A stretch of DNA of 64,000 nt, from NCBI RefSeq assembly GCF_000152985.1, contig NZ_CH672395.1:3941823-4005822 (forward strand), read 5' to 3'. Each line of letters starts with the position of its first letter. Position 1 is the stretch's first letter. The notes below the pieces were generated by a model. That model searched no databases. It was not told the DNA's origin and saw nothing but the letters and a program-made list of their open reading frames with translations. The position numbers and the translations under genes were made by a program. Origin of the DNA: Leeuwenhoekiella blandensis MED217. Lineage in GTDB: Bacteria; Bacteroidota; Bacteroidia; Flavobacteriales; Flavobacteriaceae. Shown here piece after piece: positions 1-64,000 of the stretch.

Positions 1-52
1 AAGAGAAGAATACTGCTTTAACTTTAGTATCTTTAACTCAAATCGAGAGCCT

Positions 53-1837
53 GTGTTACGCGCGTTTTTTATAAGCCTTTTTTTAATTTTCTTTTTGAAG
101 CTTTCGGCTCAAGAAGATTTGCTTGCACGCAATTATATGCAACAAGGCGCTTATGAAAAAGCAGCTATTTTATACGAAGGCCTCGTAGAAAAAACACCCG
201 GAAACACCAGTCTAGTCAACAGTCTTGTCGAAGCTTATCAACAACTAGAGCAGTACGACAAAGCACAGGAAGTGCTACTTAAAACCTTGGCGTTATCAAA
301 AAGTCTTGCTTTTCTAAAAGTTGATCTGGGCTACAACTACCAACTACAAAGTCGAGATACCGAAGCGCAAAAACTTTATACAGAAATACTCGATCAGGTA
401 CGGGAAAATCCGCCACTAGCCAATATGGTGGGTAGAAGTTTTAAAAACTACAGCCTGCTCGATCAGGCAGCTACGGCTTATACCATTGCAAAAGAGGCCG
501 GCCTCAATAGCATTTATCTCAATGTAGAATTGGCGCGCATTTATGGCGAACAGGGCAAAATTGAACAGATGTTTGATGCTTACATCAATCTTATTCTCGA
601 GAATGATAGGTATCAAAGTTTAGCGCAACGCTCATTCAATGATTTTATAACCGAAGATGCCGAGAATGAAGCCAATCAAATTTTTAGAAAACTCTTGCTG
701 AAACGGCTTCAGGAAGACCCTAATTTGCTCTACAACCGTTTGCTGAGTTGGTTATTCATTCAGCAGCAAGAATACAACAAAGCCTTTATTCAGGAAAAGG
801 CGATTGCCCGTCGCAACAATAATCTCAATGGGGTTTTCACCTTAGCCGCGGTCGCTGTTGAAAATGAAGCTTACGATCTGGCGCGCTCGATATATGAATA
901 TCTTGTAGCTCAAGCCCCAAGTGATGAGATGCGGCTTTTTGCGCATCAAGAATTGCTTGATCTTCGGATTCTGAAAAATGATACCGAAGATTTTAAAGCG
1001 ATTCAAACCGAATTTGAAAGCTTACTCAACCAGTTCGGAAAAACTACCGAAACACTCGAGCTACAAACCAAATACGCACACTTTTTAGCCTTCAATCAAG
1101 ATAAAAAAGAAGAAGCTTCGGCCTTTTTAAAAGAAACCCTCGATCTAAAACTGAACCGTTTTCAGGAAGCCCGTGTCAAAATGGAGCTCGCCGATATTCT
1201 GGTTCTCGAAGAACGCTTTAACGCTGCGCTCATCTATTATTCTCAGATTCAGAAGAATTTAAAAGATAACGTTTTGGCACAGGAAGCGCGTTTTAAAGTG
1301 GCCAAAACTAGCTATTATAAGGGAGATTTTGAATGGGCAAAAACCCAATTGAAAGTTTTAAAATCTTCTGCAGAGCAATTGATCGCAAACGACGCGCAAG
1401 ATCTTTATTTGTTGATCACAGATAACACGGTTGACGATTCTACACAAACTGCACTTAAAACATTTGCCAGAGCAGATTTGTTGCTTTTTCAAAACAAACA
1501 AGATGAAGCGCTTGAAGTCTACAACACGCTGTTGGCCGAGCACAAGGATAAAGCGATTGAAGATGAGACCTTACTAGAACAAGCTAAGCTTTTTGAGATT
1601 AAAGGTTTGTACGATCTCGCAGCGCAAAATTACAGGCTCATTTTAGAAAAGCACGGCGACGATATTCTGGCAGACGACGCACATTACCGATTGGGCAATT
1701 TATATGCTGACCAGCTGCAACAACCCGAGAAAGCTAAGGAACAGTATGAAAGCATCATCTTTAATTTTGCAGACAGTATTTTTTATGTAGATGCACAGCA
1801 AAAATACCGCAAATTAAGAGGTGACGCGATTAACTGA
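53..1837 (+). CDS. Secreted tetratricopeptide-repeat protein
   Basis: A 594-residue protein. The first 20 residues form a hydrophobic signal peptide ending in SAQ, so it should be exported to the periplasm. The rest is alpha-helical with recurring TPR-like pairs (for example AYEKAAILYEGL near residue 33, YDKAQEVLLKTLAL near 70, YDLAAQNYRLILEKHGDD near 520), which usually act as protein-protein scaffolds. The start is GTG at 53; a near-consensus -7 box TATCTTTA lies at 28-35. Its partner is not visible. Next comes DUF4286 after a short gap that contains a separate promoter. Confidence 0.85.
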   Translation: MLRAFFISLFLIFFLKLSAQEDLLARNYMQQGAYEKAAILYEGLVEKTPGNTSLVNSLVEAYQQLEQYDKAQEVLLKTLALSKSLAFLKVDLGYNYQLQSRDTEAQKLYTEILDQVRENPPLANMVGRSFKNYSLLDQAATAYTIAKEAGLNSIYLNVELARIYGEQGKIEQMFDAYINLILENDRYQSLAQRSFNDFITEDAENEANQIFRKLLLKRLQEDPNLLYNRLLSWLFIQQQEYNKAFIQEKAIARRNNNLNGVFTLAAVAVENEAYDLARSIYEYLVAQAPSDEMRLFAHQELLDLRILKNDTEDFKAIQTEFESLLNQFGKTTETLELQTKYAHFLAFNQDKKEEASAFLKETLDLKLNRFQEARVKMELADILVLEERFNAALIYYSQIQKNLKDNVLAQEARFKVAKTSYYKGDFEWAKTQLKVLKSSAEQLIANDAQDLYLLITDNTVDDSTQTALKTFARADLLLFQNKQDEALEVYNTLLAEHKDKAIEDETLLEQAKLFEIKGLYDLAAQNYRLILEKHGDDILADDAHYRLGNLYADQLQQPEKAKEQYESIIFNFADSIFYVDAQQKYRKLRGDAIN

Positions 1838-1841
1838 TGCG

Positions 1842-1849
1842 TATCTTTG
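1842..1849 (+). promoter_or_regulatory. -7 promoter box TATCTTTG before the DUF4286 gene
   Basis: TATCTTTG matches the Bacteroidota TAnnTTTG box exactly and sits 22 bases before the ATG at 1872. No clear upstream TTG at the expected 17-23 bp spacing. Confidence 0.5.
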
Positions 1850-1871
1850 CCGACCAAAAAAATAATTGACT

Positions 1872-2198
1872 ATGATTATATATAATGTTACGGTAAATGT
1901 AGACGACAGCGTACATACAGATTGGTTGTACTGGATTCGTAACGAGCACATCCCAGAGATGCTTGCTACAGGTAAATTTGTAAAAGCCCTGATGACCAAA
2001 GTTTTGGTTAAAGAAGAAATGGGTGGTCAAAGCTATTCGATTCAATATACCGCAAAGAGCAAAGATTCTTTAGCACGTTACTATAAAGAAGACGCTCCAA
2101 AACTTCGCGAAGAAGCCGGTCGTTTTGGCGATAAAGTACTTATGTTTAGAACCGAGTTAGAGATCATTTCTGAACAAACCGAATTCAAACCACAGTAA
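1872..2198 (+). CDS. DUF4286 family protein
   Basis: A small cytoplasmic protein of 108 residues resembling the DUF4286 family (IIYNVTVNVDD at the start, then WIRNEHIPEMLATGKF). The family has a ferredoxin-like dimeric alpha-beta barrel look; its function is unknown. The ATG at 1872 is preferred over an in-frame TTG at 1866 because homologs begin at MIIYN and the ATG fits the promoter. It lies just upstream of ksgA and may be co-transcribed with it. Confidence 0.85.
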   Translation: MIIYNVTVNVDDSVHTDWLYWIRNEHIPEMLATGKFVKALMTKVLVKEEMGGQSYSIQYTAKSKDSLARYYKEDAPKLREEAGRFGDKVLMFRTELEIISEQTEFKPQ

Positions 2199-2228
2199 GC
2201 TCTTAGCCTACTCGCTTAAATCCTATTG

Positions 2229-3086
2229 ATGAAAAAAAAGTTTACCCGTACCCATAAAAAAACTGCTTCAGAAGATCCTGTAAAGGCCAAGAAGCATTTG
2301 GGTCAACACTTTTTAAAGGATGAAAGCATTGCAAAAAAAATAGCCGAAACATTAAGTTATGACGGTTATTCTGAAGTTTTAGAGATCGGTCCCGGGACGG
2401 GTGTACTCACCAAATATTTATTGCGCAAAGACAGCAACGTAACCGCGATGGATCTCGACAGCGAGTCTATCGTGTACCTTAATCACAGCTTTCCGTTAGA
2501 GCATCCGCAACTTATGGAAGGCTGTACTTTAAATGTTGTAGAAGCCGACTTTCTCAAGTTTGATCTCAGCAAATTATTTGGTGACCAAGCCTTTGCGATC
2601 ACCGGGAATTTCCCGTATAACATTTCGACACAAATCGTGTTTAAAATGCTCGAGTGGCGCGATCAAGTGCCTGAATTTAGCGGAATGTTTCAGAAGGAAG
2701 TGGCGCAGCGTATTTGCGAGAAAGAGGGCAGCAAAGCCTACGGAATTCTTTCAGTATTAGCACAAGCGTTTTACGATGCCGAATACTTATTTACGGTACC
2801 GCCCGGCGTTTTTAATCCGCCGCCTAAAGTAGACAGCGGCGTTTTAAGACTCACCCGTAAACCCAATTATAAAGACCTCGCCTGTGATCCTGATGCGTTG
2901 TACAAAGTGGTAAAAATGGCATTTCAGCAACGCCGAAAAACCCTTAGAAACAGCCTCAAGCAATTAGAACTGAGTGATGCCTTTCGCGAAAGCGAAATCT
3001 TCAATATGCGTCCTGAACAACTAAGCGTCGAGGCCTTTATAAAACTAACACAAGACATTACAAACGATAAAGCAGGACGTAGTTAG
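2229..3086 (+). CDS. rsmA: 16S rRNA (adenine1518-N6/adenine1519-N6)-dimethyltransferase
   Basis: RsmA/KsgA dimethylates two adjacent adenines in the 3' terminal hairpin of 16S rRNA during small-subunit maturation, using S-adenosylmethionine. The SAM-binding motif [16 protein letters not shown] lies near residue 54, the acidic loop AMDLDSES near 75, and the catalytic GNFPYNIST (NxPY motif) near 125. Length (285) is normal. The ATG at 2229 is chosen over the TTG three bases earlier. The gene also contains a perfect palindrome near its 3' end at 2981-2992 (see findings). Confidence 0.96.
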
Positions 3087-3170
3087 AAGCTTCTGCGCTT
3101 GTACATCGTTTTCGCCACGGCAAGAGGGTAAATGTATCTTAAAGCGCCCTAAATCTGTGTTGACTTTATT

Positions 3171-3178
3171 TATATTTG
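3171..3178 (+). promoter_or_regulatory. -7 promoter box TATATTTG before mgtE
   Basis: Exact TAnnTTTG match, 41 bases before the mgtE ATG at 3220, in the 133-bp ksgA-mgtE gap. A TTG occurs at 3160-3162 but is too close to serve as a canonical -33 element. Confidence 0.5.
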
Positions 3179-3219
3179 CCTGACTCAAAAAAATACAAAC
3201 CCTCAATAAAGTAGCGACT

Positions 3220-4572
3220 ATGGCTTTTGAACTTACCGAAGACCTTATAGAGCAGATTGAAAACTTTATTGAAGTTGGTGATAACACGAGTATTCTCGCG
3301 CTTTTAGAAGAGGTTCACCACGCCGATATCGCCGAAATTCTTGACGAGATCTCTACGGAAGAAGCTACCTATCTGATCAAGCTTCTGGACAGCGAGAAAA
3401 CTTCTGAAGCCTTGATGGAGCTTGATGAGGATTATCGGGAAGAAATTCTTGACAACCTCTCCCCTCAGGAAATCGCAGACGAACTTAACGAACTAGACAC
3501 CGATGATGCGGTTGACTTTTTATCTGAACTGGATGAGGACATTCAGCGGCAGGTAATTGATGCGATCGAAGATGAGGAGCACGCGCGCGATATCATTGAG
3601 ATGTTGCGCTACGATGAGGATTCTGCCGGTGGTCTTATGGCAAAAGAACTTGTACGCGTGCGCGAAACATGGACAGTTGCCGGTTGTGTGCGTAAAATGC
3701 GGGCACAGGCACAAAATGTAACCCGCGTACATTCGGTTTATGTGGTTGACAAAAACGATCACCTTATCGGGAGACTTTCGCTTAAAGACCTGCTTACCGC
3801 TGAAGCCAAGTCGAATATTTCAGATATTTATATTCCCAATGTAGACTCGGTAAACGTGCACGATACCGCAGAAGATGTTGCACGTATTATGCAGAAATAT
3901 GACCTTGAAGCGGTACCGGTTGTCAACGATGCTGGAGTTTTGCTGGGTCGCATTACGGTAGATGATATTCTTGATTTCATTAGAGATGAAGCCGACGAAG
4001 ATTACCGGATGGCAGCAGGTATTTCGCAAGTAGTAGAGGCCGATGATAACCTTTTAAAACTCACTCGAGCACGCCTCCCCTGGTTATTGATAGGGATGTT
4101 TGGCGGGCTTGGAGCTGCGAGTATCATTACCGGATTCAACAGTATCTTTGAAACTTTCCCCAAGCTGCTTGTTTTTGTTCCGCTCATTCAGGCTACCGCC
4201 GGAAATGTGGGTGTACAATCTAGCGCGATCGTCGTTCAAGGTTTGGCTAACGATTCATTAAAAGGCAATATTGCAGGACGTTTACTTAAAGAATGTGCCT
4301 TGGCCATTATTAACGGTCTTGCCATTGCAACAGTGGTACTTGTCATTAGCCATTTTTTCTTTGAAACCACCTATTTAGAGTCGGTAAGCATTGGTGTTGC
4401 GATCATTGCGGTTATTATTTTGGCAGCCTTGATCGGCACTTTTATTCCGATTGTGTTAGACAAGCGAGGTATAGATCCGGCTGTAGCAACCGGTCCATTT
4501 ATTACAACCAGCAATGATGTCTTTGGCATCCTTACTTACTTTTTAATTGCCAAACTTATTTTAGGCTTTTAA
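3220..4572 (+). CDS. mgtE: Magnesium transporter MgtE
   Basis: Inner-membrane Mg2+ channel of 450 residues, the normal length. Order: acidic N-terminal superhelical MgtE_N domain (residues ~1-130, rich in EEID and LDED repeats), a CBS-domain pair (~130-260, GRLSLKDLLT and GRITVDDILDFI), then five membrane helices from ~285 to the end. The conserved pore-region sequence ATAGNVGVQSSAIVVQG is near residue 325. In studied MgtE the cytosolic domains close the pore when Mg2+ is bound. It has its own promoter. Confidence 0.96.
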   Translation: MAFELTEDLIEQIENFIEVGDNTSILALLEEVHHADIAEILDEISTEEATYLIKLLDSEKTSEALMELDEDYREEILDNLSPQEIADELNELDTDDAVDFLSELDEDIQRQVIDAIEDEEHARDIIEMLRYDEDSAGGLMAKELVRVRETWTVAGCVRKMRAQAQNVTRVHSVYVVDKNDHLIGRLSLKDLLTAEAKSNISDIYIPNVDSVNVHDTAEDVARIMQKYDLEAVPVVNDAGVLLGRITVDDILDFIRDEADEDYRMAAGISQVVEADDNLLKLTRARLPWLLIGMFGGLGAASIITGFNSIFETFPKLLVFVPLIQATAGNVGVQSSAIVVQGLANDSLKGNIAGRLLKECALAIINGLAIATVVLVISHFFFETTYLESVSIGVAIIAVIILAALIGTFIPIVLDKRGIDPAVATGPFITTSNDVFGILTYFLIAKLILGF

Positions 4573-4629
4573 ACCTATTAAATTCTTCTCAAAACTGGCT
4601 ATAACAGGCACGCACCCTTTATAGTTTCG

Positions 4630-4637
4630 TATTTTTG
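4630..4637 (+). promoter_or_regulatory. -7 promoter box TATTTTTG before the thioesterase gene
   Basis: Exact TAnnTTTG match only four bases before the ATG at 4642, implying a very short or absent leader if used. Confidence 0.45.
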
Positions 4638-4641
4638 CACA

Positions 4642-5052
4642 ATGATGAATGCAAAAACCTTTAAGCTAAACATTACCGTTCCCGCCGAAGCTATTGACGG
4701 CTTAGGCCACGTAAATAATGTGATTTATTTACAATGGGTTCAAGATGTCGCAGAAGCCCACTGGCAGCACAATTCAACCGAAGAAATGCTTGAAAAATAC
4801 GCATGGGTCGCTTTGGAACATACGATCAAATATCACGCTCCGGCATTTGAAGGCGAGCAGATCACGATAGAAACCTGGGTCGAAAAGTTTGAAGGTGTTC
4901 GTTCTATTCGCCGGACTAAAATCTTTAGACCTTCAGACAACAAAATTCTTGCAACCTCCATCACAAACTGGTGTCTGCTGAATATGCAAACCCGTAAACC
5001 AATGCGTGTGCCCGAGACATTTACTGCTTACTACGAAGAGGTTAATCAATAA
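4642..5052 (+). CDS. Hotdog-fold acyl-CoA thioesterase (4-hydroxybenzoyl-CoA thioesterase type)
   Basis: A 136-residue protein with the hotdog-fold signature DGLGHVNNVIYLQWVQ at residues ~15-30, containing the Asp/His/Asn catalytic-loop pattern of YbgC/FcbC-type acyl-CoA thioesterases. Such enzymes hydrolyse acyl-CoA thioesters; the substrate cannot be told from sequence. It starts with ATGATG at 4642. The next gene begins 17 bp after its stop, so the two are probably one operon. Confidence 0.88.
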   Translation: MMNAKTFKLNITVPAEAIDGLGHVNNVIYLQWVQDVAEAHWQHNSTEEMLEKYAWVALEHTIKYHAPAFEGEQITIETWVEKFEGVRSIRRTKIFRPSDNKILATSITNWCLLNMQTRKPMRVPETFTAYYEEVNQ

Positions 5053-5069
5053 GCATCCAACTTTTAACT

Positions 5070-6005
5070 ATGAGAATTCTACATATAGACAGCAACCACG
5101 AATTGATGATCGAGCAACTCAAAGCCGCCGGTCATACTAATGAGGAAGACTATACTTCTACAAAAGAAGAGATCGAAGCAAAAATCGATCAGTATGAAGG
5201 GGTGGTCATTCGCAGCAGATTTAAGATCGATAAGCAATTTCTTGATGCGGCAACCAATCTTAAATTTATTGCGCGTGTGGGCGCCGGTCTGGAAAGTATT
5301 GACATACCCTATGCCGAATCTAAAGGAATCGCTTTGATCGCAGCTCCTGAAGGCAACCGCAATGCCGTGGGTGAACATGCTTTGGGCATGTTGCTTATGT
5401 TGTTCAACAAACTGAAGCAAGCAGATGCGGAAGTACGCTCAGGTCAGTGGAATCGTGAGAAAAACCGCGGATTGGAGCTCGAAGGTAAAACGGTAGGACT
5501 CATAGGCTATGGCAATATGGGAAATGCATTTTCTAAAAAACTGAAAGGCTTTGACTGCGAGGTGCTCTGTTATGATATTCGTCCGGATTTAGGCAACGAG
5601 AATGCCACTCAGGTGAGTTTAGAAGAACTTCAGCAACGTGCAGATGTATTGAGTTTACACACGCCGTGGACGCCACTTACCGATAAAATGGTTAATACTG
5701 AATTTATCAACGGATTTAAAAAACCCTTTTGGCTCATCAATACTGCACGAGGTAAAAGTGTTGTAACAGCTGATCTTACAGCAGCCTTAAAAAGTGGAAA
5801 AATCTTAGGTGCCGGACTTGATGTTCTGGAGTATGAAAAACTCTCCTTTGAAAATCTGTTTACAGCTACCGAGCAAATGCCCGAACCGCTGCAATACTTA
5901 ATTCAGGCAGAAAATGTAGTACTTACACCCCATATCGCAGGATGGACTGTTGAAAGTAAAATCAAACTCGCTCAAACCATCGTAGATAAAATCCTAGCAC
6001 TATAA
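5070..6005 (+). CDS. D-2-hydroxyacid dehydrogenase (phosphoglycerate dehydrogenase-like)
   Basis: An NAD-dependent 2-hydroxyacid dehydrogenase of 311 residues. The Rossmann motif GLIGYGNMG lies near residue 143; the family catalytic Arg is in NTARGKSVV (~225) and the catalytic His in TPHIAGWT (~287). It lacks the extra regulatory ACT domain of long SerA forms. Roles in serine synthesis or in reduction of another 2-keto acid are both possible. Likely co-transcribed with the upstream thioesterase. Confidence 0.85.
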   Translation: MRILHIDSNHELMIEQLKAAGHTNEEDYTSTKEEIEAKIDQYEGVVIRSRFKIDKQFLDAATNLKFIARVGAGLESIDIPYAESKGIALIAAPEGNRNAVGEHALGMLLMLFNKLKQADAEVRSGQWNREKNRGLELEGKTVGLIGYGNMGNAFSKKLKGFDCEVLCYDIRPDLGNENATQVSLEELQQRADVLSLHTPWTPLTDKMVNTEFINGFKKPFWLINTARGKSVVTADLTAALKSGKILGAGLDVLEYEKLSFENLFTATEQMPEPLQYLIQAENVVLTPHIAGWTVESKIKLAQTIVDKILAL

Positions 6006-6066
6006 ATTGTTTAGGAATCCTAACTAATAGAGATAGTTCGCTGTCTATCAGATATATTTTATAACT

Positions 6067-6088
6067 TAGAAGTGAAATTTCACTTCTA
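6067..6088. promoter_or_regulatory. 22-bp perfect palindrome overlapping the marR start codon (putative operator)
   Basis: The arm TAGAAGTGAAA (6067-6077) is followed without spacer by its exact reverse complement (6078-6088). The last base is the A of the MarR ATG. MarR dimers typically bind such palindromes near their own promoters, so this is a strong candidate autoregulatory operator controlling the MarR-VOC-GNAT operon. Confidence 0.75.
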
Positions 6089-6690
6089 TGCAACACCTTT
6101 ACAATCCGCAGTTTCAAAATCAGGATCTTGCCGCTCGGTCTGCTGCTGCATTTGACAAACTCGCTGATGCTTTTAAAACGATGCAATGGGCAAGTCAAAA
6201 AGAAAATGGCTTCTCCCCGCTTCAACAAAAATTGTTATTCTTTATTGCTTATCACGGTCCTTCTGAAAATACCGTAAGTCAACTGGTTAAAGAATTTCAA
6301 GTTACCAAAGCAACGATTAGCGATTGTGTCAAAACGCTTGAACAACGCAAACTGCTCACCAAAGTTCTCAATTACAAAGACAATAGACGTTTTCATATTA
6401 CGCTTACCCAAAAAGGAAAAGAAGTCGTTGCACAACTTACCGAACCTGCGACAACACTTTATGAAGCTTTAAATACCGAACATACAGAAGATTTAAAGCA
6501 ACTCTACAATAGTTTGTTTTCCATACTATCTAAATTGAACAAAGAAAATACTGTCGCTTTAAGCAGATCGTGTCAAGATTGCAAAGCCTATCGTTCAGAT
6601 GGTATCAATCACGCCTTTTGTATGGAATTACGCGTTCAATTACCCCCGGAAAATCGAAGAATAGATTGTCCTAAACATCAACCTAAATAA
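6088..6690 (+). CDS. MarR-type winged-helix regulator with four-cysteine C-terminal tail
   Basis: A 200-residue protein. The centre is a MarR-like winged helix (NTVSQLVKEFQVTKATISDCVKTLEQRKLL around residues 62-92, then the wing with DNRRFHITLTQKGKE). The C-terminus adds an unusual tail with cysteines at 162, 165, 178 and 194 (CX2C-X12-C-X15-C, ending DCPKH), suggesting a bound metal or redox-active cysteines. It is preceded by a 22-bp palindrome and followed after 6 bp by a VOC-family gene, so it probably controls this small operon. The ligand is unknown. Confidence 0.85.
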   Translation: MQHLYNPQFQNQDLAARSAAAFDKLADAFKTMQWASQKENGFSPLQQKLLFFIAYHGPSENTVSQLVKEFQVTKATISDCVKTLEQRKLLTKVLNYKDNRRFHITLTQKGKEVVAQLTEPATTLYEALNTEHTEDLKQLYNSLFSILSKLNKENTVALSRSCQDCKAYRSDGINHAFCMELRVQLPPENRRIDCPKHQPK

Positions 6691-6696
6691 TACATT

Positions 6697-7098
6697 ATGA
6701 AAAAAAGAGTAACCGGATTGGGCGGATTTTTCTTTAAAACCCAAAATCCAGATGCAATTAAAGCCTGGTACAAAACACATTTAGGAATTCCTACAGACCA
6801 ATATGGCTGGACGTTCTGGTGGCGTGATGAACATGGAAATAAATGCTCAACACAGTGGAGCCCCTTTCAGCAGGATACCTCCTATTTTTCTCCAAGCGAG
6901 AAGCAATTCATGATGAATTTTAGAGTAGAAAATTTAGCCGAATTGCTAGAGGTTTTAAAACAAGAAGGTGTCGAGATCGTAGGAGAAATGGAAGAATATG
7001 ATTACGGTAAATTTGGCTGGATCTTAGACCCGGAAGGCAATAAAATCGAACTATGGGAACCGGTAGATACGTCATTTTTAGATGATAGTGAAGAATAA
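6697..7098 (+). CDS. VOC (glyoxalase/bleomycin-resistance) family protein
   Basis: A 133-residue single vicinal-oxygen-chelate module: start GGFFFKTQNPDAIKAWYKTHLGIP, end FGWILDPEGNKIELWEPV, the usual C-terminal metal-ligand Glu region. Substrate unknown; members include glyoxalases, dioxygenases and antibiotic-binding proteins. It starts 6 bp after the MarR stop and is followed 19 bp later by an acetyltransferase, so all three genes look like one operon. Confidence 0.85.
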   Translation: MKKRVTGLGGFFFKTQNPDAIKAWYKTHLGIPTDQYGWTFWWRDEHGNKCSTQWSPFQQDTSYFSPSEKQFMMNFRVENLAELLEVLKQEGVEIVGEMEEYDYGKFGWILDPEGNKIELWEPVDTSFLDDSEE

Positions 7099-7117
7099 TC
7101 TCCCATATTTCTAAACC

Positions 7118-7609
7118 ATGGATCTTCTAATTCGACCATTTAAGCCTGAGGATTATCCTGAAGTCGCTAAAATCTACCATGCAGGAATCGACACCCAAAT
7201 AGCAACTTTTGAGACAGAGGCCCCAGATTTTGAAGCCTGGAATTTACGCTTTTGCAAGGTTTGTAGATTAGTTGCGCAGTTTGATAATGAGATTGCCGGC
7301 TGGGCAGCGTTGAGTCTGGTTTCTAAACGGCAAGTGTATCACGGGGTTGCTGAAGTTACGGTGTATGTCGCGCCGCAACATCAAGGTAAAAAAATAGGTT
7401 TTCAATTGCTTGAGGCACTAATTCAAGCGAGTGAACAAGAAGGCTTTTGGACGCTAACTGCACATATTTTTCCGCAGAATAAAGCCAGTATTCACGTACA
7501 TCAAAAGTTAGGCTTTAGACTTTTAGGAATCCACGAAAAAATCGCTAAACGCAATGGTAAATGGCAAGATAATGCGCTTTTAGAACGCCGAAGTACTAAG
7601 ATTCTTTAG
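7118..7609 (+). CDS. GNAT acetyltransferase, phosphinothricin acetyltransferase-like
   Basis: A 163-residue GNAT enzyme. Acetyl-CoA-binding motif A is VAEVTVYVAPQHQGKKIGFQLLEALI near residue 85 (Q-x-x-G-K/x-G). The end HQKLGFRLLGIHEKIAKRNGKWQDNALLERR is typical of the phosphinothricin/methionine sulfone N-acetyltransferase (Pat/MddA) group. Its 3' end overlaps the 3' end of the convergent olsF gene by 14 bp. Last gene of the MarR operon. Confidence 0.82.
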   Translation: MDLLIRPFKPEDYPEVAKIYHAGIDTQIATFETEAPDFEAWNLRFCKVCRLVAQFDNEIAGWAALSLVSKRQVYHGVAEVTVYVAPQHQGKKIGFQLLEALIQASEQEGFWTLTAHIFPQNKASIHVHQKLGFRLLGIHEKIAKRNGKWQDNALLERRSTKIL

Positions 7610-9428
7610 CGGACTCGTCTTCGTTGCGTGCCTGCTCCAGCTTCTGTTCTAATTCGGCTTGAAATTCCTCAAGAACCGGCTTTACGGTACTTTCAGGAAG
7701 ATCTTCGATCTTGATATACATTAGCCCATCTATAGCATCATTAAATAATGGATCCACATTAAAAGCAATCACTTTTGCATTCTGCTTGATGTATTTTTTG
7801 ATCAATACCGGGAGACGTAGATTACCGGTTTCCATCTCTTCAATGATCTTATCAAACTTGTTCAAATCTGCTTCGGTCTCGTCAAAAACAAATTCTTTAT
7901 CGGCATCTTTCAGCTTGACCTTAAATTCCTTTTTCGGTCTGATGTATTGTGCGATATACGGATCGTAATAGTGCGAACGCATAAATTCGATCATCAGCGA
8001 CTTAGAAAAATTTGAAAACTGATTACTGATACTCACGCCACCAATAAGGTATTTATGCTCAGGAAAACGCAAGGTGGTATGTACAATTCCGCGCCACAAT
8101 AGAAAGAGCGGCATTGGCTTTTGTTGATATTCTTTGATCACAAATGCACGGCCCATTTCAATACTTTCACTCATCATTTTATGCAGCTCAGGCTCAAACC
8201 TAAATAGGCTTTGTAGATAAAAACCGTTAATCCCATGTTCCGGCATAATATGGGCTCCAAGTCCCATTCTGTAGGCTCCAGCGATTTTTTTACTGTCTTC
8301 GTCCCAAAGGAATAAGTGATGATAATGATGATCGTAGCGATCAAGATCTGTAGGCTCATTGGTCCCCTCTCCCACTTCTCTAAACGTGATCTCACGCAAA
8401 CGCCCAATCTCATTTAAAATGTTGGGAATGATCTCTGCGGAAGCCAAAAACACCTCATAATTTTTGCTCTGCAACAGCCTTTTCTCGTTCTCACGAAGAC
8501 TATTCACCTCCTGCTCAATAAGTTCGGCCTTGACTTCGTTGGCAATTTTCTTAGGTTCTTTAGGGGTTTTTAGAGAATGTGGAATTGTGCTCAAAAGCGA
8601 CGATTTCTTCTCGAAGGTCTTCGCCAGAATATAGGTTTTACGTCTTAGAAATTCCGTAAAATCTTCTAAGCTTTCGTGCTCTTTTTGCGCTTTAACCGAA
8701 ATCGGATTCCCGATACGCACGTGAATGGTACGCTTTTTCTGCGTAAGCAATTCCGAAGGAAGTTTAGCCGTACGCAGCGTATCGCTGATGCGTGAAAGCT
8801 GATAGAACAGCCTGCTATTTTTAGCGTGAAAATAAATAGGAACTACAGGAACTTCTGCACGTTTGATGAGTTTCATTGCAGCCTCTTCCCAAGGTTTATC
8901 AATGATAAGCTTATCATCCTTATATGTAGAAACTTCTCCCGCAGGAAAAATCCCTAAGGGATGCCCGTCTCTCAAATGCCTGATCGCCTGTTTGAATCCG
9001 GCGATACTCGATTGCGCATCCTTATGATCTTCAAACGGATTTACCGGCATCACGTAAGGCTTTAACGGCTTGATACGATGCAGAAGAAAATTTGCGATGA
9101 TCTTAAAATCGGGACGCTGCTCAATGAGTAGTTTAAGCAATAAAATCCCGTCAATTCCTCCTAAAGGATGGTTACTGATCGTGATATAACTTCCTGCTTT
9201 GGGCAGGCGTTTTAAATCTTCTTCGGGGATATCAAAATCGATCTCAAATTCATCTAAGATCGCATTTAGAAATTCTAGATCGCTTAAGTGCTTGTTGCGA
9301 TCGTAGATCTCGTTGGCTTTTGAGATCTTAAGTACTTTCATCAAGGTCCATCCCATAAACGTACCCGCAAAACCAAATTTATCTACATTGATCGCCTTTG
9401 CAACTTCTTTTGCGGTAACTAATCCCAT
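7596..9428 (-). CDS. olsF: OlsF-like bifunctional acyltransferase (PlsC + GNAT fusion)
   Basis: A 610-residue fusion. The N-terminal half is a PlsC/LPLAT domain with ITISNHPLGGID near residue 88 (HX4D catalytic motif) and IFPAGEVSTYKDD near 161. The C-terminal half is a hemolysin/OlsB-type GNAT domain (FREVGEGTNEPTDLDRYD ~350, KKIAGAYRMGLG ~380). This architecture matches OlsF of Flavobacterium johnsoniae, which makes ornithine lipids by N-acylation and then O-acylation; in Bacteroidota similar proteins can make glycine lipids. The headgroup here cannot be determined. The C-terminal end is highly charged (EQKLEQARNEDESAKES). Confidence 0.82.
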   Translation of the reverse strand: MGLVTAKEVAKAINVDKFGFAGTFMGWTLMKVLKISKANEIYDRNKHLSDLEFLNAILDEFEIDFDIPEEDLKRLPKAGSYITISNHPLGGIDGILLLKLLIEQRPDFKIIANFLLHRIKPLKPYVMPVNPFEDHKDAQSSIAGFKQAIRHLRDGHPLGIFPAGEVSTYKDDKLIIDKPWEEAAMKLIKRAEVPVVPIYFHAKNSRLFYQLSRISDTLRTAKLPSELLTQKKRTIHVRIGNPISVKAQKEHESLEDFTEFLRRKTYILAKTFEKKSSLLSTIPHSLKTPKEPKKIANEVKAELIEQEVNSLRENEKRLLQSKNYEVFLASAEIIPNILNEIGRLREITFREVGEGTNEPTDLDRYDHHYHHLFLWDEDSKKIAGAYRMGLGAHIMPEHGINGFYLQSLFRFEPELHKMMSESIEMGRAFVIKEYQQKPMPLFLLWRGIVHTTLRFPEHKYLIGGVSISNQFSNFSKSLMIEFMRSHYYDPYIAQYIRPKKEFKVKLKDADKEFVFDETEADLNKFDKIIEEMETGNLRLPVLIKKYIKQNAKVIAFNVDPLFNDAIDGLMYIKIEDLPESTVKPVLEEFQAELEQKLEQARNEDESAKES

Positions 9429-9563
9429 GAATTCCTTGTCTTCAAAAAACCTTTACATCAGGTAAAGATCGTAAGTTATAATTTGTTAGGTTCTTGTTTT
9501 TGCAATCGCATAAACCCACTTAGTAAGTAGGAAACAAAGATAGCAAAAAAGGCTGCAAGCACG

Positions 9564-10817
9564 TTATACAGTTAACAACTGAACCGTATTTTGCATCACC
9601 TGTTTTAAAAGAATTTTTTTGTCTTTTTCAAGCGATTTGAGCGCTTCTTCTGTGGCGTGACGTAAGGTATACAGCGACACATTCTCGTGTACCGTCACTT
9701 TAAAATCAGCGCGCAGCTTGGCAACCAGCGCATCTAGATTTTTATATTTATTGTCTACACAAACCGAAAAACTAATCGCCGAATTTTGAATCAAATCAAC
9801 TTTCATCTTATAGGTGCCTAAAAGTTTAAAGATCTCGCTGATGTTATCTTCAGCCATAAACGAAAAATCCAATGAGGAAAGCGCAATAAGCACTTGATTG
9901 GTTTTTCTGATATAACACGGAACCAACGGTTCTATTAAATTCCCGACACTCACCTGAGTTCCTGCTTCCTGCGGATTCAAGAAGGATTTCACAAAAAGCG
10001 GAATTTCTTTACGCTGCAACGGCTGAAGCGTTTTAGGATGAATTACTGAAGCGCCGTAGAACGCCAACTCTATTGCTTCTTGATAGGAAATAAAATTAAG
10101 CAACGTCGCGTTTTCAAAATAGCGTGGATCTGCGCTCAATACACCGGGAACATCTTTCCAAATGGTAACGCGCTCAGCATTTAGACAATAGGCGATAATC
10201 GCAGCAGTGTAATCACTTCCCTCTCTGCCTAAAGTGGTTGAAAATCCGTTTGGGTCTGAAGCGATAAAACCTTGCGTAAGCTGAATTCCTTTTTTGGGAA
10301 CCTTTCTACTCAAATTGCGCATAGTTACTTCCCAGTTCACTTTTCCTTCGCGATAATGCGTATCGGTTTTAATGTAGTCACGCACATCGTGCCAGGTAGT
10401 TCTATATCCTTCTTTTTCCAAAAATGCATTAACGATCGTAGTGCTTAATAATTCTCCATAGATCACCACTTGATCGTAAACAAAATTATAGTCGGGTGAT
10501 TTGTTGCGCTGCAAAAAGCCTTTCAACTCCTCAAGCAGTGCTTGAATCTTTTTAAAGACCGGAGCAGCAGGGTTTTCAAAAAGTTCTAATGCAATGTTGT
10601 GGTGAAACGCTTCAACGGTTTCTATGGTATCGGTTTTTAAAGAAGCTTCAAAATAGGCAGCTACCACATCCTCAAGCGCATTGGTCATTTTGCCCATCGC
10701 CGAAATCACGATCACCAGATCTTCTACCTGAGTTTGCTCTAAAACCTTGACCAGATTTTTTACACCCTCTGCATTTTGAACTGAAGCACCACCAAATTTA
10801 TACACCTGAAAACCCAT
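9564..10817 (-). CDS. Aspartate kinase family protein (first of two in the window)
   Basis: Aspartokinase phosphorylates aspartate at the start of the Lys/Thr/Met and diaminopimelate pathway. This 417-residue protein has the N-terminal KFGGASV (canonical KFGGTSV), TTLGREGSDYTAAIIA near 195 and WKDVPGVLSADPR near 225, followed by a C-terminal ACT-type region (~residues 300-390). A second, more canonical enzyme lies at 46107-47432. A GNAT gene ends 9 bp upstream of its start, suggesting an operon. Confidence 0.88.
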   Translation of the reverse strand: MGFQVYKFGGASVQNAEGVKNLVKVLEQTQVEDLVIVISAMGKMTNALEDVVAAYFEASLKTDTIETVEAFHHNIALELFENPAAPVFKKIQALLEELKGFLQRNKSPDYNFVYDQVVIYGELLSTTIVNAFLEKEGYRTTWHDVRDYIKTDTHYREGKVNWEVTMRNLSRKVPKKGIQLTQGFIASDPNGFSTTLGREGSDYTAAIIAYCLNAERVTIWKDVPGVLSADPRYFENATLLNFISYQEAIELAFYGASVIHPKTLQPLQRKEIPLFVKSFLNPQEAGTQVSVGNLIEPLVPCYIRKTNQVLIALSSLDFSFMAEDNISEIFKLLGTYKMKVDLIQNSAISFSVCVDNKYKNLDALVAKLRADFKVTVHENVSLYTLRHATEEALKSLEKDKKILLKQVMQNTVQLLTV

Positions 10818-10826
10818 GCAATCTGT

Positions 10827-11315
10827 TTAAGCTAAACCTTTTTTGCTCAGAAACTTTTTCATCGCTTCGGTATCCATTTGTACCGTATTCCATTCTTTCA
10901 TCACATTTGCTCCTGAAGCTTCATAAAAATCAACCGCCGAAGTATTCCAGTCGAGCACTACCCATTCTACGCGTTTGAGACCTAGCTCATACGTGTACTT
11001 GATCACTTCGGTATACAGCGCCATCCCTAAGCCTTCGCCGCGGTACTGCTCGCGCACGATGAGATCTTCAAGATGAACCGTGCGTCCCTTCCAGGTTGAA
11101 AAACGATAATAAACCAGTGCGATGCCCAGAATCTCACCTTCCCGTTCTGCAACAAAACACGTAAAATCGGCATTGCTTCCGGTACCGTATGCGATAAGAT
11201 CATCTACCGTTACCTCAACAGCATCTGGCTCTTTTTCATAAATCGCCAGTTCTTTTATAAGGCGTAATACTTGAGCCATATCATCGGCTTCCGCTTTGCG
11301 AATTGTTGCTTTCAT
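10827..11315 (-). CDS. GNAT acetyltransferase, spermidine/spermine N1-acetyltransferase-like
   Basis: A 162-residue GNAT enzyme. Motif A, VHLEDLIVREQYRGEGLGMALYTEVIKY (R-x-x-G-x-G), is near residue 80, and the C-terminal LDWNTSAVDFYEASGANVMKEW is characteristic of the SSAT/diamine acetyltransferase-like group. The substrate may be a polyamine or another small amine. It is directly upstream of the aspartokinase gene in the same orientation. Confidence 0.82.
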   Translation of the reverse strand: MKATIRKAEADDMAQVLRLIKELAIYEKEPDAVEVTVDDLIAYGTGSNADFTCFVAEREGEILGIALVYYRFSTWKGRTVHLEDLIVREQYRGEGLGMALYTEVIKYTYELGLKRVEWVVLDWNTSAVDFYEASGANVMKEWNTVQMDTEAMKKFLSKKGLA

Positions 11316-11376
11316 ATTAAAATGTTTCTCTGTTAAATATACAGCTTAAGAAGCGAATCAACCACCACAAAAACAA

Positions 11377-11404
11377 AAACCCATCGCTTTTACGATGGGT
11401 TTTA
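11377..11404 (-). terminator. Rho-independent terminator after the terB-like gene
   Basis: Hairpin AAAACCCATCG / CGATGGGTTTT with a short loop; on the minus strand it is followed by a T-rich run. It ends transcription of the TerB-like gene before the GNAT gene promoter. Confidence 0.85.
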
Positions 11405-11422
11405 AAAAACGTATGTGGTTTC

Positions 11423-11851
11423 TTAATTCTTCTTATCTAAAAGGTATAGATAATCATCAAAATCGATTCCTCCTTGAAAAATCTGAATAGAACGCTCGAT
11501 TAAAACCTTAGCACGCTCTGCGCTAAAGCCAAGACCTATCGCATATTTTTCGATTAAGAAACGCTCGTGATCATCAATGGTATGATCTACAAAAATCATT
11601 CTGAACAAATCGTGTAAACGCTCTAAACGCTTTTCTGAATTGTTAGGTGGGTTTATAGGGTATCTGCGTGCATTCTCAACGATATCAACATATTCGGTCT
11701 CGTCGATGTCTAGTTTTACTGCAAAACGCTTTAAAAGTTTAGTTTCTTCAGCATTCAACTCGCCGTCTACCGTAGCCATATTTGCAATTGCTGCAAAATG
11801 CCCAAGGTTACGTCTATGCTCGCCACTATCAAATAAATCTGAAAAAGACAT
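11423..11851 (-). CDS. TerB-like (tellurite-resistance B fold) protein
   Basis: A 142-residue all-helical protein with two matching halves: HFAAIANMATVDGELNAEETKLLKRFA (residues ~18-44) and DLFRMIFVDHTIDDHERFLIEKYAIGLG (~85-112). The acidic DGELNAEE and DHTIDDHE sequences are the paired acidic motifs of the TerB/TerB-like fold. No other ter genes are nearby, so a tellurite role is not implied. It has its own -7 box and terminator, so it is monocistronic. Confidence 0.82.
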   Translation of the reverse strand: MSFSDLFDSGEHRRNLGHFAAIANMATVDGELNAEETKLLKRFAVKLDIDETEYVDIVENARRYPINPPNNSEKRLERLHDLFRMIFVDHTIDDHERFLIEKYAIGLGFSAERAKVLIERSIQIFQGGIDFDDYLYLLDKKN

Positions 11852-11870
11852 GGTTTAAATTTTAAGTCGT

Positions 11871-11878
11871 CAAAGATA
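11871..11878 (-). promoter_or_regulatory. -7 promoter box TATCTTTG for the terB-like gene
   Basis: Exact minus-strand TAnnTTTG match, 19 bases upstream of the ATG at 11851. Confidence 0.5.
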
Positions 11879-12051
11879 ATTATTTAAGCCTCTTTTTAAA
11901 ATTTAAAATTCAGTTTATATCAAACACCTTCTGTGTTTTACGCCATCCTTTGGCAGCCCCTAAAAACACTAAGCTTTCTTAAATCCTGCTAATGTTTTCT
12001 TAATCGGTTTACGGCTTAAAATTCTACTTTATACCTTTAAAATTCAATCGT

Positions 12052-13089
12052 TTGAATCTTAAAAGCTCCAATACCATTAAACCACCACTTCTTCAATTTA
12101 ACGAAAAGGGCATTTATTGCGCTGCGGCAGATGTGTATCTCGACCCCTGGAAACCGGTCGAAAAAGCCATTATTTCTCACGGCCACGCAGATCACAGCCG
12201 CTGGGGGCACAAAGCATACATCACGCATCACATTAACGTGCCCATTATTAAACACAGGCTGGGCGAAATAAATGTAACCGGTAAGGAATGGGGCGAAACT
12301 TTTAAGATTAAAAATGTAAAATTCAGTTTGCATCCTGCAGGTCATATTATTGGCAGCTCGCAAATTCGCGTAGAACATAAAGGCGAAGTCTGGGTATTTA
12401 CAGGCGATTATAAAACCGAAGATGACGGCATCGCCACTCCGTACGAACCCATCAAATGTCACACGTTTATTACCGAATGTACCTTTGGACTTCCTGCTTT
12501 TAAATGGCGGCCGCAAAGCGAAGTGTTTAATGACATCAACACCTGGTGGTCAGCTAATAAAGCTGAAGGTAAAACCTCGGTGATTTTTGGCTATTCCTTA
12601 GGGAAAGCACAGCGTTTGTTGAGGTATTTAGATACAGATATCGGTAAAATTTATACGCACGGTGCTATTGAAAATATGACGGAAGTAATACGGCCGCTCA
12701 GCCCGATGCCAGAAACCACGCGCGTCACCCGCGAGACCAAAAAAGAAGAACTTCTGGGAAATATTGTGGTCGCTCCTCCCAGCGCACACGGCAGTACATG
12801 GATTCGTAAAATGGTGCCTTATGTTACTGCTTCGGCTAGTGGCTGGATGACCTTTAGAGGAGCCCGAAGACGCCGGGCGATCGATAAAGGTTTTGTCCTG
12901 AGCGATCACTGTGATTGGCAAGGATTATTAGAAAGTATTGAGGCTACTGGTGCCGAAAAGATCATCAGCACGCACGGCTATACCGATATTTTCACTCGGT
13001 ATTTGCTGGAGCAAGGTTATGATGCACGTACCGAAGCGACACAATATGAAGGCGAATTAGGAGAGGAAACTGAAAAAGAACAGGAATGA
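12052..13089 (+). CDS. Ligase-associated MBL-fold DNA exonuclease
   Basis: A 345-residue metallo-beta-lactamase/beta-CASP-type nuclease of the ligase-associated DNA damage response family. The metal motif HGHADH is at residues 43-48; further ligands appear in HPAGHIIGSSQI, FTGDYKTEDDG and LSDHCDWQGL, and the end has ISTHGYTD. The start is a TTG at 12052; no in-frame ATG precedes the conserved GIYCAAADVYLDPWKP region. Its stop overlaps the ligase ATG (ATGA), so the two are translationally coupled. In the Pseudomonas putida homolog cluster this component is called Exo. Confidence 0.9.
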   Translation: MNLKSSNTIKPPLLQFNEKGIYCAAADVYLDPWKPVEKAIISHGHADHSRWGHKAYITHHINVPIIKHRLGEINVTGKEWGETFKIKNVKFSLHPAGHIIGSSQIRVEHKGEVWVFTGDYKTEDDGIATPYEPIKCHTFITECTFGLPAFKWRPQSEVFNDINTWWSANKAEGKTSVIFGYSLGKAQRLLRYLDTDIGKIYTHGAIENMTEVIRPLSPMPETTRVTRETKKEELLGNIVVAPPSAHGSTWIRKMVPYVTASASGWMTFRGARRRRAIDKGFVLSDHCDWQGLLESIEATGAEKIISTHGYTDIFTRYLLEQGYDARTEATQYEGELGEETEKEQE

Positions 13090-14696
13090 GAGCATTTGCC
13101 CAACTTATTAAAAAGATAGACAGCACCAACAAAACCAACATCAAGGTTGATGCCCTCACCGAATATTTTAAAGTGGCTCCGCCGCAAGACAAAGTGTGGA
13201 CGATCGCAATACTTTCACACCGCAGACCTCCCCGACCGGTAAATACAACCTTACTGCGCACTTGGGCTTCGGAGTTGGCAAACATTCCCTTGTGGTTGTT
13301 TGAAGAAAGTTACCACATCGTAGGCGATCTCGCTGAGACGATTGCTTTGGTCATTCCCGCTTCAGAAGAAAGTACCGACAAAAGTCTCACCCAGTTTCTG
13401 GAAGAAATTATCGCACTCAAGAAAAAACCCGAAGAAGAAAAACGAGCTTATCTGCGATCCAACTGGACCGACCTCAACTATTATGAGCGTTTTGTATTTA
13501 GCAAACTCATTACAGGAAGTTTTCGCATTGGCGTGAGCCAGAAATTGATGACGCGTGCGCTCGCAAAGGCTACCGGCATTGACGTTGATATTTTGGCCTA
13601 TAAACTTATGGGGAATTGGGATCCCAAGACCATAAGCTTTCAAGAGCTTATTTTAGAAGAAAACAAAGCAGATTACCTCAGCAAACCGTATCCGTTCTAC
13701 CTCGCTTACGCAATCGAAGATGAGCCCGAAGATTTAGGAGATGTGTCTGAGTGGTTTGCAGAACATAAATGGGACGGCATTCGCTCGCAAGTGATCATTC
13801 GGGATAACGAACTCTTTGTATGGAGTCGCGGTGAAGAATTAGTTACCGATAAATATCCTGAGTTTGAGGCTTTGGTCGAAGCCTTGCCTAACGGAACCGT
13901 TTTGGATGGTGAAATTCTTCCGTTTAAAAATGGGGTGATCGGCACCTTTAATGATTTACAAACGCGTATTGGTCGTAAAAATGTTTCTAAAGCATTGCTC
14001 AAAAAAACGCCGATAATCCTCAAAGCTTATGATATTTTAGAATGGAAAGACAAAGACATTCGCGATCTGGCTTTCGCCGAAAGGCGCAAAATCCTTGAAA
14101 AATTATATAGCGAAGTTAAAACGGAATCGCTGCCGCTGCATCTTTCTGAAACTATGGAATTTGACACCTGGGAAGCTGCGGCTCAAGAACGCGAACGCAG
14201 CCGCGAAGTCATGTCTGAAGGTTTGATGCTGAAGCGAAAAGATTCACCCTACCTAGTAGGACGTAAAAAAGGAGACTGGTGGAAATGGAAGGTAGAACCC
14301 CTTACCATTGACGCTGTACTCACCTATGCGATGCGCGGGCACGGCCGTCGCAGTAATTTATTTACCGACTACACTTTTGGTCTTTGGGACGATAACAAAG
14401 AAGAACTTGTCACTTTTGCCAAAGCGTATTCCGGCCTTACTGATAAGGAGTTTCGCAGTCTCGATGCGTGGATCAAAAAGAACACTTTAGAACGTTTTGG
14501 TCCTGTGCGCAGCGTGACTCCGTATCACGTTTTTGAGATCGCTTTTGAAGGCATCGCCCCTTCCAAACGTCATAAAAGTGGAGTTGCAACCCGTTTCCCA
14601 AGAATGCTGCGCTGGCGGAAAGATAAAAAAATAGAGGATGCCAATACCCTTGAAGATTTAAAACAATTGATCCCAAAGCCTGAGAAATCTAAATAA
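13086..14696 (+). CDS. Ligase-associated ATP-dependent DNA ligase
   Basis: A 536-residue ATP-dependent DNA ligase. The adenylated lysine is K228 in HKWDGIRSQ (KxDG motif I); other nucleotidyltransferase motifs follow (WSRGEE, VLDGEI, SEGLMLKRKDSPY, and WWKWKVEP as motif V). An N-terminal helical DNA-binding domain (~1-190) and C-terminal OB fold flank the core. It seals nicks in duplex DNA. It overlaps the exonuclease gene by 4 bp and belongs to the Exo-Lig-Lhr-MPE repair cluster; the usual adjacency with the helicase is broken by the DUF559 module. Confidence 0.94.
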   Translation: MRAFAQLIKKIDSTNKTNIKVDALTEYFKVAPPQDKVWTIAILSHRRPPRPVNTTLLRTWASELANIPLWLFEESYHIVGDLAETIALVIPASEESTDKSLTQFLEEIIALKKKPEEEKRAYLRSNWTDLNYYERFVFSKLITGSFRIGVSQKLMTRALAKATGIDVDILAYKLMGNWDPKTISFQELILEENKADYLSKPYPFYLAYAIEDEPEDLGDVSEWFAEHKWDGIRSQVIIRDNELFVWSRGEELVTDKYPEFEALVEALPNGTVLDGEILPFKNGVIGTFNDLQTRIGRKNVSKALLKKTPIILKAYDILEWKDKDIRDLAFAERRKILEKLYSEVKTESLPLHLSETMEFDTWEAAAQERERSREVMSEGLMLKRKDSPYLVGRKKGDWWKWKVEPLTIDAVLTYAMRGHGRRSNLFTDYTFGLWDDNKEELVTFAKAYSGLTDKEFRSLDAWIKKNTLERFGPVRSVTPYHVFEIAFEGIAPSKRHKSGVATRFPRMLRWRKDKKIEDANTLEDLKQLIPKPEKSK

Positions 14697-14735
14697 GGAA
14701 ACATTTGAAATTTTAACTTTAAAAGGATTAAACGC

Positions 14736-14790
14736 TCTCCTCCTTTTCAAGGAGGAGAATGAATTTGCCAAAGGCAAAGAAAGAGGTGGT
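14736..14790 (+). repeat. Left double-hairpin repeat of the DUF559 module
   Basis: Two hairpins in tandem. The first pairs TCTCCTCCTT (14736-14745) with AAGGAGGAGA (14749-14758) around a 3-nt loop. The second pairs TTTGCC (14764-14769) with GGCAAA (14773-14778). AGAGGTGGT follows at 14782-14790. An inverted counterpart of the same plan lies downstream of the DUF559 gene at 15201-15250. Confidence 0.8.
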
Positions 14791-14805
14791 AACAGGTTGT
14801 TTAAA

Positions 14806-15168
14806 ATGAAAAAACAAGTACATAATTTAAAGGAACTCGAATCTCAACGAAAGTATCTAAGGTCTAATTTAACAGCGGCTGAAGCTTATTTATGGAACTA
14901 TTTAAAAAAATCTCAACTTAATGGAAGAAAATTTAGAAGACAACACAGTATATCACATTTTATCGTTGATTTTTATTGCCCGAAAGAAAAATTGATCATA
15001 GAACTTGACGGACAACATCATTTAAGCTCTACCGCCATGGAGTACGATGAATTCCGCACAAAGAAGTTGAATGATTTAGGTTATACTATAATTCGCTTTG
15101 AGAATAAAATGGTGTTTGACCTTTTACCAAGTGTTTTGAAAGAAATCGAGGATAATTTTAAATGCTAA
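14806..15168 (+). CDS. DUF559 / Vsr-like endonuclease-fold protein
   Basis: A 120-residue protein of the DUF559 family (very-short-patch-repair/PD-(D/E)XK fold). The core is AEAYLWNYLK (~25), then FRRQHSISHFIVDFYCP and KLIIELDGQHH, giving the D-x(n)-E-x-D arrangement of the nuclease family, and ends with GYTIIRFEN. The ATG at 14806 is preferred to a TTG three codons earlier. It sits inside the repair operon between ligase and helicase, enclosed by inverted double hairpins, which suggests insertion as a unit. Nuclease activity is inferred from the family and not demonstrated. Confidence 0.85.
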   Translation: MKKQVHNLKELESQRKYLRSNLTAAEAYLWNYLKKSQLNGRKFRRQHSISHFIVDFYCPKEKLIIELDGQHHLSSTAMEYDEFRTKKLNDLGYTIIRFENKMVFDLLPSVLKEIEDNFKC

Positions 15169-15200
15169 ATTAAATCAATGTTATTGGCGGTAATGAAACC

Positions 15201-15250
15201 ACCCCGTCGCGATTTAGATCGCGACACCCCTCCTAAATTTAGGAGGGGAG
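15201..15250 (-). repeat. Right double-hairpin repeat of the DUF559 module (inverted)
   Basis: Read on the minus strand: the 22-bp perfect palindrome at 15227-15248 (arm CCCCTCCTAAA), then a hairpin GTCGCGAT/ATCGCGAC (15206-15213 and 15218-15225), then GGGGTGGTTT. This repeats the order of the left element (CTCC-rich palindrome, second hairpin, GGTGGT), in inverted orientation. Confidence 0.8.
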
Positions 15251-15299
15251 CCATAACAATCTGAGTCCAGTTCAAAACCCATCTGCTATTCATAACGAA

Positions 15300-17768
15300 A
15301 TGACCCACAAACAACTTCATAAACTTGCCACTAATTGGTTTAAGGATCAAGGGTGGAAACCTTTTGCCTTTCAGGAAGAAACTTGGAATGCATTTTTAGA
15401 AGGTAAAAATGGATTGCTGAATGCACCCACAGGTAGCGGAAAAACATACGCCTTATGGGTAGCCTTCGTATTGGATTATATCAAAAACAATCCCGATTAT
15501 AAAACCAAACACAAGCCCGGTCTTAAAGCGATTTGGATCACACCTCTTCGCGCGCTTTCTGTTGAAATTGCACAGGCAGCCCAACGTTTTGCTGATGGTT
15601 TGGATACCCAACTAACAGTTGGGATTCGCACCGGTGACACGCCTCAAGCCGAACGGGCGAAGCAAAAAAAGAAAATGCCCGATTTGCTGGTCACCACTCC
15701 AGAAAGTCTTCAGTTATTGCTGACTTCAAAAGGATATGACAAGGTTTTTAAAAACACTACTGCTATCGTTATTGATGAGTGGCACGAACTTTTAGGAAGC
15801 AAACGCGGTGTGCAAGTAGAGCTCGGTTTGTCTCGCCTCAAAACGATCGCGCCGCAGTTGCGCATTTGGGGTGTTTCGGCAACTATAGGGAATCTAAATC
15901 AGGCACGCGAGGTGCTTCTGGGACCCGAATCTCAAGCATTTAAAAATTCTGCATTAATCAAAGCCAATCTTGGAAAAACCTACAAAGTAGAAAGCATCAT
16001 CCCGGAGACTATGGAAAAATTTCCGTGGCGTGGGCATATGGGTTTGCATTTGCTTGAAGAGGTGGTTCCCATCATCAATAATAGTAAAACCACTTTGCTT
16101 TTTACCAATACCCGGGCGCAATGTGAGTTGTGGTTTCAAAAACTGATGCATAAACATCCCGAATTTGCCGGCGAGATGGCGATGCATCACGGCAGCATCA
16201 ATAAAGAAACGCGATTGTGGGTTGAAGAAGCCATTCGCAACGAAAGCCTTAAAGCCGTGATTTGTACCTCGAGTCTAGATCTGGGCGTTGATTTTGCGCC
16301 GGTAGAAAGTATCATTCAAATTGGTGGTCCAAAAGGGGTTGCGCGCTTTCTACAACGTGCAGGACGCAGCGGTCACCAGCCCGGTAAAGAAAGTGTGATC
16401 TACTTTTTACCTACGCACGCCATCGAGTTGATCGAAGCTTCAGCACTGGGAAAAGCGGCGATCAATCAGGTCGTTGAAGATCGTATTCCGTATTTGTTGA
16501 GCTTTGATGTATTGATTCAGTATTTGACGACTTTAGCAGTTTCAGACGGTTTTTATCCTGCGGAAATTTATCAGGAAGTCAAGCAAACCTTCTGCTTTCA
16601 GGCAATGTCAGACGAGCAATGGCGATGGATCTTAAATTTCATCACAAAAGGCAGTCAGTCGTTGCAAGCCTATGATGAGTATAAGAAAATTGAGATCGAA
16701 GAAGACGGAAAATTCAAAGTAAACAGCAGATCGGTAGCGATGCGCCACCGGCTACAAATTGGTACCATTGTTGGCGATGCGGCGCTTCAGGTAAAATATT
16801 TAAAAGGTGGCTACATCGGTACAGTCGAAGAATGGTTTATCTCTAAACTAAAGCCCGGCGATGTCTTTACTTTTGCAGGAAGAAATCTCGAACTCTACCG
16901 CATTAAAGGAATGCAGGTTTTGGTCAAAAAAGCCAAAACCAAAAAACAAGCGCGCGTGGTAAGTTGGATGGGTGGCCGACTCACATTATCTGCGCAAATG
17001 AGCGAATTGCTGCGCGAAGAGTTGTACTCGGCAAATCTTCCTTTGGAAGAACAAACGCGCGAACTGCAAGCCCTCAAAGATATTTTTGAGCGGCAACGCG
17101 TAGAATCTATCGTACCGACTGATGATCAATTTTTGATCGAAACCTTTAAAAGTCGGGAAGGTTATCACCATATTTTTTATCCGTTTGAAGGGCGTTTTGT
17201 ACACGAAGCTTTGGGCAGTTTGCTCGCCTATCGCATCAGTTTGCTGTCGCCCATTACCTTCAGCATCGCTTTTAACGATTATGGTTTTGAAATTCTTTCT
17301 GATCAACAAATAGATATGCAGCAAGTGCTCGACAACGACTTGTTTACTTCGGCTTATTTATTTGAAGACTTGCAGAAAAGCTTAAACAGCACAGAAATGG
17401 CCCGCAGAAAATTCAGAGATATTGCGGTGATCAGCGGTATGGTTTTTACAGGATTTCCCGGGAAAATCATCAAAAACAAACATTTGCAAAGCAACAGTCA
17501 GTTGTTGTTTGAAGTATTCAGAGATTATGAACCGGAGAATCTTTTGTTTCAGCAAGCCTATCGCGAGACTTTTGAACATCAATTGGAAGAAGGCCGTTTG
17601 CGCATTGCTCTTGAGCGAATAGAACAACAAGAGATCGTAGTTAAAAACTGTAAAAAAGCGACCCCATTTTCCTTCCCAATCATCACCGATCGCCTTCGTG
17701 AAAAACTAAGCAGCGAGAAGCTTGAAGATCGCATTAAAAATATGCTGAAGTATCTCGATAAATACTAG
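15300..17768 (+). CDS. Ligase-associated DEXH-box helicase (Lhr-core type)
   Basis: An 822-residue superfamily-2 helicase. Walker A is APTGSGKTYALW near residue 43 and the DEXH box is IDEWHELLGSKRG near 159; motif III is WGVSATIG and motif VI QRAGRSGHQPG near 355. A winged-helix and Lhr-type C-terminal domain follow, with RGRxVxHE-like EGRFVHEALGSLLAYR near 640. Lhr-core enzymes translocate 3'-5' on single-stranded DNA and unwind hybrids. This is the helicase of the ligase-associated DNA repair cluster. Start ATG at 15300, 50 bp after the DUF559 right repeat. Confidence 0.93.
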   Translation: MTHKQLHKLATNWFKDQGWKPFAFQEETWNAFLEGKNGLLNAPTGSGKTYALWVAFVLDYIKNNPDYKTKHKPGLKAIWITPLRALSVEIAQAAQRFADGLDTQLTVGIRTGDTPQAERAKQKKKMPDLLVTTPESLQLLLTSKGYDKVFKNTTAIVIDEWHELLGSKRGVQVELGLSRLKTIAPQLRIWGVSATIGNLNQAREVLLGPESQAFKNSALIKANLGKTYKVESIIPETMEKFPWRGHMGLHLLEEVVPIINNSKTTLLFTNTRAQCELWFQKLMHKHPEFAGEMAMHHGSINKETRLWVEEAIRNESLKAVICTSSLDLGVDFAPVESIIQIGGPKGVARFLQRAGRSGHQPGKESVIYFLPTHAIELIEASALGKAAINQVVEDRIPYLLSFDVLIQYLTTLAVSDGFYPAEIYQEVKQTFCFQAMSDEQWRWILNFITKGSQSLQAYDEYKKIEIEEDGKFKVNSRSVAMRHRLQIGTIVGDAALQVKYLKGGYIGTVEEWFISKLKPGDVFTFAGRNLELYRIKGMQVLVKKAKTKKQARVVSWMGGRLTLSAQMSELLREELYSANLPLEEQTRELQALKDIFERQRVESIVPTDDQFLIETFKSREGYHHIFYPFEGRFVHEALGSLLAYRISLLSPITFSIAFNDYGFEILSDQQIDMQQVLDNDLFTSAYLFEDLQKSLNSTEMARRKFRDIAVISGMVFTGFPGKIIKNKHLQSNSQLLFEVFRDYEPENLLFQQAYRETFEHQLEEGRLRIALERIEQQEIVVKNCKKATPFSFPIITDRLREKLSSEKLEDRIKNMLKYLDKY

Positions 17769-17833
17769 CAGCACCCTTTCAATCTTAACAAACTTTAGCC
17801 TTTCTTTAAATCTAAAATAACAGCTTACAGCCT

Positions 17834-17851
17834 ATAAACACTAGTGTTTAT
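17834..17851. promoter_or_regulatory. 18-bp perfect palindrome upstream of a VOC gene (putative operator)
   Basis: ATAAACACTAGTGTTTAT is perfectly self-complementary and is followed at 17855-17862 by TATCTTTA, close to the -7 consensus. A regulator binding here could repress the VOC gene at 17915. No regulator gene is adjacent. Confidence 0.5.
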
Positions 17852-17914
17852 CAGTATCTTTAATATAAAGAAAACTAATCTTTCCGCTTTGCGGAAAACC
17901 AAAAAAATAAAGTT

Positions 17915-18322
17915 ATGAAAAGTGTACAACCGTATTTAACCTTTAGAGGAAATTGTCAGGAAGCCTTAAATTTTTATCAGAACTGCTTTGGTGGTCAGAT
18001 CAAAAATAAAGACACCTATGAAGGCAAAGAAATTGATATTCCCGGAGATTATCGCAACAAATTGCAGCACGCGGAATTAGAAGGAAAAGGCATTCATATT
18101 ATGGCGTATGACGCGGCACCAGATACACCACTTACTGAAGGAAATCAGGTTCAATTAAGCGTGGATCTAGAGAGTAAAGAAGAAACTGATGAATTATTTG
18201 AAAAACTTTCTGCCGGCGGACAAGTAGTAACTCAATTGCAAGAAACCAGCTGGAATGCATACTACGGAAGATTGCGCGATCAATTTGGCGTAAACTGGAT
18301 GCTGAATTATCAAAAAAATTAA
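17915..18322 (+). CDS. VOC family protein, PhnB/YjdN-like
   Basis: A 135-residue protein of the PhnB/YjdN (3-demethylubiquinone methyltransferase-like) branch of the VOC superfamily: SVQPYLTFRGNCQEALNFYQNCFGGQI at the start and YGRLRDQFGVNWMLNY at the end. Biochemical function unknown in this branch. It separates the helicase gene from pdeM and has its own palindrome-containing leader, a small hairpin at 17881-17897 (TTTCCGC/GCGGAAA) and a terminator, so it is an independent unit inside the repair cluster. Confidence 0.85.
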   Translation: MKSVQPYLTFRGNCQEALNFYQNCFGGQIKNKDTYEGKEIDIPGDYRNKLQHAELEGKGIHIMAYDAAPDTPLTEGNQVQLSVDLESKEETDELFEKLSAGGQVVTQLQETSWNAYYGRLRDQFGVNWMLNYQKN

Positions 18323-18346
18323 GATTCCATATTCTAGAATTTTTAG

Positions 18347-18377
18347 AAAAATCTGCTCATCACGAGCAGATTTTTTG
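18347..18377 (+). terminator. Rho-independent terminator after the VOC gene
   Basis: Arms AAAAATCTGCTC (18347-18358) and GAGCAGATTTTT (18364-18375) with a 5-nt loop, followed by T's. Confidence 0.85.
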
Positions 18378-18425
18378 TTTTTATAAACAGCCTTTCAATC
18401 TAGAAAACTTGAAATTTGCGTTGTA

Positions 18426-19061
18426 ATGACGCAAGAGATCAGCATACAGAAGAATACGTTTACCATGCATCCTTCAGGAGGAATGCTTTGGCATGAGAAG
18501 CGCATGCTGTTGATCGCTGATGTACATCTGGGGAAGGTCTCGCATTTTAGAAAACATGGGAGCGCAGTACCGCTAAGAGCGGTTGCTGCTAATTTTGACC
18601 AACTCACGCGCGTCGCCGACTATTACCAAGCGCAGTCCATTTGTTTTCTGGGAGATCTCTTTCACAGCAGCTTAAATACCGAGTGGAAACTTTTTGAGAA
18701 ATGGGTGCAGTCTCGTGATGAAACCTTGATACTCATCGCCGGGAATCACGATATCATTTCGCCTGTAAAGTATGATAATCTGAATATTGATATTTACAGT
18801 GAATTTCAATCAAATGGTTTTTTATTAACGCATCACCCTGAGGAGCGTAAAGGCTTTTTCAATTTTTGCGGACACATACATCCCGGAATTCGGCTGGGCG
18901 GAATTGGCCGACAAGTACTTAAACTTTCGTGTTTCTTTAAGACTGAAAATCAACTGATTTTACCTGCGTTTGGTACCTTTACCGGAAACTATTATCTCGA
19001 ACCTCAATCGGGAGATCAGGTTTTTGCAATAACTAAAAATGAGGTAATCCCCATTCAATGA
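18426..19061 (+). CDS. pdeM: Ligase-associated DNA endonuclease PdeM (metallophosphoesterase)
   Basis: A 211-residue calcineurin-like phosphoesterase with the full motif set: LLIADVHLGK (~30), GDLFHS (~76), GNHD (~107), THHPEE (~139) and CGHIHPG (~150). This family accompanies ligase/exonuclease/Lhr; the Pseudomonas putida homolog, called MPE, is a manganese-dependent single-strand DNA endonuclease. It completes the four-component cluster. The stop overlaps the ATG of the next gene by 4 bp. Confidence 0.92.
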   Translation: MTQEISIQKNTFTMHPSGGMLWHEKRMLLIADVHLGKVSHFRKHGSAVPLRAVAANFDQLTRVADYYQAQSICFLGDLFHSSLNTEWKLFEKWVQSRDETLILIAGNHDIISPVKYDNLNIDIYSEFQSNGFLLTHHPEERKGFFNFCGHIHPGIRLGGIGRQVLKLSCFFKTENQLILPAFGTFTGNYYLEPQSGDQVFAITKNEVIPIQ

Positions 19062-19855
19062 AAAAAAAATTAGCCCTTATCAATTTGATCTCTGTGATTA
19101 CCGCCGTTGTAGTCAATTATCTATCACAAACGCAACGCTGGAACAATACGACCATTGGCGAGATGAGCGCTAAATATGATAATTTATTCACCCCTGCAGG
19201 CTATGCTTTTGCTATTTGGGGTGTGATTTTTTTAGGGCTGATAGCCTATGCCCTTTTCGGAATCAAACGCGCATTTTTTAGTAAAAAAGAAACGCCGCAT
19301 ATTGAGCAAACCGGTTATTGGTTTGCGCTAACCAACTTTTTAAACACGGCTTGGGTTGTTGCTTTTACCTATGACTACGTCTGGCTTTCTGTTTTGATCA
19401 TCATCGGGATGTTAATCGCACTTTTAAAAATCGTTTTTAAAACCAATATGGAGCGCTGGGATGCACCTATCGAGATCATCGCTTTTGTGTGGTGGCCTGT
19501 TTGTATTTACAGCGGTTGGATCGCCGTGGCAACTATTGCAAATATTTCGGCATTTTTGGTTAAGTTAGGATTAGCCGGAAGTCAGTTAACGCAAATCATT
19601 TTCACCATGCTTTTGATTACGATCGCGGTTTATATCAATCTTTTAATAACCAATCTGCGCAATATGCGTGAATTTGCGATGGTGGGTGCCTGGGCACTTT
19701 TTGCCATTTTTATTCGCCATAAGGAAAGCTTAGAAAGTGTTGCTTATTTTGCTTTGGCAGGCTGCGTCTTACTTGTTGTTACTGCAGGATTGCACGGCTA
19801 CCGCAATCGAGCTACCAATCCGTTTAATAAACTCAAGCAGCGATTTAACAATTAA
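19058..19855 (+). CDS. TspO/MBR-related tryptophan-rich membrane protein
   Basis: A 265-residue membrane protein with about seven hydrophobic helices. The segment FTPAGYAFAIWGVIFLGL near residue 45 and tryptophans in WNTAWVVAF-like and FVWWPVCIYSGW segments resemble the TspO/MBR family, but the protein is longer than the usual ~160-residue TspO. Ligand unknown. Translationally coupled to pdeM (ATGA overlap), and its end overlaps the convergent RES gene by 11 bp. Confidence 0.7.
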   Translation: MKKKLALINLISVITAVVVNYLSQTQRWNNTTIGEMSAKYDNLFTPAGYAFAIWGVIFLGLIAYALFGIKRAFFSKKETPHIEQTGYWFALTNFLNTAWVVAFTYDYVWLSVLIIIGMLIALLKIVFKTNMERWDAPIEIIAFVWWPVCIYSGWIAVATIANISAFLVKLGLAGSQLTQIIFTMLLITIAVYINLLITNLRNMREFAMVGAWALFAIFIRHKESLESVAYFALAGCVLLVVTAGLHGYRNRATNPFNKLKQRFNN

Positions 19856-20303
19856 GCTGAAAAGGTATTTCTTCTTCGGAAAGAACTTTTATTTTTTTAA
19901 GAAAATCTGGATGAAATGGGTTAATAAGTAGATTGTATTCCTGTTCAAAAAACCTTAGTGGTATTCTTGCAGAAGGTACAGCTAAAGCTAGGGATTCTTT
20001 CTTTAAAGCCCAATTACTTCCAATTTCCTGAGTACTTCTTGGGTGTGGGCGAAAATCCCAACCTCTTGGCAACTCATTTAAATCTATTCGCTGCGGCTCT
20101 GCATCAAGTTCTAATACGGCAATTTTCCAGTTAAAATCAGAAACCGAAGCGCCACGAATAGAAAGATGCTCCATCATTGACACAGACACATAACTACTTG
20201 CATAAATGATTGGTGTAAATCCTTTATTCCAGCGTGCAGCAGCCGGACCATAACCTAATGCAGAATATCCTTCTCGATCTATATAAATGCGATACACTTT
20301 CAT
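19845..20303 (-). CDS. RES-domain toxin
   Basis: A 152-residue RES-domain protein. RES toxins of type II systems degrade NAD+. The conserved residues are visible: R24 in AARWNK, Y34 in IIYAS, E45 in MMEHL and S111 in VPSARIP. Start at the ATG at 20303, which shares one base with the antitoxin TAA (TAATG), the expected coupling; an upstream TTG would add six residues. Upstream partner is the Xre/DUF2384 antitoxin. Confidence 0.9.
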   Translation of the reverse strand: MKVYRIYIDREGYSALGYGPAAARWNKGFTPIIYASSYVSVSMMEHLSIRGASVSDFNWKIAVLELDAEPQRIDLNELPRGWDFRPHPRSTQEIGSNWALKKESLALAVPSARIPLRFFEQEYNLLINPFHPDFLKKIKVLSEEEIPFQLNC

Positions 20304-20734
20304 TAAATAATTGCTCCCCAAGCTAGTGCATCTAGTGCCTCATCAACGTACTCTAAACCATTGGGGTCTTGAATCATCTGTTTAGGAATAACATTACCTA
20401 AGGCCTGATTGGGAGTTCCCAACCAATCTAGAAATTGCTGTTCTGAACCAAAAATTGAAATACCTTTTTTAATAAGCTCATTTACATCATAGATCATTTT
20501 TGAACTTAGCTTACTCAAAATGCCATTATTTGATTTCCAACGCGAAATAGTAGATGGATTAACATCTAGAAAATGGGCACTTTCTTCCTGATTAAATTCA
20601 AGAAAATCGAGAACAGACTTTGCTTTTTGGTAAGGTAAACTTTCTTGCCGCCAATAAGCAACAGCCTCTTCTTTCACAGAAGCGCTACTAAGAGACTCTT
20701 CAACAGATTTGTAAGATTTCATTGTATTACACAT
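20303..20734 (-). CDS. Xre/MbcA/ParS-type antitoxin (DUF2384)
   Basis: A 143-residue antitoxin of the RES-Xre system. The N-terminal helix-turn-helix region (~residues 40-75) contains EFNQEESAHFLDVNPSTISRWK. The C-terminal toxin-binding/DUF2384 domain has INELIKKGISIFGSEQQFLDWLGTPNQALGN and ends YVDEALDALAWG. An alternative ATG lies at 20722. It probably represses its own operon through the palindrome just upstream. Confidence 0.9.
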   Translation of the reverse strand: MCNTMKSYKSVEESLSSASVKEEAVAYWRQESLPYQKAKSVLDFLEFNQEESAHFLDVNPSTISRWKSNNGILSKLSSKMIYDVNELIKKGISIFGSEQQFLDWLGTPNQALGNVIPKQMIQDPNGLEYVDEALDALAWGAII

Positions 20735-20737
20735 ATA

Positions 20738-20773
20738 ATTGCAAATGCAATATACAAAATAATTAAATGCAAT
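20738..20773. promoter_or_regulatory. Putative operator of the RES-Xre operon
   Basis: ATTGCA-AA-TGCAAT (20738-20751) is a perfect dyad beginning 4 bp upstream of the antitoxin ATG; a further TGCAAT half-site lies at 20768-20773. Placement fits autorepression by the Xre antitoxin. Confidence 0.6.
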
Positions 20774-20811
20774 TAAACCCTAAACACTTGATAATTAAAC
20801 ACTAGTCCTTT

Positions 20812-22164
20812 TTAAAGCATAGACTTAATATCATTTGCCCAACTGGGGTAGCTAAAAACCATTCCTTTTAAGGTATTTACCTCAAGCTTGCTGTGCATCG
20901 CCATCATAAATAAATTGATGGTTTCCGCAGCTTCACTGCTTAGTAGATGTGCCCCTAGAAGTTGTCCGGTTTTCTTATCAACTAGCGTTTTGTACGCATA
21001 ATGTGTTTCATTCAAGCGCTTGGCATTATACCAATCTTCAACCGAAGCCGTTTTTACCTCAAAATCATAGCCTTGCTTTTGAGCCTCTTGCTCTGTCAGT
21101 CCCACACTCGCCAATTGCGGAATGGTAAAAACTACTGAAGGCGTTGCGGGAACATCGACTTCTGCGCTGTTTCCATTTAAAATATTCTTGGAGACATAAT
21201 AAGCTTCTTGATGCGCCACCGGAGTTAGGGGCAGATTACTCGTGTCTGAAACATCACCACAAGCATAAACCGAAGGATTTGTCGTGCTTTGCATAAATGT
21301 ATTCACCGCAACCCCTTTTTTTGAAAACGCCACATTGCCTTTTTCCAGATCGAGTTCGTCTACCGCCGGGACGCGACCCGCAGTATTAAAGATCAATTCG
21401 GCTTTCAGTTTTTCTGAATTTCCGTTATGATCTACCGTTAATCTATGGTTTTTGCGCAGTTTTTCGATTGCTTTTGCTTCGGCGTTAAAAAGGAATTTAA
21501 TCCCAAGTTCCTCCGATTTTTTTTGAAGCTGAAGCGCTAAATCTTCATCAAAATTAGAAAGTATACGCGCATTCACATCAACTATCGTAACATCCACGCC
21601 ACATCGTGCGGCAATATGGGCAAATTCCATCCCAATATAACCGGCGCCAATAAAGATTATACTTTCAGGTAAAGCTTCGAGCTCGAGAAAATCATCACTG
21701 ATCAAGGTGTGTTCATCTCCAGGAATATTTAAATGCATTGGAATATTTCCTGTGGCGATCACGATTTTATCGGCAGTAACCGTTTTTCCTTCTACAGACA
21801 AAGTGTTTTCATCTAGAAACTTCGGCGATTGATGATACAAGGTTATCCCTTGATCTTTCAGTTTTTCTTCGGTGGTAAACGGCACGGCCCCAGTGAATGT
21901 CTTTTTGAACTCCATCAAATCAGACCAACGTACCTCAGGAACTTCTGCAATTCCTTTTCCTTTTAAATTTTGGCTGCGCTCGATAATTTCTGTCAAGCCT
22001 ACTAAAACCTTTTTGGGGTCACAACCTCGATTGGCGCACGTTCCGCCAAACTCCCGATTGTCTGCAATCGCAACGTTTAGGCCCGCTTCGACCGCATCAT
22101 AAGCCACATGTTTACCGGCATTGCCGGTTCCTATCACAAAAAGATCGTAATGCGCTATCGCCAT
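20812..22164 (-). CDS. FAD-dependent pyridine nucleotide-disulfide oxidoreductase
   Basis: A 450-residue flavoenzyme of the glutathione reductase/dihydrolipoamide dehydrogenase family. FAD motif YDLFVIGTGNAGKHVA at the start, redox pair in GGTCANRGCDPKK (~40), NAD(P) motif FIGAGYIGMEFAHIA (~175), second FAD motif VYACGDV (~300), and the C-terminal dimerisation domain, which here lacks the canonical HPT active-site His-Glu dyad (it ends SKLEVNTLKGMVFSYPSWANDI, with SYP in the place of HPT). Substrate unknown. The ATG at 22164 is chosen because everything upstream in the longer open frame is non-homologous leader. Confidence 0.88.
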   Translation of the reverse strand: MAIAHYDLFVIGTGNAGKHVAYDAVEAGLNVAIADNREFGGTCANRGCDPKKVLVGLTEIIERSQNLKGKGIAEVPEVRWSDLMEFKKTFTGAVPFTTEEKLKDQGITLYHQSPKFLDENTLSVEGKTVTADKIVIATGNIPMHLNIPGDEHTLISDDFLELEALPESIIFIGAGYIGMEFAHIAARCGVDVTIVDVNARILSNFDEDLALQLQKKSEELGIKFLFNAEAKAIEKLRKNHRLTVDHNGNSEKLKAELIFNTAGRVPAVDELDLEKGNVAFSKKGVAVNTFMQSTTNPSVYACGDVSDTSNLPLTPVAHQEAYYVSKNILNGNSAEVDVPATPSVVFTIPQLASVGLTEQEAQKQGYDFEVKTASVEDWYNAKRLNETHYAYKTLVDKKTGQLLGAHLLSSEAAETINLFMMAMHSKLEVNTLKGMVFSYPSWANDIKSML

Positions 22165-22310
22165 AAATTTTTGATTTTTATAAAGATAAAGGGCGCATGT
22201 CGGTTTTATGTTAGCAAAATTGTAAATCGCTGTTAGGCTTTTGCCAAAAGCAATTTTTGTTACCAAAATGCTAAATCTCAAATCCTGTTTTAAAACCAAG
22301 TTTTCCGCAG

Positions 22311-22318
22311 TATCTTTG
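22311..22318 (+). promoter_or_regulatory. -7 promoter box TATCTTTG before mfd
   Basis: Exact TAnnTTTG match 7 bases before the mfd ATG at 22326, implying a near-leaderless mRNA. Confidence 0.5.
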
Positions 22319-22325
22319 CCCACCT

Positions 22326-25300
22326 ATGGGTAAAACCACGATCACCAAGCCTTTTTTAGAGTCTGCACAACTGCAAGAACTCGGGAACGCTATTGCCGTT
22401 TCTCAAAATAGAATCAATCTCGACGGACTCATAGGTTCGTCGCTTTCTATTGCCATTGCCGAAAGTTTTAAAACTGCAGATAAGCCTTTTCTGGTCATTC
22501 TAAATGACAAAGAAGAAGCGACGTATATTCTTAACGATCTCGAGCAACTGGTCAAAGAGGATCACGTGTTGTTTTATCCCGGAAGTTACCGCAGACCTTA
22601 TCAAATTGAAGGGACCGATAACGCCAATATTTTATTGCGTGCCGAAGTGCTTAACCGCATCAACAGCCGCAAAAAACCGGCGCTTATTATTACCTATCCT
22701 GATGCGCTTTTTGAAAAAGTAGTCACCCGAAAGGAGCTTGATAAAAGCACGCTCAAGGTAAAAATCAACGATAATCTCTCGCTGGATTTTGTTAATGAAA
22801 TGCTCTTTGAGTATAAGTTTAAGCGTGTTGATTTTGTGACCGAACCCGGCGAATTTTCGGTGCGTGGGGGAATTATAGATGTGTTTTCTTTTTCTCACGA
22901 TCAGCCTTATCGTATTGAGTTTTTTGGTGATGAGGTAGACAGCATCCGAACGTTTGATGTAGAAACACAACTTTCCGTTGACAAGATCAACAAAATAAGC
23001 CTGATGCCCAATGTAGAAAACAAGGCACTTCAGGAAACACGCGAAAGCTTTTTAAAATATATCGCTGCAGATACGGTGATTTTTACTCAAGATATTGAGC
23101 AATTGGCAACACGTATCGATACCAATTTCAGCAAAGCGGAAGAAGCCTTTCAAAAGCTGGACAGCGAGATCAAAAGGCATGAACCTTCAGAGTTGTTTTG
23201 CGACGCTACAAGCATCAAAAAACAACTTTTAGATTTTACGCTGGTGCGTGTAAGCGAAGGCTTATCCTTACCGAGCGATAAAGCTTCCGCAAGCATCAAT
23301 TTTAATCAGCAGCCGCAACCGGCATTCAACAAGCAATTCAATTTGCTAATCGAAAATCTCAATGAAAATCACGAAGCCGGTTATACCAATTATATTTGCT
23401 GCGCCAGCGAGCAACAAGCCAAACGTTTTCAGGATATTTTTAACGATGCCGACCTCAACGTAAAGCAGTATGAGACGATTATTGTCTCCCTTTACCGCGG
23501 TTTTATTGATGACGATCTAAAAATGGTGTGTTATACAGACCATCAGATCTTTGAGCGCTATCATAAGTTTAAACTGAAAGACGGCTACGCCAAAAAACAA
23601 GCGATCACGCTTAAAGAATTGACAAGTCTTCAAGTCGGCGATTACATCACGCATATTGATCACGGGATCGGGAAATTTGGTGGACTCCAGAAAATTGAAG
23701 TAGAAGGAAAACGTCAAGAAGCTATAAAACTCATTTATGGCGAGCGCGATGTACTTTACTTAAGTATTCACTCGCTGCATAAAGTGACCAAATACAACGG
23801 CAAAGACGGGAAGCCGCCACAGATCTACAAACTGGGAAGCGCTGCCTGGAAAAAGCTGAAGCAAAAGACCAAAACCAAGGTTAAGGAGATCGCCTTTAAC
23901 CTTATTAAATTATACGCCAAGCGCCGTCTTGAAAAAGGTTTTGCTTTTGGTCCTGACACCTATTTGCAAAACGAACTCGAAGCCAGTTTTATTTACGAGG
24001 ACACACCAGATCAAAGCAGCGCCACCGAAGCCGTAAAGGCCGATATGGAAAGTCCGCGCCCAATGGATCGTCTCGTGTGTGGTGATGTAGGTTTTGGTAA
24101 GACTGAAGTTGCCATCAGAGCCGCTTTTAAAGCGGTGGATAACGGGAAGCAGGTTGCCGTGCTTGTACCCACCACGATTTTGGCTTTTCAGCATCATAAA
24201 ACCTTTAGTGAACGACTAAAAGATTTACCGGTCACGGTAGATTATCTGAATCGTTTCCGCACTGCGAAAGAAAAAAGGGAAACGCTTGAACGTCTAGAAA
24301 ATGGTCGTGTAGACATCATCATTGGTACGCACCAGCTCACCAACAAAAATGTAAAGTTTAAAGACCTCGGGCTGTTGATCGTTGACGAAGAACAGAAATT
24401 TGGTGTTGCGGTTAAAGATAAACTGAAGACCATCAAGGAGAATGTTGATACGTTAACATTAACGGCGACACCTATCCCGCGTACGCTGCAATTCAGTTTG
24501 ATGGCGGCGCGTGATTTGAGTACGATCACCACACCACCACCCAACCGCTACCCTATTGAAACGCACATCATCAGACTTTCTGAAGAGACGATACGCGATG
24601 CGATCTCGTATGAAATTCAGCGTGGCGGTCAGGTATTCTTCATACACAACAGGCTACAAAATATTAAGGAAGTTGCGGGAATGATTCAGCGTCTGGTTCC
24701 TGATGCCAAAGTGGCTATCGGTCACGGGCAGATGGATGGGAAAAAGCTTGAAGAGCTGATGCTGCAATTTATGGATGGCGCTTTTGATGTTTTGGTTTCT
24801 ACAACCATTATAGAAAGCGGTCTCGATGTGCCTAATGCCAATACGATCTTTATCAATAATGCCAATAATTTTGGCCTGTCTGACTTGCACCAGATGCGCG
24901 GACGTGTAGGCCGAAGTAACAAAAAAGCGTTTTGCTATTTCATCACGCCGCCACTTTCGGCGATGACTGATGATGCGCGCAAACGAATCACGGCTTTAGA
25001 GCAATTCTCAAGTTTGGGAAGTGGTTTCAATATTGCGATGAAAGATTTAGAAATACGCGGCGCCGGAGATTTATTAGGTGGTGAGCAAAGCGGATTCATC
25101 AACGAAATAGGTTTTGACACCTACCAGAAAATCCTCAACGAAGCGATTGAAGAGCTGAAAGAAAATGAGTTTGCAGAGCTCTATGCACACGAGAATGTTG
25201 ATGACGAAAACAAAGAATACGTCAAAGACACCGTCATAGATTCTGACTTTTCATTGTTGTTTCCGGATGACTACATCAACAATATTACCGAGCGTTTAAA

Positions 25301-25709
25301 TCTCTATACCGAATTAAACAACCTCAAAACCGAAGAAGAACTTGCAGCTTTTGAAGCGCGATTGATCGACCGTTTTGGAGAGTTGCCTAAGCAAGCCGAA
25401 GACTTGTTAAACTCGGTGCGTATCAAATGGATCGCTACGCATTATGGCCTGGAAAAAGTGGTGATGAAAAACAAAAAACTCATCGGGTTCTTTATTGCAG
25501 ATCAGCAGTCTAAATTTTATCAAAGTCCGGCGTTTTCCAGAGTGCTTCAGTTTGTACAAACCCATTCAAACAAGGTCACGCTTAAAGAGAAAAAAACCAG
25601 CAAAGGTTTACGCTTATTGTTGACCGCGGCCGGGGTTTCTTCAGTAGAAAAAGCTTTGGATATCTTAAGACCTTTGATGCCAAAAAAGGTAGAACAGGTT
25701 TCAGAATAG
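22326..25709 (+). CDS. mfd: Transcription-repair coupling factor Mfd
   Basis: Mfd displaces stalled RNA polymerase from lesions and recruits nucleotide-excision repair. Length 1127 is typical. Order: UvrB-like N-terminal region (~1-340, with SVRGGIIDVFSF near 180), RNA-polymerase-interacting CarD-like domain (~430-490, VGDYITHIDHGIGKF), helicase motor with Walker A CGDVGFGKTEVAIRA (~586), DEEQ box (~687), TATPIPRTLQ, and QMRGRVGRS, then the C-terminal TRCF domain. It is divergent from the flavoenzyme across a 161-bp gap. Confidence 0.97.
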   Translation: MGKTTITKPFLESAQLQELGNAIAVSQNRINLDGLIGSSLSIAIAESFKTADKPFLVILNDKEEATYILNDLEQLVKEDHVLFYPGSYRRPYQIEGTDNANILLRAEVLNRINSRKKPALIITYPDALFEKVVTRKELDKSTLKVKINDNLSLDFVNEMLFEYKFKRVDFVTEPGEFSVRGGIIDVFSFSHDQPYRIEFFGDEVDSIRTFDVETQLSVDKINKISLMPNVENKALQETRESFLKYIAADTVIFTQDIEQLATRIDTNFSKAEEAFQKLDSEIKRHEPSELFCDATSIKKQLLDFTLVRVSEGLSLPSDKASASINFNQQPQPAFNKQFNLLIENLNENHEAGYTNYICCASEQQAKRFQDIFNDADLNVKQYETIIVSLYRGFIDDDLKMVCYTDHQIFERYHKFKLKDGYAKKQAITLKELTSLQVGDYITHIDHGIGKFGGLQKIEVEGKRQEAIKLIYGERDVLYLSIHSLHKVTKYNGKDGKPPQIYKLGSAAWKKLKQKTKTKVKEIAFNLIKLYAKRRLEKGFAFGPDTYLQNELEASFIYEDTPDQSSATEAVKADMESPRPMDRLVCGDVGFGKTEVAIRAAFKAVDNGKQVAVLVPTTILAFQHHKTFSERLKDLPVTVDYLNRFRTAKEKRETLERLENGRVDIIIGTHQLTNKNVKFKDLGLLIVDEEQKFGVAVKDKLKTIKENVDTLTLTATPIPRTLQFSLMAARDLSTITTPPPNRYPIETHIIRLSEETIRDAISYEIQRGGQVFFIHNRLQNIKEVAGMIQRLVPDAKVAIGHGQMDGKKLEELMLQFMDGAFDVLVSTTIIESGLDVPNANTIFINNANNFGLSDLHQMRGRVGRSNKKAFCYFITPPLSAMTDDARKRITALEQFSSLGSGFNIAMKDLEIRGAGDLLGGEQSGFINEIGFDTYQKILNEAIEELKENEFAELYAHENVDDENKEYVKDTVIDSDFSLLFPDDYINNITERLNLYTELNNLKTEEELAAFEARLIDRFGELPKQAEDLLNSVRIKWIATHYGLEKVVMKNKKLIGFFIADQQSKFYQSPAFSRVLQFVQTHSNKVTLKEKKTSKGLRLLLTAAGVSSVEKALDILRPLMPKKVEQVSE

Positions 25710-25778
25710 GTTAAAACCGATACAGATTCACTAGAATTTCTAAAATCGTCAATTCGCCTCAAACCGCATTATACTTGA

Positions 25779-25799
25779 AATGTCGGGTGAATGTCGGGT
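25779..25799 (+). repeat. Tandem 11-bp direct repeat AATGTCGGGTG
   Basis: AATGTCGGGT occurs at 25779-25788 and 25790-25799, with a period of 11 bp (one helical turn), in the 193-bp gap between mfd and the XRE membrane regulator. Confidence 0.6.
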
Positions 25800-25902
25800 A
25801 AAATGTGTGCCAAAAAATTGTCTGAAATAGGTTGCTGTTTTTAGTATTGCACTGTCTAACATTCTTGTATTTTTAGATGCGCATCACTACAAGAGCAATC
25901 TT

Positions 25903-26739
25903 ATGTCACTCATGAAACAACCACAATTAGGGCTGAAAATTTTAGAATTACGTCAGCAAAAAGGATTTACTCAAGAAGAACTTGTAGAACAGTGTAATAT
26001 TTCGGTGCGCACCATTCTGCGTATTGAAGCCGGCGAAGTTATGCCGCGTGTATACACCGTAAAAACCATTCTCGCTGCGCTAGATCGCGACCTCGACGAC
26101 TTACAGGAATCTGTTTTTGAAAAGAAAGTAAAGAAGGCTTTTTTCCTTGAAATCGATGACGATAAAAAGGTGTCGTTCTTATTTAACCAACTCCATCTCG
26201 GTTGGGTTGCGGGAATTCTGAGTATGCTCTTTTTGGTTTTTCAACTTGTAGAAGAAACCGCCTTTCTGACGACCAAGGCGTATTATTTTGGCGAAGTATT
26301 CTATGTAACCGTCACCATACTTGCCGCCATTGCTTTTGCGTTGCATATGCGCGCATTTGTTTTGATCGGCGAATTGTTTAAAGCCGGCTTTCTAAAAACC
26401 AGTGCGCTTATCGCCATTGCGATCAACACCTTGATCGCGATCTACTCGATCGTTGATCTTCATTTTCAATACATCAAGCTTGAAGCTTTTGCATTGATCT
26501 ACAGCGTGCTTTTTGGAATAGTTTTTATCTGTATGGGAATCGGGCTGTATAAAACCAATCATCTTGGTCAGCTGCCCAAAGTAACCGGAATAATCACTTT
26601 AATTTTAGGCTTTATGTTCTTAACCATAATTATGGTGGCCATTGCCGGTCCTGCAAGCATTCTAGTTCAAGGACTTTATGTAGCGATTATTTTGAGGGCG
26701 ATAGCGACCATAAAACAACAAATTACTGCGGAAGCATAA
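25903..26739 (+). CDS. XRE-type regulator fused to a multi-helix membrane domain
   Basis: A 278-residue protein. The N-terminus is a Cro/CI-type helix-turn-helix (GLKILELRQQKGFTQEELVEQCNISVRTILRIEAGEVMPR, residues ~10-50). After a short charged linker, about six hydrophobic helices cover residues ~100-270. This suggests a membrane-anchored one-component regulator that senses a signal in or at the membrane. Start ATG at 25903, with another ATG at 25912. A bidirectional terminator follows. Confidence 0.82.
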   Translation: MSLMKQPQLGLKILELRQQKGFTQEELVEQCNISVRTILRIEAGEVMPRVYTVKTILAALDRDLDDLQESVFEKKVKKAFFLEIDDDKKVSFLFNQLHLGWVAGILSMLFLVFQLVEETAFLTTKAYYFGEVFYVTVTILAAIAFALHMRAFVLIGELFKAGFLKTSALIAIAINTLIAIYSIVDLHFQYIKLEAFALIYSVLFGIVFICMGIGLYKTNHLGQLPKVTGIITLILGFMFLTIIMVAIAGPASILVQGLYVAIILRAIATIKQQITAEA

Positions 26740-26744
26740 ATTCT

Positions 26745-26781
26745 AAAAAGAGGAATCAATTCAAGTTTGATTCCTCTTTTT
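26745..26781. terminator. Bidirectional terminator between convergent genes
   Basis: Arms AAAAAGAGGAATCAA (26745-26759) and TTGATTCCTCTTTTT (26767-26781), loop 7 nt; A/T runs on both sides serve the XRE gene and yraN. Confidence 0.9.
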
Positions 26782-26786
26782 AAGTT

Positions 26787-27143
26787 TCAGAAATAATAAA
26801 ACGCATCTTCAAAATGCTCCAGTTGTTCTTGGGTTTTATTTTTTAAAACGGCGATGACATCAAAACGAACTTCAAGATCCAGATCGTTTGAGATGATGTA
26901 TTCATTGGTGGCTTTCACCAGCAATTTGATCTTTGCCGGCGTCACAAAATCTTGTGGATCGCCAAAAAAATCTGAATTGCGGGTTTTGACCTCAACTACG
27001 ACCAATTGATTATTTTTTAGCGCGATAATATCCAATTCGGCTTTATTGAAAAACCAATTGCGTTCTAATAGTTCGTACCCCTTTTTCTCGAGATAGTTCG
27101 CAGCATATTCTTCACCCCATTTCCCGAGTTCGTTATGGTTCAT
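26787..27143 (-). CDS. YraN/UPF0102 family endonuclease-fold protein
   Basis: A 118-residue UPF0102 protein: GKWGEEYAANYLEKKGYELLERNW at the start, then AELDIIALKNNQLVVVEVKTRNSDFFG, the Holliday-junction-resolvase-like fold core with E-x-K. Function unresolved; a nuclease role is inferred from the fold. It starts 5 bp downstream of the LD-carboxypeptidase stop, so the two form an operon. Confidence 0.9.
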   Translation of the reverse strand: MNHNELGKWGEEYAANYLEKKGYELLERNWFFNKAELDIIALKNNQLVVVEVKTRNSDFFGDPQDFVTPAKIKLLVKATNEYIISNDLDLEVRFDVIAVLKNKTQEQLEHFEDAFYYF

Positions 27144-27148
27144 AAGCC

Positions 27149-28054
27149 TTATTCCAATTGATCAAAATAGAGTTTGGCACCACGCTCATTCACCTCAAGT
27201 GAAGCGCTTCGGCCCAAAATAAGCGCGCGATTATCCTTTAAATGCCCCGCCGGAAAATCAAAACATACCGGGTAATCGTATTCTTCAACAGCATCCATAA
27301 CTATTTCCTGGGCCGTTTTCCCAAAAGGTGTAGAATTGTCGTGCATACTGGTAAGTCCGCCTACCACCAAGCCGCGTATATTACGCAGCATGCCGTTGCG
27401 TTTTAAATTGACCATCATTCGGTCTACGTGGTATAAATATTCGTCCAGGTCTTCAAGAAACAAAATCTTGTTGGTCGTATCTATGGCAGAGTGGCTTCCG
27501 CAAAGCGAATATAAAATAGAGATATTTCCGCCTACTAGTTCACCTTTTGCTGTTCCCAATCGGTTTAAAGGAGCACTTTCAATGTGATAATGTACGGGCT
27601 TACCAAACCAGGCATTTTCAAGCGTTTGTTTGGCAACAGCAGTATTGCGACCTATTCCCACAGGCATAACTCCGTGAATGGTTTCAAACCCTAATTTGTG
27701 AATTTGAGAATGCAAAACCGTCACATCGCTATATCCTATGATCCATTTAGGATATTTAATGAATTTATAAAAGTTGATCTCATCGATGATACGCACCGTC
27801 CCATAACCTCCTTTTGCACACCAGATCGCGTTGATTTCTTCGTCGTCAAGCATCGCTTGTAAATCTGCTGCGCGCAATGCATCAGAACCACCGTATTGAT
27901 GGTCTGAAGCACCAATGGTTTTTCCTAAAACAGGTTCTAGTCCACAGGCTTCTAAAAGCGCAATTCCTTCTTCCAGATCGTCACGGTCTACTTTACGTGC
28001 GGTACATACAATACCAACTTTATCTCCTTTTTTTAAATAGGGCGGGGTCAACAT
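27149..28054 (-). CDS. LD-carboxypeptidase (peptidase S66)
   Basis: Muramoyl tetrapeptide LD-carboxypeptidase trims the terminal D-Ala from peptidoglycan tetrapeptides during recycling. This 301-residue protein has the nucleophile region WIIGYSDVTVLHSQIHK (S ~105), the opening GDKVGIVCTARKV and a C-terminal part with FLEDLDEYLYHVDRM and DFPAGHLKDNRALILG, including the family's Glu and His. No signal peptide, fitting a cytoplasmic recycling enzyme. Confidence 0.9.
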   Translation of the reverse strand: MLTPPYLKKGDKVGIVCTARKVDRDDLEEGIALLEACGLEPVLGKTIGASDHQYGGSDALRAADLQAMLDDEEINAIWCAKGGYGTVRIIDEINFYKFIKYPKWIIGYSDVTVLHSQIHKLGFETIHGVMPVGIGRNTAVAKQTLENAWFGKPVHYHIESAPLNRLGTAKGELVGGNISILYSLCGSHSAIDTTNKILFLEDLDEYLYHVDRMMVNLKRNGMLRNIRGLVVGGLTSMHDNSTPFGKTAQEIVMDAVEEYDYPVCFDFPAGHLKDNRALILGRSASLEVNERGAKLYFDQLE

Positions 28055-28219
28055 AAACAGCTAAATAGTGCCTAAAGGCTTTAATTTTAAATCGTTAATC
28101 AAGAAAAACAACTACTGCAATCGCCGATTAGTTTGTCAAAAAGCCACAGAAAACACAGTATTGTTTTAAAATGTAATATACCAATATACGCACTAATTAA
28201 ATGAAGTGCCAGTCTGGTT

Positions 28220-28247
28220 TTGTTTATATGCATAAATGGTATCTTTG
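28220..28247 (+). promoter_or_regulatory. metG promoter, TTG-N17-TATCTTTG
   Basis: A TTG at 28220-28222, a 17-bp spacer and TATCTTTG at 28240-28247: the best Bacteroidota promoter match in the window, 22 bases before the metG ATG. Confidence 0.75.
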
Positions 28248-28269
28248 CCGCTGAAATTTTATTCGCATT

Positions 28270-30351
28270 ATGAGTCCGAAACGATATACGATTACCGCCG
28301 CATTACCTTATACCAATGGGCCAATTCACATTGGGCATTTAGCCGGAGTTTATGTTCCTGCAGATATTTATGCCCGCTACCTGAGAGGGATGGGTAAAGA
28401 TGTTGCTTACATCTGCGGTAGTGATGAGCACGGCGTTGCCATTAGCATCAAAGCCAAAAAAGAAGGAATCACTCCGCAAGAAGTGGTAGACAAATACCAC
28501 AAGATCATCAAAGATTCTTTTGAAGATTTTGGGATTTCTTTTGACAATTACTCGCGCACTTCGGCACAAGTACATCACGATACGGCTTCAGAATTTTTCA
28601 AAACGCTTTATGCAAAAGGTGATTTTATTGAAGAAGTGACCGAGCAGCTTTTTGATGCCGAAGCCAATCAATACTTAGCCGATCGTTTTGTAACCGGAAC
28701 ATGCCCAAAATGTGGTCACGAGGAAGCGTATGGTGATCAGTGCGAGAATTGCGGTTCTTCTTTAAATGCAACCGATTTGATCAATCCGAAATCAACCATT
28801 TCTGGATCAAAGCCGGTTTTAAAAGAAACCAGACACTGGTTTTTACCACTGGATCGCTATGAAGATTTTCTAAAAAAATGGATTCTTGACGGACATAAAA
28901 AAGACTGGAAACCGAATGTTTACGGCCAATGTAAATCGTGGATCGACGAAGGTTTACGCCCACGTGCAGTAACCCGTGATCTCGATTGGGGAATTCCTGT
29001 ACCGGTAGATGGCGCCGAAGGTAAAGTGCTTTATGTATGGTTTGATGCCCCAATAGGCTATATTTCTTCAACCAAAGAATGGGCAGCGCGCGAAGGCAAA
29101 AACTGGGAAGACTACTGGAAAGCAGACGACACCAAACTGGTACACTTTATCGGGAAAGACAATATTGTTTTTCACTGTATCATTTTCCCGAGTATGCTGG
29201 AAGCCGAAGGAAGCTATATTTTACCAGATAATGTGCCCGCAAATGAATTTTTGAACTTAGAAGGCAACAAGCTTTCTACTTCAAAAAACTGGGCAGTTTG
29301 GTTGCACGAGTACCTTGAAGAATTTCCGGGGCAGCAGGATGTGTTGCGTTATACGCTTACGGCCAACGCTCCAGAAACTAAAGATAACGACTTTACCTGG
29401 GCAGATTTTCAAGCCAGAAATAACAACGAGCTGGTTGCCATTTTTGGAAACTTCATCAACCGCGTGGTGGTGTTGACCAATAAATATTATGAAGGGAAAA
29501 TTCCGCAGGCGCTTGATTTTAATGCTGAAGACGAAAAAGTCTTAGCCGAAATGAAAGCCTATCCTGCAGTGATCGCGAGTTCTATTGAACGCTACCGTTT
29601 CCGCGAAGCGCAAAACGAACTGATGAATGTTGCGCGCTTAGGAAATAAATACCTGGCTGATGCAGAACCTTGGAAAACCTTCAAAACCGATCCTGAGCGC
29701 ACCAAAACGGTGATGTACATCGCATTGCAAATCGCCGGAACCTTAGCTGTGTTGAGTGAACCGTTTTTACCACACACGGCAAAAACACTCAAGCAAATGC
29801 TAAATATAGAGAGTGAAGATCCGCTTATGCAACTTCCTGAGCCGTTGAGCTGGGAGGTTCTTGGGGAGAAAATAGATTTACTTCCTGTAGGGCACAGCAT
29901 CAACAAAGCTGCACTTCTATTCAGTAAAATAGAAGACGAGCAAATACAAAAACAACTTGACAAATTAGAAGCGACTAAAATGAGTAATCAAGCCGAAAAC
30001 ACTCCGGTAACCCCACAAAAGGACACCATCGAATTTGATGATTTCACCAAGTTAGATTTACGGGTAGGAACTATTCTGGAAGCCGAAAAAATGGCCAAAA
30101 CCAAAAAGCTTTTAATCTTAAAAGTAGATACTGGTCTTGATGTGCGCACCATCGTTTCTGGTATTGCAGAAAGCTTTAAACCGGAAGATATCATTGGTAA
30201 GCAAGTAACCGTTGTGGCCAATTTGGCTCCGCGTAAATTACGTGGTGTAGAAAGCCAGGGAATGATCTTAATGACCGAAGATAAACAAGGAAAACTCGTG
30301 TTTATGAATCCTGACACCGCCGGCGTAAAGAACGGTGAAGCGGTGAGTTAA
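28270..30351 (+). CDS. metG: Methionyl-tRNA synthetase
   Basis: Charges tRNA-Met. 693 residues: class-I signature [12 protein letters not shown] (HIGH at 20-23), zinc ribbon [18 protein letters not shown] (~140-160), [11 protein letters not shown] as the KMSKS equivalent (~334), anticodon-binding helices, and a C-terminal EMAP/Trbp111-type tRNA-binding domain (~585-693, [15 protein letters not shown]). The fused C-terminal domain is usual for long MetG proteins. Confidence 0.97.
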
Positions 30352-30378
30352 TGTCTCGATCCAATTTTTATAAATTTT

Positions 30379-30413
30379 AAAAGGGAGGTAGTAATTTTAC
30401 TTCCCTTTTTTTA
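30379..30413 (+). terminator. Rho-independent terminator after metG
   Basis: Arms AAAAGGGAGGTA (30379-30390) and TACTTCCCTTTT (30398-30409), with one G-U pair, followed by T's. Confidence 0.85.
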
Positions 30414-30427
30414 GTATTATTCTTTTT

Positions 30428-32563
30428 ATGACAGCACTTCTCTCCTACCTAAAATCTTCAACCAATCTTCCGGAAACGGGCATCAAAAATGTGTTGCAAC
30501 TTCTTGATGAAGATGCGACCATCCCTTTTATTGCACGTTACCGTAAAGAACGCACCGGGAATTTAGATGAAGTGCAACTGGGCGAAATTGTAAAGTATAA
30601 AGAACAGTTTGAGGCTTTAGAAAAGCGGAAAGTTACCATTCTAAAAGCTTTAGAAGAGCAAGAAGTCTTGACTGTAGAACTTCAAAAGCAAATAGAAAAC
30701 ACAACAGATGCTACTGCTTTAGAAGATCTTTATCTTCCGTATAAAAAGACGCGAAAAACAAAAGCAGATACCGCTCGTGAACAAGGACTAGAACCGCTCG
30801 CCAAAATTATTATGGCGCAAAACACACGCGATCTGGAGCAAGCTGCCGGAAGGTTTTTAAACAACGAAGTGGCATCCATAGAAGAAGCTCTTGAAGGTGC
30901 TCGACACATCATCGCAGAATGGGTGAATGAGCGCAGCGATGTACGCAACTATCTAAGGAACCAAATAGAACGTTATGCACAGATTACTTCTAGGGTAGTA
31001 AAGTCTAAAAAAGACGATGAGAAAGCGCTTAAATACAAAGATTATTTTGATTGGGAAGAGGCCTTAAACCGCATTCCCTCGCATCGCTTTCTGGCACTTT
31101 CTCGTGCGGCTGATGAAGGCTTTGTTCGTTTAAAACTAGATATTGATACCTGTCGCGCTTTAGCTCATATTGCCAATAGAATGATCAAATCACGCGGAGA
31201 TTGTGCTGAGCACATTGAGCTTGCCATTGCTGATGCGTATAAACGTTTGCTGTTTCCGGCGTTGAGCAACGAGGCTTTAAGCACTGCTAAAGAAAAAGCC
31301 GACGCAGAAGCGATTAGTGTTTTTGCAAAGAATTTACGCCAACTGCTTTTAGGTTCGCCACTTGGCGAAAAGCGTATTCTCGCGATCGATCCGGGTTTTA
31401 GAACAGGTTGTAAAGTGGTTTGCCTTGACGAAAATGGCGGTTTACAACATAACGAAACCATTTATCCACACCCTCCTAAAAACGATACCAAAGGCGCCAT
31501 GCGTAAAATCAGTTTTCTGGTAGATGCACACAAGATAGAAGCCATCGCTATTGGCAACGGAACCGCTAGTCGGGAAACCGAACAGTTTATTAAGCGCATG
31601 CAATTTAATCGGGATCTTGAGGTATTTGTGGTGAGCGAGGCCGGTGCAAGTATTTATTCGGCTTCAAAGATCGCGCGAGACGAGTTCCCAAATTATGATG
31701 TGACGGTGCGCGGTGCGGTTTCCATTGGTCGCCGACTTGCAGACCCGCTTGCGGAGTTGGTAAAGATCGATGCAAAATCCATTGGCGTGGGACAGTACCA
31801 ACACGATGTGGATCAAACCAAATTGAAAAACGAACTCGATCGCGTGGTAGAAAGTTGTGTGAACACGGTAGGTGTAAACATCAACACCGCCAGCATTCCG
31901 TTGCTGAGTTATGTTTCTGGAATTGGACCTAAACTGGCTGAAAATATTGTAACCTACAGAGATGAAAACGGTGCTTTCGCTTCGCGGAAAGAAATTTTAA
32001 ATGTTCCGCGTTTGGGTGCTAAAGCTTATGAGCAAGCTGCCGGTTTTTTACGTATCAAGAATGCTGAAAATCCGTTAGATGATTCAGCAGTGCATCCCGA
32101 GCGTTATGCTTTGGTTGAAAAAATGGCTACAAATCTGAAGCTTTCCGTAGCAGAATTGGTAGGCAATAAAACCGTGATCAAAGAATTAAGTCTCGAGGAT
32201 TATGTTTCTGATGAAGTAGGCGAACTTACCCTAAAAGACATTCTTGACGAACTCGAAAAACCTAGTTTGGATCCACGAGAGCCGTCAAAGGCGTTTACCT
32301 TTAATCAAAACATACATAAGATTGAAGATCTCGAGCCCGATCAATTACTTCCCGGGATCGTGAATAACATCACTAACTTTGGCGCCTTTGTAGATATCGG
32401 CATCAAAGAAAGTGGACTGATTCACATTTCAAATCTTGCTGACGGGTATGTGAGTGATGTAAATGCGCACGTAAGCTTACAAGAACAGGTCGTGGTTAAA
32501 GTGCTTGAGGTAGACATTAAACGCAAGCGTATTCAACTTAAATTGCATAAACTGAATGCTTAA
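30428..32563 (+). CDS. tex: Tex-like RNA-binding transcription accessory protein
   Basis: A 711-residue Tex protein: helical N-terminal region, YqgF/RNase H-like domain (ILAIDPGFRTGCKVV ~318), helix-hairpin-helix region (IPLLSYVSGIGPKLAENIV ~492) and C-terminal S1 RNA-binding domain (PGIVNNITNFGAFVDIGIKESGLIHIS ~643). Tex proteins bind nucleic acid and affect transcription. The stop overlaps the start of the next gene by 8 bp, indicating coupling. Confidence 0.96.
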   Translation: MTALLSYLKSSTNLPETGIKNVLQLLDEDATIPFIARYRKERTGNLDEVQLGEIVKYKEQFEALEKRKVTILKALEEQEVLTVELQKQIENTTDATALEDLYLPYKKTRKTKADTAREQGLEPLAKIIMAQNTRDLEQAAGRFLNNEVASIEEALEGARHIIAEWVNERSDVRNYLRNQIERYAQITSRVVKSKKDDEKALKYKDYFDWEEALNRIPSHRFLALSRAADEGFVRLKLDIDTCRALAHIANRMIKSRGDCAEHIELAIADAYKRLLFPALSNEALSTAKEKADAEAISVFAKNLRQLLLGSPLGEKRILAIDPGFRTGCKVVCLDENGGLQHNETIYPHPPKNDTKGAMRKISFLVDAHKIEAIAIGNGTASRETEQFIKRMQFNRDLEVFVVSEAGASIYSASKIARDEFPNYDVTVRGAVSIGRRLADPLAELVKIDAKSIGVGQYQHDVDQTKLKNELDRVVESCVNTVGVNINTASIPLLSYVSGIGPKLAENIVTYRDENGAFASRKEILNVPRLGAKAYEQAAGFLRIKNAENPLDDSAVHPERYALVEKMATNLKLSVAELVGNKTVIKELSLEDYVSDEVGELTLKDILDELEKPSLDPREPSKAFTFNQNIHKIEDLEPDQLLPGIVNNITNFGAFVDIGIKESGLIHISNLADGYVSDVNAHVSLQEQVVVKVLEVDIKRKRIQLKLHKLNA

Positions 32564-33458
32564 AATCGCCTATCACCCTATTTATAAACACCCCTTGCCA
32601 GAAGGACATCGGTTTCCGATGGAAAAATATGACCTACTCCCAAAGCAATTGCTTTGCGAAGGCACCTGTACTGAAGCTAATTTTTTTGAACCCGGCTTTC
32701 CTGAGGAAAAATACCTGACGGCTGTTCACACTCAAGAATATGTCACCAATCTTAAAGCGCTTAATCTGGACCGCAGGGCGATTCGAAAAACGGGATTTCC
32801 ACTCTCTCAGGAGTTGGTAGACCGCGAGCAAATTATCGCTCAAGGTACAATGACGGGTTGTGAATTTGCTTTAAAATATGGGATCGCCTTCAATATTGCC
32901 GGCGGCACACATCATGCCTATTCGGGGCATGGCGAAGCTTTTTGCCTACTTAATGATCAAGCGATTGCAGCGCGGTATCTTCAGTCAAAAGGCCTGGCAA
33001 AACAAATTCTTATTGTTGACCTAGATGTACATCAAGGCAATGGCACAGCCGAGATTTTTCAAGACGACCCTTCTGTTTTTACCTTTTCGATGCACGGTGC
33101 AGGAAATTATCCCTTTAAAAAAGAAACTTCAGATCTTGATATCGCCGTTCCCGATAAAAGTGGTGATGCAGTTTATTTAGCAAAGCTGAAAGAAACGCTT
33201 CCACGTCTAATCGATCAGGTAAAGCCCGATTTTATCTTTTACCTCAGCGGCGTAGATATTTTAGAAACCGATAAACTCGGCAGACTTTCGTGTACGGTTG
33301 AAGGTTGTAAAGAACGCGATCGGTTTGCGTTGTCCTGCTTTCGCGAAAGCGGAATTCCTGTTCAAGTGAGTATGGGTGGCGGCTATTCTCCCGACATCAA
33401 AGTCATTATCGAAGCACATGCAAACACCTACCGACTGGCCCAAGAACTTTACTTTTAA
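32556..33458 (+). CDS. Histone deacetylase-family (AcuC/HDAC-like) hydrolase
   Basis: A 300-residue zinc hydrolase of the arginase/deacetylase superfamily. Active-site residues: the HHAYSGHGEAFCLLND His pair (~117), VDLDVHQGNGTAEIF zinc ligands Asp/His (~156) and LSGVDILETDKLGRLS (zinc Asp). Substrates of bacterial members include acetylated proteins, polyamines and small molecules; not determinable here. The start overlaps the end of tex, so they share an mRNA. Contains the 14-bp palindrome at 33337-33350. Confidence 0.88.
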   Translation: MLKIAYHPIYKHPLPEGHRFPMEKYDLLPKQLLCEGTCTEANFFEPGFPEEKYLTAVHTQEYVTNLKALNLDRRAIRKTGFPLSQELVDREQIIAQGTMTGCEFALKYGIAFNIAGGTHHAYSGHGEAFCLLNDQAIAARYLQSKGLAKQILIVDLDVHQGNGTAEIFQDDPSVFTFSMHGAGNYPFKKETSDLDIAVPDKSGDAVYLAKLKETLPRLIDQVKPDFIFYLSGVDILETDKLGRLSCTVEGCKERDRFALSCFRESGIPVQVSMGGGYSPDIKVIIEAHANTYRLAQELYF

Positions 33459-33501
33459 GGCTTAAAATAAGGGTGATTTCCCCCATTTTGCCTACAAAAA
33501 G

Positions 33502-33531
33502 TTGGTTTGTAAGTATTTATAGCTATTTTTG
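33502..33531 (+). promoter_or_regulatory. Promoter TTG-N19-TATTTTTG for the lipoprotein gene
   Basis: TTG at 33502-33504, 19-bp spacer, TATTTTTG at 33524-33531, 22 bases before the ATG at 33553. Confidence 0.7.
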
Positions 33532-33552
33532 TTAAAACTATTAACAATTAGA

Positions 33553-34095
33553 ATGATGAAAAAAATTATCACCTTTTTTGCCCTTACCCTTTTTGCATTT
33601 GCATTCAACGCTTGTGATGCAATAGATGAACTAACTGAAATAGAAGTAGACACTACGATCACTGAAGATCTTACTATCACAGTTGCTGAAGGAGAAACTA
33701 CTTTTTCTGAATCAGTAAGTATAAGCATTGATGATGAAGATGTTCAAGACAACTTAGATAAAATTGAAAACTTGCAAATTGAAAAACTTACCTATCAAAT
33801 TATTAGCGTAAGTGGTACTGAAGATGTTATTGCTAGCGGAAGCTTTACTGCTGCAAGCAGCACATACCCTTGGTTTTCTACCGGAGATAGTGCTTCTGTA
33901 AATCTAACAACAGCTGCCGCTGATGGAACAGTTTATGAGATCGAAGTAAACCAAACTTTCGTAGATGCTTTTGAAGCAGACTTGAGAAGTGGTGCTACTG
34001 CAACATTATCAGCTTCAGGAACAGTATCTGATGCTCCTGTTACATTTGTTGTACGCATCACGGCTGACGTAAAAGTTACCGTAGACGCGATATAA
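33553..34095 (+). CDS. Secreted lipoprotein of unknown function
   Basis: A 180-residue lipoprotein: signal peptide (MKKIITFFALTLFAFA) with lipobox FNAC, then a beta-rich acidic domain rich in Thr/Ser/Val and few aromatic residues. No recognised domain. The ATG at 33553 is preferred over an upstream in-frame TTG because it places the signal peptide at the N-terminus and fits the promoter. Monocistronic, with its own terminator. Confidence 0.8.
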   Translation: MMKKIITFFALTLFAFAFNACDAIDELTEIEVDTTITEDLTITVAEGETTFSESVSISIDDEDVQDNLDKIENLQIEKLTYQIISVSGTEDVIASGSFTAASSTYPWFSTGDSASVNLTTAAADGTVYEIEVNQTFVDAFEADLRSGATATLSASGTVSDAPVTFVVRITADVKVTVDAI

Positions 34096-34111
34096 AAAAG
34101 AATGAACTTAT

Positions 34112-34144
34112 AAAAAACCCGGTGCATTGGCACCGGGTTTTTTT
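34112..34144 (+). terminator. Strong Rho-independent terminator after the lipoprotein gene
   Basis: Arms AAAAAACCCGGTGC (34112-34125) and GCACCGGGTTTTTT (34130-34143) around a 4-nt loop, then T's. Confidence 0.92.
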
Positions 34145-34230
34145 ATGCAAATTTCACACAAACAGGTAAGTACAGGGAACTCCCTTTAACTTTATCAACT
34201 ATCTTAGGGAGCATTTTAAACGTAATTTTC

Positions 34231-34488
34231 ATGTCTAAACCCGAAAAATCTAAAGCCTACTGGCGCGAAAACAAGAAATATCTAGCTATTTTACTCAGCA
34301 TTTGGTTTGTGGTTTCCTTTGGGTGTGGCATTCTTTTTAAAGACTTACTCAATCGATATAGTTTAGGAGGTTTTAAATTAGGATTTTGGTTTGCGCAACA
34401 AGGAAGCATCTATGTTTTTGTGTTGCTCATCTTCGTTTATGTCTTGCTTATGAACCGGCTTGATAAAAAATACGGCTATAATGAGTAA
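34231..34488 (+). CDS. DUF4212 small subunit of a sodium/solute symporter
   Basis: An 85-residue membrane protein with two hydrophobic helices (LAILLSIWFVVSFGCGILF and a FVLLIFVYVLLM segment). This DUF4212 family is encoded beside large sodium:solute symporters, and here the symporter starts 103 bp downstream. It is thought to be an accessory subunit. Its stop codon lies inside a 57-bp repeat. Confidence 0.9.
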   Translation: MSKPEKSKAYWRENKKYLAILLSIWFVVSFGCGILFKDLLNRYSLGGFKLGFWFAQQGSIYVFVLLIFVYVLLMNRLDKKYGYNE

Positions 34489-34540
34489 ACTACCTCAGGG
34501 CAAGCCTCGGAGTATTAAACCCTTTGGCGGTGCCAATAAA
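34484..34540 (+). repeat. 57-bp dispersed repeat, copy 1
   Basis: Shares 51 of 57 positions with copy 2 at 38394-38450. It starts at the stop codon of the DUF4212 gene and ends with the hairpin TTGGC-GGT-GCCAA; the first half forms an imperfect hairpin around TACCTCAGGG. Confidence 0.85.
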
Positions 34541-34591
34541 AGCCTTTAATCTATTTAAGCAGATTCTTGCTGTAAATTAAACTTTCACATT

Positions 34592-36364
34592 ATGAGCGTT
34601 CAACTTTGGACCTGGATTTTAGTAGGCATCACATTTGCCTTATACTTTGGAATTGCTATTTGGGCTCGGGCCGGCTCTACCAAAGAATTTTATGTAGCCG
34701 GAGGCGGGGTTTCTCCACTAGCCAACGGAATGGCTACCGCAGCCGACTGGATGAGTGCGGCCTCCTTTATCTCGATGGCCGGTATCATCTCTTTTGCGGG
34801 GTACGACGGCTCGGTGTATTTGATGGGTTGGACCGGTGGCTACGTGCTACTCGCACTTCTGCTGGCTCCATACCTACGGAAATTCGGGAAATTTACGGTT
34901 CCTGATTTTATTGGCGATCGTTACTATTCCAACACCGCGCGTACCGTTGCGGTGATCTGTGCGCTCATCGTTTCCTTTACCTATGTTGCCGGGCAAATGC
35001 GCGGCGTGGGAATTGTATTTTCTCAGTTTCTTCAGGTTGAAATCACTACCGGTGTGATCATCGGTATGGCGGTGGTTTTGGTTTTTGCTTTTTTAGGCGG
35101 AATGAAAGGAATCACCTATACTCAAGTGGCGCAATATTGCGTGCTCATTTTTGCTTTTATGGTTCCTGCGATTTTTATTTCGATTCAAATGACGGGAAAT
35201 ATTATTCCTCAAATCGGGATGGGAGGTCGTGTTGAAGACGGTACCTTTCTTCTTGAGAAATTAGATAACCTACACACCCAGCTCGGTTTTAAAGAATATA
35301 CTGAAGGTACCAAATCAACTTGGGATGTCTTTGCGATCACCCTCGCATTGATGGCCGGCACTGCAGGTTTACCGCACGTGATCGTAAGGTTTTTTACGGT
35401 ACCTAATGTAAAAGACGCCCGTAAATCAGCCGGACTCGCACTTTTACTTATCGCGATTTTATACACCACGGCACCGGCGGTTTCTGTTTTTGCGCGTACC
35501 AACCTCATCGAGACGGTAAGCAATCAAGAATATGCATCGCTTCCTGAATGGTTTAAAAACTGGGAGAACATGGGATTGATCGCCTGGTCTGATAAAAATA
35601 AAGATGGAAAAATTCAATATGTAAATGGTGACGCCACCACAGGAAAACCAGAATTTACCGAGGCACGTGGCACTAATGGCGAACGTATCATCACTAACAC
35701 TTCGACTGAAACGAATGAATTGTACGTAGATCGGGATATTATGGTACTCGCCAACCCCGAAATTGCTCAACTTCCTTCTTGGGTCATTGCCCTCGTGGCA
35801 GCCGGTGGACTGGCAGCAGCGCTTTCTACAGCGGCAGGTTTACTTCTTGTAATTTCAACTTCGGTATCTCACGATTTGATCAAAAAACAACTTAAACCCA
35901 ATATTTCAGAAAAAGGCGAATTGCTTGCTGCACGTTTAAGCATTTTAGTTGCAATCATCGTTGCGGGATTATTCGGTATTTATCCGCCGGGATTTGTCGC
36001 CGCTGTTGTCGCATTGGCTTTTGGGCTTGCTGCAGCATCCTTTTTTCCGGCAATCGTGCTGGGGATTTTTGATAAACGTATGAACAAACAAGGCGCCATA
36101 AGCGGAATGATCGTGGGCACCCTATTGATGCTTTTTTATATGATTCGGTTTAAAACCGGATTGATAGGAGTTCTTGAGCCGCTTCCTGCTTCAGAATGGT
36201 GGTTTGGTACTTCTCCAGAGGGTTTTGGTACGTTTGCGATGTTGGTTAACGTGGTCATTTCGGTCACCATAAGTAGGCTTACTCCTGCTCCGCCAGAAGA
36301 CGTGCAAGAGATCGTTGAACGTATACGCATCCCTAGTGGCGCCGGTGAGGCACAGAGCCATTAA
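34592..36364 (+). CDS. Sodium:solute (acetate-type) symporter, large subunit
   Basis: A 590-residue sodium:solute symporter family protein with about 13 membrane helices (TATAADWMSAASFISMAG near residue 48, GTAGLPHVIVRFFTVPNVKDARKSAG near 255, GLAAALSTAAGLLLVISTSVSHDL near 410). It resembles the VC_2705 branch that pairs with a DUF4212 subunit and acs. An insertion of ~70 residues between helices (residues ~305-375) carries DKNKDGKIQY, an EF-hand-like calcium motif. Acetate/monocarboxylate import is inferred from the acs neighbour. Confidence 0.88.
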   Translation: MSVQLWTWILVGITFALYFGIAIWARAGSTKEFYVAGGGVSPLANGMATAADWMSAASFISMAGIISFAGYDGSVYLMGWTGGYVLLALLLAPYLRKFGKFTVPDFIGDRYYSNTARTVAVICALIVSFTYVAGQMRGVGIVFSQFLQVEITTGVIIGMAVVLVFAFLGGMKGITYTQVAQYCVLIFAFMVPAIFISIQMTGNIIPQIGMGGRVEDGTFLLEKLDNLHTQLGFKEYTEGTKSTWDVFAITLALMAGTAGLPHVIVRFFTVPNVKDARKSAGLALLLIAILYTTAPAVSVFARTNLIETVSNQEYASLPEWFKNWENMGLIAWSDKNKDGKIQYVNGDATTGKPEFTEARGTNGERIITNTSTETNELYVDRDIMVLANPEIAQLPSWVIALVAAGGLAAALSTAAGLLLVISTSVSHDLIKKQLKPNISEKGELLAARLSILVAIIVAGLFGIYPPGFVAAVVALAFGLAAASFFPAIVLGIFDKRMNKQGAISGMIVGTLLMLFYMIRFKTGLIGVLEPLPASEWWFGTSPEGFGTFAMLVNVVISVTISRLTPAPPEDVQEIVERIRIPSGAGEAQSH

Positions 36365-36487
36365 AATGATAGAAGTTTAACGCATTTTTATAAAAATTTT
36401 ACAGCAACTGCAGAATTGTTCAAACGCAAACCGATAACGATTTAGTAATTTTAAGGATGATTATCTAAGAACAATCCTAATTCAACC

Positions 36488-38398
36488 ATGAGTAATTATC
36501 ACATAAAACATTTAGAAGAATATTTTCAAGTCTATCGTAAATCTGTTAGAAACCCGGAAAGCTACTGGGAAGAAATAGCCGAAGAACATTTTTTATGGCA
36601 TAAGCGTTGGGATAACGTACTGAGTTATGATTTTGACAAACCCGAATTTAAGTGGTTTGAAGGTGCCCAACTGAATATTACCGAAAACTGCATCGACCGT
36701 CATTTACGCACCCGCGGAGATAAAACAGCGATTCTTTTTGAGCCTAACGATCCTAAAGAAAAAGCACAACATATCACGTACAACGAATTGCACAAGCGTG
36801 TTGCCCAAATGGCAAATGTGCTTAAAGCAAAAGGAATTAAAAAGGGAGATCGCGTGTGTATTTACTTACCTATGATTCCTGAGCTTGCGATTTCTCTATT
36901 GGCTTGTGCGCGTATTGGCGCCATACATTCTGTGGTGTTTGCAGGCTTTTCTTCAAAAGCTTTAGCCACACGAATCAACGATTCTAGCTGTAAAATGGTG
37001 ATCACCAGTGACGGTTCTTACCGCGGAAGCAAAACCATCGATCTAAAAGGTATCGTTGATGAAGGTTTAAAAAGCTGCGAAAGCATAGAAAGTGTTTTGG
37101 TGGTTAAGCGCATCAATTCTGATATTCATATGGAAGAAGGCCGCGATCATTGGTTACAGCCCTTGCTTGATGAAGCTGAAGAAACCTGCGCTCCTGAGAT
37201 TATGAATGCCGAAGATCCGCTGTTTATTTTATACACTTCAGGTTCAACGGGAACTCCAAAAGGAATGGTGCATACCACGGCAGGTTATATGGTGTATACC
37301 GCATTTACCTTTAAAAATGTATTTCAGTATCGAGAGGATGATATTTATTGGTGTACTGCAGACATCGGGTGGATAACCGGACATAGTTATATTGTCTATG
37401 GTCCGCTGGCGAATGGTGCAACAACGGTAATGTTTGAAGGTGTGCCTAGTTATCCTGATCACGCACGTTTTTGGGAAATCGTAGAAAAGCATAAAGTGAC
37501 ACAATTTTATACCGCGCCAACAGCCATCAGAGCCTTAGGTAAAGAGAATCTGGATTTTGTAGAAAAACACGATCTATCTTCTTTAAAAGTACTTGGGACA
37601 GTAGGTGAACCCATTAATGAGGAAGCTTGGCACTGGTACGATGAAAATATTGGGAAGCGCAATTGCCCCATTGTAGACACCTGGTGGCAAACCGAAACCG
37701 GAGGAATTATGATCTCGCCTATTCCGTATTCTACTCCGGCGATACCAACCTTTGCAACGCTTCCGTTACCGGGGATTCAACCGGCCTTAATGGATGAAGA
37801 AGGAAAAGAAATTAAAGGAAATCAAGTAGACGGCAGACTGTGTATAAAATTTCCTTGGCCATCGATGGCGCGTACTATCTGGGGCAATCACCAACGTTAT
37901 AAAGACACGTATTTTTCAGCTTTTAAAAATATGTATTTCACCGGTGACGGGGCTTTACGTGATAGCGTTGGCTATTATCGAATAACCGGTCGTGTAGATG
38001 ATGTGGTTATCGTAAGTGGTCATAACTTAGGAACTGCACCAATTGAAGATGCCATTAACGAGCATCCGGCAGTTGCAGAAAGTGCTATTGTGGGATATCC
38101 TCACGAAGTAAAAGGAAATGCGCTTTACGGTTATGTAATTCTAAAAGAAACCGGGGAAACCCGTAATCAGGACAACCTGAGAAAAGAGATCAATCAAATG
38201 ATTTCAGATCGTATTGGCCCCATTGCCAAACTGAATAAAATTCAGTTTACTAGCGGATTGCCCAAAACCCGAAGCGGGAAAATCATGCGTCGTATTTTAC
38301 GTAAAATCGCCTCCAACGACACCTCAAATCTTGGAGATACCAGTACGCTATTAAATCCTGAAATCGTACAGGAAATAATGGACAATGTGATTAAGTAA
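36488..38398 (+). CDS. acs: Acetyl-CoA synthetase
   Basis: Acs makes acetyl-CoA from acetate, ATP and CoA. A 636-residue protein with the AMP-binding signature LYTSGSTGTPKGMVHTT (~248), WWQTETGG (~399), FTGDGALRD (~485), and the C-terminal PKTRSGKIMRR containing the conserved regulatory acetylation-site Lys (~600). Located after the symporter genes, forming an uptake-and-activation module. The stop codon lies in copy 2 of the 57-bp repeat. Confidence 0.96.
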   Translation: MSNYHIKHLEEYFQVYRKSVRNPESYWEEIAEEHFLWHKRWDNVLSYDFDKPEFKWFEGAQLNITENCIDRHLRTRGDKTAILFEPNDPKEKAQHITYNELHKRVAQMANVLKAKGIKKGDRVCIYLPMIPELAISLLACARIGAIHSVVFAGFSSKALATRINDSSCKMVITSDGSYRGSKTIDLKGIVDEGLKSCESIESVLVVKRINSDIHMEEGRDHWLQPLLDEAEETCAPEIMNAEDPLFILYTSGSTGTPKGMVHTTAGYMVYTAFTFKNVFQYREDDIYWCTADIGWITGHSYIVYGPLANGATTVMFEGVPSYPDHARFWEIVEKHKVTQFYTAPTAIRALGKENLDFVEKHDLSSLKVLGTVGEPINEEAWHWYDENIGKRNCPIVDTWWQTETGGIMISPIPYSTPAIPTFATLPLPGIQPALMDEEGKEIKGNQVDGRLCIKFPWPSMARTIWGNHQRYKDTYFSAFKNMYFTGDGALRDSVGYYRITGRVDDVVIVSGHNLGTAPIEDAINEHPAVAESAIVGYPHEVKGNALYGYVILKETGETRNQDNLRKEINQMISDRIGPIAKLNKIQFTSGLPKTRSGKIMRRILRKIASNDTSNLGDTSTLLNPEIVQEIMDNVIK

Positions 38399-38450
38399 AC
38401 TACCTTAGGGAAAGCCTCTGAATATTAAACCCATTGGCGATGCCAATAAA
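38394..38450 (+). repeat. 57-bp dispersed repeat, copy 2
   Basis: 51/57 identical to copy 1 with no gaps; begins at the acs stop codon and keeps the TTGGC-GAT-GCCAA hairpin, where the loop varies but the stem is conserved. Confidence 0.85.
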
Positions 38451-38472
38451 TTTATTGCTAATAAATCTTTAT

Positions 38473-38508
38473 AAGCCACCCTTATTTTAAAACGGGTGGC
38501 TTTTTATT
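38473..38508 (+). terminator. Rho-independent terminator after acs
   Basis: Arms AAGCCACCC (38473-38481) and GGGTGGCTT (38494-38502), then a T-rich tract. Confidence 0.85.
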
Positions 38509-38558
38509 TTTCTTAACTAATTTGTCTATTTTTAGAACTCATCTAATCACTATTTACT

Positions 38559-38828
38559 TTGGAAAATTTAAGCAACCCACAACCACCCAAAACCTGGCTC
38601 GTTGAATCTATTTTAGCAACTGTTTTATGCTGCTTACCTTTTGGAATCGCAGGAATCGTAAATGCCGCAAAAGTTGAATCCCGCTTTTATGCTGGTGATA
38701 TTGAAGGCGCCAATCGCGCTTCGAGAGAAGCTAAAAAATGGACTATTGTAAGTGCAGTAGTAGCACTTGGATTGGGCTTTTTATATTTTATCTTAGTGCT
38801 TATTGGTGTTGCAAGCAGTCAGTTCTAA
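38559..38828 (+). CDS. CD225/dispanin family membrane protein
   Basis: An 89-residue protein with two hydrophobic helices and the CD225/dispanin features: NPQPPKTWLVESILATVLCCLPFGIAGIVNAAKV, then a cytosolic loop with ANRASREAKKW and a second helix. Function unknown in bacteria. There is no internal methionine; TTG at 38559 is the only plausible start. The 3' end overlaps the next frame. Confidence 0.85.
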   Translation: MENLSNPQPPKTWLVESILATVLCCLPFGIAGIVNAAKVESRFYAGDIEGANRASREAKKWTIVSAVVALGLGFLYFILVLIGVASSQF

Positions 38829-39198
38829 AAAGATTCTGTTTAGCGGATTAGCACTTTTAGTAGTCGCTTTACTTTATCTCTATAAAACGTATAATCCTCT
38901 TGAAGTAAGCTTTTTTCCTAAGTGTCCATTTCACGCTTTAACCGGATTACTATGTCCGGGGTGTGGTTCTCAAAGGGCTTTGCATCATGTATTAAATGGG
39001 AGCTTAAGTGCTGCTTTTAGAGAAAATGCATTATTGCTGATTGCCATCCCGTATATGGGTTTTGGTATGTATCTGGATTATCGTAAACCTTTACCACAAA
39101 AATTAGCTCGACATAGAAAAACCTTTTTCGGGCTTACTGCTATAAAGATCATCTTAGCCATTGTGATCTCCTTTTGGATCATTCGGAATTTGATATAA
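38803..39198 (+). CDS. DUF2752 membrane protein
   Basis: A ~131-residue membrane protein with the DUF2752 signature FFPKCPFHALTGLLCPGCGSQRALHHVLNG (two cysteines in CPGCG plus an upstream Cys) and two to three hydrophobic helices. Function unknown. Start uncertain: TTG 38803, GTG 38806 and TTG 38809 all overlap the end of the CD225 gene, implying translational coupling; these two families are often neighbours in Bacteroidota. Confidence 0.82.
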   Translation: MVLQAVSSKKILFSGLALLVVALLYLYKTYNPLEVSFFPKCPFHALTGLLCPGCGSQRALHHVLNGSLSAAFRENALLLIAIPYMGFGMYLDYRKPLPQKLARHRKTFFGLTAIKIILAIVISFWIIRNLI

Positions 39199-39246
39199 AA
39201 AATGCAGTGGCTTCATTCTTTATAGAAAAAGCCACTGCATTTTTTA
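39197..39246. terminator. Bidirectional terminator between DUF2752 and ssb
   Basis: Arms AAAAATGCAGTGGCTT and AAGCCACTGCATTTTT with a ~15-nt loop, A/T-rich at both ends; serves both converging genes. Confidence 0.88.
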
Positions 39247-39266
39247 CTTTAGTCTGATAAGCAAAC

Positions 39267-39599
39267 CTACTTCCCCAGCATCAACAATTCGTTGCAGACA
39301 ATTTCGGTTAAATAGCGTTTTTCGCCTTGTTTGGTCTCATAGCTGCGCGAGGTAAGTTTTCCTTCAATAGCAACTTCTTTTCCTTTGGTTACATAGTTTT
39401 CTATAACCTCAGCCGTTTTTCCCCAGGCAACCACATTATGCCATTGGGTATCGGTCACGCGCTCGCCTTTATTGTTTTTATAGGTTTCATTGGTTGCAAT
39501 ACTGAATTTTGCCAGTTTCTTACCCGAATCAAGATTCACGATTTCAGGATCATTTCCTAGGTTTCCGATCAACTGTACTTTGTTTCTTAGCGTACTCAT
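39267..39599 (-). CDS. ssb: Short single-stranded DNA-binding protein (SSB paralog)
   Basis: A 110-residue SSB consisting of just the OB fold (STLRNKVQLIGNLGNDPEI at the start, WHNVVAWGKTAEVIENYVTKGKEVAIEGKL near residue 53). It ends right after the OB domain and lacks the acidic C-terminal tail that recruits partner proteins in replicative SSB. It is therefore probably a paralog of a full-length SSB located elsewhere. Confidence 0.92.
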   Translation of the reverse strand: MSTLRNKVQLIGNLGNDPEIVNLDSGKKLAKFSIATNETYKNNKGERVTDTQWHNVVAWGKTAEVIENYVTKGKEVAIEGKLTSRSYETKQGEKRYLTEIVCNELLMLGK

Positions 39600-39919
39600 A
39601 ATTTTAAATTTTTGGTTAAACAGTTAATGATTAATTACACTGCAAAGATGAAATGAGCACCAAATTATATTCGGTTAAGAAGTAGTTACTTTCGTTTATA
39701 AATGTTTGTAAGCGTTTGTAAACTTTTAAAGCCGTTGTTTTCTAAAAATTAAGAATCAATACCTTACTAGTAATTTCGACCTATTTCCCCTGCGAAAAGG
39801 GGAAATACCCTATTGACCTTCTCCGCTATTCACAAGAAATTGCAACAGCTCTAAACCAGAGGTTTTGTGCTTTGAACAGCCAAAATCATTTCAGTATATA
39901 AACCAACTAACAAAACATC
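39600..39919. other. 320-bp gene-free stretch between ssb and a class-V aminotransferase gene
   Basis: Contains the ssb upstream region (minus-strand CATCTTTG at 39642-39649, one base off the -7 consensus) and a stable hairpin TATTTCCCCT / AGGGGAAATA (39782-39791, 39798-39807) within the leader of the downstream gene. The hairpin is not followed by a T-run, so it is not an obvious terminator. No open reading frame of note. Confidence 0.6.
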
Positions 39920-41311
39920 ATGTTTGCTACATTATTCAAATCCAGAACGACTCCATTTCAAAAAAACGCTTTGATTGATGATGATTTTTTTAATGAATTA
40001 CGCAAACAAGAATACAGCCGTCTTGACGAGCAACAACATATTTATCTGGATTATACAGGTGGTAATCTTTATGCTTCCAGTCAAATCGATGCGCATCACA
40101 CGATGTTGAAGCAGCATACTTTTGGCAATCCACATTCTACAAATCCTACCTCTATGCACGCTACCCATCTGGTAGAAGAGGCAAGACAGCGGATCTTAGC
40201 ATATTTTAATGCTTTTGATAATTACTACTGTGTTATTACTCCAAATGCTTCTGGAGCGCTAAAGATCGTAGGCGAGTGCTATCCTTTTGAAAAAGATTCT
40301 GAATATGCGTTGTTTGCAGATAATCACAACTCAGTAAATGGAATTCGAGAATACTGCAAAACCAAAGGCGGCACACACCGATATATCCCAATGCAACTTG
40401 AAGATTTAAGAGTAGATTCTCAAGTATTGGCAGAAGTACTTGATACTCCTGACAAAGGTGTAAAACGGCTCTTTGCTTACCCGGCTCAATCTAATGTTTC
40501 AGGAGTACAACACGACTTAAATTGGGTTAAGTATGCTCAAGATAAAGGATGGGATGTATTGCTAGACGCTGCGGCTTATGTCCCGAGTTCGCCCTTAGAT
40601 CTACAACAAATACAGCCAGATTTTGTGTCCATTTCGTTTTATAAAATTTTTGGTTATCCTACCGGCTTAGGTTGTCTTTTAGTCAAGAAATCAAAATTCA
40701 ATAGGCTGTGTAAGCCTTGGTTTGCAGGCGGTACTGTAACACTGGCCAGCGTTAAATCGCCGCATCACTTTCTGGCTCGCAATCACGAACGTTTTGAAAA
40801 CGGAACACTCAATTACCTTGATATCCCGGCCTTAAAAATTGGTTTAGATCATATTGAGCGCATTGGCATTGAGCGCATTCACGCGCGTATCAATGCCCTT
40901 ACGCAATACCTTTTTGACCAACTAAAAACACTTAAACACCCTAATGGTTTGCCACAGCTTAAAATTTATGGACCTGCAACCCGAGAGCAAACCGGCGGAA
41001 CACTTATAATGAACTTTTTTGATGCTCAAGGTCGCACCATTCCCTTTGAAGAAATAGAACAAAAAGCCAATGCTTGCAAGATTTCTTTACGTTCAGGATG
41101 TTTTTGCAATCCGGGTATCGACGAGATCAATAACGACCTCACTCCAGAGGAATTAAGCGATTTTTTCACCTCGAATCTTCAAGGTGGTTATCGTGAGATC
41201 ATCAATGCATTACAAAAAATGCGCGGAGCTACGCGAATTTCGGTGGGCTTAGCTACTACCAAAGCTGATCTGGATTACTTCATCAATTTTGTAAAGAAAC
41301 TCAGCAATTAA
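39920..41311 (+). CDS. Class-V aminotransferase-fold PLP enzyme (cysteine desulfurase/MOCO sulfurase-like)
   Basis: A 463-residue PLP-dependent enzyme. IYLDYTGGNLYASSQ opens the fold; the PLP lysine is probably in VSISFYKIFGYPTGLG (~240), DAAAYVPSSPLDL carries the PLP-binding Asp (~217) and LRSGCFCNPG is the Cys loop (~390) typical of the MOCO sulfurase/NifS-like group. It could mobilise sulfur from cysteine; the acceptor is unknown. Preceded by a 320-bp leader. Confidence 0.82.
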   Translation: MFATLFKSRTTPFQKNALIDDDFFNELRKQEYSRLDEQQHIYLDYTGGNLYASSQIDAHHTMLKQHTFGNPHSTNPTSMHATHLVEEARQRILAYFNAFDNYYCVITPNASGALKIVGECYPFEKDSEYALFADNHNSVNGIREYCKTKGGTHRYIPMQLEDLRVDSQVLAEVLDTPDKGVKRLFAYPAQSNVSGVQHDLNWVKYAQDKGWDVLLDAAAYVPSSPLDLQQIQPDFVSISFYKIFGYPTGLGCLLVKKSKFNRLCKPWFAGGTVTLASVKSPHHFLARNHERFENGTLNYLDIPALKIGLDHIERIGIERIHARINALTQYLFDQLKTLKHPNGLPQLKIYGPATREQTGGTLIMNFFDAQGRTIPFEEIEQKANACKISLRSGCFCNPGIDEINNDLTPEELSDFFTSNLQGGYREIINALQKMRGATRISVGLATTKADLDYFINFVKKLSN

Positions 41312-41368
41312 TTTGACTGAACGCATTCTTAAAAGTGCTAAATTCAGGCAACGAATACTTGTGTGCTT

Positions 41369-41896
41369 ATGTCTGAAATAGATCCTTTAAAATATCCTGT
41401 AGGGCTTTTCCTGAAACCGGAAGCCATCACTGCAGAACATCTGACGGCTTGGATCGCTACAATTGCTGAATTCCCACAAAAGATAGCAGCATTAACCGAA
41501 ACTCTTACTGAAGAAACGTTGACTAAAACTTACAGGCCTGATGGCTGGACAATCAGGCAGCTAGTACATCATTGTGCCGACAGCCATATGAATGCATTTA
41601 TTCGGTTTAAGTTGGCACTTACTGAAGAAGCGCCTAAGATCAAACCTTATTTTGAAGATCAATGGGCCGAATTGCCCGATACGCGATCTGCTGCCATCTC
41701 CTCCTCATTAAAATTAATTGAAGGCTTGCACGCACGCTGGACAACGCTCCTTCAATCTTTACATTCTGAAGATCTCAATCGAGAATACATACATCCGGAA
41801 CACGGCAAACGCTTCAGTCTTGGGGAAACCATTGGGATGTATGCCTGGCACTGTGAGCATCATTTAGCACATATAGCGATAGCGCTTAAAAACTAG
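41369..41896 (+). CDS. YfiT/BstA-like DinB-fold metal-dependent protein
   Basis: A 175-residue DinB-superfamily protein matching the YfiT group (putative metal-dependent hydrolase; some DinB proteins are thiol transferases). Three conserved histidines lie in RQLVHHCADSH (~67) and WHCEHHLAHI (~155). The opening DPLKYPVGLFLKP matches that family. ATG at 41369 is used; a GTG lies two codons upstream. Substrate unknown. Confidence 0.85.
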   Translation: MSEIDPLKYPVGLFLKPEAITAEHLTAWIATIAEFPQKIAALTETLTEETLTKTYRPDGWTIRQLVHHCADSHMNAFIRFKLALTEEAPKIKPYFEDQWAELPDTRSAAISSSLKLIEGLHARWTTLLQSLHSEDLNREYIHPEHGKRFSLGETIGMYAWHCEHHLAHIAIALKN

Positions 41897-41941
41897 AAAT
41901 TCAGTATCTTAGAAAAGTTTTGGTTTAGTTAATTAGAGCAT

Positions 41942-42289
41942 ATGCAAAAAACTTGTCCGGAGTGTGGAGATAAAATTATAGGCAGAGCAGATAAAAAATA
42001 CTGTAGCGATGCCTGCCGCAATGCCGCTAACAACAAACTCAACAGCGACACTAAAAACCTAATACGCAATACTAACAATCATCTGCGTAAAAATTATCGC
42101 ATTTTAGAAACACTCAATCCCGAAGATAAAACCAAAACCACGCGCGACAAGCTCGCTTCATTAGGCTTCGATTTTAACCTGTTCACGAGTATTTACACTA
42201 CAAAAGCCGGTACCGTTTATTACTTTGTTTACGATCAGGGCTATTTGCCATTGGAAGGTGATTATTATGCTTTGGTAAAACGCAACTGA
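41942..42289 (+). CDS. Small protein with N-terminal zinc ribbon
   Basis: A 115-residue protein with CPECGDKIIGRADKKYCSDACR at residues 4-25, a four-cysteine zinc-ribbon. The remainder has basic helices (NTNNHLRKNYRILETLNPED) and an aromatic, beta-rich end. No known function; the fold suggests nucleic acid or protein binding. Its stop is directly adjacent, tail to tail, to the CBS gene stop at 42290. Confidence 0.72.
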   Translation: MQKTCPECGDKIIGRADKKYCSDACRNAANNKLNSDTKNLIRNTNNHLRKNYRILETLNPEDKTKTTRDKLASLGFDFNLFTSIYTTKAGTVYYFVYDQGYLPLEGDYYALVKRN

Positions 42290-42751
42290 TTACTTCCAGG
42301 TATTTCCTCGAAGTTTCAAGGCGGCTTTAATCACATCCATCTGACTGATCTGTCCTACCAATTTTCCGTTTTCGACAATGGGGAAACGTCTGTGTTTACG
42401 CTCAATAAAAAATCGGGCTGCATCAAAAACATTCATATTCCCGTCAATGGTTTCCACGTCGATTGCCATATTTTGGCCTACAGTAGCATTATCCATTGGT
42501 AAATTGTGATATCTACTGTCTGAAATATGCTTGATACAATCTCCCTCTGAGATCACGCCAAGCAATTCGTAGTTCTCATTAACCACCGGCGCTCCGGAAA
42601 TACGATGCTTGATCAGCTTTTGCATCACATCCATAACCGATTGATCTGGGGTAAACGTGATCAGTTTGGTCGTCATATAATCAGACACTTTGATATTGAC
42701 TTCTTCGGCAACGACTTTTGATCGTTTACCCATAAAACTCTTGATTCCCAT
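42290..42751 (-). CDS. Paired CBS-domain protein
   Basis: A 153-residue protein composed of two CBS domains: VSDYMTTKLITFTPDQSVMDVMQKLIKHRISGAPVVNENYELLGVISEGD and VETIDGNMNVFDAARFFIERKHRRFPIVENGKLVGQISQMDVI. Such modules bind adenosyl nucleotides and act as energy sensors. Without other domains, its partner is unknown. Confidence 0.9.
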   Translation of the reverse strand: MGIKSFMGKRSKVVAEEVNIKVSDYMTTKLITFTPDQSVMDVMQKLIKHRISGAPVVNENYELLGVISEGDCIKHISDSRYHNLPMDNATVGQNMAIDVETIDGNMNVFDAARFFIERKHRRFPIVENGKLVGQISQMDVIKAALKLRGNTWK

Positions 42752-42889
42752 ACGCTTATATTTTAGACTCTTTAAATTAGAAAAATTATTTGAATAAACG
42801 AAAACGTTTGCATTAAGTAATATTCATCTTTAAGTCGCCTTGTACAAAACCAAGTTTCCCACTACCTTTAGCTTAACTATACCGCACCT

Positions 42890-45196
42890 ATGAAAACAAC
42901 CTACGCTGCCGTCCTTTCCTTTTTAATGCTTTTAGGGCTTGTTTACTTTAGCTTCTATACTCACAAACCGCAACAGGTTTCTGATCTTGATACTCCAGAA
43001 ACCGAATTTTCTACAGCCCGAGCCTTTCAACTTTTAGATTCGATCGCTCAAAAGCCTCATGCGGTAGGAATGCCGGCGCATCAAGAAGTACAAGACTTTA
43101 TAGTTGCCAAGCTAGAAGACTACGGCCTTGAAATAGAACTTCAAAGCGATTTTGCCTATAAAGCAGGTTGGGGCGCGCTGAGCAGAGCCGAAAATATCAT
43201 TACCCGAATTCCCGGTACGGGTGAAGGTCAGACCTTACTGGTCATGTCGCATTACGACAGCGCACCACATTCTGCCTCAAAAGGTGCCAGTGATGCCGGA
43301 AGCGGTGTGGCTACCATTTTAGAAGGTATTCGCGCATTTTTAGCCAAAGGCGAAAAACAAAAAAATGATATCATTATCCTTTTTACCGATGCGGAAGAAT
43401 TAGGGCTCAACGGCGCCTCTGTCTTTGTAAATAAACATCCCTGGGCAAAAGAGGTTGATATGGCATTAAATTTTGAAGCGCGCGGAAGCGGTGGATCTAG
43501 CAATATGATCGTAGAAACCAATGGCGGTAATGGCGAATTGATCAAAGCCTTTGCTGAAGCTAATCCGTCACATCCCTTTGCAAATTCGTTAATGTATAGC
43601 ATTTATAAACTGCTACCCAACGATACCGACAGCACCGTACTGCGCGAAAATGGAGATATTGACGGTTTCTTTTTCGCCTTCATCGGTGATCATTTTGACT
43701 ATCATACAGCAAATGATGTTCCCTCTCGATTAGATCCTGAATCGTTAGAGCATCAAGGCAGCTACCTTACTGCATTACTGGAGCATTTCAGCAACGCTGA
43801 TCTCGATTTAAAGGCAGACCAGGATTATATCTACTTGAACGTGCCCATAATCAAAATGCTGTATTATCCATTCAGCTGGATTTTTCCTATGCTTATTTTA
43901 GGCTGGATTCTGTTTTTTGTGGTGCTTATTTATGGCTTGCGCAAAATGTCTTTTAAATTTATTGAGGTTTTCCGCGGGTTTCTACCATTGCTCATTTCGC
44001 TTGTTCTTGCTTATGTTATCAGTTTAGGCTGGAAGCTAATTTTAACTCTTGACCCGAAACAAGCCGACATTTTACAGGGTTTCCCATACAACGGCTATGA
44101 ACTTCTTGCCGGTTTTGTTGCTCTTACCCTCGCCCTCGTATTTTTTATATACAAATTATTTTATCGGCCTGATAGTGCAGCGGCGCTTAGTTTTGCACCC
44201 CTATTTTTCTGGTTAATGATTGCAACCGGAGTTGCCTTTTATCTTCCGGGGGCTTCGTTTTATATTATTCCGGTTTATTTTGGGCTGCTTTCAGTTTATT
44301 TACTTATAAAATATTCTAAACCGCAATTCTTTATTCTAACACTGCTTTGCGCTCCGGCTCTTTTTATTATCACGCAATACATCAAAGAATTTCCGGTTGG
44401 GCTTGGTTTAAAAATGCTGGCTGGAGCAACCCTCTTGACGGTGTTGCTTTTTGGCCTGTTGCTTCCGGTAATTGGGTCTTATAAGATTAACGGTAAACTA
44501 GCCGGCCTCTTTGCTTTAGTAAGTATCGGTGCCTTTATTGCCGCCTATGGCAAAGCCGATTTTACCGAAAAACGTCCTTTTCCTACGAGTCTTAACTATG
44601 TTTATGATGTAGAACAAGAACAGGCCTTTTACGCGACATACAATACCCAACTCGATCCCTGGCTACGTGAGATCCTTGTTGAAAATGCAACTGATGATAC
44701 CCCTTTAGAGGTCAATCCACCTTCTGGTAAATACGGTAGTCAGTACAATTTTATCACCGCAGCGCCTAAAAATTTTGTCGCTCCGTCACAAGTCTATACC
44801 GAAAAAGATACGGTGATCAACGGCGAGCGTCGTCTTGATTTTGTGATCTTTCCGCAGCGTAACGTAGGCGATATGATCTTGATGTGTCCTAAGGGCACGC
44901 TTTTTAACCGACTCAGTTTTAACGGGCAGGAAGTGCTTCCGCGAAGCGGAGAAACGCATCCGCTAGAAAACCGCAATAGTGATTATTTATTAAGTTATCG
45001 CCTGGCAGATCGCGAACCTCTGGAAGTTCATTTAAGTATTGCTGAAGATGCTGCTCTAAGCTTTACACTTTTTGATTATAGTTACGATCTTTTAGAAAAC
45101 AGCAGCTTTGACCTACCTTCGCGCCCCAAGAACAGTATGCCGATGCCTTTTGTAAATACAGATGCGCTAGTGACCAAACAGCACATTCAGTTTTAA
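42890..45196 (+). CDS. M28-family metallopeptidase with C-terminal membrane domain
   Basis: A 768-residue membrane protein. After an N-terminal signal-anchor the peptidase part spans ~40-310: MSHYDSAPHSASKGASDAGSG (zinc His and Asp), FTDAEELGLNGA (catalytic Glu pair) and DHFDYHTANDVPSRLD. Then about eight membrane helices (~325-565) and a C-terminal soluble domain. The architecture matches M28 endoplasmic-like aminopeptidases with fused membrane domain; active site would face the periplasm. Substrate peptides unknown. Confidence 0.87.
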   Translation: MKTTYAAVLSFLMLLGLVYFSFYTHKPQQVSDLDTPETEFSTARAFQLLDSIAQKPHAVGMPAHQEVQDFIVAKLEDYGLEIELQSDFAYKAGWGALSRAENIITRIPGTGEGQTLLVMSHYDSAPHSASKGASDAGSGVATILEGIRAFLAKGEKQKNDIIILFTDAEELGLNGASVFVNKHPWAKEVDMALNFEARGSGGSSNMIVETNGGNGELIKAFAEANPSHPFANSLMYSIYKLLPNDTDSTVLRENGDIDGFFFAFIGDHFDYHTANDVPSRLDPESLEHQGSYLTALLEHFSNADLDLKADQDYIYLNVPIIKMLYYPFSWIFPMLILGWILFFVVLIYGLRKMSFKFIEVFRGFLPLLISLVLAYVISLGWKLILTLDPKQADILQGFPYNGYELLAGFVALTLALVFFIYKLFYRPDSAAALSFAPLFFWLMIATGVAFYLPGASFYIIPVYFGLLSVYLLIKYSKPQFFILTLLCAPALFIITQYIKEFPVGLGLKMLAGATLLTVLLFGLLLPVIGSYKINGKLAGLFALVSIGAFIAAYGKADFTEKRPFPTSLNYVYDVEQEQAFYATYNTQLDPWLREILVENATDDTPLEVNPPSGKYGSQYNFITAAPKNFVAPSQVYTEKDTVINGERRLDFVIFPQRNVGDMILMCPKGTLFNRLSFNGQEVLPRSGETHPLENRNSDYLLSYRLADREPLEVHLSIAEDAALSFTLFDYSYDLLENSSFDLPSRPKNSMPMPFVNTDALVTKQHIQF

Positions 45197-45217
45197 AGCT
45201 TCGGAAAAATTTGAGCT

Positions 45218-46021
45218 ATGAGCACGATTGCAATCGCAGGATTAGGTTGGTTAGGTTTACCGCTGGCCGCACAATTACAAGAATTAGGACATCACGTTAA
45301 AGGCTCGGTCACTTCAAAGAATAAACAGGCTGAGTTGCGTAACCACGGCTTAGAGGTTTATCAAGTAGAAATTGCCGAAGATGAAATACGCGGAGAAATA
45401 CAATCCTTTCTCGCTGATGCTGAAATTCTAATCATCTTAATTCCGCCGGGATTACGGCGCAATACCGGCCATAACCACGCCTTGCGTATGGCACAATTGC
45501 TGGATGCTACCGAAAAAGCTTCGGTTAAAAAAGTGATTTTAATAAGCAGCACTGGCGTTTATGATGACGCTCAAGGCGCTGTTACCGAAAAAGATATTCC
45601 GCAGCCTCAAGACAACAAAGGCAAACAATTATTAGAAGTCGAGCAGATTTTCTTTAAATCTCCTGCATTAGAAACTACCGTGATCCGATTTGGCGGACTC
45701 TTTGGCGGAAGCCGAAATCCTGTAAAATACCTTGCCGGTCGCACCGGTTTATCTAACGGAAAGGCGCCGGTAAATTTGATTCACAGACAGGATTGTATGG
45801 GGATCATTCTAGGAGTGATCTATAAAAATACCTTTGGGCATATCATAAATGCGGTGCATCCTGAACATCCCAAAAAATCAGAGTATTATACTCAACAAGC
45901 GCTGGCATTAGGACTAGAACCGCCACAATATGATACCGAAGAAACTGATGAAACCTATAAAAAAGTAGATTCGGTTACTTTAAAACCTGTATTGGGCTAC
46001 ACGTTTCAGAAAAGTTTATAA
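45218..46021 (+). CDS. NAD(P)-binding epimerase/dehydratase-like protein (YeeZ-type)
   Basis: A 267-residue Rossmann-fold protein: IAIAGLGWLGLPLAAQLQELGHHVKGSVTSK at the start (GxGxxG), then ISSTGVYDDAQGAVTEKDIP near 105 and FGGLFGGSRNPVKYLAGRTGLSNGKAPVNLIH near 155. Similar to the YeeZ/ligand-unknown SDR branch. Begins 21 bp after the peptidase stop. Role unknown. Confidence 0.8.
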   Translation: MSTIAIAGLGWLGLPLAAQLQELGHHVKGSVTSKNKQAELRNHGLEVYQVEIAEDEIRGEIQSFLADAEILIILIPPGLRRNTGHNHALRMAQLLDATEKASVKKVILISSTGVYDDAQGAVTEKDIPQPQDNKGKQLLEVEQIFFKSPALETTVIRFGGLFGGSRNPVKYLAGRTGLSNGKAPVNLIHRQDCMGIILGVIYKNTFGHIINAVHPEHPKKSEYYTQQALALGLEPPQYDTEETDETYKKVDSVTLKPVLGYTFQKSL

Positions 46022-46026
46022 CTAAA

Positions 46027-46057
46027 AAAACCCGGCAAGCACACACCGGGTTTTCCA
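46027..46057 (+). terminator. Rho-independent terminator after the epimerase-like gene
   Basis: Arms AAAACCCGG (46027-46035) and CCGGGTTTT (46046-46054). Confidence 0.8.
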
Positions 46058-46106
46058 TGTTTCCTTCTGGTTGGTCAGAAGAAGGCTAACACTAACTAAC
46101 AAAAGT

Positions 46107-47432
46107 CTAAGCTATTGCTCCCTCTAGTTGGAACAATTGCGCGTTTAAATATTGTAATGTGTTAATTTTTTCGCGAGTTGGAACAAGAAGCGAAATGTTA
46201 TTGTTACTACCTCCGTAAGCGATCATACGCACCGGAATAGAATTTAAAATACCGAAGGCTTTGTACGACTCGTGATCTGCAATAAGGTTCTCTCCTACGA
46301 TACAAATAATGCTGTGATCTTCTTCTACAGTAACTTCAGCAATAACAGAAAGCTCTGTGATGATCGCTTTTAAATTACGCGTGTCATCTATAGTTAATGA
46401 GATGGCTACCTCAGAAGTGGTGATCATATCTATAGAAGTCTCGTGACGATCAAAAACCTCAAAAATAGTTCTCAAGAAACCGTGTGCCCCAAGCATTCGG
46501 TTTGATTTTATTTTTATAGCGGTAATACCATCTTTTGCCGAGATCGCTTTCAAACCGCGGTTGTGATACTCGTTAGAGATTTTGGTTCCCGCTGCCGATG
46601 GCTCAAATGTATTTTTTAACCATACCGGAATGTCACGATCTATAACCGGCGCTACCGTTTGTGGGTGCAAAATTTTTGCTCCAAAATAAGCAAGCTCTGC
46701 CGCCTCATTATAGGTCAAATGCTCAATTGGCTGTGTTTCCTGCACATAACGCGGATCGTTATTATGCAATCCGTCAATATCTGTCCAGATTTGAACGCCT
46801 GCGGCATCTACAGCAGCCGCGATAATGGTTGCGCTAAAATCACTTCCTCCACGCTTTAAGGTTGCCAAGGCTCCGCGCTCATCGCGACAAACAAAACCTT
46901 GAGTGATGTAAAGGTCAGAAGGGTTTTCTGCTAATTGCGGCGCTAAAGCTTCAGCAACTGCTTCAATGTTGGGATTCTCAACAGAACCTACATTCATAAA
47001 CGTACTTGCGTTAAGCAACACATTGCTTACATTTTCCTGATCTAAAAATCTTGAAAACATCCAGGTAAGCATGGTCTCGCCATAAGTAACAAGTTCTGCA
47101 TAAGTGGTCAACGTACGACCGCCGGTTGCAATTTCTTGTAAAGCAGCTACAAACGTCTCAATTTGAGCTTTTGTTTCTGGTTGATTTTCTGCGGTAAACA
47201 GATCCTCGATGGCTTCAAAGTGTTTGGCCTGAAGCTGCTCTAGCACATTGGTGATTTGTGCTAAATCTTTATCTATACTTGCCTGATTTAGGCTTACTAA
47301 TAAATTGGTAACACCAGACATTGCAGATAACACCACAATTTTTGGCTTTTCGGTAACCGAAAGTATTTCTACTACCTTTCTAATGTTTTGAGCGCTTCCT
47401 ACAGAAGTTCCTCCAAATTTTAAAACATTCAT
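46107..47432 (-). CDS. Aspartate kinase (second copy)
   Basis: A 441-residue aspartokinase: MNVLKFGGTSVGSAQNIRKVVEIL at the start, TLKRGGSDFSATIIAAAVDA near 195, WTDIDGLHNNDPR near 225, and two C-terminal ACT domains (~310-440) that usually mediate feedback inhibition. ATG at 47432 is used; an in-frame TTG three codons upstream is less likely. Divergent from an ACT-domain gene across 151 bp containing a palindrome. Confidence 0.93.
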   Translation of the reverse strand: MNVLKFGGTSVGSAQNIRKVVEILSVTEKPKIVVLSAMSGVTNLLVSLNQASIDKDLAQITNVLEQLQAKHFEAIEDLFTAENQPETKAQIETFVAALQEIATGGRTLTTYAELVTYGETMLTWMFSRFLDQENVSNVLLNASTFMNVGSVENPNIEAVAEALAPQLAENPSDLYITQGFVCRDERGALATLKRGGSDFSATIIAAAVDAAGVQIWTDIDGLHNNDPRYVQETQPIEHLTYNEAAELAYFGAKILHPQTVAPVIDRDIPVWLKNTFEPSAAGTKISNEYHNRGLKAISAKDGITAIKIKSNRMLGAHGFLRTIFEVFDRHETSIDMITTSEVAISLTIDDTRNLKAIITELSVIAEVTVEEDHSIICIVGENLIADHESYKAFGILNSIPVRMIAYGGSNNNISLLVPTREKINTLQYLNAQLFQLEGAIA

Positions 47433-47540
47433 CTTCGTCAAATTATATCCGTTAGGGGTAACTTTAAATAATAACCTGCTCGTGTTTAGCAGCTTATTGG
47501 TGCATAGTTAAGTCGAAAAAAACACCTCAGAAAAAAATTC

Positions 47541-47571
47541 AACAATTTTATATAAATTTGTACAAATTGTT
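47541..47571. promoter_or_regulatory. Nested palindromes over the divergent aspartokinase/ACT-protein promoter
   Basis: The perfect 14-bp palindrome AATTTGTACAAATT (47555-47568) overlaps the plus-strand -7 box TAAATTTG (47553-47560) and sits inside a wider inverted repeat AACAATTT-N15-AAATTGTT (47541-47571). This position would let a dimeric regulator control the plus-strand gene and possibly the divergent one. Confidence 0.6.
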
Positions 47572-47583
47572 AAATATATAACA

Positions 47584-48225
47584 TTGAAAACAATAACCTC
47601 TGTCGTAGAACAACTTATAAAGCATCAACCCTATACCGAAGATGCCTTGATGCGCAAGATCATTAATTACAGTGCCCTTGCTGAAGATTTTAAACCCCGC
47701 ATTGAGAAAGAATTAGGCAAACAGGTAAATGTGGGCTCTATCGTAATGGCTTTACGCCGCTATTACCCACAGAAACGTGTAGACGATCGTTTGATGCGCG
47801 ATCTGGGCGATATTGTAGTACGTAGTGGGATTACCGACTTTACATTTCTCAACTCCAATACGATTTTAGAGAGTCAGTCTAAGCTTTTAGAAGAAACCAA
47901 GACGATTCCTAAAGCATATTTAACCTACTCCAGTACATTTCACGAGAGTAATATTTTGGTCTCTAATGATCTTACCAATCTTGTAGAACGCTGTTTTAAA
48001 GAGGAAACCTGTGTGATGGTCAAGCACGATCTTTCTTCGCTTTCTATCGCGCTTCCTGCAAATAACTCTAAAACTGTTGGACTTTACTTCTACATCTTTA
48101 AGCTGCTCGCGTATGAAGGGATTCCTATTTTTGAAGCCATTTCGACTTCAAATTATTTCACACTTTTTCTTGAAAAGGAATATGTAAATCAGGCTTTTGC
48201 TCTGGTCAACGAAATAAAGAATTAA
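47584..48225 (+). CDS. ACT-domain protein with helical N-terminal region (putative regulator)
   Basis: A 213-residue protein with no named family that I recognise. The N-terminal ~60 residues are helical and basic (VVEQLIKHQPYTEDALMRKIINYSALAEDFKPRIEKEL, IVMALRRYYPQKRV) and could be a DNA-binding winged helix. The last ~80 residues have the ACT-domain pattern seen in aspartokinases (LSSLSIALPANNSKTVGLYFYIFKLLAYEGIPIFEAISTSNYFTLFLEKEY). It is divergent from aspartokinase, with a palindrome between them, which suggests amino-acid-responsive control. Start TTG at 47584; the next in-frame ATG is 22 codons later. Confidence 0.75.
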   Translation: MKTITSVVEQLIKHQPYTEDALMRKIINYSALAEDFKPRIEKELGKQVNVGSIVMALRRYYPQKRVDDRLMRDLGDIVVRSGITDFTFLNSNTILESQSKLLEETKTIPKAYLTYSSTFHESNILVSNDLTNLVERCFKEETCVMVKHDLSSLSIALPANNSKTVGLYFYIFKLLAYEGIPIFEAISTSNYFTLFLEKEYVNQAFALVNEIKN

Positions 48226-48226
48226 G

Positions 48227-48727
48227 CTAATTTGCTCTTAGGGTTTTGATAAGCTGCTCATCGTGAACATTCTTGATTTGCAAAAGTGCTTCTACGTTTT
48301 CGTTAGGCACTGTGATCGAAAGCACGTAGTGTTGAATTTTCCAGGTTTTACCGTCTAGGCGTAAGACTCCAGAACTGCGACAAATACCCATTTGGGTATC
48401 TAGCAATTCGTCAAACCAAGCTATTTTAGACTTTTTGGGGTGATAGATCGTACGTTCAAGCGTACTGAAACTCCACGCTTTTCCACGGTCAAAATGAGGT
48501 TTTGCATAGGCTTTAAACGCTTCTAATTGCCAATTTTCATCTGCATCTGTACCAATAAAAACCGCATCATCGGTCATAAGTTCAAAATACGCATCAAAAT
48601 TGGCATCTGCCGCAGCTTTGTGCCAAGCTTCAAGCTGCTGATTGATCGCCATTTCTGTCTTGTCTCTATCTTGAGCCGCTAAGCTTAGCGTGCTCAATAC
48701 GCAAAAAACGATTAGCAATTTTTTCAT
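48227..48727 (-). CDS. Secreted SnoaL/NTF2-like protein
   Basis: A 166-residue protein with a signal peptide (MKKLLIVFCVLSTLSLAAQ) and an NTF2/SnoaL-like cone fold: NQQLEAWHKAAADANFDAYFELMTDDAVFIGTDADENW, typical of DUF4440-type proteins. Function unknown. Ends one base before the convergent ACT-domain gene stop and starts 11 bp downstream of the first of three lipoprotein genes. Confidence 0.85.
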   Translation of the reverse strand: MKKLLIVFCVLSTLSLAAQDRDKTEMAINQQLEAWHKAAADANFDAYFELMTDDAVFIGTDADENWQLEAFKAYAKPHFDRGKAWSFSTLERTIYHPKKSKIAWFDELLDTQMGICRSSGVLRLDGKTWKIQHYVLSITVPNENVEALLQIKNVHDEQLIKTLRAN

Positions 48728-48738
48728 TATTCTATTCT

Positions 48739-49338
48739 TTAATTAACAGGAACGCGATTTGCGCGCAGCAAACTATCCCGACGGGTTTGTGTAGAATCCC
48801 GCACGGCAGAAAGTGAATCTGCTTCAATTTCATATTCTTCTAGCAACTCATCTATAGACTTCTGAAATTTTAAATTGATCTGAAGTTTTAAATTCTGAAA
48901 GGCATTGTAAAATTCTGTAGCTTCTTTATTTACCGCAGCGGTATCCACCTCAATTTTTGAAGCCTCCTGAATCACGGTATTCACTTTACTGAAAAGTACC
49001 GTAAGCCTTGAATGCATTGCGTTGTTAGCAATACTGTCTCTTACCTTAGTTTGTACCAAAGACATATTGCTGATCCATTCTTCACCATTGGCACGTAAAT
49101 AACTAATGTTTACCGTATCTAAAGCATTTATTTGAGCTTCAAGCTCAGGAAAGTTCTCCCAGCCTTTAATAGCTTGTTGAGCAACGGGAGTAAGTGTGAC
49201 TTCTGCTTTGCGTGTAGGTTGAAAATGTATTTTCAAGGTATCTGTTGCCAGACGCGGGTCTACCGCCTTAACCTTTTTTTCCTGACAGGCCGATAAGCCT
49301 AAAACCGAAACTATAAATAGTACTAGAAAACGCTTCAT
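48739..49338 (-). CDS. Lipoprotein of unknown function, paralog A
   Basis: A 199-residue lipoprotein: signal peptide MKRFLVLFIVSVLGLSAC with lipobox LSAC, then a helical domain. Motif KGWENFPELEAQINALDTV near residue 58 and a C-terminal helix FYNAFQNLKLQINLK align in order with the two neighbouring lipoproteins (WxxY/F ... FxxLxxxL). The tail is acidic and Arg/Ser-rich (SAVRDSTQTRRDSLLRAN). ATG at 49338 is chosen over a TTG upstream because it gives the proper signal peptide. Confidence 0.75.
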   Translation of the reverse strand: MKRFLVLFIVSVLGLSACQEKKVKAVDPRLATDTLKIHFQPTRKAEVTLTPVAQQAIKGWENFPELEAQINALDTVNISYLRANGEEWISNMSLVQTKVRDSIANNAMHSRLTVLFSKVNTVIQEASKIEVDTAAVNKEATEFYNAFQNLKLQINLKFQKSIDELLEEYEIEADSLSAVRDSTQTRRDSLLRANRVPVN

Positions 49339-49370
49339 AAGATCCAAATGTACACAAAGGTACGCACAAA

Positions 49371-49394
49371 AAAAGCTCCGTTGTGCGGAGCTTT
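49371..49394 (-). terminator. Terminator after lipoprotein paralog B
   Basis: Hairpin AAAGCTCCG / CGGAGCTTT; on the minus strand followed by TTTTTTT. Confidence 0.85.
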
Positions 49395-49420
49395 ATCTAA
49401 TTATTCTTCTTTTTCAATTC

Positions 49421-49867
49421 TTATAATGTGCGATTGAGTTCTTTATTTAAGGTATCAAAAGCTTTTACGATCGTCTCTATATGATTTTGAACCACACGTT
49501 CACGAAGCTCATTCCTATTGACTTCGGTATAAAAAGCATTAATTCTTGAATCTACCTTATCAACCTTACTTTTAATTGCCGGGGTTTCTACGGCTTCGGG
49601 AATTTGTAAGATCATTGCATTGCAATTTGATGCAAGCTTATCCATAAACTCAATAGCGTTGAGCGCGTTTGTATTTTCGATCATAGCGATATTCTGCTTC
49701 AACGCCCAATAGCCGTCCCAATCTTTTACCACTTCTCTTACCTGTGGCTCCAATGCTTCAACATCTGCTTCAATAGTATAATTGCGCAAAGCCATATCTT
49801 GAGTCTTCTCTTTACACGAAATGCAAAGCAGTAAACAAACCATTATTTGAAGTAGGTAAAATTTCAT
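49421..49867 (-). CDS. Lipoprotein of unknown function, paralog B
   Basis: A 148-residue lipoprotein: MKFYLLQIMVCLLLCISC signal with lipobox CISC, then helices with VVKDWDGYWALKQNIAMIEN and a final IVKAFDTLNKELN. The W-x2-Y motif and the terminal F-x2-L-x3-L helix are shared with paralogs A and C. ATG at 49867 preferred over a GTG at 49870. Shortest of the three. Confidence 0.75.
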   Translation of the reverse strand: MKFYLLQIMVCLLLCISCKEKTQDMALRNYTIEADVEALEPQVREVVKDWDGYWALKQNIAMIENTNALNAIEFMDKLASNCNAMILQIPEAVETPAIKSKVDKVDSRINAFYTEVNRNELRERVVQNHIETIVKAFDTLNKELNRTL

Positions 49868-50038
49868 CACTTGGGGTTTAACTCTGCAAAGTTATGACAA
49901 TCAATCAGCTGAATATTTACGCGGTCTTATAAAGTATTGCTAAAAAATAATCGCAATCCGGTTTTCTTATTAAAATCCTTAACGTTTAACTTGTTTAAAC
50001 TAGGAATATTACGAATTGTTGAATTCTATTCTAAAAAG

Positions 50039-50065
50039 AAAAGCGACCTGAAATTGGTCGCTTTT
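50039..50065 (-). terminator. Terminator after lipoprotein paralog C
   Basis: Arms AAAAGCGACC (50039-50048) and GGTCGCTTTT (50056-50065); on the minus strand T-rich sequence follows. Confidence 0.85.
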
Positions 50066-50100
50066 AGTGCTTAAGTCGGAAGAATTATCGTTAATTATTT

Positions 50101-50691
50101 TTATTGATTATCATCTAATAAGGTTGAACCCTTCTTTGTCATCGTTTCTTTCAATTCTTCATTGAGATCTTGATAGGCTTCTACAAGTTCTTCAACTTGA
50201 TTTCCTATTTTAGACTCATCAACTCCGGGTTGCTCAGTTACCCGTCTTAGATCTGCAACTTCTTCTCTAATATCTTTGATATCCTCCATAACTTCTTCGG
50301 TTAATAAACGTTCAGGGATTGTATTTTCTAAAGAAGTGCTTTCTTCTTCGAGTTGCGTAATATAATCTGTGATCTCTTCTTCTGGAACTTCTTTTAATTC
50401 TAATTTACTCAGCGATTCGGAAAAGGTTCTATATGCTACCCAATTGTCAAAATCCATTTTTAGCTCTTCATCGGCCTCTACACCTTCCCAATCGATCTCG
50501 TAGTTTTCTGGCATAACCGGTTTAGCAGGAGTTAGAGCAGCATCAGCATATCTGGCCTTTTCAGCAGCGGTACTATCTACCGTTTTCACTTTTTGTTGCT
50601 CTTCTACCTGAGCTTCTTTTGATTCTTCATTTTTACAGTTTGCAAAAGTTGCCAGCAAAGCAGCACCAATTACTAAATTTATCGTTTTCAT
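50101..50691 (-). CDS. Acidic lipoprotein of unknown function, paralog C
   Basis: A 196-residue strongly acidic lipoprotein: signal MKTINLVIGAALLATFANC with lipobox FANC, a charged linker, then DFDNWVAYRTFSESLSKLEL near residue 82 and AYQDLNEELKETM near the end, matching the W-x2-Y and terminal helix motifs of paralogs A and B. Largest linker of the three. A -7 box lies at 50715-50722 on the minus strand and a terminator follows. Confidence 0.75.
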   Translation of the reverse strand: MKTINLVIGAALLATFANCKNEESKEAQVEEQQKVKTVDSTAAEKARYADAALTPAKPVMPENYEIDWEGVEADEELKMDFDNWVAYRTFSESLSKLELKEVPEEEITDYITQLEEESTSLENTIPERLLTEEVMEDIKDIREEVADLRRVTEQPGVDESKIGNQVEELVEAYQDLNEELKETMTKKGSTLLDDNQ

Positions 50692-50714
50692 AAGGTTATA
50701 TCTTTTTGATCATT

Positions 50715-50722
50715 CAAATTTA
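50715..50722 (-). promoter_or_regulatory. -7 promoter box TAAATTTG for lipoprotein paralog C
   Basis: Exact minus-strand TAnnTTTG match, 23 bases upstream of the ATG at 50691. Confidence 0.5.
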
Positions 50723-50891
50723 GCAGTCAATCCCATCGGTTTTTAATAGGCTGCGATAAATTTTACTTAAACTTCTCATCCTATTTTAACTACAATTGCT
50801 TGTTTTGTTAAACTCCATCAGCAGAACGTTAATATTATTTGAAACTCTAGCCCACTTGTTGAAAATGCTTATCTTTTAAATTAAAAAGAAA

Positions 50892-51173
50892 ATGAGCACC
50901 GAGAATTTAACTGATAGAGAACTAGACCGTATCATCGAGATGGCTTGGGAAGACCGTACCACTTTTGATGCTATTGAATTTCAATTTGGTTTGAAAGAAC
51001 AAGAAGTTATTGAATTGATGCGTAGAGAAATGAAACCTTCTAGTTTTAGAATGTGGCGTGCCCGTGTACAAGGACGTGCTACCAAGCACGCAGCTAAGCG
51101 ATCTTTTGAAAAAGGCAGCTTTAAAAGCAGTAGACAAAAACACATTACCCACAACAAAATAAGCAAAAGGTAA
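50892..51173 (+). CDS. TIGR03643 family protein
   Basis: A 93-residue protein of the TIGR03643/DUF2805 family: DRIIEMAWEDRTTFDAIEFQFGLKEQEVIELMRREMKPSSFRMWRARVQGR, then a basic tail rich in Lys/Arg/His. The core resembles a helix-turn-helix and the basic tail could bind nucleic acid; function unknown. Common in marine Bacteroidota. Confidence 0.88.
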   Translation: MSTENLTDRELDRIIEMAWEDRTTFDAIEFQFGLKEQEVIELMRREMKPSSFRMWRARVQGRATKHAAKRSFEKGSFKSSRQKHITHNKISKR

Positions 51174-51366
51174 AGCAAACTTCAGCACAGCCCTTAAAAC
51201 GCTATTAATTCTTAAGGATATTGTCACTTTTTAAGAGCAAATATTCAGCAAAAAGAATTTTATGATAACGATATCGTAAAATATCTTCTTAAAAACCGCC
51301 TTTAATAAACACTATCGTATAACAATAGGTTAACATTTGCATAACAGAGGTGATTTAGTACCCCTA

Positions 51367-51431
51367 CTTTCGAAAGCGTTCAATTTTTGCGTTGAACGTG
51401 GTAAAACGCTAAAACGTTTTGCTTTCGAAAA
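51367..51431 (+). promoter_or_regulatory. Structured leader upstream of the susC-like gene
   Basis: Direct copies of CTTTCGAAA (51367-51375 and 51422-51430) flank two hairpins: CGTTCAA/TTGAACG (51377-51383, 51392-51398) and AAAACG/CGTTTT (51403-51408, 51415-51420). Located 23-87 bp before the SusC ATG at 51454. The role is unknown. Confidence 0.5.
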
Positions 51432-51453
51432 TTCTATTAACTAAATCACTAAC

Positions 51454-54400
51454 ATGAGGATCAAAATTAAAGGTCTTCTAATGCTATTTTTTGCATTAGT
51501 TGTACAGTTAGCAATTGCACAAACCAACACCATTTCAGGAACCGTTTTTGACGATACGGGCACTCCGCTTCCAGGAGCTTCTGTGGTTATCAAGGGAACT
51601 TCAACGGGAACTTCAACCGATTTCGACGGTAAATTTTCATTAGAAGCTTCAACCGGAGATGTCATCGTTGTAAGCTTTATGGGGTTCAATAATGAAGAGA
51701 TCACCATAACCGAAGAGTCTACCTATATTGTTAATCTTACTTCAGGAGAAAGCCTTGACGAAGTCGTGGTTACCGCGATGGGGATCAAGCGTGAAAAGAA
51801 AAGTTTAGGATACTCACAACAATCTGTTGAAGGTGAAGCGGTAGTACAGGCAAAAGACACTGATATTAACAGCGCTTTAGCCGGTAAAATTGCTGGGGTT
51901 CAACTTATAGGCGCTCCCAGTTCTAGTTTTGACAATGCACTTATACGTTTACGTGGTGAAACCGGAGTACTATACGTTGTTGACGGAGTAAAAATTTACT
52001 CTTCATCAGACATCAATATGGAAGATGTTGCTGACATTTCGGTATTGAAAGGGGTCGCAGGAACCGCGCTTTATGGTACAGAAGCCAGAAACGGTGCGAT
52101 AATCATCACAACCAAATCTGCTAAAAGCGGTGAAGCACGTATCACCATTGATGAAGCAGTTTCTATGTCGTCTTTGTATTTACTTCCTGAATATCAAAAC
52201 GAATATGGTGGTGGATACGATCAAAACTTCCTAACCTACGAAGGGCAACTACACCCTAACTTCTCTGCCGATGAATCTTGGGGACCTGCACTAGACGGAA
52301 CACTTGTTAGACATTGGGACAGTTTTATTCCTAATTCAGACACTTTTGGAGAATTAAGACCTTGGTCTCCAAACCCTGATAACATTAGAGATTTCTATGA
52401 GACTGCCACTACCAACAACTTGACATTCTCTCTTTTAAAAGGTGGTGAAGATTATAACATTAAAACCACTATTAACAATATTAAAACGGCGCTAATTGTT
52501 CCTAATACCAATAGAGAGCAAACTACAGTTTCGTTTAAAGGTTCTTATAATGTTACCGATAAATTGAAGTTCAATGGTAATTTCAACTATCAATACAGAC
52601 TTACCGAAAACTTTCCCGGTCAAGGATACGGTGGTTTAGGTTCTAACTTTAACCAATGGTGGCAACGCCAGTTAGACATGGATCGTTTACAGAATTACAG
52701 CCAAAACGGTCAGATCTATTCTTGGAATATGAAATCTGCTTCAGATCCTGAGCCACTTTACTGGAACTCTCCCTATTTTGAGAGATACGAAAACGGAAAT
52801 GAACAAACCAAAAATGCTGTTTACGGTAGCATTGGTTTAGAATATGAGTATGACGAGCATTTAAGCGGTTTATTAGACATACGCCGTACGTTTACTACGT
52901 ATGAGTACAACAGCAGAACAGCTTGGTACGGTTTGAGTCAGCCTGGCTATTCTGAAGAAACTTCTACAAATGAGTTTAACGAACTATACACTCAGGTTAA
53001 TTATGAGAATACCTTTGGTGCTTTTGACGTAGTGGCCAATGTAGGTGCTCAATGGAACCAAAGAAACTACTCGTATATCAATGCCGGTACTACAGGAGGT
53101 TTACAAATACCTGATTATTACAGCATAAGAACTTCTGTAGGAAACATCAACTACAACAGAGATCACGTACGTGTGAAGAATTACTCCATGTTTGCAACAG
53201 GTTCTGTGGGCTATGAGAACTTCTTATATCTTGATGGTTCTTATAGAAAAGAATGGAGCTCAACTGCAGATTTAAACGATAACAGCGTTGACACGTATGG
53301 TTTATCTGGAAGTTTTATATTCTCAAAATTTATTGACAGCGACGTATTGAGTTTTGGTAAATTAAGAGCAGGTATCGCACAGGCTCCTTCTTTCCCAGGA
53401 AACTATGCGCTTAACAACACCTATTCTATTCAAAACTCATATCAAGACAGGTTGAGTATTTCTACGCCTAACACGCTTGCAAACCTTCAGCTTAAAGGAG
53501 GGATTAGAGAAGAAACAGAATTTGGTACAGAGCTTAAATTCTTTGGAAGTAGACTGGGTGTAGACTTCACGTATTTCCATAGAACAGACAGTGAGCTTCC
53601 TTCTGCATTAACCATTAACGGAGCTTCAGGATATACCGCAACCACAGGTAATGAGTCTATTAACAAGACTAATGGTTGGGAATTAGGTATCACAGGAACT
53701 CCTTTTGCTAATGACGACTTTAGATGGGATGTTGCTTTCAACATTGCCAGATACCGCAAGAAAGTTGAAAAAATCAATGATCTAACAGACCGTACCTTAT
53801 TGGCAAGTGTTTGGAATGGTTACTTATATGCTGTTGAAGGTGAAGATTGGGGTGACATCTATGGTTATAAATGGCAGCGAGATGATGCGGGTAATATTCT
53901 TCTTGACGAGAATGGTACGCCACAATACACCAATAGCATTGAGAAAATCGCCAACATTCAGCCAGATTTCACAGGTGGACTTAACAATATGCTTACCTAT
54001 AAAAATTTCAATTTGAATTTCTCTATGGATTTTCAAAAAGGAGGAAATTTCTACTCGGTTACAAAAATGTTTAATGCCAGCTCAGGTAACGGAGCGCAAA
54101 CTGTTGGGACCAACGACTTGGGTAACCCAATTAGAGACCTTGTTGTAAATGGCGATGGTAACACTGTTACTTCAACAAATGTCAACAATGCATTGCCTTC
54201 TTCTGGTGGTATTCGCGTAAGCGGTGCTGATGCTGCTACAGGTCAAGAAGTAGCTTATTATGTACAACCACGTACGTATTTCAACAACCTTTATGGTGTA
54301 GTAGAAGAATGGTTATACGATGCATCATACATCAAACTAAGACAGATTTCTCTTGGATATAACTTCCCAAAACCTTTGATGGAAAAGCTTCCTTTTGAAA

Positions 54401-54573
54401 GTCTTAAACTAAGCGTTTATGCAAACAACCTTTGGTTAATCTACTCTGATGTAGACGGTATCGATCCTTCTGAAGTTGAAGATTATTACTCAAGCGGCAA
54501 TGCGAGATGGGTTGAAGCAGGACAAAGTCCTAGTCAAAGAACCATAGGTATGGACATAAAATTAAGTTTCTAA
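51454..54573 (+). CDS. SusC/RagA-type TonB-dependent outer-membrane transporter
   Basis: A 1039-residue TonB-dependent receptor. Signal peptide ends IAQ at ~23; then a carboxypeptidase-regulatory-like beta domain (NTISGTVFDDTGTPLPGASVVIKGTSTGTSTDFDGKF, ~24-90), plug domain with DEVVVTAMGIKREKKSLGYS, and the C-terminal barrel ending in LSF. SusC proteins import large nutrients with a SusD lid. The partner SusD gene follows 12 bp downstream. Substrate cannot be inferred, since no glycoside hydrolases or regulators flank the pair. Confidence 0.96.
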   Translation: MRIKIKGLLMLFFALVVQLAIAQTNTISGTVFDDTGTPLPGASVVIKGTSTGTSTDFDGKFSLEASTGDVIVVSFMGFNNEEITITEESTYIVNLTSGESLDEVVVTAMGIKREKKSLGYSQQSVEGEAVVQAKDTDINSALAGKIAGVQLIGAPSSSFDNALIRLRGETGVLYVVDGVKIYSSSDINMEDVADISVLKGVAGTALYGTEARNGAIIITTKSAKSGEARITIDEAVSMSSLYLLPEYQNEYGGGYDQNFLTYEGQLHPNFSADESWGPALDGTLVRHWDSFIPNSDTFGELRPWSPNPDNIRDFYETATTNNLTFSLLKGGEDYNIKTTINNIKTALIVPNTNREQTTVSFKGSYNVTDKLKFNGNFNYQYRLTENFPGQGYGGLGSNFNQWWQRQLDMDRLQNYSQNGQIYSWNMKSASDPEPLYWNSPYFERYENGNEQTKNAVYGSIGLEYEYDEHLSGLLDIRRTFTTYEYNSRTAWYGLSQPGYSEETSTNEFNELYTQVNYENTFGAFDVVANVGAQWNQRNYSYINAGTTGGLQIPDYYSIRTSVGNINYNRDHVRVKNYSMFATGSVGYENFLYLDGSYRKEWSSTADLNDNSVDTYGLSGSFIFSKFIDSDVLSFGKLRAGIAQAPSFPGNYALNNTYSIQNSYQDRLSISTPNTLANLQLKGGIREETEFGTELKFFGSRLGVDFTYFHRTDSELPSALTINGASGYTATTGNESINKTNGWELGITGTPFANDDFRWDVAFNIARYRKKVEKINDLTDRTLLASVWNGYLYAVEGEDWGDIYGYKWQRDDAGNILLDENGTPQYTNSIEKIANIQPDFTGGLNNMLTYKNFNLNFSMDFQKGGNFYSVTKMFNASSGNGAQTVGTNDLGNPIRDLVVNGDGNTVTSTNVNNALPSSGGIRVSGADAATGQEVAYYVQPRTYFNNLYGVVEEWLYDASYIKLRQISLGYNFPKPLMEKLPFESLKLSVYANNLWLIYSDVDGIDPSEVEDYYSSGNARWVEAGQSPSQRTIGMDIKLSF

Positions 54574-54585
54574 AAAATTAAAATT

Positions 54586-56049
54586 ATGAAGAAAAGCATA
54601 CTAAAAATAACACTTTTGGCAACCCTGTTGCTAGAATTCAGCGCTTGTGATACGGTTGATTTTGGAGATACTAACGTAGATCCCGATGCAACGACACAAG
54701 TGATAAGCAGTGGATTGTTAACCTACGCAGAAGCTCAAGTGGGTTCTGCGGTAACTGCAGATATTGGTAACCATTATGTACAATACCTTTCTGCAATTAC
54801 CTATACCGAAGCTTCAAGATACGGTACGCGTAACTGGGACATAGACTATTTGTACTATTCACCACTTATTAACCTGCAAACCATCATTGACGTTAATACT
54901 AATGAAGAGACAGCACTTGCACAAGCTGCCTATGGTTTTAACGACAATCAAATCGCTGTAGCTAAACTTTTAAAAGCATACTTTTTTCAGTTTGCTACAG
55001 ACCGCTGGGGGATGATTCCATATTCTGAAGCCTTATTAGGTTTAGAGAATACTACTCCGGCTTTTGACTCTCAGGAAGCAATTTATCTTTCGCTTTTTGA
55101 AGAGATTGATGATGCCCTTGTTTTGATCAATGAGAACGAAACAGGGCCTACAGGAGACCAGATGTTTGACGGTGATATGACGCGTTGGGCACAATTTGGA
55201 AACACCTTAAAACTGGTAATGGCGCTACGTTTATCTAACGTTTATCCAGAACCAAATGGTGTTGCTGCAACGCGCTTTAATGAAGCGATGAGTGGAGCGA
55301 TAACTTCTGTAGATGAAAACTTACTTTATCCCTTTATCGCAGATCAATCTTACGACAACCCTTGGGAAGATCGCTTTGAAACTCGTGAAGATTATGCAGT
55401 AAGTGCTCCTTTGATCAATAGATTACTTGAAGATAATGATCCTAGAATTGATGTGTATGCAGAATATACACGATCGTCTGTAAATGCCGGCACCCCAGAA
55501 TATGTGGGAATGCCTTATGGGTTAACAACTTCTAGTTATGCTGCAAGTGATGTTTCATTCATCACAAGTGACATTATTTACAATCAGGCAGCGCCGGGAG
55601 CAATTTACACCTATGCACAAGTATTGTTCTCTTATGCCGAAGCTGTAGAACTTGGTTGGATCAGTGGTTCAGCAAGTGAGTATTATGAGCAGGCTATTGA
55701 AGCCTCATTTGACCAATGGGGAGCTGCAGACGCAGCTACTTATATCGAAAGTGTGCCTTTAAGCACTGATGCTGAAGTTGCAATGCAACAAATTGCTGAA
55801 GAAAAATGGAAAGCACTTTTTCTACAAGGTTATGAAGCCTGGGCAGAATTTAGAAGATTGGGTTACCCACAACTTACGCCTCCGGCAGAACCTTTAAACG
55901 GTGACGGGATCCCCGTACGTCAAGGGTATGATCTAGACTGGTCTCAATCTAATGAAGCCAACTACGATGCTGCGGTAAGCGCACAAGGTCCAGATAATTT
56001 AGACACAAACTTATGGTGGGACGCACCACACCCTATAACTAACCAGTAA
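54586..56049 (+). CDS. SusD/RagB-type outer-membrane lipoprotein (SusD-like_2)
   Basis: A 487-residue lipoprotein: signal MKKSILKITLLATLLLEFSAC with lipobox FSAC, then helical SusD-like sequence (AKLLKAYFFQFATDRWGMIPYSEA ~125, MTRWAQFGNTLKLVMALRLSNVYP ~205, WKALFLQGYEAWAEFRRLGYPQLTP ~400). It forms the lid of the SusC transporter and binds the substrate outside. Operonic with the SusC gene. Confidence 0.94.
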   Translation: MKKSILKITLLATLLLEFSACDTVDFGDTNVDPDATTQVISSGLLTYAEAQVGSAVTADIGNHYVQYLSAITYTEASRYGTRNWDIDYLYYSPLINLQTIIDVNTNEETALAQAAYGFNDNQIAVAKLLKAYFFQFATDRWGMIPYSEALLGLENTTPAFDSQEAIYLSLFEEIDDALVLINENETGPTGDQMFDGDMTRWAQFGNTLKLVMALRLSNVYPEPNGVAATRFNEAMSGAITSVDENLLYPFIADQSYDNPWEDRFETREDYAVSAPLINRLLEDNDPRIDVYAEYTRSSVNAGTPEYVGMPYGLTTSSYAASDVSFITSDIIYNQAAPGAIYTYAQVLFSYAEAVELGWISGSASEYYEQAIEASFDQWGAADAATYIESVPLSTDAEVAMQQIAEEKWKALFLQGYEAWAEFRRLGYPQLTPPAEPLNGDGIPVRQGYDLDWSQSNEANYDAAVSAQGPDNLDTNLWWDAPHPITNQ

Positions 56050-56073
56050 TTATCTAGTTATTTTGTTTTGGTC

Positions 56074-56109
56074 AAGGGAATGCAAGTAAAATTGCATTCC
56101 CTTTTTTTG
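56074..56109 (+). terminator. Rho-independent terminator after the susCD pair
   Basis: Arms AAGGGAATGCAA (56074-56085) and TTGCATTCCCTT (56092-56103), then T's. Confidence 0.92.
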
Positions 56110-56185
56110 TTGTTAGCCTTTTTATGGTTTTGTTGTTTGAAAAGTCAGAAACATTGAATTACAGCCAGTGTTGCCAATAGTACTT

Positions 56186-56722
56186 TCATTTCCATTTCCA
56201 ATTCAGGTCATCAACGTATTCCGCTCCTAATTCAGTTATTCGCTTTTTAAATTCAGAATGATTTTCAATTGCGTGTTTTGGGACAATCAGAGACAAGTCA
56301 GTTTGTAACTTAATAAAGAAATGGTCTTTAGTTTCTATCAGTTCTTTTAGTTCAGTTCCTTTTATTCTGCTTTCGGATGTGAAATCTTTGGCATTCAAAG
56401 AATTTTCATCAAAGTCAATTTCAACAAGTTTGTTTATTCGATTTTTATAATTTTCTTCAACATGCTTTCTAAAATGGTTCTTATATCTCCATTTAGAATA
56501 TAACGGATAGAATAGGAACCATAAAATTCCAAATACAGCGAACCCAATTCCAATTCCTAATTTTCCGCTCTGATTTGCGAAAAAAAATCCGAGTACCAAA
56601 TAAAGTATCGGAATAATTATTCGAGAACGAAATCGCCTTTTTTTATGTAATTCAGATTTTGAAGATGTATAGAGTTGATGCTCTAAGAAATCCAAATTTG
56701 TAAGTTGATAGTTTATGTTCAT
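56186..56722 (-). CDS. YcxB-like membrane protein
   Basis: A 178-residue protein with a basic N-terminal part, two hydrophobic helices (IIIPILYLVLGFFFANQS, GIGFAVFGILWFLFYPLYS ~residues 40-80) and a C-terminal soluble domain (VEIDFDENSLNAKDFTSESRIKGTELKELIETKDHFFIKLQ) resembling the YcxB-like C-terminal domain. ATG at 56722 is chosen over an upstream TTG. AT-rich accessory patch; upstream lies the attC-like structure. Function unknown. Confidence 0.7.
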   Translation of the reverse strand: MNINYQLTNLDFLEHQLYTSSKSELHKKRRFRSRIIIPILYLVLGFFFANQSGKLGIGIGFAVFGILWFLFYPLYSKWRYKNHFRKHVEENYKNRINKLVEIDFDENSLNAKDFTSESRIKGTELKELIETKDHFFIKLQTDLSLIVPKHAIENHSEFKKRITELGAEYVDDLNWKWK

Positions 56723-56737
56723 TTTGTTAACGGTCTT

Positions 56738-56860
56738 GTATAACAATCAGTTGCCGATTGGTTAGAAATTAAGATCGTAAAAATTACAGACTTTTATGCT
56801 TGCGCGGTTGTGTCCGCAGGACACAAAGCCGCAATTGTTGTTATACGGTGTTATGTGTCG
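56738..56860 (-). repeat. attC-like imperfect inverted-repeat structure between two accessory genes
   Basis: Outer arms GTATAACAAT (56738-56747) and ATTGTTGTTATAC (56834-56846, with a 3-nt insertion) bracket an inner long hairpin: TTGTGTCC / GGACACAA (56808-56815, 56819-56826) with GCGG/CCGC flanks. CATAAC and GTTAAC lie outside. The layout (paired inner boxes GTATAAC/GTTATAC, outer AAC/GTT, unpaired middle) and size (~120 bp) resemble integron attC sites. Identity as attC is a hypothesis. Confidence 0.5.
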
Positions 56861-56877
56861 TTTTATTTCTGTTTGTA

Positions 56878-57507
56878 TCATAATTTTTTCATATTTGAAT
56901 TTATTCTTGATGAATGAAATCCTTCTGGGTCAATTCTATCAAGCTCCTTAAATAAAATTTTTATTGAGTTTAAAAATTTTAACATATCAAATTCTTTATA
57001 CAATGGTTTTGGGTCATATTTTTCAGGGTTTATATTTTTGAAAAATTCCGATGAATTTTTAGTTTTATTATGAATAATTTTATTTCTCCATTTTATTAAA
57101 TTTTTTATTTCTCCCCAAAAATGTAAACTTTTATCAACTTCTTTTCCAGTTATTAATCTTGGAATAAGAATTATTTTACTTGCTAAATCAAGTTTTTCAA
57201 TATGTTTTTCTGTGTATTGTTGACCAAGTGCAATAGCAGATAATTCAAAAAAATATGATTCTAAAAATGCACCAAGAAAAACAACAACTTTTATTGATTC
57301 TTTTATAAGAGAATATTCTAGAATGTCAATTTTTTCATTTTCATTGTAAATTGTGAATCCATTGTTTTCAAATTTCCCTTTACTTTTTAATAGCTCGTTT
57401 TCTTTATTTAGTGCCTCAAATTTTAAAAATGAGTCTATGGATATTTCCAAAAGAGTATTATTGTGAAAATGTCCAATTCTAGCAAACATTCTAAAATCAT
57501 CATTCAT
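56878..57507 (-). CDS. Unknown AT-rich gene with HEPN-like Rx4H motif
   Basis: A 209-residue helical protein that I do not recognise. It contains IKNLIKWRNKIIHNKTK at ~135-150, giving R141-N-x3-H146, the R-x(4-6)-H pattern of HEPN-domain RNases (toxin/abortive infection proteins). A hydrophobic helix (SIKVVVFLGAFLESYFFELSAIAL) lies near 70-95. Lies in the AT-rich patch with poly-T/A codon use, next to the attC-like structure and an IS3 element, consistent with acquired DNA. HEPN assignment rests on the motif alone. Confidence 0.6.
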   Translation of the reverse strand: MNDDFRMFARIGHFHNNTLLEISIDSFLKFEALNKENELLKSKGKFENNGFTIYNENEKIDILEYSLIKESIKVVVFLGAFLESYFFELSAIALGQQYTEKHIEKLDLASKIILIPRLITGKEVDKSLHFWGEIKNLIKWRNKIIHNKTKNSSEFFKNINPEKYDPKPLYKEFDMLKFLNSIKILFKELDRIDPEGFHSSRINSNMKKL

Positions 57508-57647
57508 TAGTTAAAGGTTTGGTTAAATGACACACAGCTTCTATTAACTGGAATACCAATTTACAGAAAAGCATTTAAATCCATAATAGACGCTCTAAAT
57601 GATTGGACGCTCAAATACAGCATCTTCTGATAATTTAAAGCACAAAA

Positions 57648-57676
57648 AAGCCTGCTGAATATCAGCAGGCTTATCT
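57648..57676 (-). terminator. Terminator hairpin now stranded left of the IS3 element
   Basis: Arms AAGCCTGCTGA (57648-57658) and TCAGCAGGCTT (57662-57672), with TTTTTT on the minus strand. It faces the minus-strand gene at 59031-59390, but the IS at 57688-59003 separates them; its natural partner was probably that gene. Confidence 0.8.
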
Positions 57677-57728
57677 CGTTAAAAGTATGTCCCGTCCTGA
57701 AATAAGTTGACACAAATTCGACTTATTT

Positions 57729-58124
57729 ATGAAAGACTCAGAAGGAGCTGAGAAGAAACGCACTCAGCGTGATTACAATTTAGGCTTTAAATTGGCGGTT
57801 GTATCTCAGGTAGAAAAGGGCGAAATGACTTATAAGCAAGCCCAAAAAGCATATGGTATTCAAGGAAGGAGTACTGTTTTGGTTTGGTTACGCAAACACG
57901 GTAACTTAGACTGGAGTAAACCAAAGACAAGACTTACCTGTAACACAATGAAAGAAACACCTGCTCAAAAGATCAAGAGGCTTGAAAAAGAGCTATCAGA
58001 TGAGAAGCTTAAAAATAAGATTCTCAACACGATGATCGACATCTCAGATCAGCAATACGGAACTTCTATTCGAAAAAAGCATTTGCCCAATCAATCCAAC
58101 GAATCCGGCAAGAACACCGACTAA
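57729..58124 (+). CDS. IS3-family transposase OrfA (helix-turn-helix)
   Basis: A 131-residue helix-turn-helix protein: RDYNLGFKLAVVSQVEKGEMTYKQAQKAYGIQGRSTVLVWLRKHGNLDW is the DNA-binding module, followed by a leucine-zipper-like helix (AQKIKRLEKELSDEKLKNKILNTMIDI). A slippery A-AAA-AAG heptamer at 58073-58079 allows a -1 shift into OrfB; the OrfA tail after it is off-frame sequence. Confidence 0.92.
   Translation: MKDSEGAEKKRTQRDYNLGFKLAVVSQVEKGEMTYKQAQKAYGIQGRSTVLVWLRKHGNLDWSKPKTRLTCNTMKETPAQKIKRLEKELSDEKLKNKILNTMIDISDQQYGTSIRKKHLPNQSNESGKNTD
58073..58079 (+). other. Programmed -1 frameshift site A-AAA-AAG of IS3 transposase
   Basis: AAAAAAG in the OrfA frame (codons CGA-AAA-AAG). After a -1 slip, translation enters an open frame reading AFAQSIQRIRQEHRLSLSRC, the typical start of IS3 OrfB, and joins the OrfB frame to give a 412-residue OrfAB. 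Confidence 0.82.
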
Positions 58125-58144
58125 GCCTGTCACGTTGTTGCAGA

Positions 58145-58966
58145 TTGTTTGGGATAAGCAGACAGGCTGTCTATCAATCAGAAAAGCGAGAACAGATAAG
58201 AGCTGATGAACTTGCTTTAATCAAACCGCTGATTTTAAGGGTCCGCCGGCAAATGCCAAGGCTAGGCACTCGTAAACTGTATTATTTACTCAAGGTTGAG
58301 TTTCAAAAGATGGGAGTTAAAATAGGCAGAGATGCCCTATTTGACTATCTCAGGTCAGAATCAATGCTTATAAAACAAAAAAAGAATTACACAAGAACAA
58401 CAGATTCTAGGCATTGGCTAAAAAAACACCCCAACCTGATGAAAGATGTTACCCCCGTAAGACCAGAGCAATACTTTGTAAGCGATATTACTTACATCAA
58501 GAGTAGAGAAAGAACTCACTATCTTTCCTTGGTGACAGACGCTTTTAGCAGAAAAATAATGGGCTACCACCTAAGTGATGATATGAGTGCAGAAAATGTA
58601 GTTAAAGCAATGAAAATGGCTAATAAAAGTAGAACCACATCAAGCGAGGTAATACACCATTCTGACAGAGGCTTGCAATATTGCTCCTCGTTATATCAAA
58701 CTCAATTGAAGCGATCAAATGCATTACCATCAATGACAGATGGGTATGACTGCTATCAAAATGCGTTAGCAGAACGAATTAACGGGATATTGAAGGAAGA
58801 GTTCTTCATAAACAAATGCAATACAGGTAAAGAACTCAGACTGTTGATTCAGCAGTCAATAAAAACATATAACAATGAAAGACCACATCTAAGCCTTAAC
58901 TACAAAACACCTAATTTTATACACAACAAAAAATCCGGTGAAGCTAGCTTCACCGGATTGATTTAA
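58145..58966 (+). CDS. IS3-family transposase OrfB (DDE integrase)
   Basis: A 273-residue reading frame beginning with an ATG; the natural protein is probably OrfAB, whose OrfB part opens in the same frame from 58079. DDE residues: D in YFVSDITYIKSR, D in IHHSDRGLQYCS and E in NALAERINGILKEEFF, the D-D-35-E triad of the rve domain. The C-terminus ends YNNERPHLSLNYKTP, typical for IS3. Confidence 0.92.
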   Translation: MFGISRQAVYQSEKREQIRADELALIKPLILRVRRQMPRLGTRKLYYLLKVEFQKMGVKIGRDALFDYLRSESMLIKQKKNYTRTTDSRHWLKKHPNLMKDVTPVRPEQYFVSDITYIKSRERTHYLSLVTDAFSRKIMGYHLSDDMSAENVVKAMKMANKSRTTSSEVIHHSDRGLQYCSSLYQTQLKRSNALPSMTDGYDCYQNALAERINGILKEEFFINKCNTGKELRLLIQQSIKTYNNERPHLSLNYKTPNFIHNKKSGEASFTGLI

Positions 58967-59030
58967 ACTTTTAAAAACTGTCAACCTATTTTAGGACGAC
59001 TCAGTACTTTGTTTTTACAAACCGGAAGGT

Positions 59031-59390
59031 TTACTCATTGCTCACTACACGCTCGCCCTCAATTTTCCACGTATTAACACTGGTAATTTGAGACTGGCTA
59101 TAGTCTACTTCTTTCAAGGTGTCGTCATTCCAGAAAAACCACTTACCGGTTTTCTCTCCTTTTTCATAATTCGCTACTGCGGTTTTAATACCATTCTTGT
59201 CGTAGCTGATCCACTCGCCTTGAAGTTTTCCATCTTCGGTGTAGTAACCCTTTTGACTAACCTGCCCATTATCGTGAAACAAAGTTGCTTTAATTAAATT
59301 ACCTTCTTTTACATAAACATTCTTTTTCTCTTGTGCTGTTGCAAAACTTACAGCACCCAAAAAGACAACGGTAATAAGTAACTTTTTCAT
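59031..59390 (-). CDS. Secreted MORN-repeat (YwqK-like) protein
   Basis: A 119-residue protein with a signal peptide (MKKLLITVVFLGAVSFATAQ) and two MORN-like repeats (ATLFHDNGQVSQKGYYTEDGKLQGEWISYDKNGIKTAVANYEKGEKTGKWFFWNDD). The YwqK antitoxin label attached to this fold is not supported by context here. An IS3 insertion separates it from its terminator. Confidence 0.85.
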   Translation of the reverse strand: MKKLLITVVFLGAVSFATAQEKKNVYVKEGNLIKATLFHDNGQVSQKGYYTEDGKLQGEWISYDKNGIKTAVANYEKGEKTGKWFFWNDDTLKEVDYSQSQITSVNTWKIEGERVVSNE

Positions 59391-59422
59391 AATAAACAGT
59401 ATTTGGGTTAAACTTTACTTTA

Positions 59423-59430
59423 CAAATATA
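59423..59430 (-). promoter_or_regulatory. -7 promoter box TATATTTG for the MORN-repeat gene
   Basis: Exact minus-strand TAnnTTTG match 32 bases upstream of the ATG at 59390. Confidence 0.5.
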
Positions 59431-59666
59431 TTAAAATATTAAACATAAAGAAACATTTACGTAACATTGAGTTAACATTAAAATTATAATAAACTTATTT
59501 TCAGTTACTTGAATTTTAATTTTAACGTAAAATCAAGCTTTTTTCTAGTTTTTTTAACCCTTATACCGCATCTTCGACAGCATTTCTAGCTATACTTATA
59601 ACCTTTGCATAACATTCAACTTTAAAATAAATTTCAAATTTGCACATTTAAACGACAGACCCTTTT

Positions 59667-61913
59667 ATGGATAATATATACTTGATTATGCTTATCGCTC
59701 TGGCCATTCTCGCCATTGCAGATTTGGTTGTTGGCGTAAGCAATGATGCAGTTAATTTCTTAAACTCGGCGATAGGTTCTAAAGCGGTAAGTTTTAAAAC
59801 CATTATGATCGTCGCAAGTATTGGTATCGCTTTTGGAGCCCTCTCTTCTAGCGGAATGATGGAAGTTGCCCGTAAAGGGATTTTCGTTCCAGAAAAGTTC
59901 TATTTTGACGAGATCATGATCATCTTCATGGCAGTCATGATTACCGATATTTTACTGCTGGACTTTTTCAACACGCTGGGATTACCTACTTCTACTACGG
60001 TTTCTATTGTATTTGAACTTCTTGGAGCGGCATTTTGCATGACCTTCATCAAGCTATCAGGCAACTCAGATACGTTATTGCACCTAGGTGAATACATCAA
60101 TTCTGACAAAGCGATAGAGATTATCGTGGGTATTTTGCTTTCGGTGGCTATTGCCTTTACAGTAGGTGCCCTCGTTCAGTTTGTTACACGCTTGCTTTTA
60201 ACCTTCAATTTTGCAAAACGCCCAACTTGGAATGCAGCAGCATTCAGTGGTATCGCGACCGCTGCGATTAGTTACTTCATTATTATTAAAGGGCTTAAAA
60301 GTGCAGATTTTGTTCAAGGCGAATTCTTAGACTGGGCCAATGCAAATGTTATGTCTTTTATCGGCTTAAGCTTTATCGCTTGGTTCATTATTTCATATAT
60401 CCTTATCAAAGCATTTAAACTGAATGTTTATATCATGGTTATCGTCGTAGGTACGTTTGCGCTTGCCATGGCTTTTGCCGGCAATGACCTGGTAAACTTT
60501 ATCGGGGTTCCGATGGCTGCCTATAATTCTTATGAAATTTGGCTTGCAAGTGGCGAACCGGCAACAACCTTCACTATGGAGTCTCTTGCTGAAAAAGTAC
60601 CCACACAGCCATTTTTACTACTTGCAGCAGGTCTAGTGATGATCCTAACGCTTTGGTTTTCTAAAAAAGCCCGTCGTGTTGTAAAAACATCAGTTGATCT
60701 ATCCCGTCAAGACGAAGGTCAAGAACGTTTTAAAGCAAATGCAGGATCGCGTGCACTCGTACGCAGTGCAATGAAAGTAAATGCAGGTCTTATGTCTGTA
60801 TTGCCAGATTCTGCTAAGAAAATGATCGAAAAACGCTTTGCAAAACCTAAAGTTACTTCAAGAGTTGCAACCATAGATATGCCGGCTTTCGACTTGGTAC
60901 GTGCTTCGGTAAACCTGATGATTGCCAGTGTACTTATTTCGGTAGCTACTTCGCTTAAATTACCGCTTTCTACAACTTATGTGACATTTATGGTGGCTAT
61001 GGGTAGTTCGCTTGCAGACCGTGCCTGGGGAAGCGAGAGTGCCGTTTACCGTGTTGCCGGGGTTCTTAATGTTATTGGAGGCTGGTTTATGACCGCGCTT
61101 AGTGCATTTACCGCCGCAGCGATAATGGCTTTTATTTTATACAAAGGCGGAAGCATTGCTTTATTCTTACTTTTTGCTGCTGCAGTAGCTATTTTGGTTC
61201 GTAATTATATGAATCATAAAAAACGCTCTGAAGCCGAAGCAGAAGAAGGCCGACTTATGCGCGCGGTGAGTAATTCAATTCAGGGAATTATAAATGAAAG
61301 TACCACCAATGTTGCTTCAGCATTCAAACGCGGAAGCAAAGTATATGCAGGAACCATAGAAGGTCTTGCAAAAGTTGACCTTGGTAAACTGAAAAAGAGT
61401 AAAAAAGGAATTGCCAAACTCAATACAGAAGTTGAAGAGTTGCGTAACAGCTTATACTACTTCATCAAAAATCTTGATGAAACTCACGTTCAAGCGAGCC
61501 GTTTTTATATTGATGTTTTAGGTTATTTACAAGATGTGACGCAGTCTATAGATTTTGTTACCACCTCAAGCTACAATCACCTCAACAACAACCATAAGGG
61601 ACTTAAGTTTACACAGCTTAAAGACCTTAAGGAAATAGAAGAAAAATTAGAGAAATTGTTCTCTAAAATCGAAGACACCTTCAATGCCAAAAATTTTGAT
61701 GATCTTCTTTCTATACTTGAAGAAAAACAAAATTTGCTTGACAGTGTTTCTCAAAAAATTGAAAAGCAGGTAGAACGTACACGCAGTGCAGATTCTAGTC
61801 CTAAAAACACTATGCTTTACTTCAGCATTCTTCAAGAAACTGAAGATCTCATTAAAGCAACCATGAATCTCTTAGAGCATTATTATATCGAGCATAAGAA
61901 ACATATGCAATAG
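59667..61913 (+). CDS. PiT-family inorganic phosphate transporter with long C-terminal helical domain
   Basis: A 748-residue protein. Paired PiT signatures GVSNDAVNFLNSAIGSKA (residue ~24) and AGNDLVNFIGVPMAAY (~272) are the phosphate/sodium signature (GANDxxN-like). About ten membrane helices extend to ~515, then a ~220-residue helical coiled-coil region (KLNTEVEELRNSLYYFIKNLDE, NKGL and KLEKLFSKIEDTFNAKNF) resembling PhoU-type domains. The fused helical tail could act in phosphate sensing. Confidence 0.9.
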   Translation: MDNIYLIMLIALAILAIADLVVGVSNDAVNFLNSAIGSKAVSFKTIMIVASIGIAFGALSSSGMMEVARKGIFVPEKFYFDEIMIIFMAVMITDILLLDFFNTLGLPTSTTVSIVFELLGAAFCMTFIKLSGNSDTLLHLGEYINSDKAIEIIVGILLSVAIAFTVGALVQFVTRLLLTFNFAKRPTWNAAAFSGIATAAISYFIIIKGLKSADFVQGEFLDWANANVMSFIGLSFIAWFIISYILIKAFKLNVYIMVIVVGTFALAMAFAGNDLVNFIGVPMAAYNSYEIWLASGEPATTFTMESLAEKVPTQPFLLLAAGLVMILTLWFSKKARRVVKTSVDLSRQDEGQERFKANAGSRALVRSAMKVNAGLMSVLPDSAKKMIEKRFAKPKVTSRVATIDMPAFDLVRASVNLMIASVLISVATSLKLPLSTTYVTFMVAMGSSLADRAWGSESAVYRVAGVLNVIGGWFMTALSAFTAAAIMAFILYKGGSIALFLLFAAAVAILVRNYMNHKKRSEAEAEEGRLMRAVSNSIQGIINESTTNVASAFKRGSKVYAGTIEGLAKVDLGKLKKSKKGIAKLNTEVEELRNSLYYFIKNLDETHVQASRFYIDVLGYLQDVTQSIDFVTTSSYNHLNNNHKGLKFTQLKDLKEIEEKLEKLFSKIEDTFNAKNFDDLLSILEEKQNLLDSVSQKIEKQVERTRSADSSPKNTMLYFSILQETEDLIKATMNLLEHYYIEHKKHMQ

Positions 61914-61940
61914 CGATAGCTTTTAAAAACTGCACAACTA

Positions 61941-61980
61941 AAAAGCCCCTTGAAAATTAGATTTTCAAGGGGCTTTTTTT
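61941..61980. terminator. Bidirectional terminator between PiT and ASST genes
   Basis: Arms AAAAGCCCCTTGAAAAT (61941-61957) and ATTTTCAAGGGGCTTTT (61961-61977), loop TAG, then T's. Confidence 0.92.
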
Positions 61981-61991
61981 ATTTACTTAGA

Positions 61992-63335
61992 CTACAATTC
62001 AAAGGCTTCTAACAATTCATCATCCTTATCATAAGGATAAGCTCTCCACGTAAAACCTGTTCCTTCATATTTCCAAACGACTTCTTTGTCTTGCGTTACC
62101 TCCCAACAGCCATAATCTCCTTCGGTGATGAGCGTATTACCATTACTCATGCGATAGGCTCCAGAAACTCTTGGCGCAAATAAATCTTCATCAGTAAAAC
62201 TCCATACCACCTGAAGTTCGTTGTCGCTTTCCGCTTTTAACTCATAGTTTGCCGGTTGTTGCAATTCATAAACGACAGATTGTGTAACACCTCCTAGTCC
62301 GCCGTTAGCATAAACCATCACATTATTAGACTCCGGAACCATATTTACGCCGTGATTATAGAAAAAGGAACGCTCACCTGCAGTGTTGTTATAAGCTCCG
62401 GGATTACCAAATCTATAGACTAAATCACCCGCAGTACCCGAAGCTTCTTCTGTGGTTGTATTATGATCTATGACCCATACTTCGCTATAAAAATTGACGC
62501 TCATAAAAACAAGGTCGTGCTCTTCATCGTAGGCAATCCCGTTAGCGTGCATAATATCGCCATTAAAGCTATCTGCCTCGCGCAAGGGATCCCGATAATT
62601 GAGATCTATCAACTGCGGATGTTCTGCGATTGTTCCAAAATTCGGCTTGTCTTGATTTAGATCTTGTATGGTATGATCCCACGAACTCCATTGCCATACG
62701 ATCTCGTTTGTATTAGGATTGATTTCTATAAGCTTTTCGGCATAAATCACATCATCCTGATAGGCATAGCCAAAGCTTTCTTGCGCTTCATCAAGCGGCC
62801 TTCCTTCCCAAATTAAGACCAGAATATTACCATTGGGTAAGCGCTCTACATCGTGATGCCCTAATTCAAATGCTGTAGCTACTATATAACTCCATTTTAC
62901 TGAATTATCAGGGTTTACCAATTGCACTACACCACCATATCCTCCAAAACTAAAAGAAACGTCATCCGCTATTAAACTAACGAGCAATTCTGAATTTTCA
63001 ATCAACTCAGCGTCGTTACCTATTCCGCGTTCAAGTTCCCACTCATGGCGTATTTCAGCTTTGTCCTTGTTGATCAAATACACCCTGTTAAAACCTACGT
63101 CATTCACGAGTACATAACCGTCGCCAGCCAAACTCTCATTATATAGCTCTACTTCGCCGGCGATCTCGTACTCACTTTGTGGTTCTTCTGGCTCCTCGGG
63201 TTCTTCTGGTTCTTCTGGTTCTTCAGGAAGATTTTCTTCTGGTTTTTCTTTTTCGACCTCTTCAAAATTAGGATTGTCCTCGGAACAGGCCACAGAAAGA
63301 CTTAGCCAACAAAGGCATAGGATAATTTTTCTCAT
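61992..63335 (-). CDS. Arylsulfotransferase (ASST)-family lipoprotein
   Basis: A 447-residue lipoprotein: signal MRKIILCLCWLSLSVAC (lipobox SVAC), a linker of repeated EEP units (~35-52), then a six-bladed beta-propeller of the arylsulfotransferase family (GELVxNDVGFNRVYLINKDKAEIRHEW-type, HHDVERLPNGNILVLIWEGR ~155, HANGIAYDEEHDLVFMS ~265, YRMSNGNTLITEGDYGCWEV ~395). The family includes periplasmic sulfotransferases and inactive members; catalysis is not established here. Confidence 0.82.
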   Translation of the reverse strand: MRKIILCLCWLSLSVACSEDNPNFEEVEKEKPEENLPEEPEEPEEPEEPEEPQSEYEIAGEVELYNESLAGDGYVLVNDVGFNRVYLINKDKAEIRHEWELERGIGNDAELIENSELLVSLIADDVSFSFGGYGGVVQLVNPDNSVKWSYIVATAFELGHHDVERLPNGNILVLIWEGRPLDEAQESFGYAYQDDVIYAEKLIEINPNTNEIVWQWSSWDHTIQDLNQDKPNFGTIAEHPQLIDLNYRDPLREADSFNGDIMHANGIAYDEEHDLVFMSVNFYSEVWVIDHNTTTEEASGTAGDLVYRFGNPGAYNNTAGERSFFYNHGVNMVPESNNVMVYANGGLGGVTQSVVYELQQPANYELKAESDNELQVVWSFTDEDLFAPRVSGAYRMSNGNTLITEGDYGCWEVTQDKEVVWKYEGTGFTWRAYPYDKDDELLEAFEL

Positions 63336-63439
63336 AACATTTTTTGATTGAAGAATGGCACATTATGCGCCAATTGCCGCTTCTAAAATAGACAAAAAAC
63401 GTTTGAAACTATTGAAAACGAAATACTTATTGAAAAAAG

Positions 63440-64000
63440 CTATTTTTTCCCTTCCCATTCTGCGTAAAATTGCTCGAGAAAATCTAGCATAAACTGGTGA
63501 CGTACCTGAGCAATTTGACGGGCAGTTTCAGTATGCATTTTATCTTTTAACAAGAGTAATTTCTCATAAAAATGATTGATGGTAGGCGCCTCAGACTTTT
63601 TATATTCTTCGGCAGTCATATCGGGTTTTGGAGGAATTGCAGGATTGTATAGTTTTCGGTTTTTAAAGCCACCGTAATTGAAGGTTCTGGCAATACCAAT
63701 AGCGCCTATTGCGTCCAAACGATCTGCGTCCTGTACGATCTTGAGTTCTATACTTGAATAGTCTGATTTAGGATTTCCGCCACGATATGAAACATTAGCG
63801 ACGATTTTCACTACAGCTTCTAGGCGTGAAAAAGCAACATTTTGAGATTGTAAAAATTCACGCGCCATTTTAGGACCTATTTGCTCGTCTCCCTTATAAA
63901 ACTTTGAATCTGCTATATCGTGAAGCAGAGCGCCTAAAGAAACTACTACTACATCTGCTTCCGTCTCGCCTTTAGCGATATTTAAAGCGTTTTTGTACAC
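63440..64000 (-). CDS. HD-domain phosphohydrolase (5' end beyond the window)
   Basis: At least 186 residues with the HD-domain motif ALLHDIADSKFYKGDEQIG (HD near the start of the visible part) and VQDADRLDAIGAIGIARTF, typical of YedJ/PF01966-type metal-dependent phosphohydrolases. The start codon and probably the first His ligand lie past position 64000. Substrate unknown. Confidence 0.85.
   Translation of the reverse strand: MYKNALNIAKGETEADVVVVSLGALLHDIADSKFYKGDEQIGPKMAREFLQSQNVAFSRLEAVVKIVANVSYRGGNPKSDYSSIELKIVQDADRLDAIGAIGIARTFNYGGFKNRKLYNPAIPPKPDMTAEEYKKSEAPTINHFYEKLLLLKDKMHTETARQIAQVRHQFMLDFLEQFYAEWEGKK

Follow-up and report, generated by a model that had tools for sequence, protein, structure and literature searches.

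The window, which is the whole stretch of 64,000 nucleotides that was analysed, contains a small nuclease gene bracketed by two palindromic DNA elements. The upstream neighbour is an ATP-dependent DNA ligase gene (13086-14696, plus strand), and the downstream neighbour is an Lhr-type DEAD helicase gene (15300-17768, plus strand). The gene between them (14806-15168, plus strand) encodes a DUF559 nuclease of 120 amino acids (Pfam PF04480, E 3e-32) with an EDxHD kind of fold that may also be Vsr-like. Several computations took this gene as 14803-15165, one codon further upstream.

The left end is on the plus strand and begins with a pyrimidine/purine palindrome, TCTCCTCCTT-TTC-AAGGAGGAGA (14736-14758), in which a pyrimidine (Y) arm and a purine (R) arm of 10 bp flank a 3-nt loop. 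The palindrome is followed by a turn (14759-14782) holding the hairpin TTTGCC-AAA-GGCAAA (14764-14778), and then by a mirror tail, GAGGTGGTA (14783-14791; GAGGTGGT at 14783-14790), which matches the purine arm under the triplex code described below. The right end, on the minus strand, is inverted relative to the left. Its palindrome CCCCTCCTAAATTTAGGAGGGG (15227-15248) is succeeded by a turn (15206-15226) with the hairpin GTCGCGAT-TTAG-ATCGCGAC (15206-15225) and by a mirror tail (15198-15205) that reads GGGGTGGT on the minus strand and ACCACCCC at those coordinates. A detector for a palindrome combined with a mirror tail finds two triplex ends in the 64-kb window, precisely this pair, and no palindromes were found in 3000 shuffled flanks of other DUF559 loci. 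The initial annotation had positioned both ends correctly and had described them as elements of one plan lying in inverted orientation around the DUF559 gene, and this description stands. It also called them double hairpins. The second hairpin is indeed present, but an intrastrand triplex is the better description. Likewise, the GGTGGT noted as a tail exists, but it is really the mirror image of the purine arm of the palindrome, a relationship that had been overlooked.

Among the palindromes near DUF559 genes (best 80 of 554 loci), the tail is the purine arm in mirror order, with G placed on G and either A or T placed on A. The arm CCCCTCC is accompanied by the tail GGGGTGG, CCTTCCC by GGAAGGG, CTCCTCC by GAGGTGG, CCTTTCC by GGAAAGG and CCTCCCT by GGAGGGT. 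Judged from the sequences, this rule is the code of a purine-motif (reverse-Hoogsteen) triplex. The code is followed by an end's own tail over at least 7 nt in 145 of 165 distinct ends, compared to a mean of 30.6 for permuted tails. Other tail-arm relations, namely a direct repeat (43/165 versus 22.5 permuted), Watson-Crick pairing (11/165 versus 9.5) and a nonsense code (4/165 versus 7.6), were rejected, as all of them score below the triplex code. In the matched runs, where the code was imposed during counting, a C in the pyrimidine arm faces G in 793 cases, and a T faces T in 287 and A in 191. The detector thresholds were chosen after the ends had been inspected, and identical thresholds were used for the permuted and control sets.

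The commonest length of the turn between arm and tail is 3 nt (30 of 147 ends), and most of the other turns are 10-45 nt long. Both ends in the window are of the long-turn kind, and second loops TTA and CCG occur among DUF559 ends. A stem of at least 5 bp is found inside 78 of the 108 turns that are 10 nt or longer, compared to 14.6 after shuffling, despite the presence of 96 different sequences among these turns. The earlier remark that the second hairpin changes in sequence while its stem is kept is therefore correct, and it is a general rule. Among 172 palindromes, the tail points inward in 62 and outward in 47, with 63 undecided.

A profile search with the window protein retrieved PDB entries 3hrl (E 4e-33) and 3r3p (E 5e-5), the latter being the homing endonuclease I-Bth0305I, described in the PDB as a mobile intron protein. 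The AlphaFold2 model of the window protein has a pLDDT of 90.9, and its top Foldseek matches are again 3hrl and 3r3p (E 2e-4 for 3r3p). PvuRts1I, AbaSI and Vsr are weaker matches, with 1vsr being a distant one (E 0.024, probability 0.99, TM 0.53). Thirteen positions, including D56, E67, H73 and D82, are invariant in 43 DUF559 sequences. By profile and predicted fold, the window nuclease is related to I-Bth0305I, and one report assigns a DUF559 gene to the EDxHD homing family (PMC9403480).

The association of DUF559 genes with triplex ends was examined at the 80 best of 554 confirmed loci, which had been picked by protein similarity and regardless of what flanks the gene. Five loci with a flank shorter than 160 bp were dropped. 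A triplex end lies within 300 bp of 66 of the remaining 75 genes, and on both sides of 33, so that the initial annotation's concern that no other DUF559 gene might carry similar flanks can be set aside. Ends were not detected at the other nine. They were found at 2 of 64 control ORFs of the same loci (Fisher p 6e-27) and at none of 40 Y1_Tnp genes from the bacterial family to which the window belongs (p 1e-22), the search distance being wider for the Y1_Tnp genes (450 bp). Palindromes number 6.0 per kb in the nearest 100 bp around DUF559, compared to 0.03-0.09 per kb at distances above 1 kb. In a separate set of loci, 31 of 42 solo DUF559 genes have triplex ends. Nine of the best 80 loci fall outside Bacteroidota by their record titles, and eight of these have ends; they include a Methanophagales archaeon, Patescibacteria-type, Desulfobacterales and Anaerolineae records, and because many of the assemblies are MAGs, any single taxonomic assignment may be wrong.

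In a plasmid collection, 18 regions out of 38 DUF559 records were examined (Cyanobacteriota, Pseudomonadota, Deinococcota). Ends are present at 11 of them, and the strict detector found none at the other seven, which are two from E. coli (ycjD), four cyanobacterial and one from Azospirillum. The DUF559 gene of S. meliloti pSymB has two triplex motifs upstream and one downstream, that of a Sphingomonas plasmid sits between sufB and sufC, and three Deinococcus plasmids carry the gene at three different positions inside one hpa gene cluster. The inverted repeats of the Deinococcus units (L364:1395-1867 and, by eye, L366) extend about 15-25 bp past the triplex tail, and this outer part is matched within a unit and different between units (L366 by eye). 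On a Photobacterium plasmid (L313:2400-3975), 14 detected triplex motifs are arrayed after the DUF559 gene. From viral contigs, 71 relatives were retrieved.

A family search over whole genomes missed its E. coli control, whose strain is unstated, yet a K-12 derivative carries ycjD, and the DUF559 counts per genome are therefore lower bounds. Across 199 genomes, a relation of repeat counts to DUF559 was tried and discarded, the pattern being mostly chance and too noisy. Repeat counts are at least 8 above control in five genomes (G000, G013, G077, G094 and G096), all of which have DUF559 matches, the one in G013 being only in two pieces. This excess is not used as evidence because the repeat-count pattern was derived from DUF559 ends.

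DUF559 also occurs inside or fused to host proteins. These are LeuRS (in the editing domain), RecG (between the helicase domains), MetH, HisD, HemD, a SpoU-type methylase, a PurL-type GATase_5 protein, a type ISP restriction enzyme and HsdR proteins; the hosts of ten fusions were named by Pfam. A triplex end is located within 150 bp of 41 of the 51 inserts and fusions, on both sides in 23, compared to 1 of 204 control points. No end was detected at the other 10, and metH lacks one in three of four cases. Ends that are in frame often translate to Pro/Gly/Ser-rich stretches, as seen by eye. Intein models are absent from the Pfam matches of the ten fusions at E 1e-6, and positions 14600-15400 of the window gave no Rfam match to a group I intron at E 1. 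One HsdR-like protein (L126:181-3315) has GIY-YIG and DUF559 domains between its N-terminal and ATPase domains, so that a single host protein carries a pair of nuclease domains of the homing type.

The genus was sampled with 13 genomes, including the window's own, of which 12 have a readable junction between ligase and helicase. The junction holds DUF559 with ends in seven genomes, neither in four, and a gene-free pair of ends in one, the ends being assigned by eye. In the last of these, G205, the repeat pair is the sole content of the junction. The four genomes in which ligase and helicase have neither DUF559 nor ends between them (by eye) bear out the initial annotation's view that the helicase is the normal neighbour of the ligase, and they provide the empty sites that it suggested seeking among relatives. 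Its other concern, that the same DUF559 might sit here in all relatives without hairpins, does not apply either, as seven of the 12 junctions carry both gene and ends. In one genome with an empty junction, the ligase is 98% identical. Compared to the empty G208 site, the window junction has 39 and 51 additional bases beyond its two ends, and neither clean insertion borders nor target duplications were found.

The LeuRS site is filled in eight of the 13 genomes and empty in five, the own genome counted. At least one end was detected at six of the eight filled sites, and the remaining two have shorter arms. The five empty alleles contain no repeat pair, as judged by eye. At the insertion loop of three congeners with an empty LeuRS gene (L374, L376 and L378), ATTCAGAATTC-like tandem copies are present. 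The filled genes form 28 pairs, and in 21 of these the insert is at least 9 points less alike than the host. In four pairs, the insert exceeds the N part of the host by more than 2 points: G199-G207 (98.7 versus 90.7), G207-G203 (90.4 versus 83.4), G199-G203 (90.2% versus 82.1%, with 84.7% for the C part of the host) and G200-G144 (95.0 versus 92.6). Because the inserts of the 21 pairs have diverged beyond their hosts, the similarity in these four is not due to a slowly evolving insert. The LeuRS hosts of G202 (empty) and G203 (filled) are 94.8% alike and are sisters in the host tree. As far as sequence identities can tell, the contrasts between insert and host may be signs of lateral movement.

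A single origin of the LeuRS inserts of the genus was not rejected by the AU test (p 0.39). A tree of DUF559 domains, from which 9 of 186 domains shorter than 90 residues were left out, has 177 rows and many unresolved forks. In this tree, the inserts in hemD (10) and metH (4) each constitute one group, leuS requires two changes, and the ligase-helicase copies are placed among solo genes. The AU result and the single hemD and metH groups suggest that the distribution may in part reflect old vertical inheritance.

Two-ended copies without a DUF559 gene occur in the window's own genome. Copies of the ends free of the gene had been proposed as something to search for, and they were found as inverted pairs with the same plan, with tails pointing inward and about 20 nt apart. 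Several DUF559 loci have additional repeats around the gene. On G000:C1, gene-free inverted pairs are located at about 290-309 kb, 2.96-3.00 Mb, 3.15-3.18 Mb and 3.85 Mb (L024-L029). These regions also match many other repeats of about 100-200 bp that are common to congeners, and they look like repeat-rich variable clusters. The dispersed pairs were rejected as proof of transposition: their surroundings are repeat-rich and some flanks are shared beyond the pair, so that larger pieces may have been duplicated. The own genome has a fourth, partial DUF559 match (L004), which lies within a longer reading frame that is apparently cut by an insertion-sequence-like gene (by eye).

The DUF559 gene of E. 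coli is ycjD, which is flanked by sapF and fabI. Of 5426 genomes of this species, 3365 carry it, with a median of one place per carrying genome. A sequence resembling TM-ECO, the published triplex motif discussed below, lies about 165 bp downstream of ycjD (the fit to the published pattern is by eye). Degenerate relatives are located nearer to the gene, also by eye, and the strict detector scores none of these. A clean empty ycjD site was not obtained in E. coli, as two strains that lack the gene have other genes beside fabI.

Taken together, the unit is probably (with a probability of roughly 0.6) a small homing-like mobile cassette, consisting of a DUF559 nuclease gene with two inverted intrastrand-triplex ends. 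The module proposed by the initial annotation is thus real, recurrent and variable within the genus (66/75 genes, 7/12 junctions, 8/13 LeuRS sites), with its double-hairpin form superseded. Computation established the ends and their code, their co-occurrence with DUF559 in several phyla, the inserts and fusions in frame with host genes and the variable presence within the genus. Mobility of the unit has good support but falls short of proof, and the module might move itself or spread the repeats. We infer that the ends, or empty alleles, would be substrates of the nuclease. It may break the empty allele, or an end folded as a single strand during replication, and repair of the break would copy the cassette in, as happens with homing endonuclease genes. 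The triplex ends would serve as recognised or protected termini of the cassette, and the gene-free two-ended copies would be non-autonomous derivatives, similar to MITEs or REPINs. Readthrough of the ends as Pro/Gly/Ser-rich sequence may make an unspliced insert tolerable for the host protein.

The main rival of the homing-like cassette reverses the roles of gene and repeats. The paired triplex repeats would be the target, and DUF559 genes would home into pre-existing REPIN-like pairs, between the two halves. Gene-free pairs of the same plan, with inward tails and a short spacing, favour this reading; the G205 junction holds one alone, and the extra repeats around the gene at several loci also fit. 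However, the LeuRS inserts have ends, whereas none of the genus's five empty LeuRS genes contains a repeat pair (by eye), and the tails point outward at many loci. We regard the landing-site reading as unlikely and prefer the homing-like cassette.

It is more doubtful still that some other enzyme moves the triplex repeats, with DUF559 as a frequent passenger. The existence of gene-free pairs agrees with such hitchhiking, as does the contrast between the 23 motifs that a 2015 survey gives for E. coli K-12 (PMC4666352) and the median of one place for ycjD. Nevertheless, ends accompany 66 of 75 DUF559 genes in several phyla (best 80 of 554 loci), compared to none of 40 Y1_Tnp genes.

GC-rich hairpins are common near gene ends, and DUF559 might be a Vsr-like host nuclease for repair or defence, whose hairpins are terminators or insulators that lower expression. 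A host role is favoured by the DUF559 protein VsrA: a Caulobacter mutant in a methyltransferase requires it for the SOS response and DNA-damage signalling, and a function in mismatch repair has been proposed for it (PMC12907096). Yet the ends are read through in frame within host proteins, a terminator has no need of a mirror tail, and the presence of the unit differs between close relatives; this explanation is very improbable. The possibility that a Y1 tyrosine transposase (RAYT) mobilises the repeats in a REPtron-like manner can be all but dismissed despite the REPIN-like architecture and the atypical flanking structures that PMC6006769 ascribes to Bacteroidetes RAYT subclass 2.6, because the genome has no PF01797 match and none of the 40 Y1_Tnp genes of the family has triplex ends.

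The homing-like cassette may, more tentatively and at somewhat less than even odds, represent a new class of mobile element. Its members would combine a homing-type nuclease with DNA-triplex termini, occur in several bacterial phyla and in a Methanophagales assembly, and insert between essential genes or in frame within them without splicing. They would also be the source of the PIT/TM repeats, TM-ECO included, with YcjD as the E. coli enzyme. If this is true, three-stranded folded DNA marks the termini of a mobile unit, and the occurrence of the same in-frame nuclease domain in LeuRS, RecG, MetH, HisD, HemD, PurL-type and restriction proteins is explained. The distribution of ycjD in E. coli makes the origin of the triplex motifs testable in a laboratory strain. 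A literature search, which left many subscription journals and bioRxiv uncovered, found no work that links DUF559 or ycjD to triplex or REP repeats.

Several known systems share features with the DUF559 units. Rickettsia palindromic elements are likewise palindromic DNA in frame in protein genes, but they consist of different repeats and have no nuclease gene inside, unlike the units described here. I-Bth0305I is encoded in a group I intron of a phage. It resembles the window nuclease in profile and fold and in being encoded by a small gene within conserved host genes. The DUF559 protein, however, is the catalytic core alone, whereas I-Bth0305I has additional DNA-binding regions (PMC3943268), and the DUF559 unit has triplex ends and no splicing element. 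In REPtrons, too, a gene sits amid palindromic repeats in inverted orientation, and doublets that lack the gene occur at other places in the genome. Their repeats are GTAG-tagged hairpins, whereas the repeats here follow the triplex code, and the nuclease here differs in fold from the REPtron enzyme; the absence of a Y1_Tnp match from the genome and of ends from the 40 Y1_Tnp genes agrees with the initial annotation, which had considered the two enzymes unrelated. CGTC is another class of orphan repeats (PMC3733652).

The closest resemblance is to intrastrand triplex motifs, formerly called PIT (Hoyne and Maher), to which TM-ECO of Holder et al. 2015 belongs. In the latter report (PMC4666352), the TM motif is given as CCCTCNCCC, a loop, GGGNGAGGG, a 3-nt loop and GGGNGAGGG, and is described from 262 proteobacterial genomes. 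TM-ECO occurs in inverted pairs of TTA-loop and CCG-loop types and forms a triplex in vitro, as observed by CD and NMR; the same report states that a stable triplex was not found in vivo and that activities providing mobility were never found near the E. coli motifs (PMC4666352). The DUF559 ends share the Y arm, loop, R arm, second loop and purine third strand with these motifs, obey the same code (G.GC, A.AT, T.AT) and also form inverted pairs. The ends in the window thus match PIT/TM elements, as far as the sequence code reveals. The arms of DUF559 ends vary widely, however, and a turn of 10-45 nt that holds a hairpin often takes the place of the short second loop. Furthermore, PIT/TM elements have been described as repeats without a mobility function, whereas the DUF559 ends bracket a nuclease gene. 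The new element here is that a nuclease family is tied to triplex repeats, which provides a possible partner enzyme for repeats of unknown origin.
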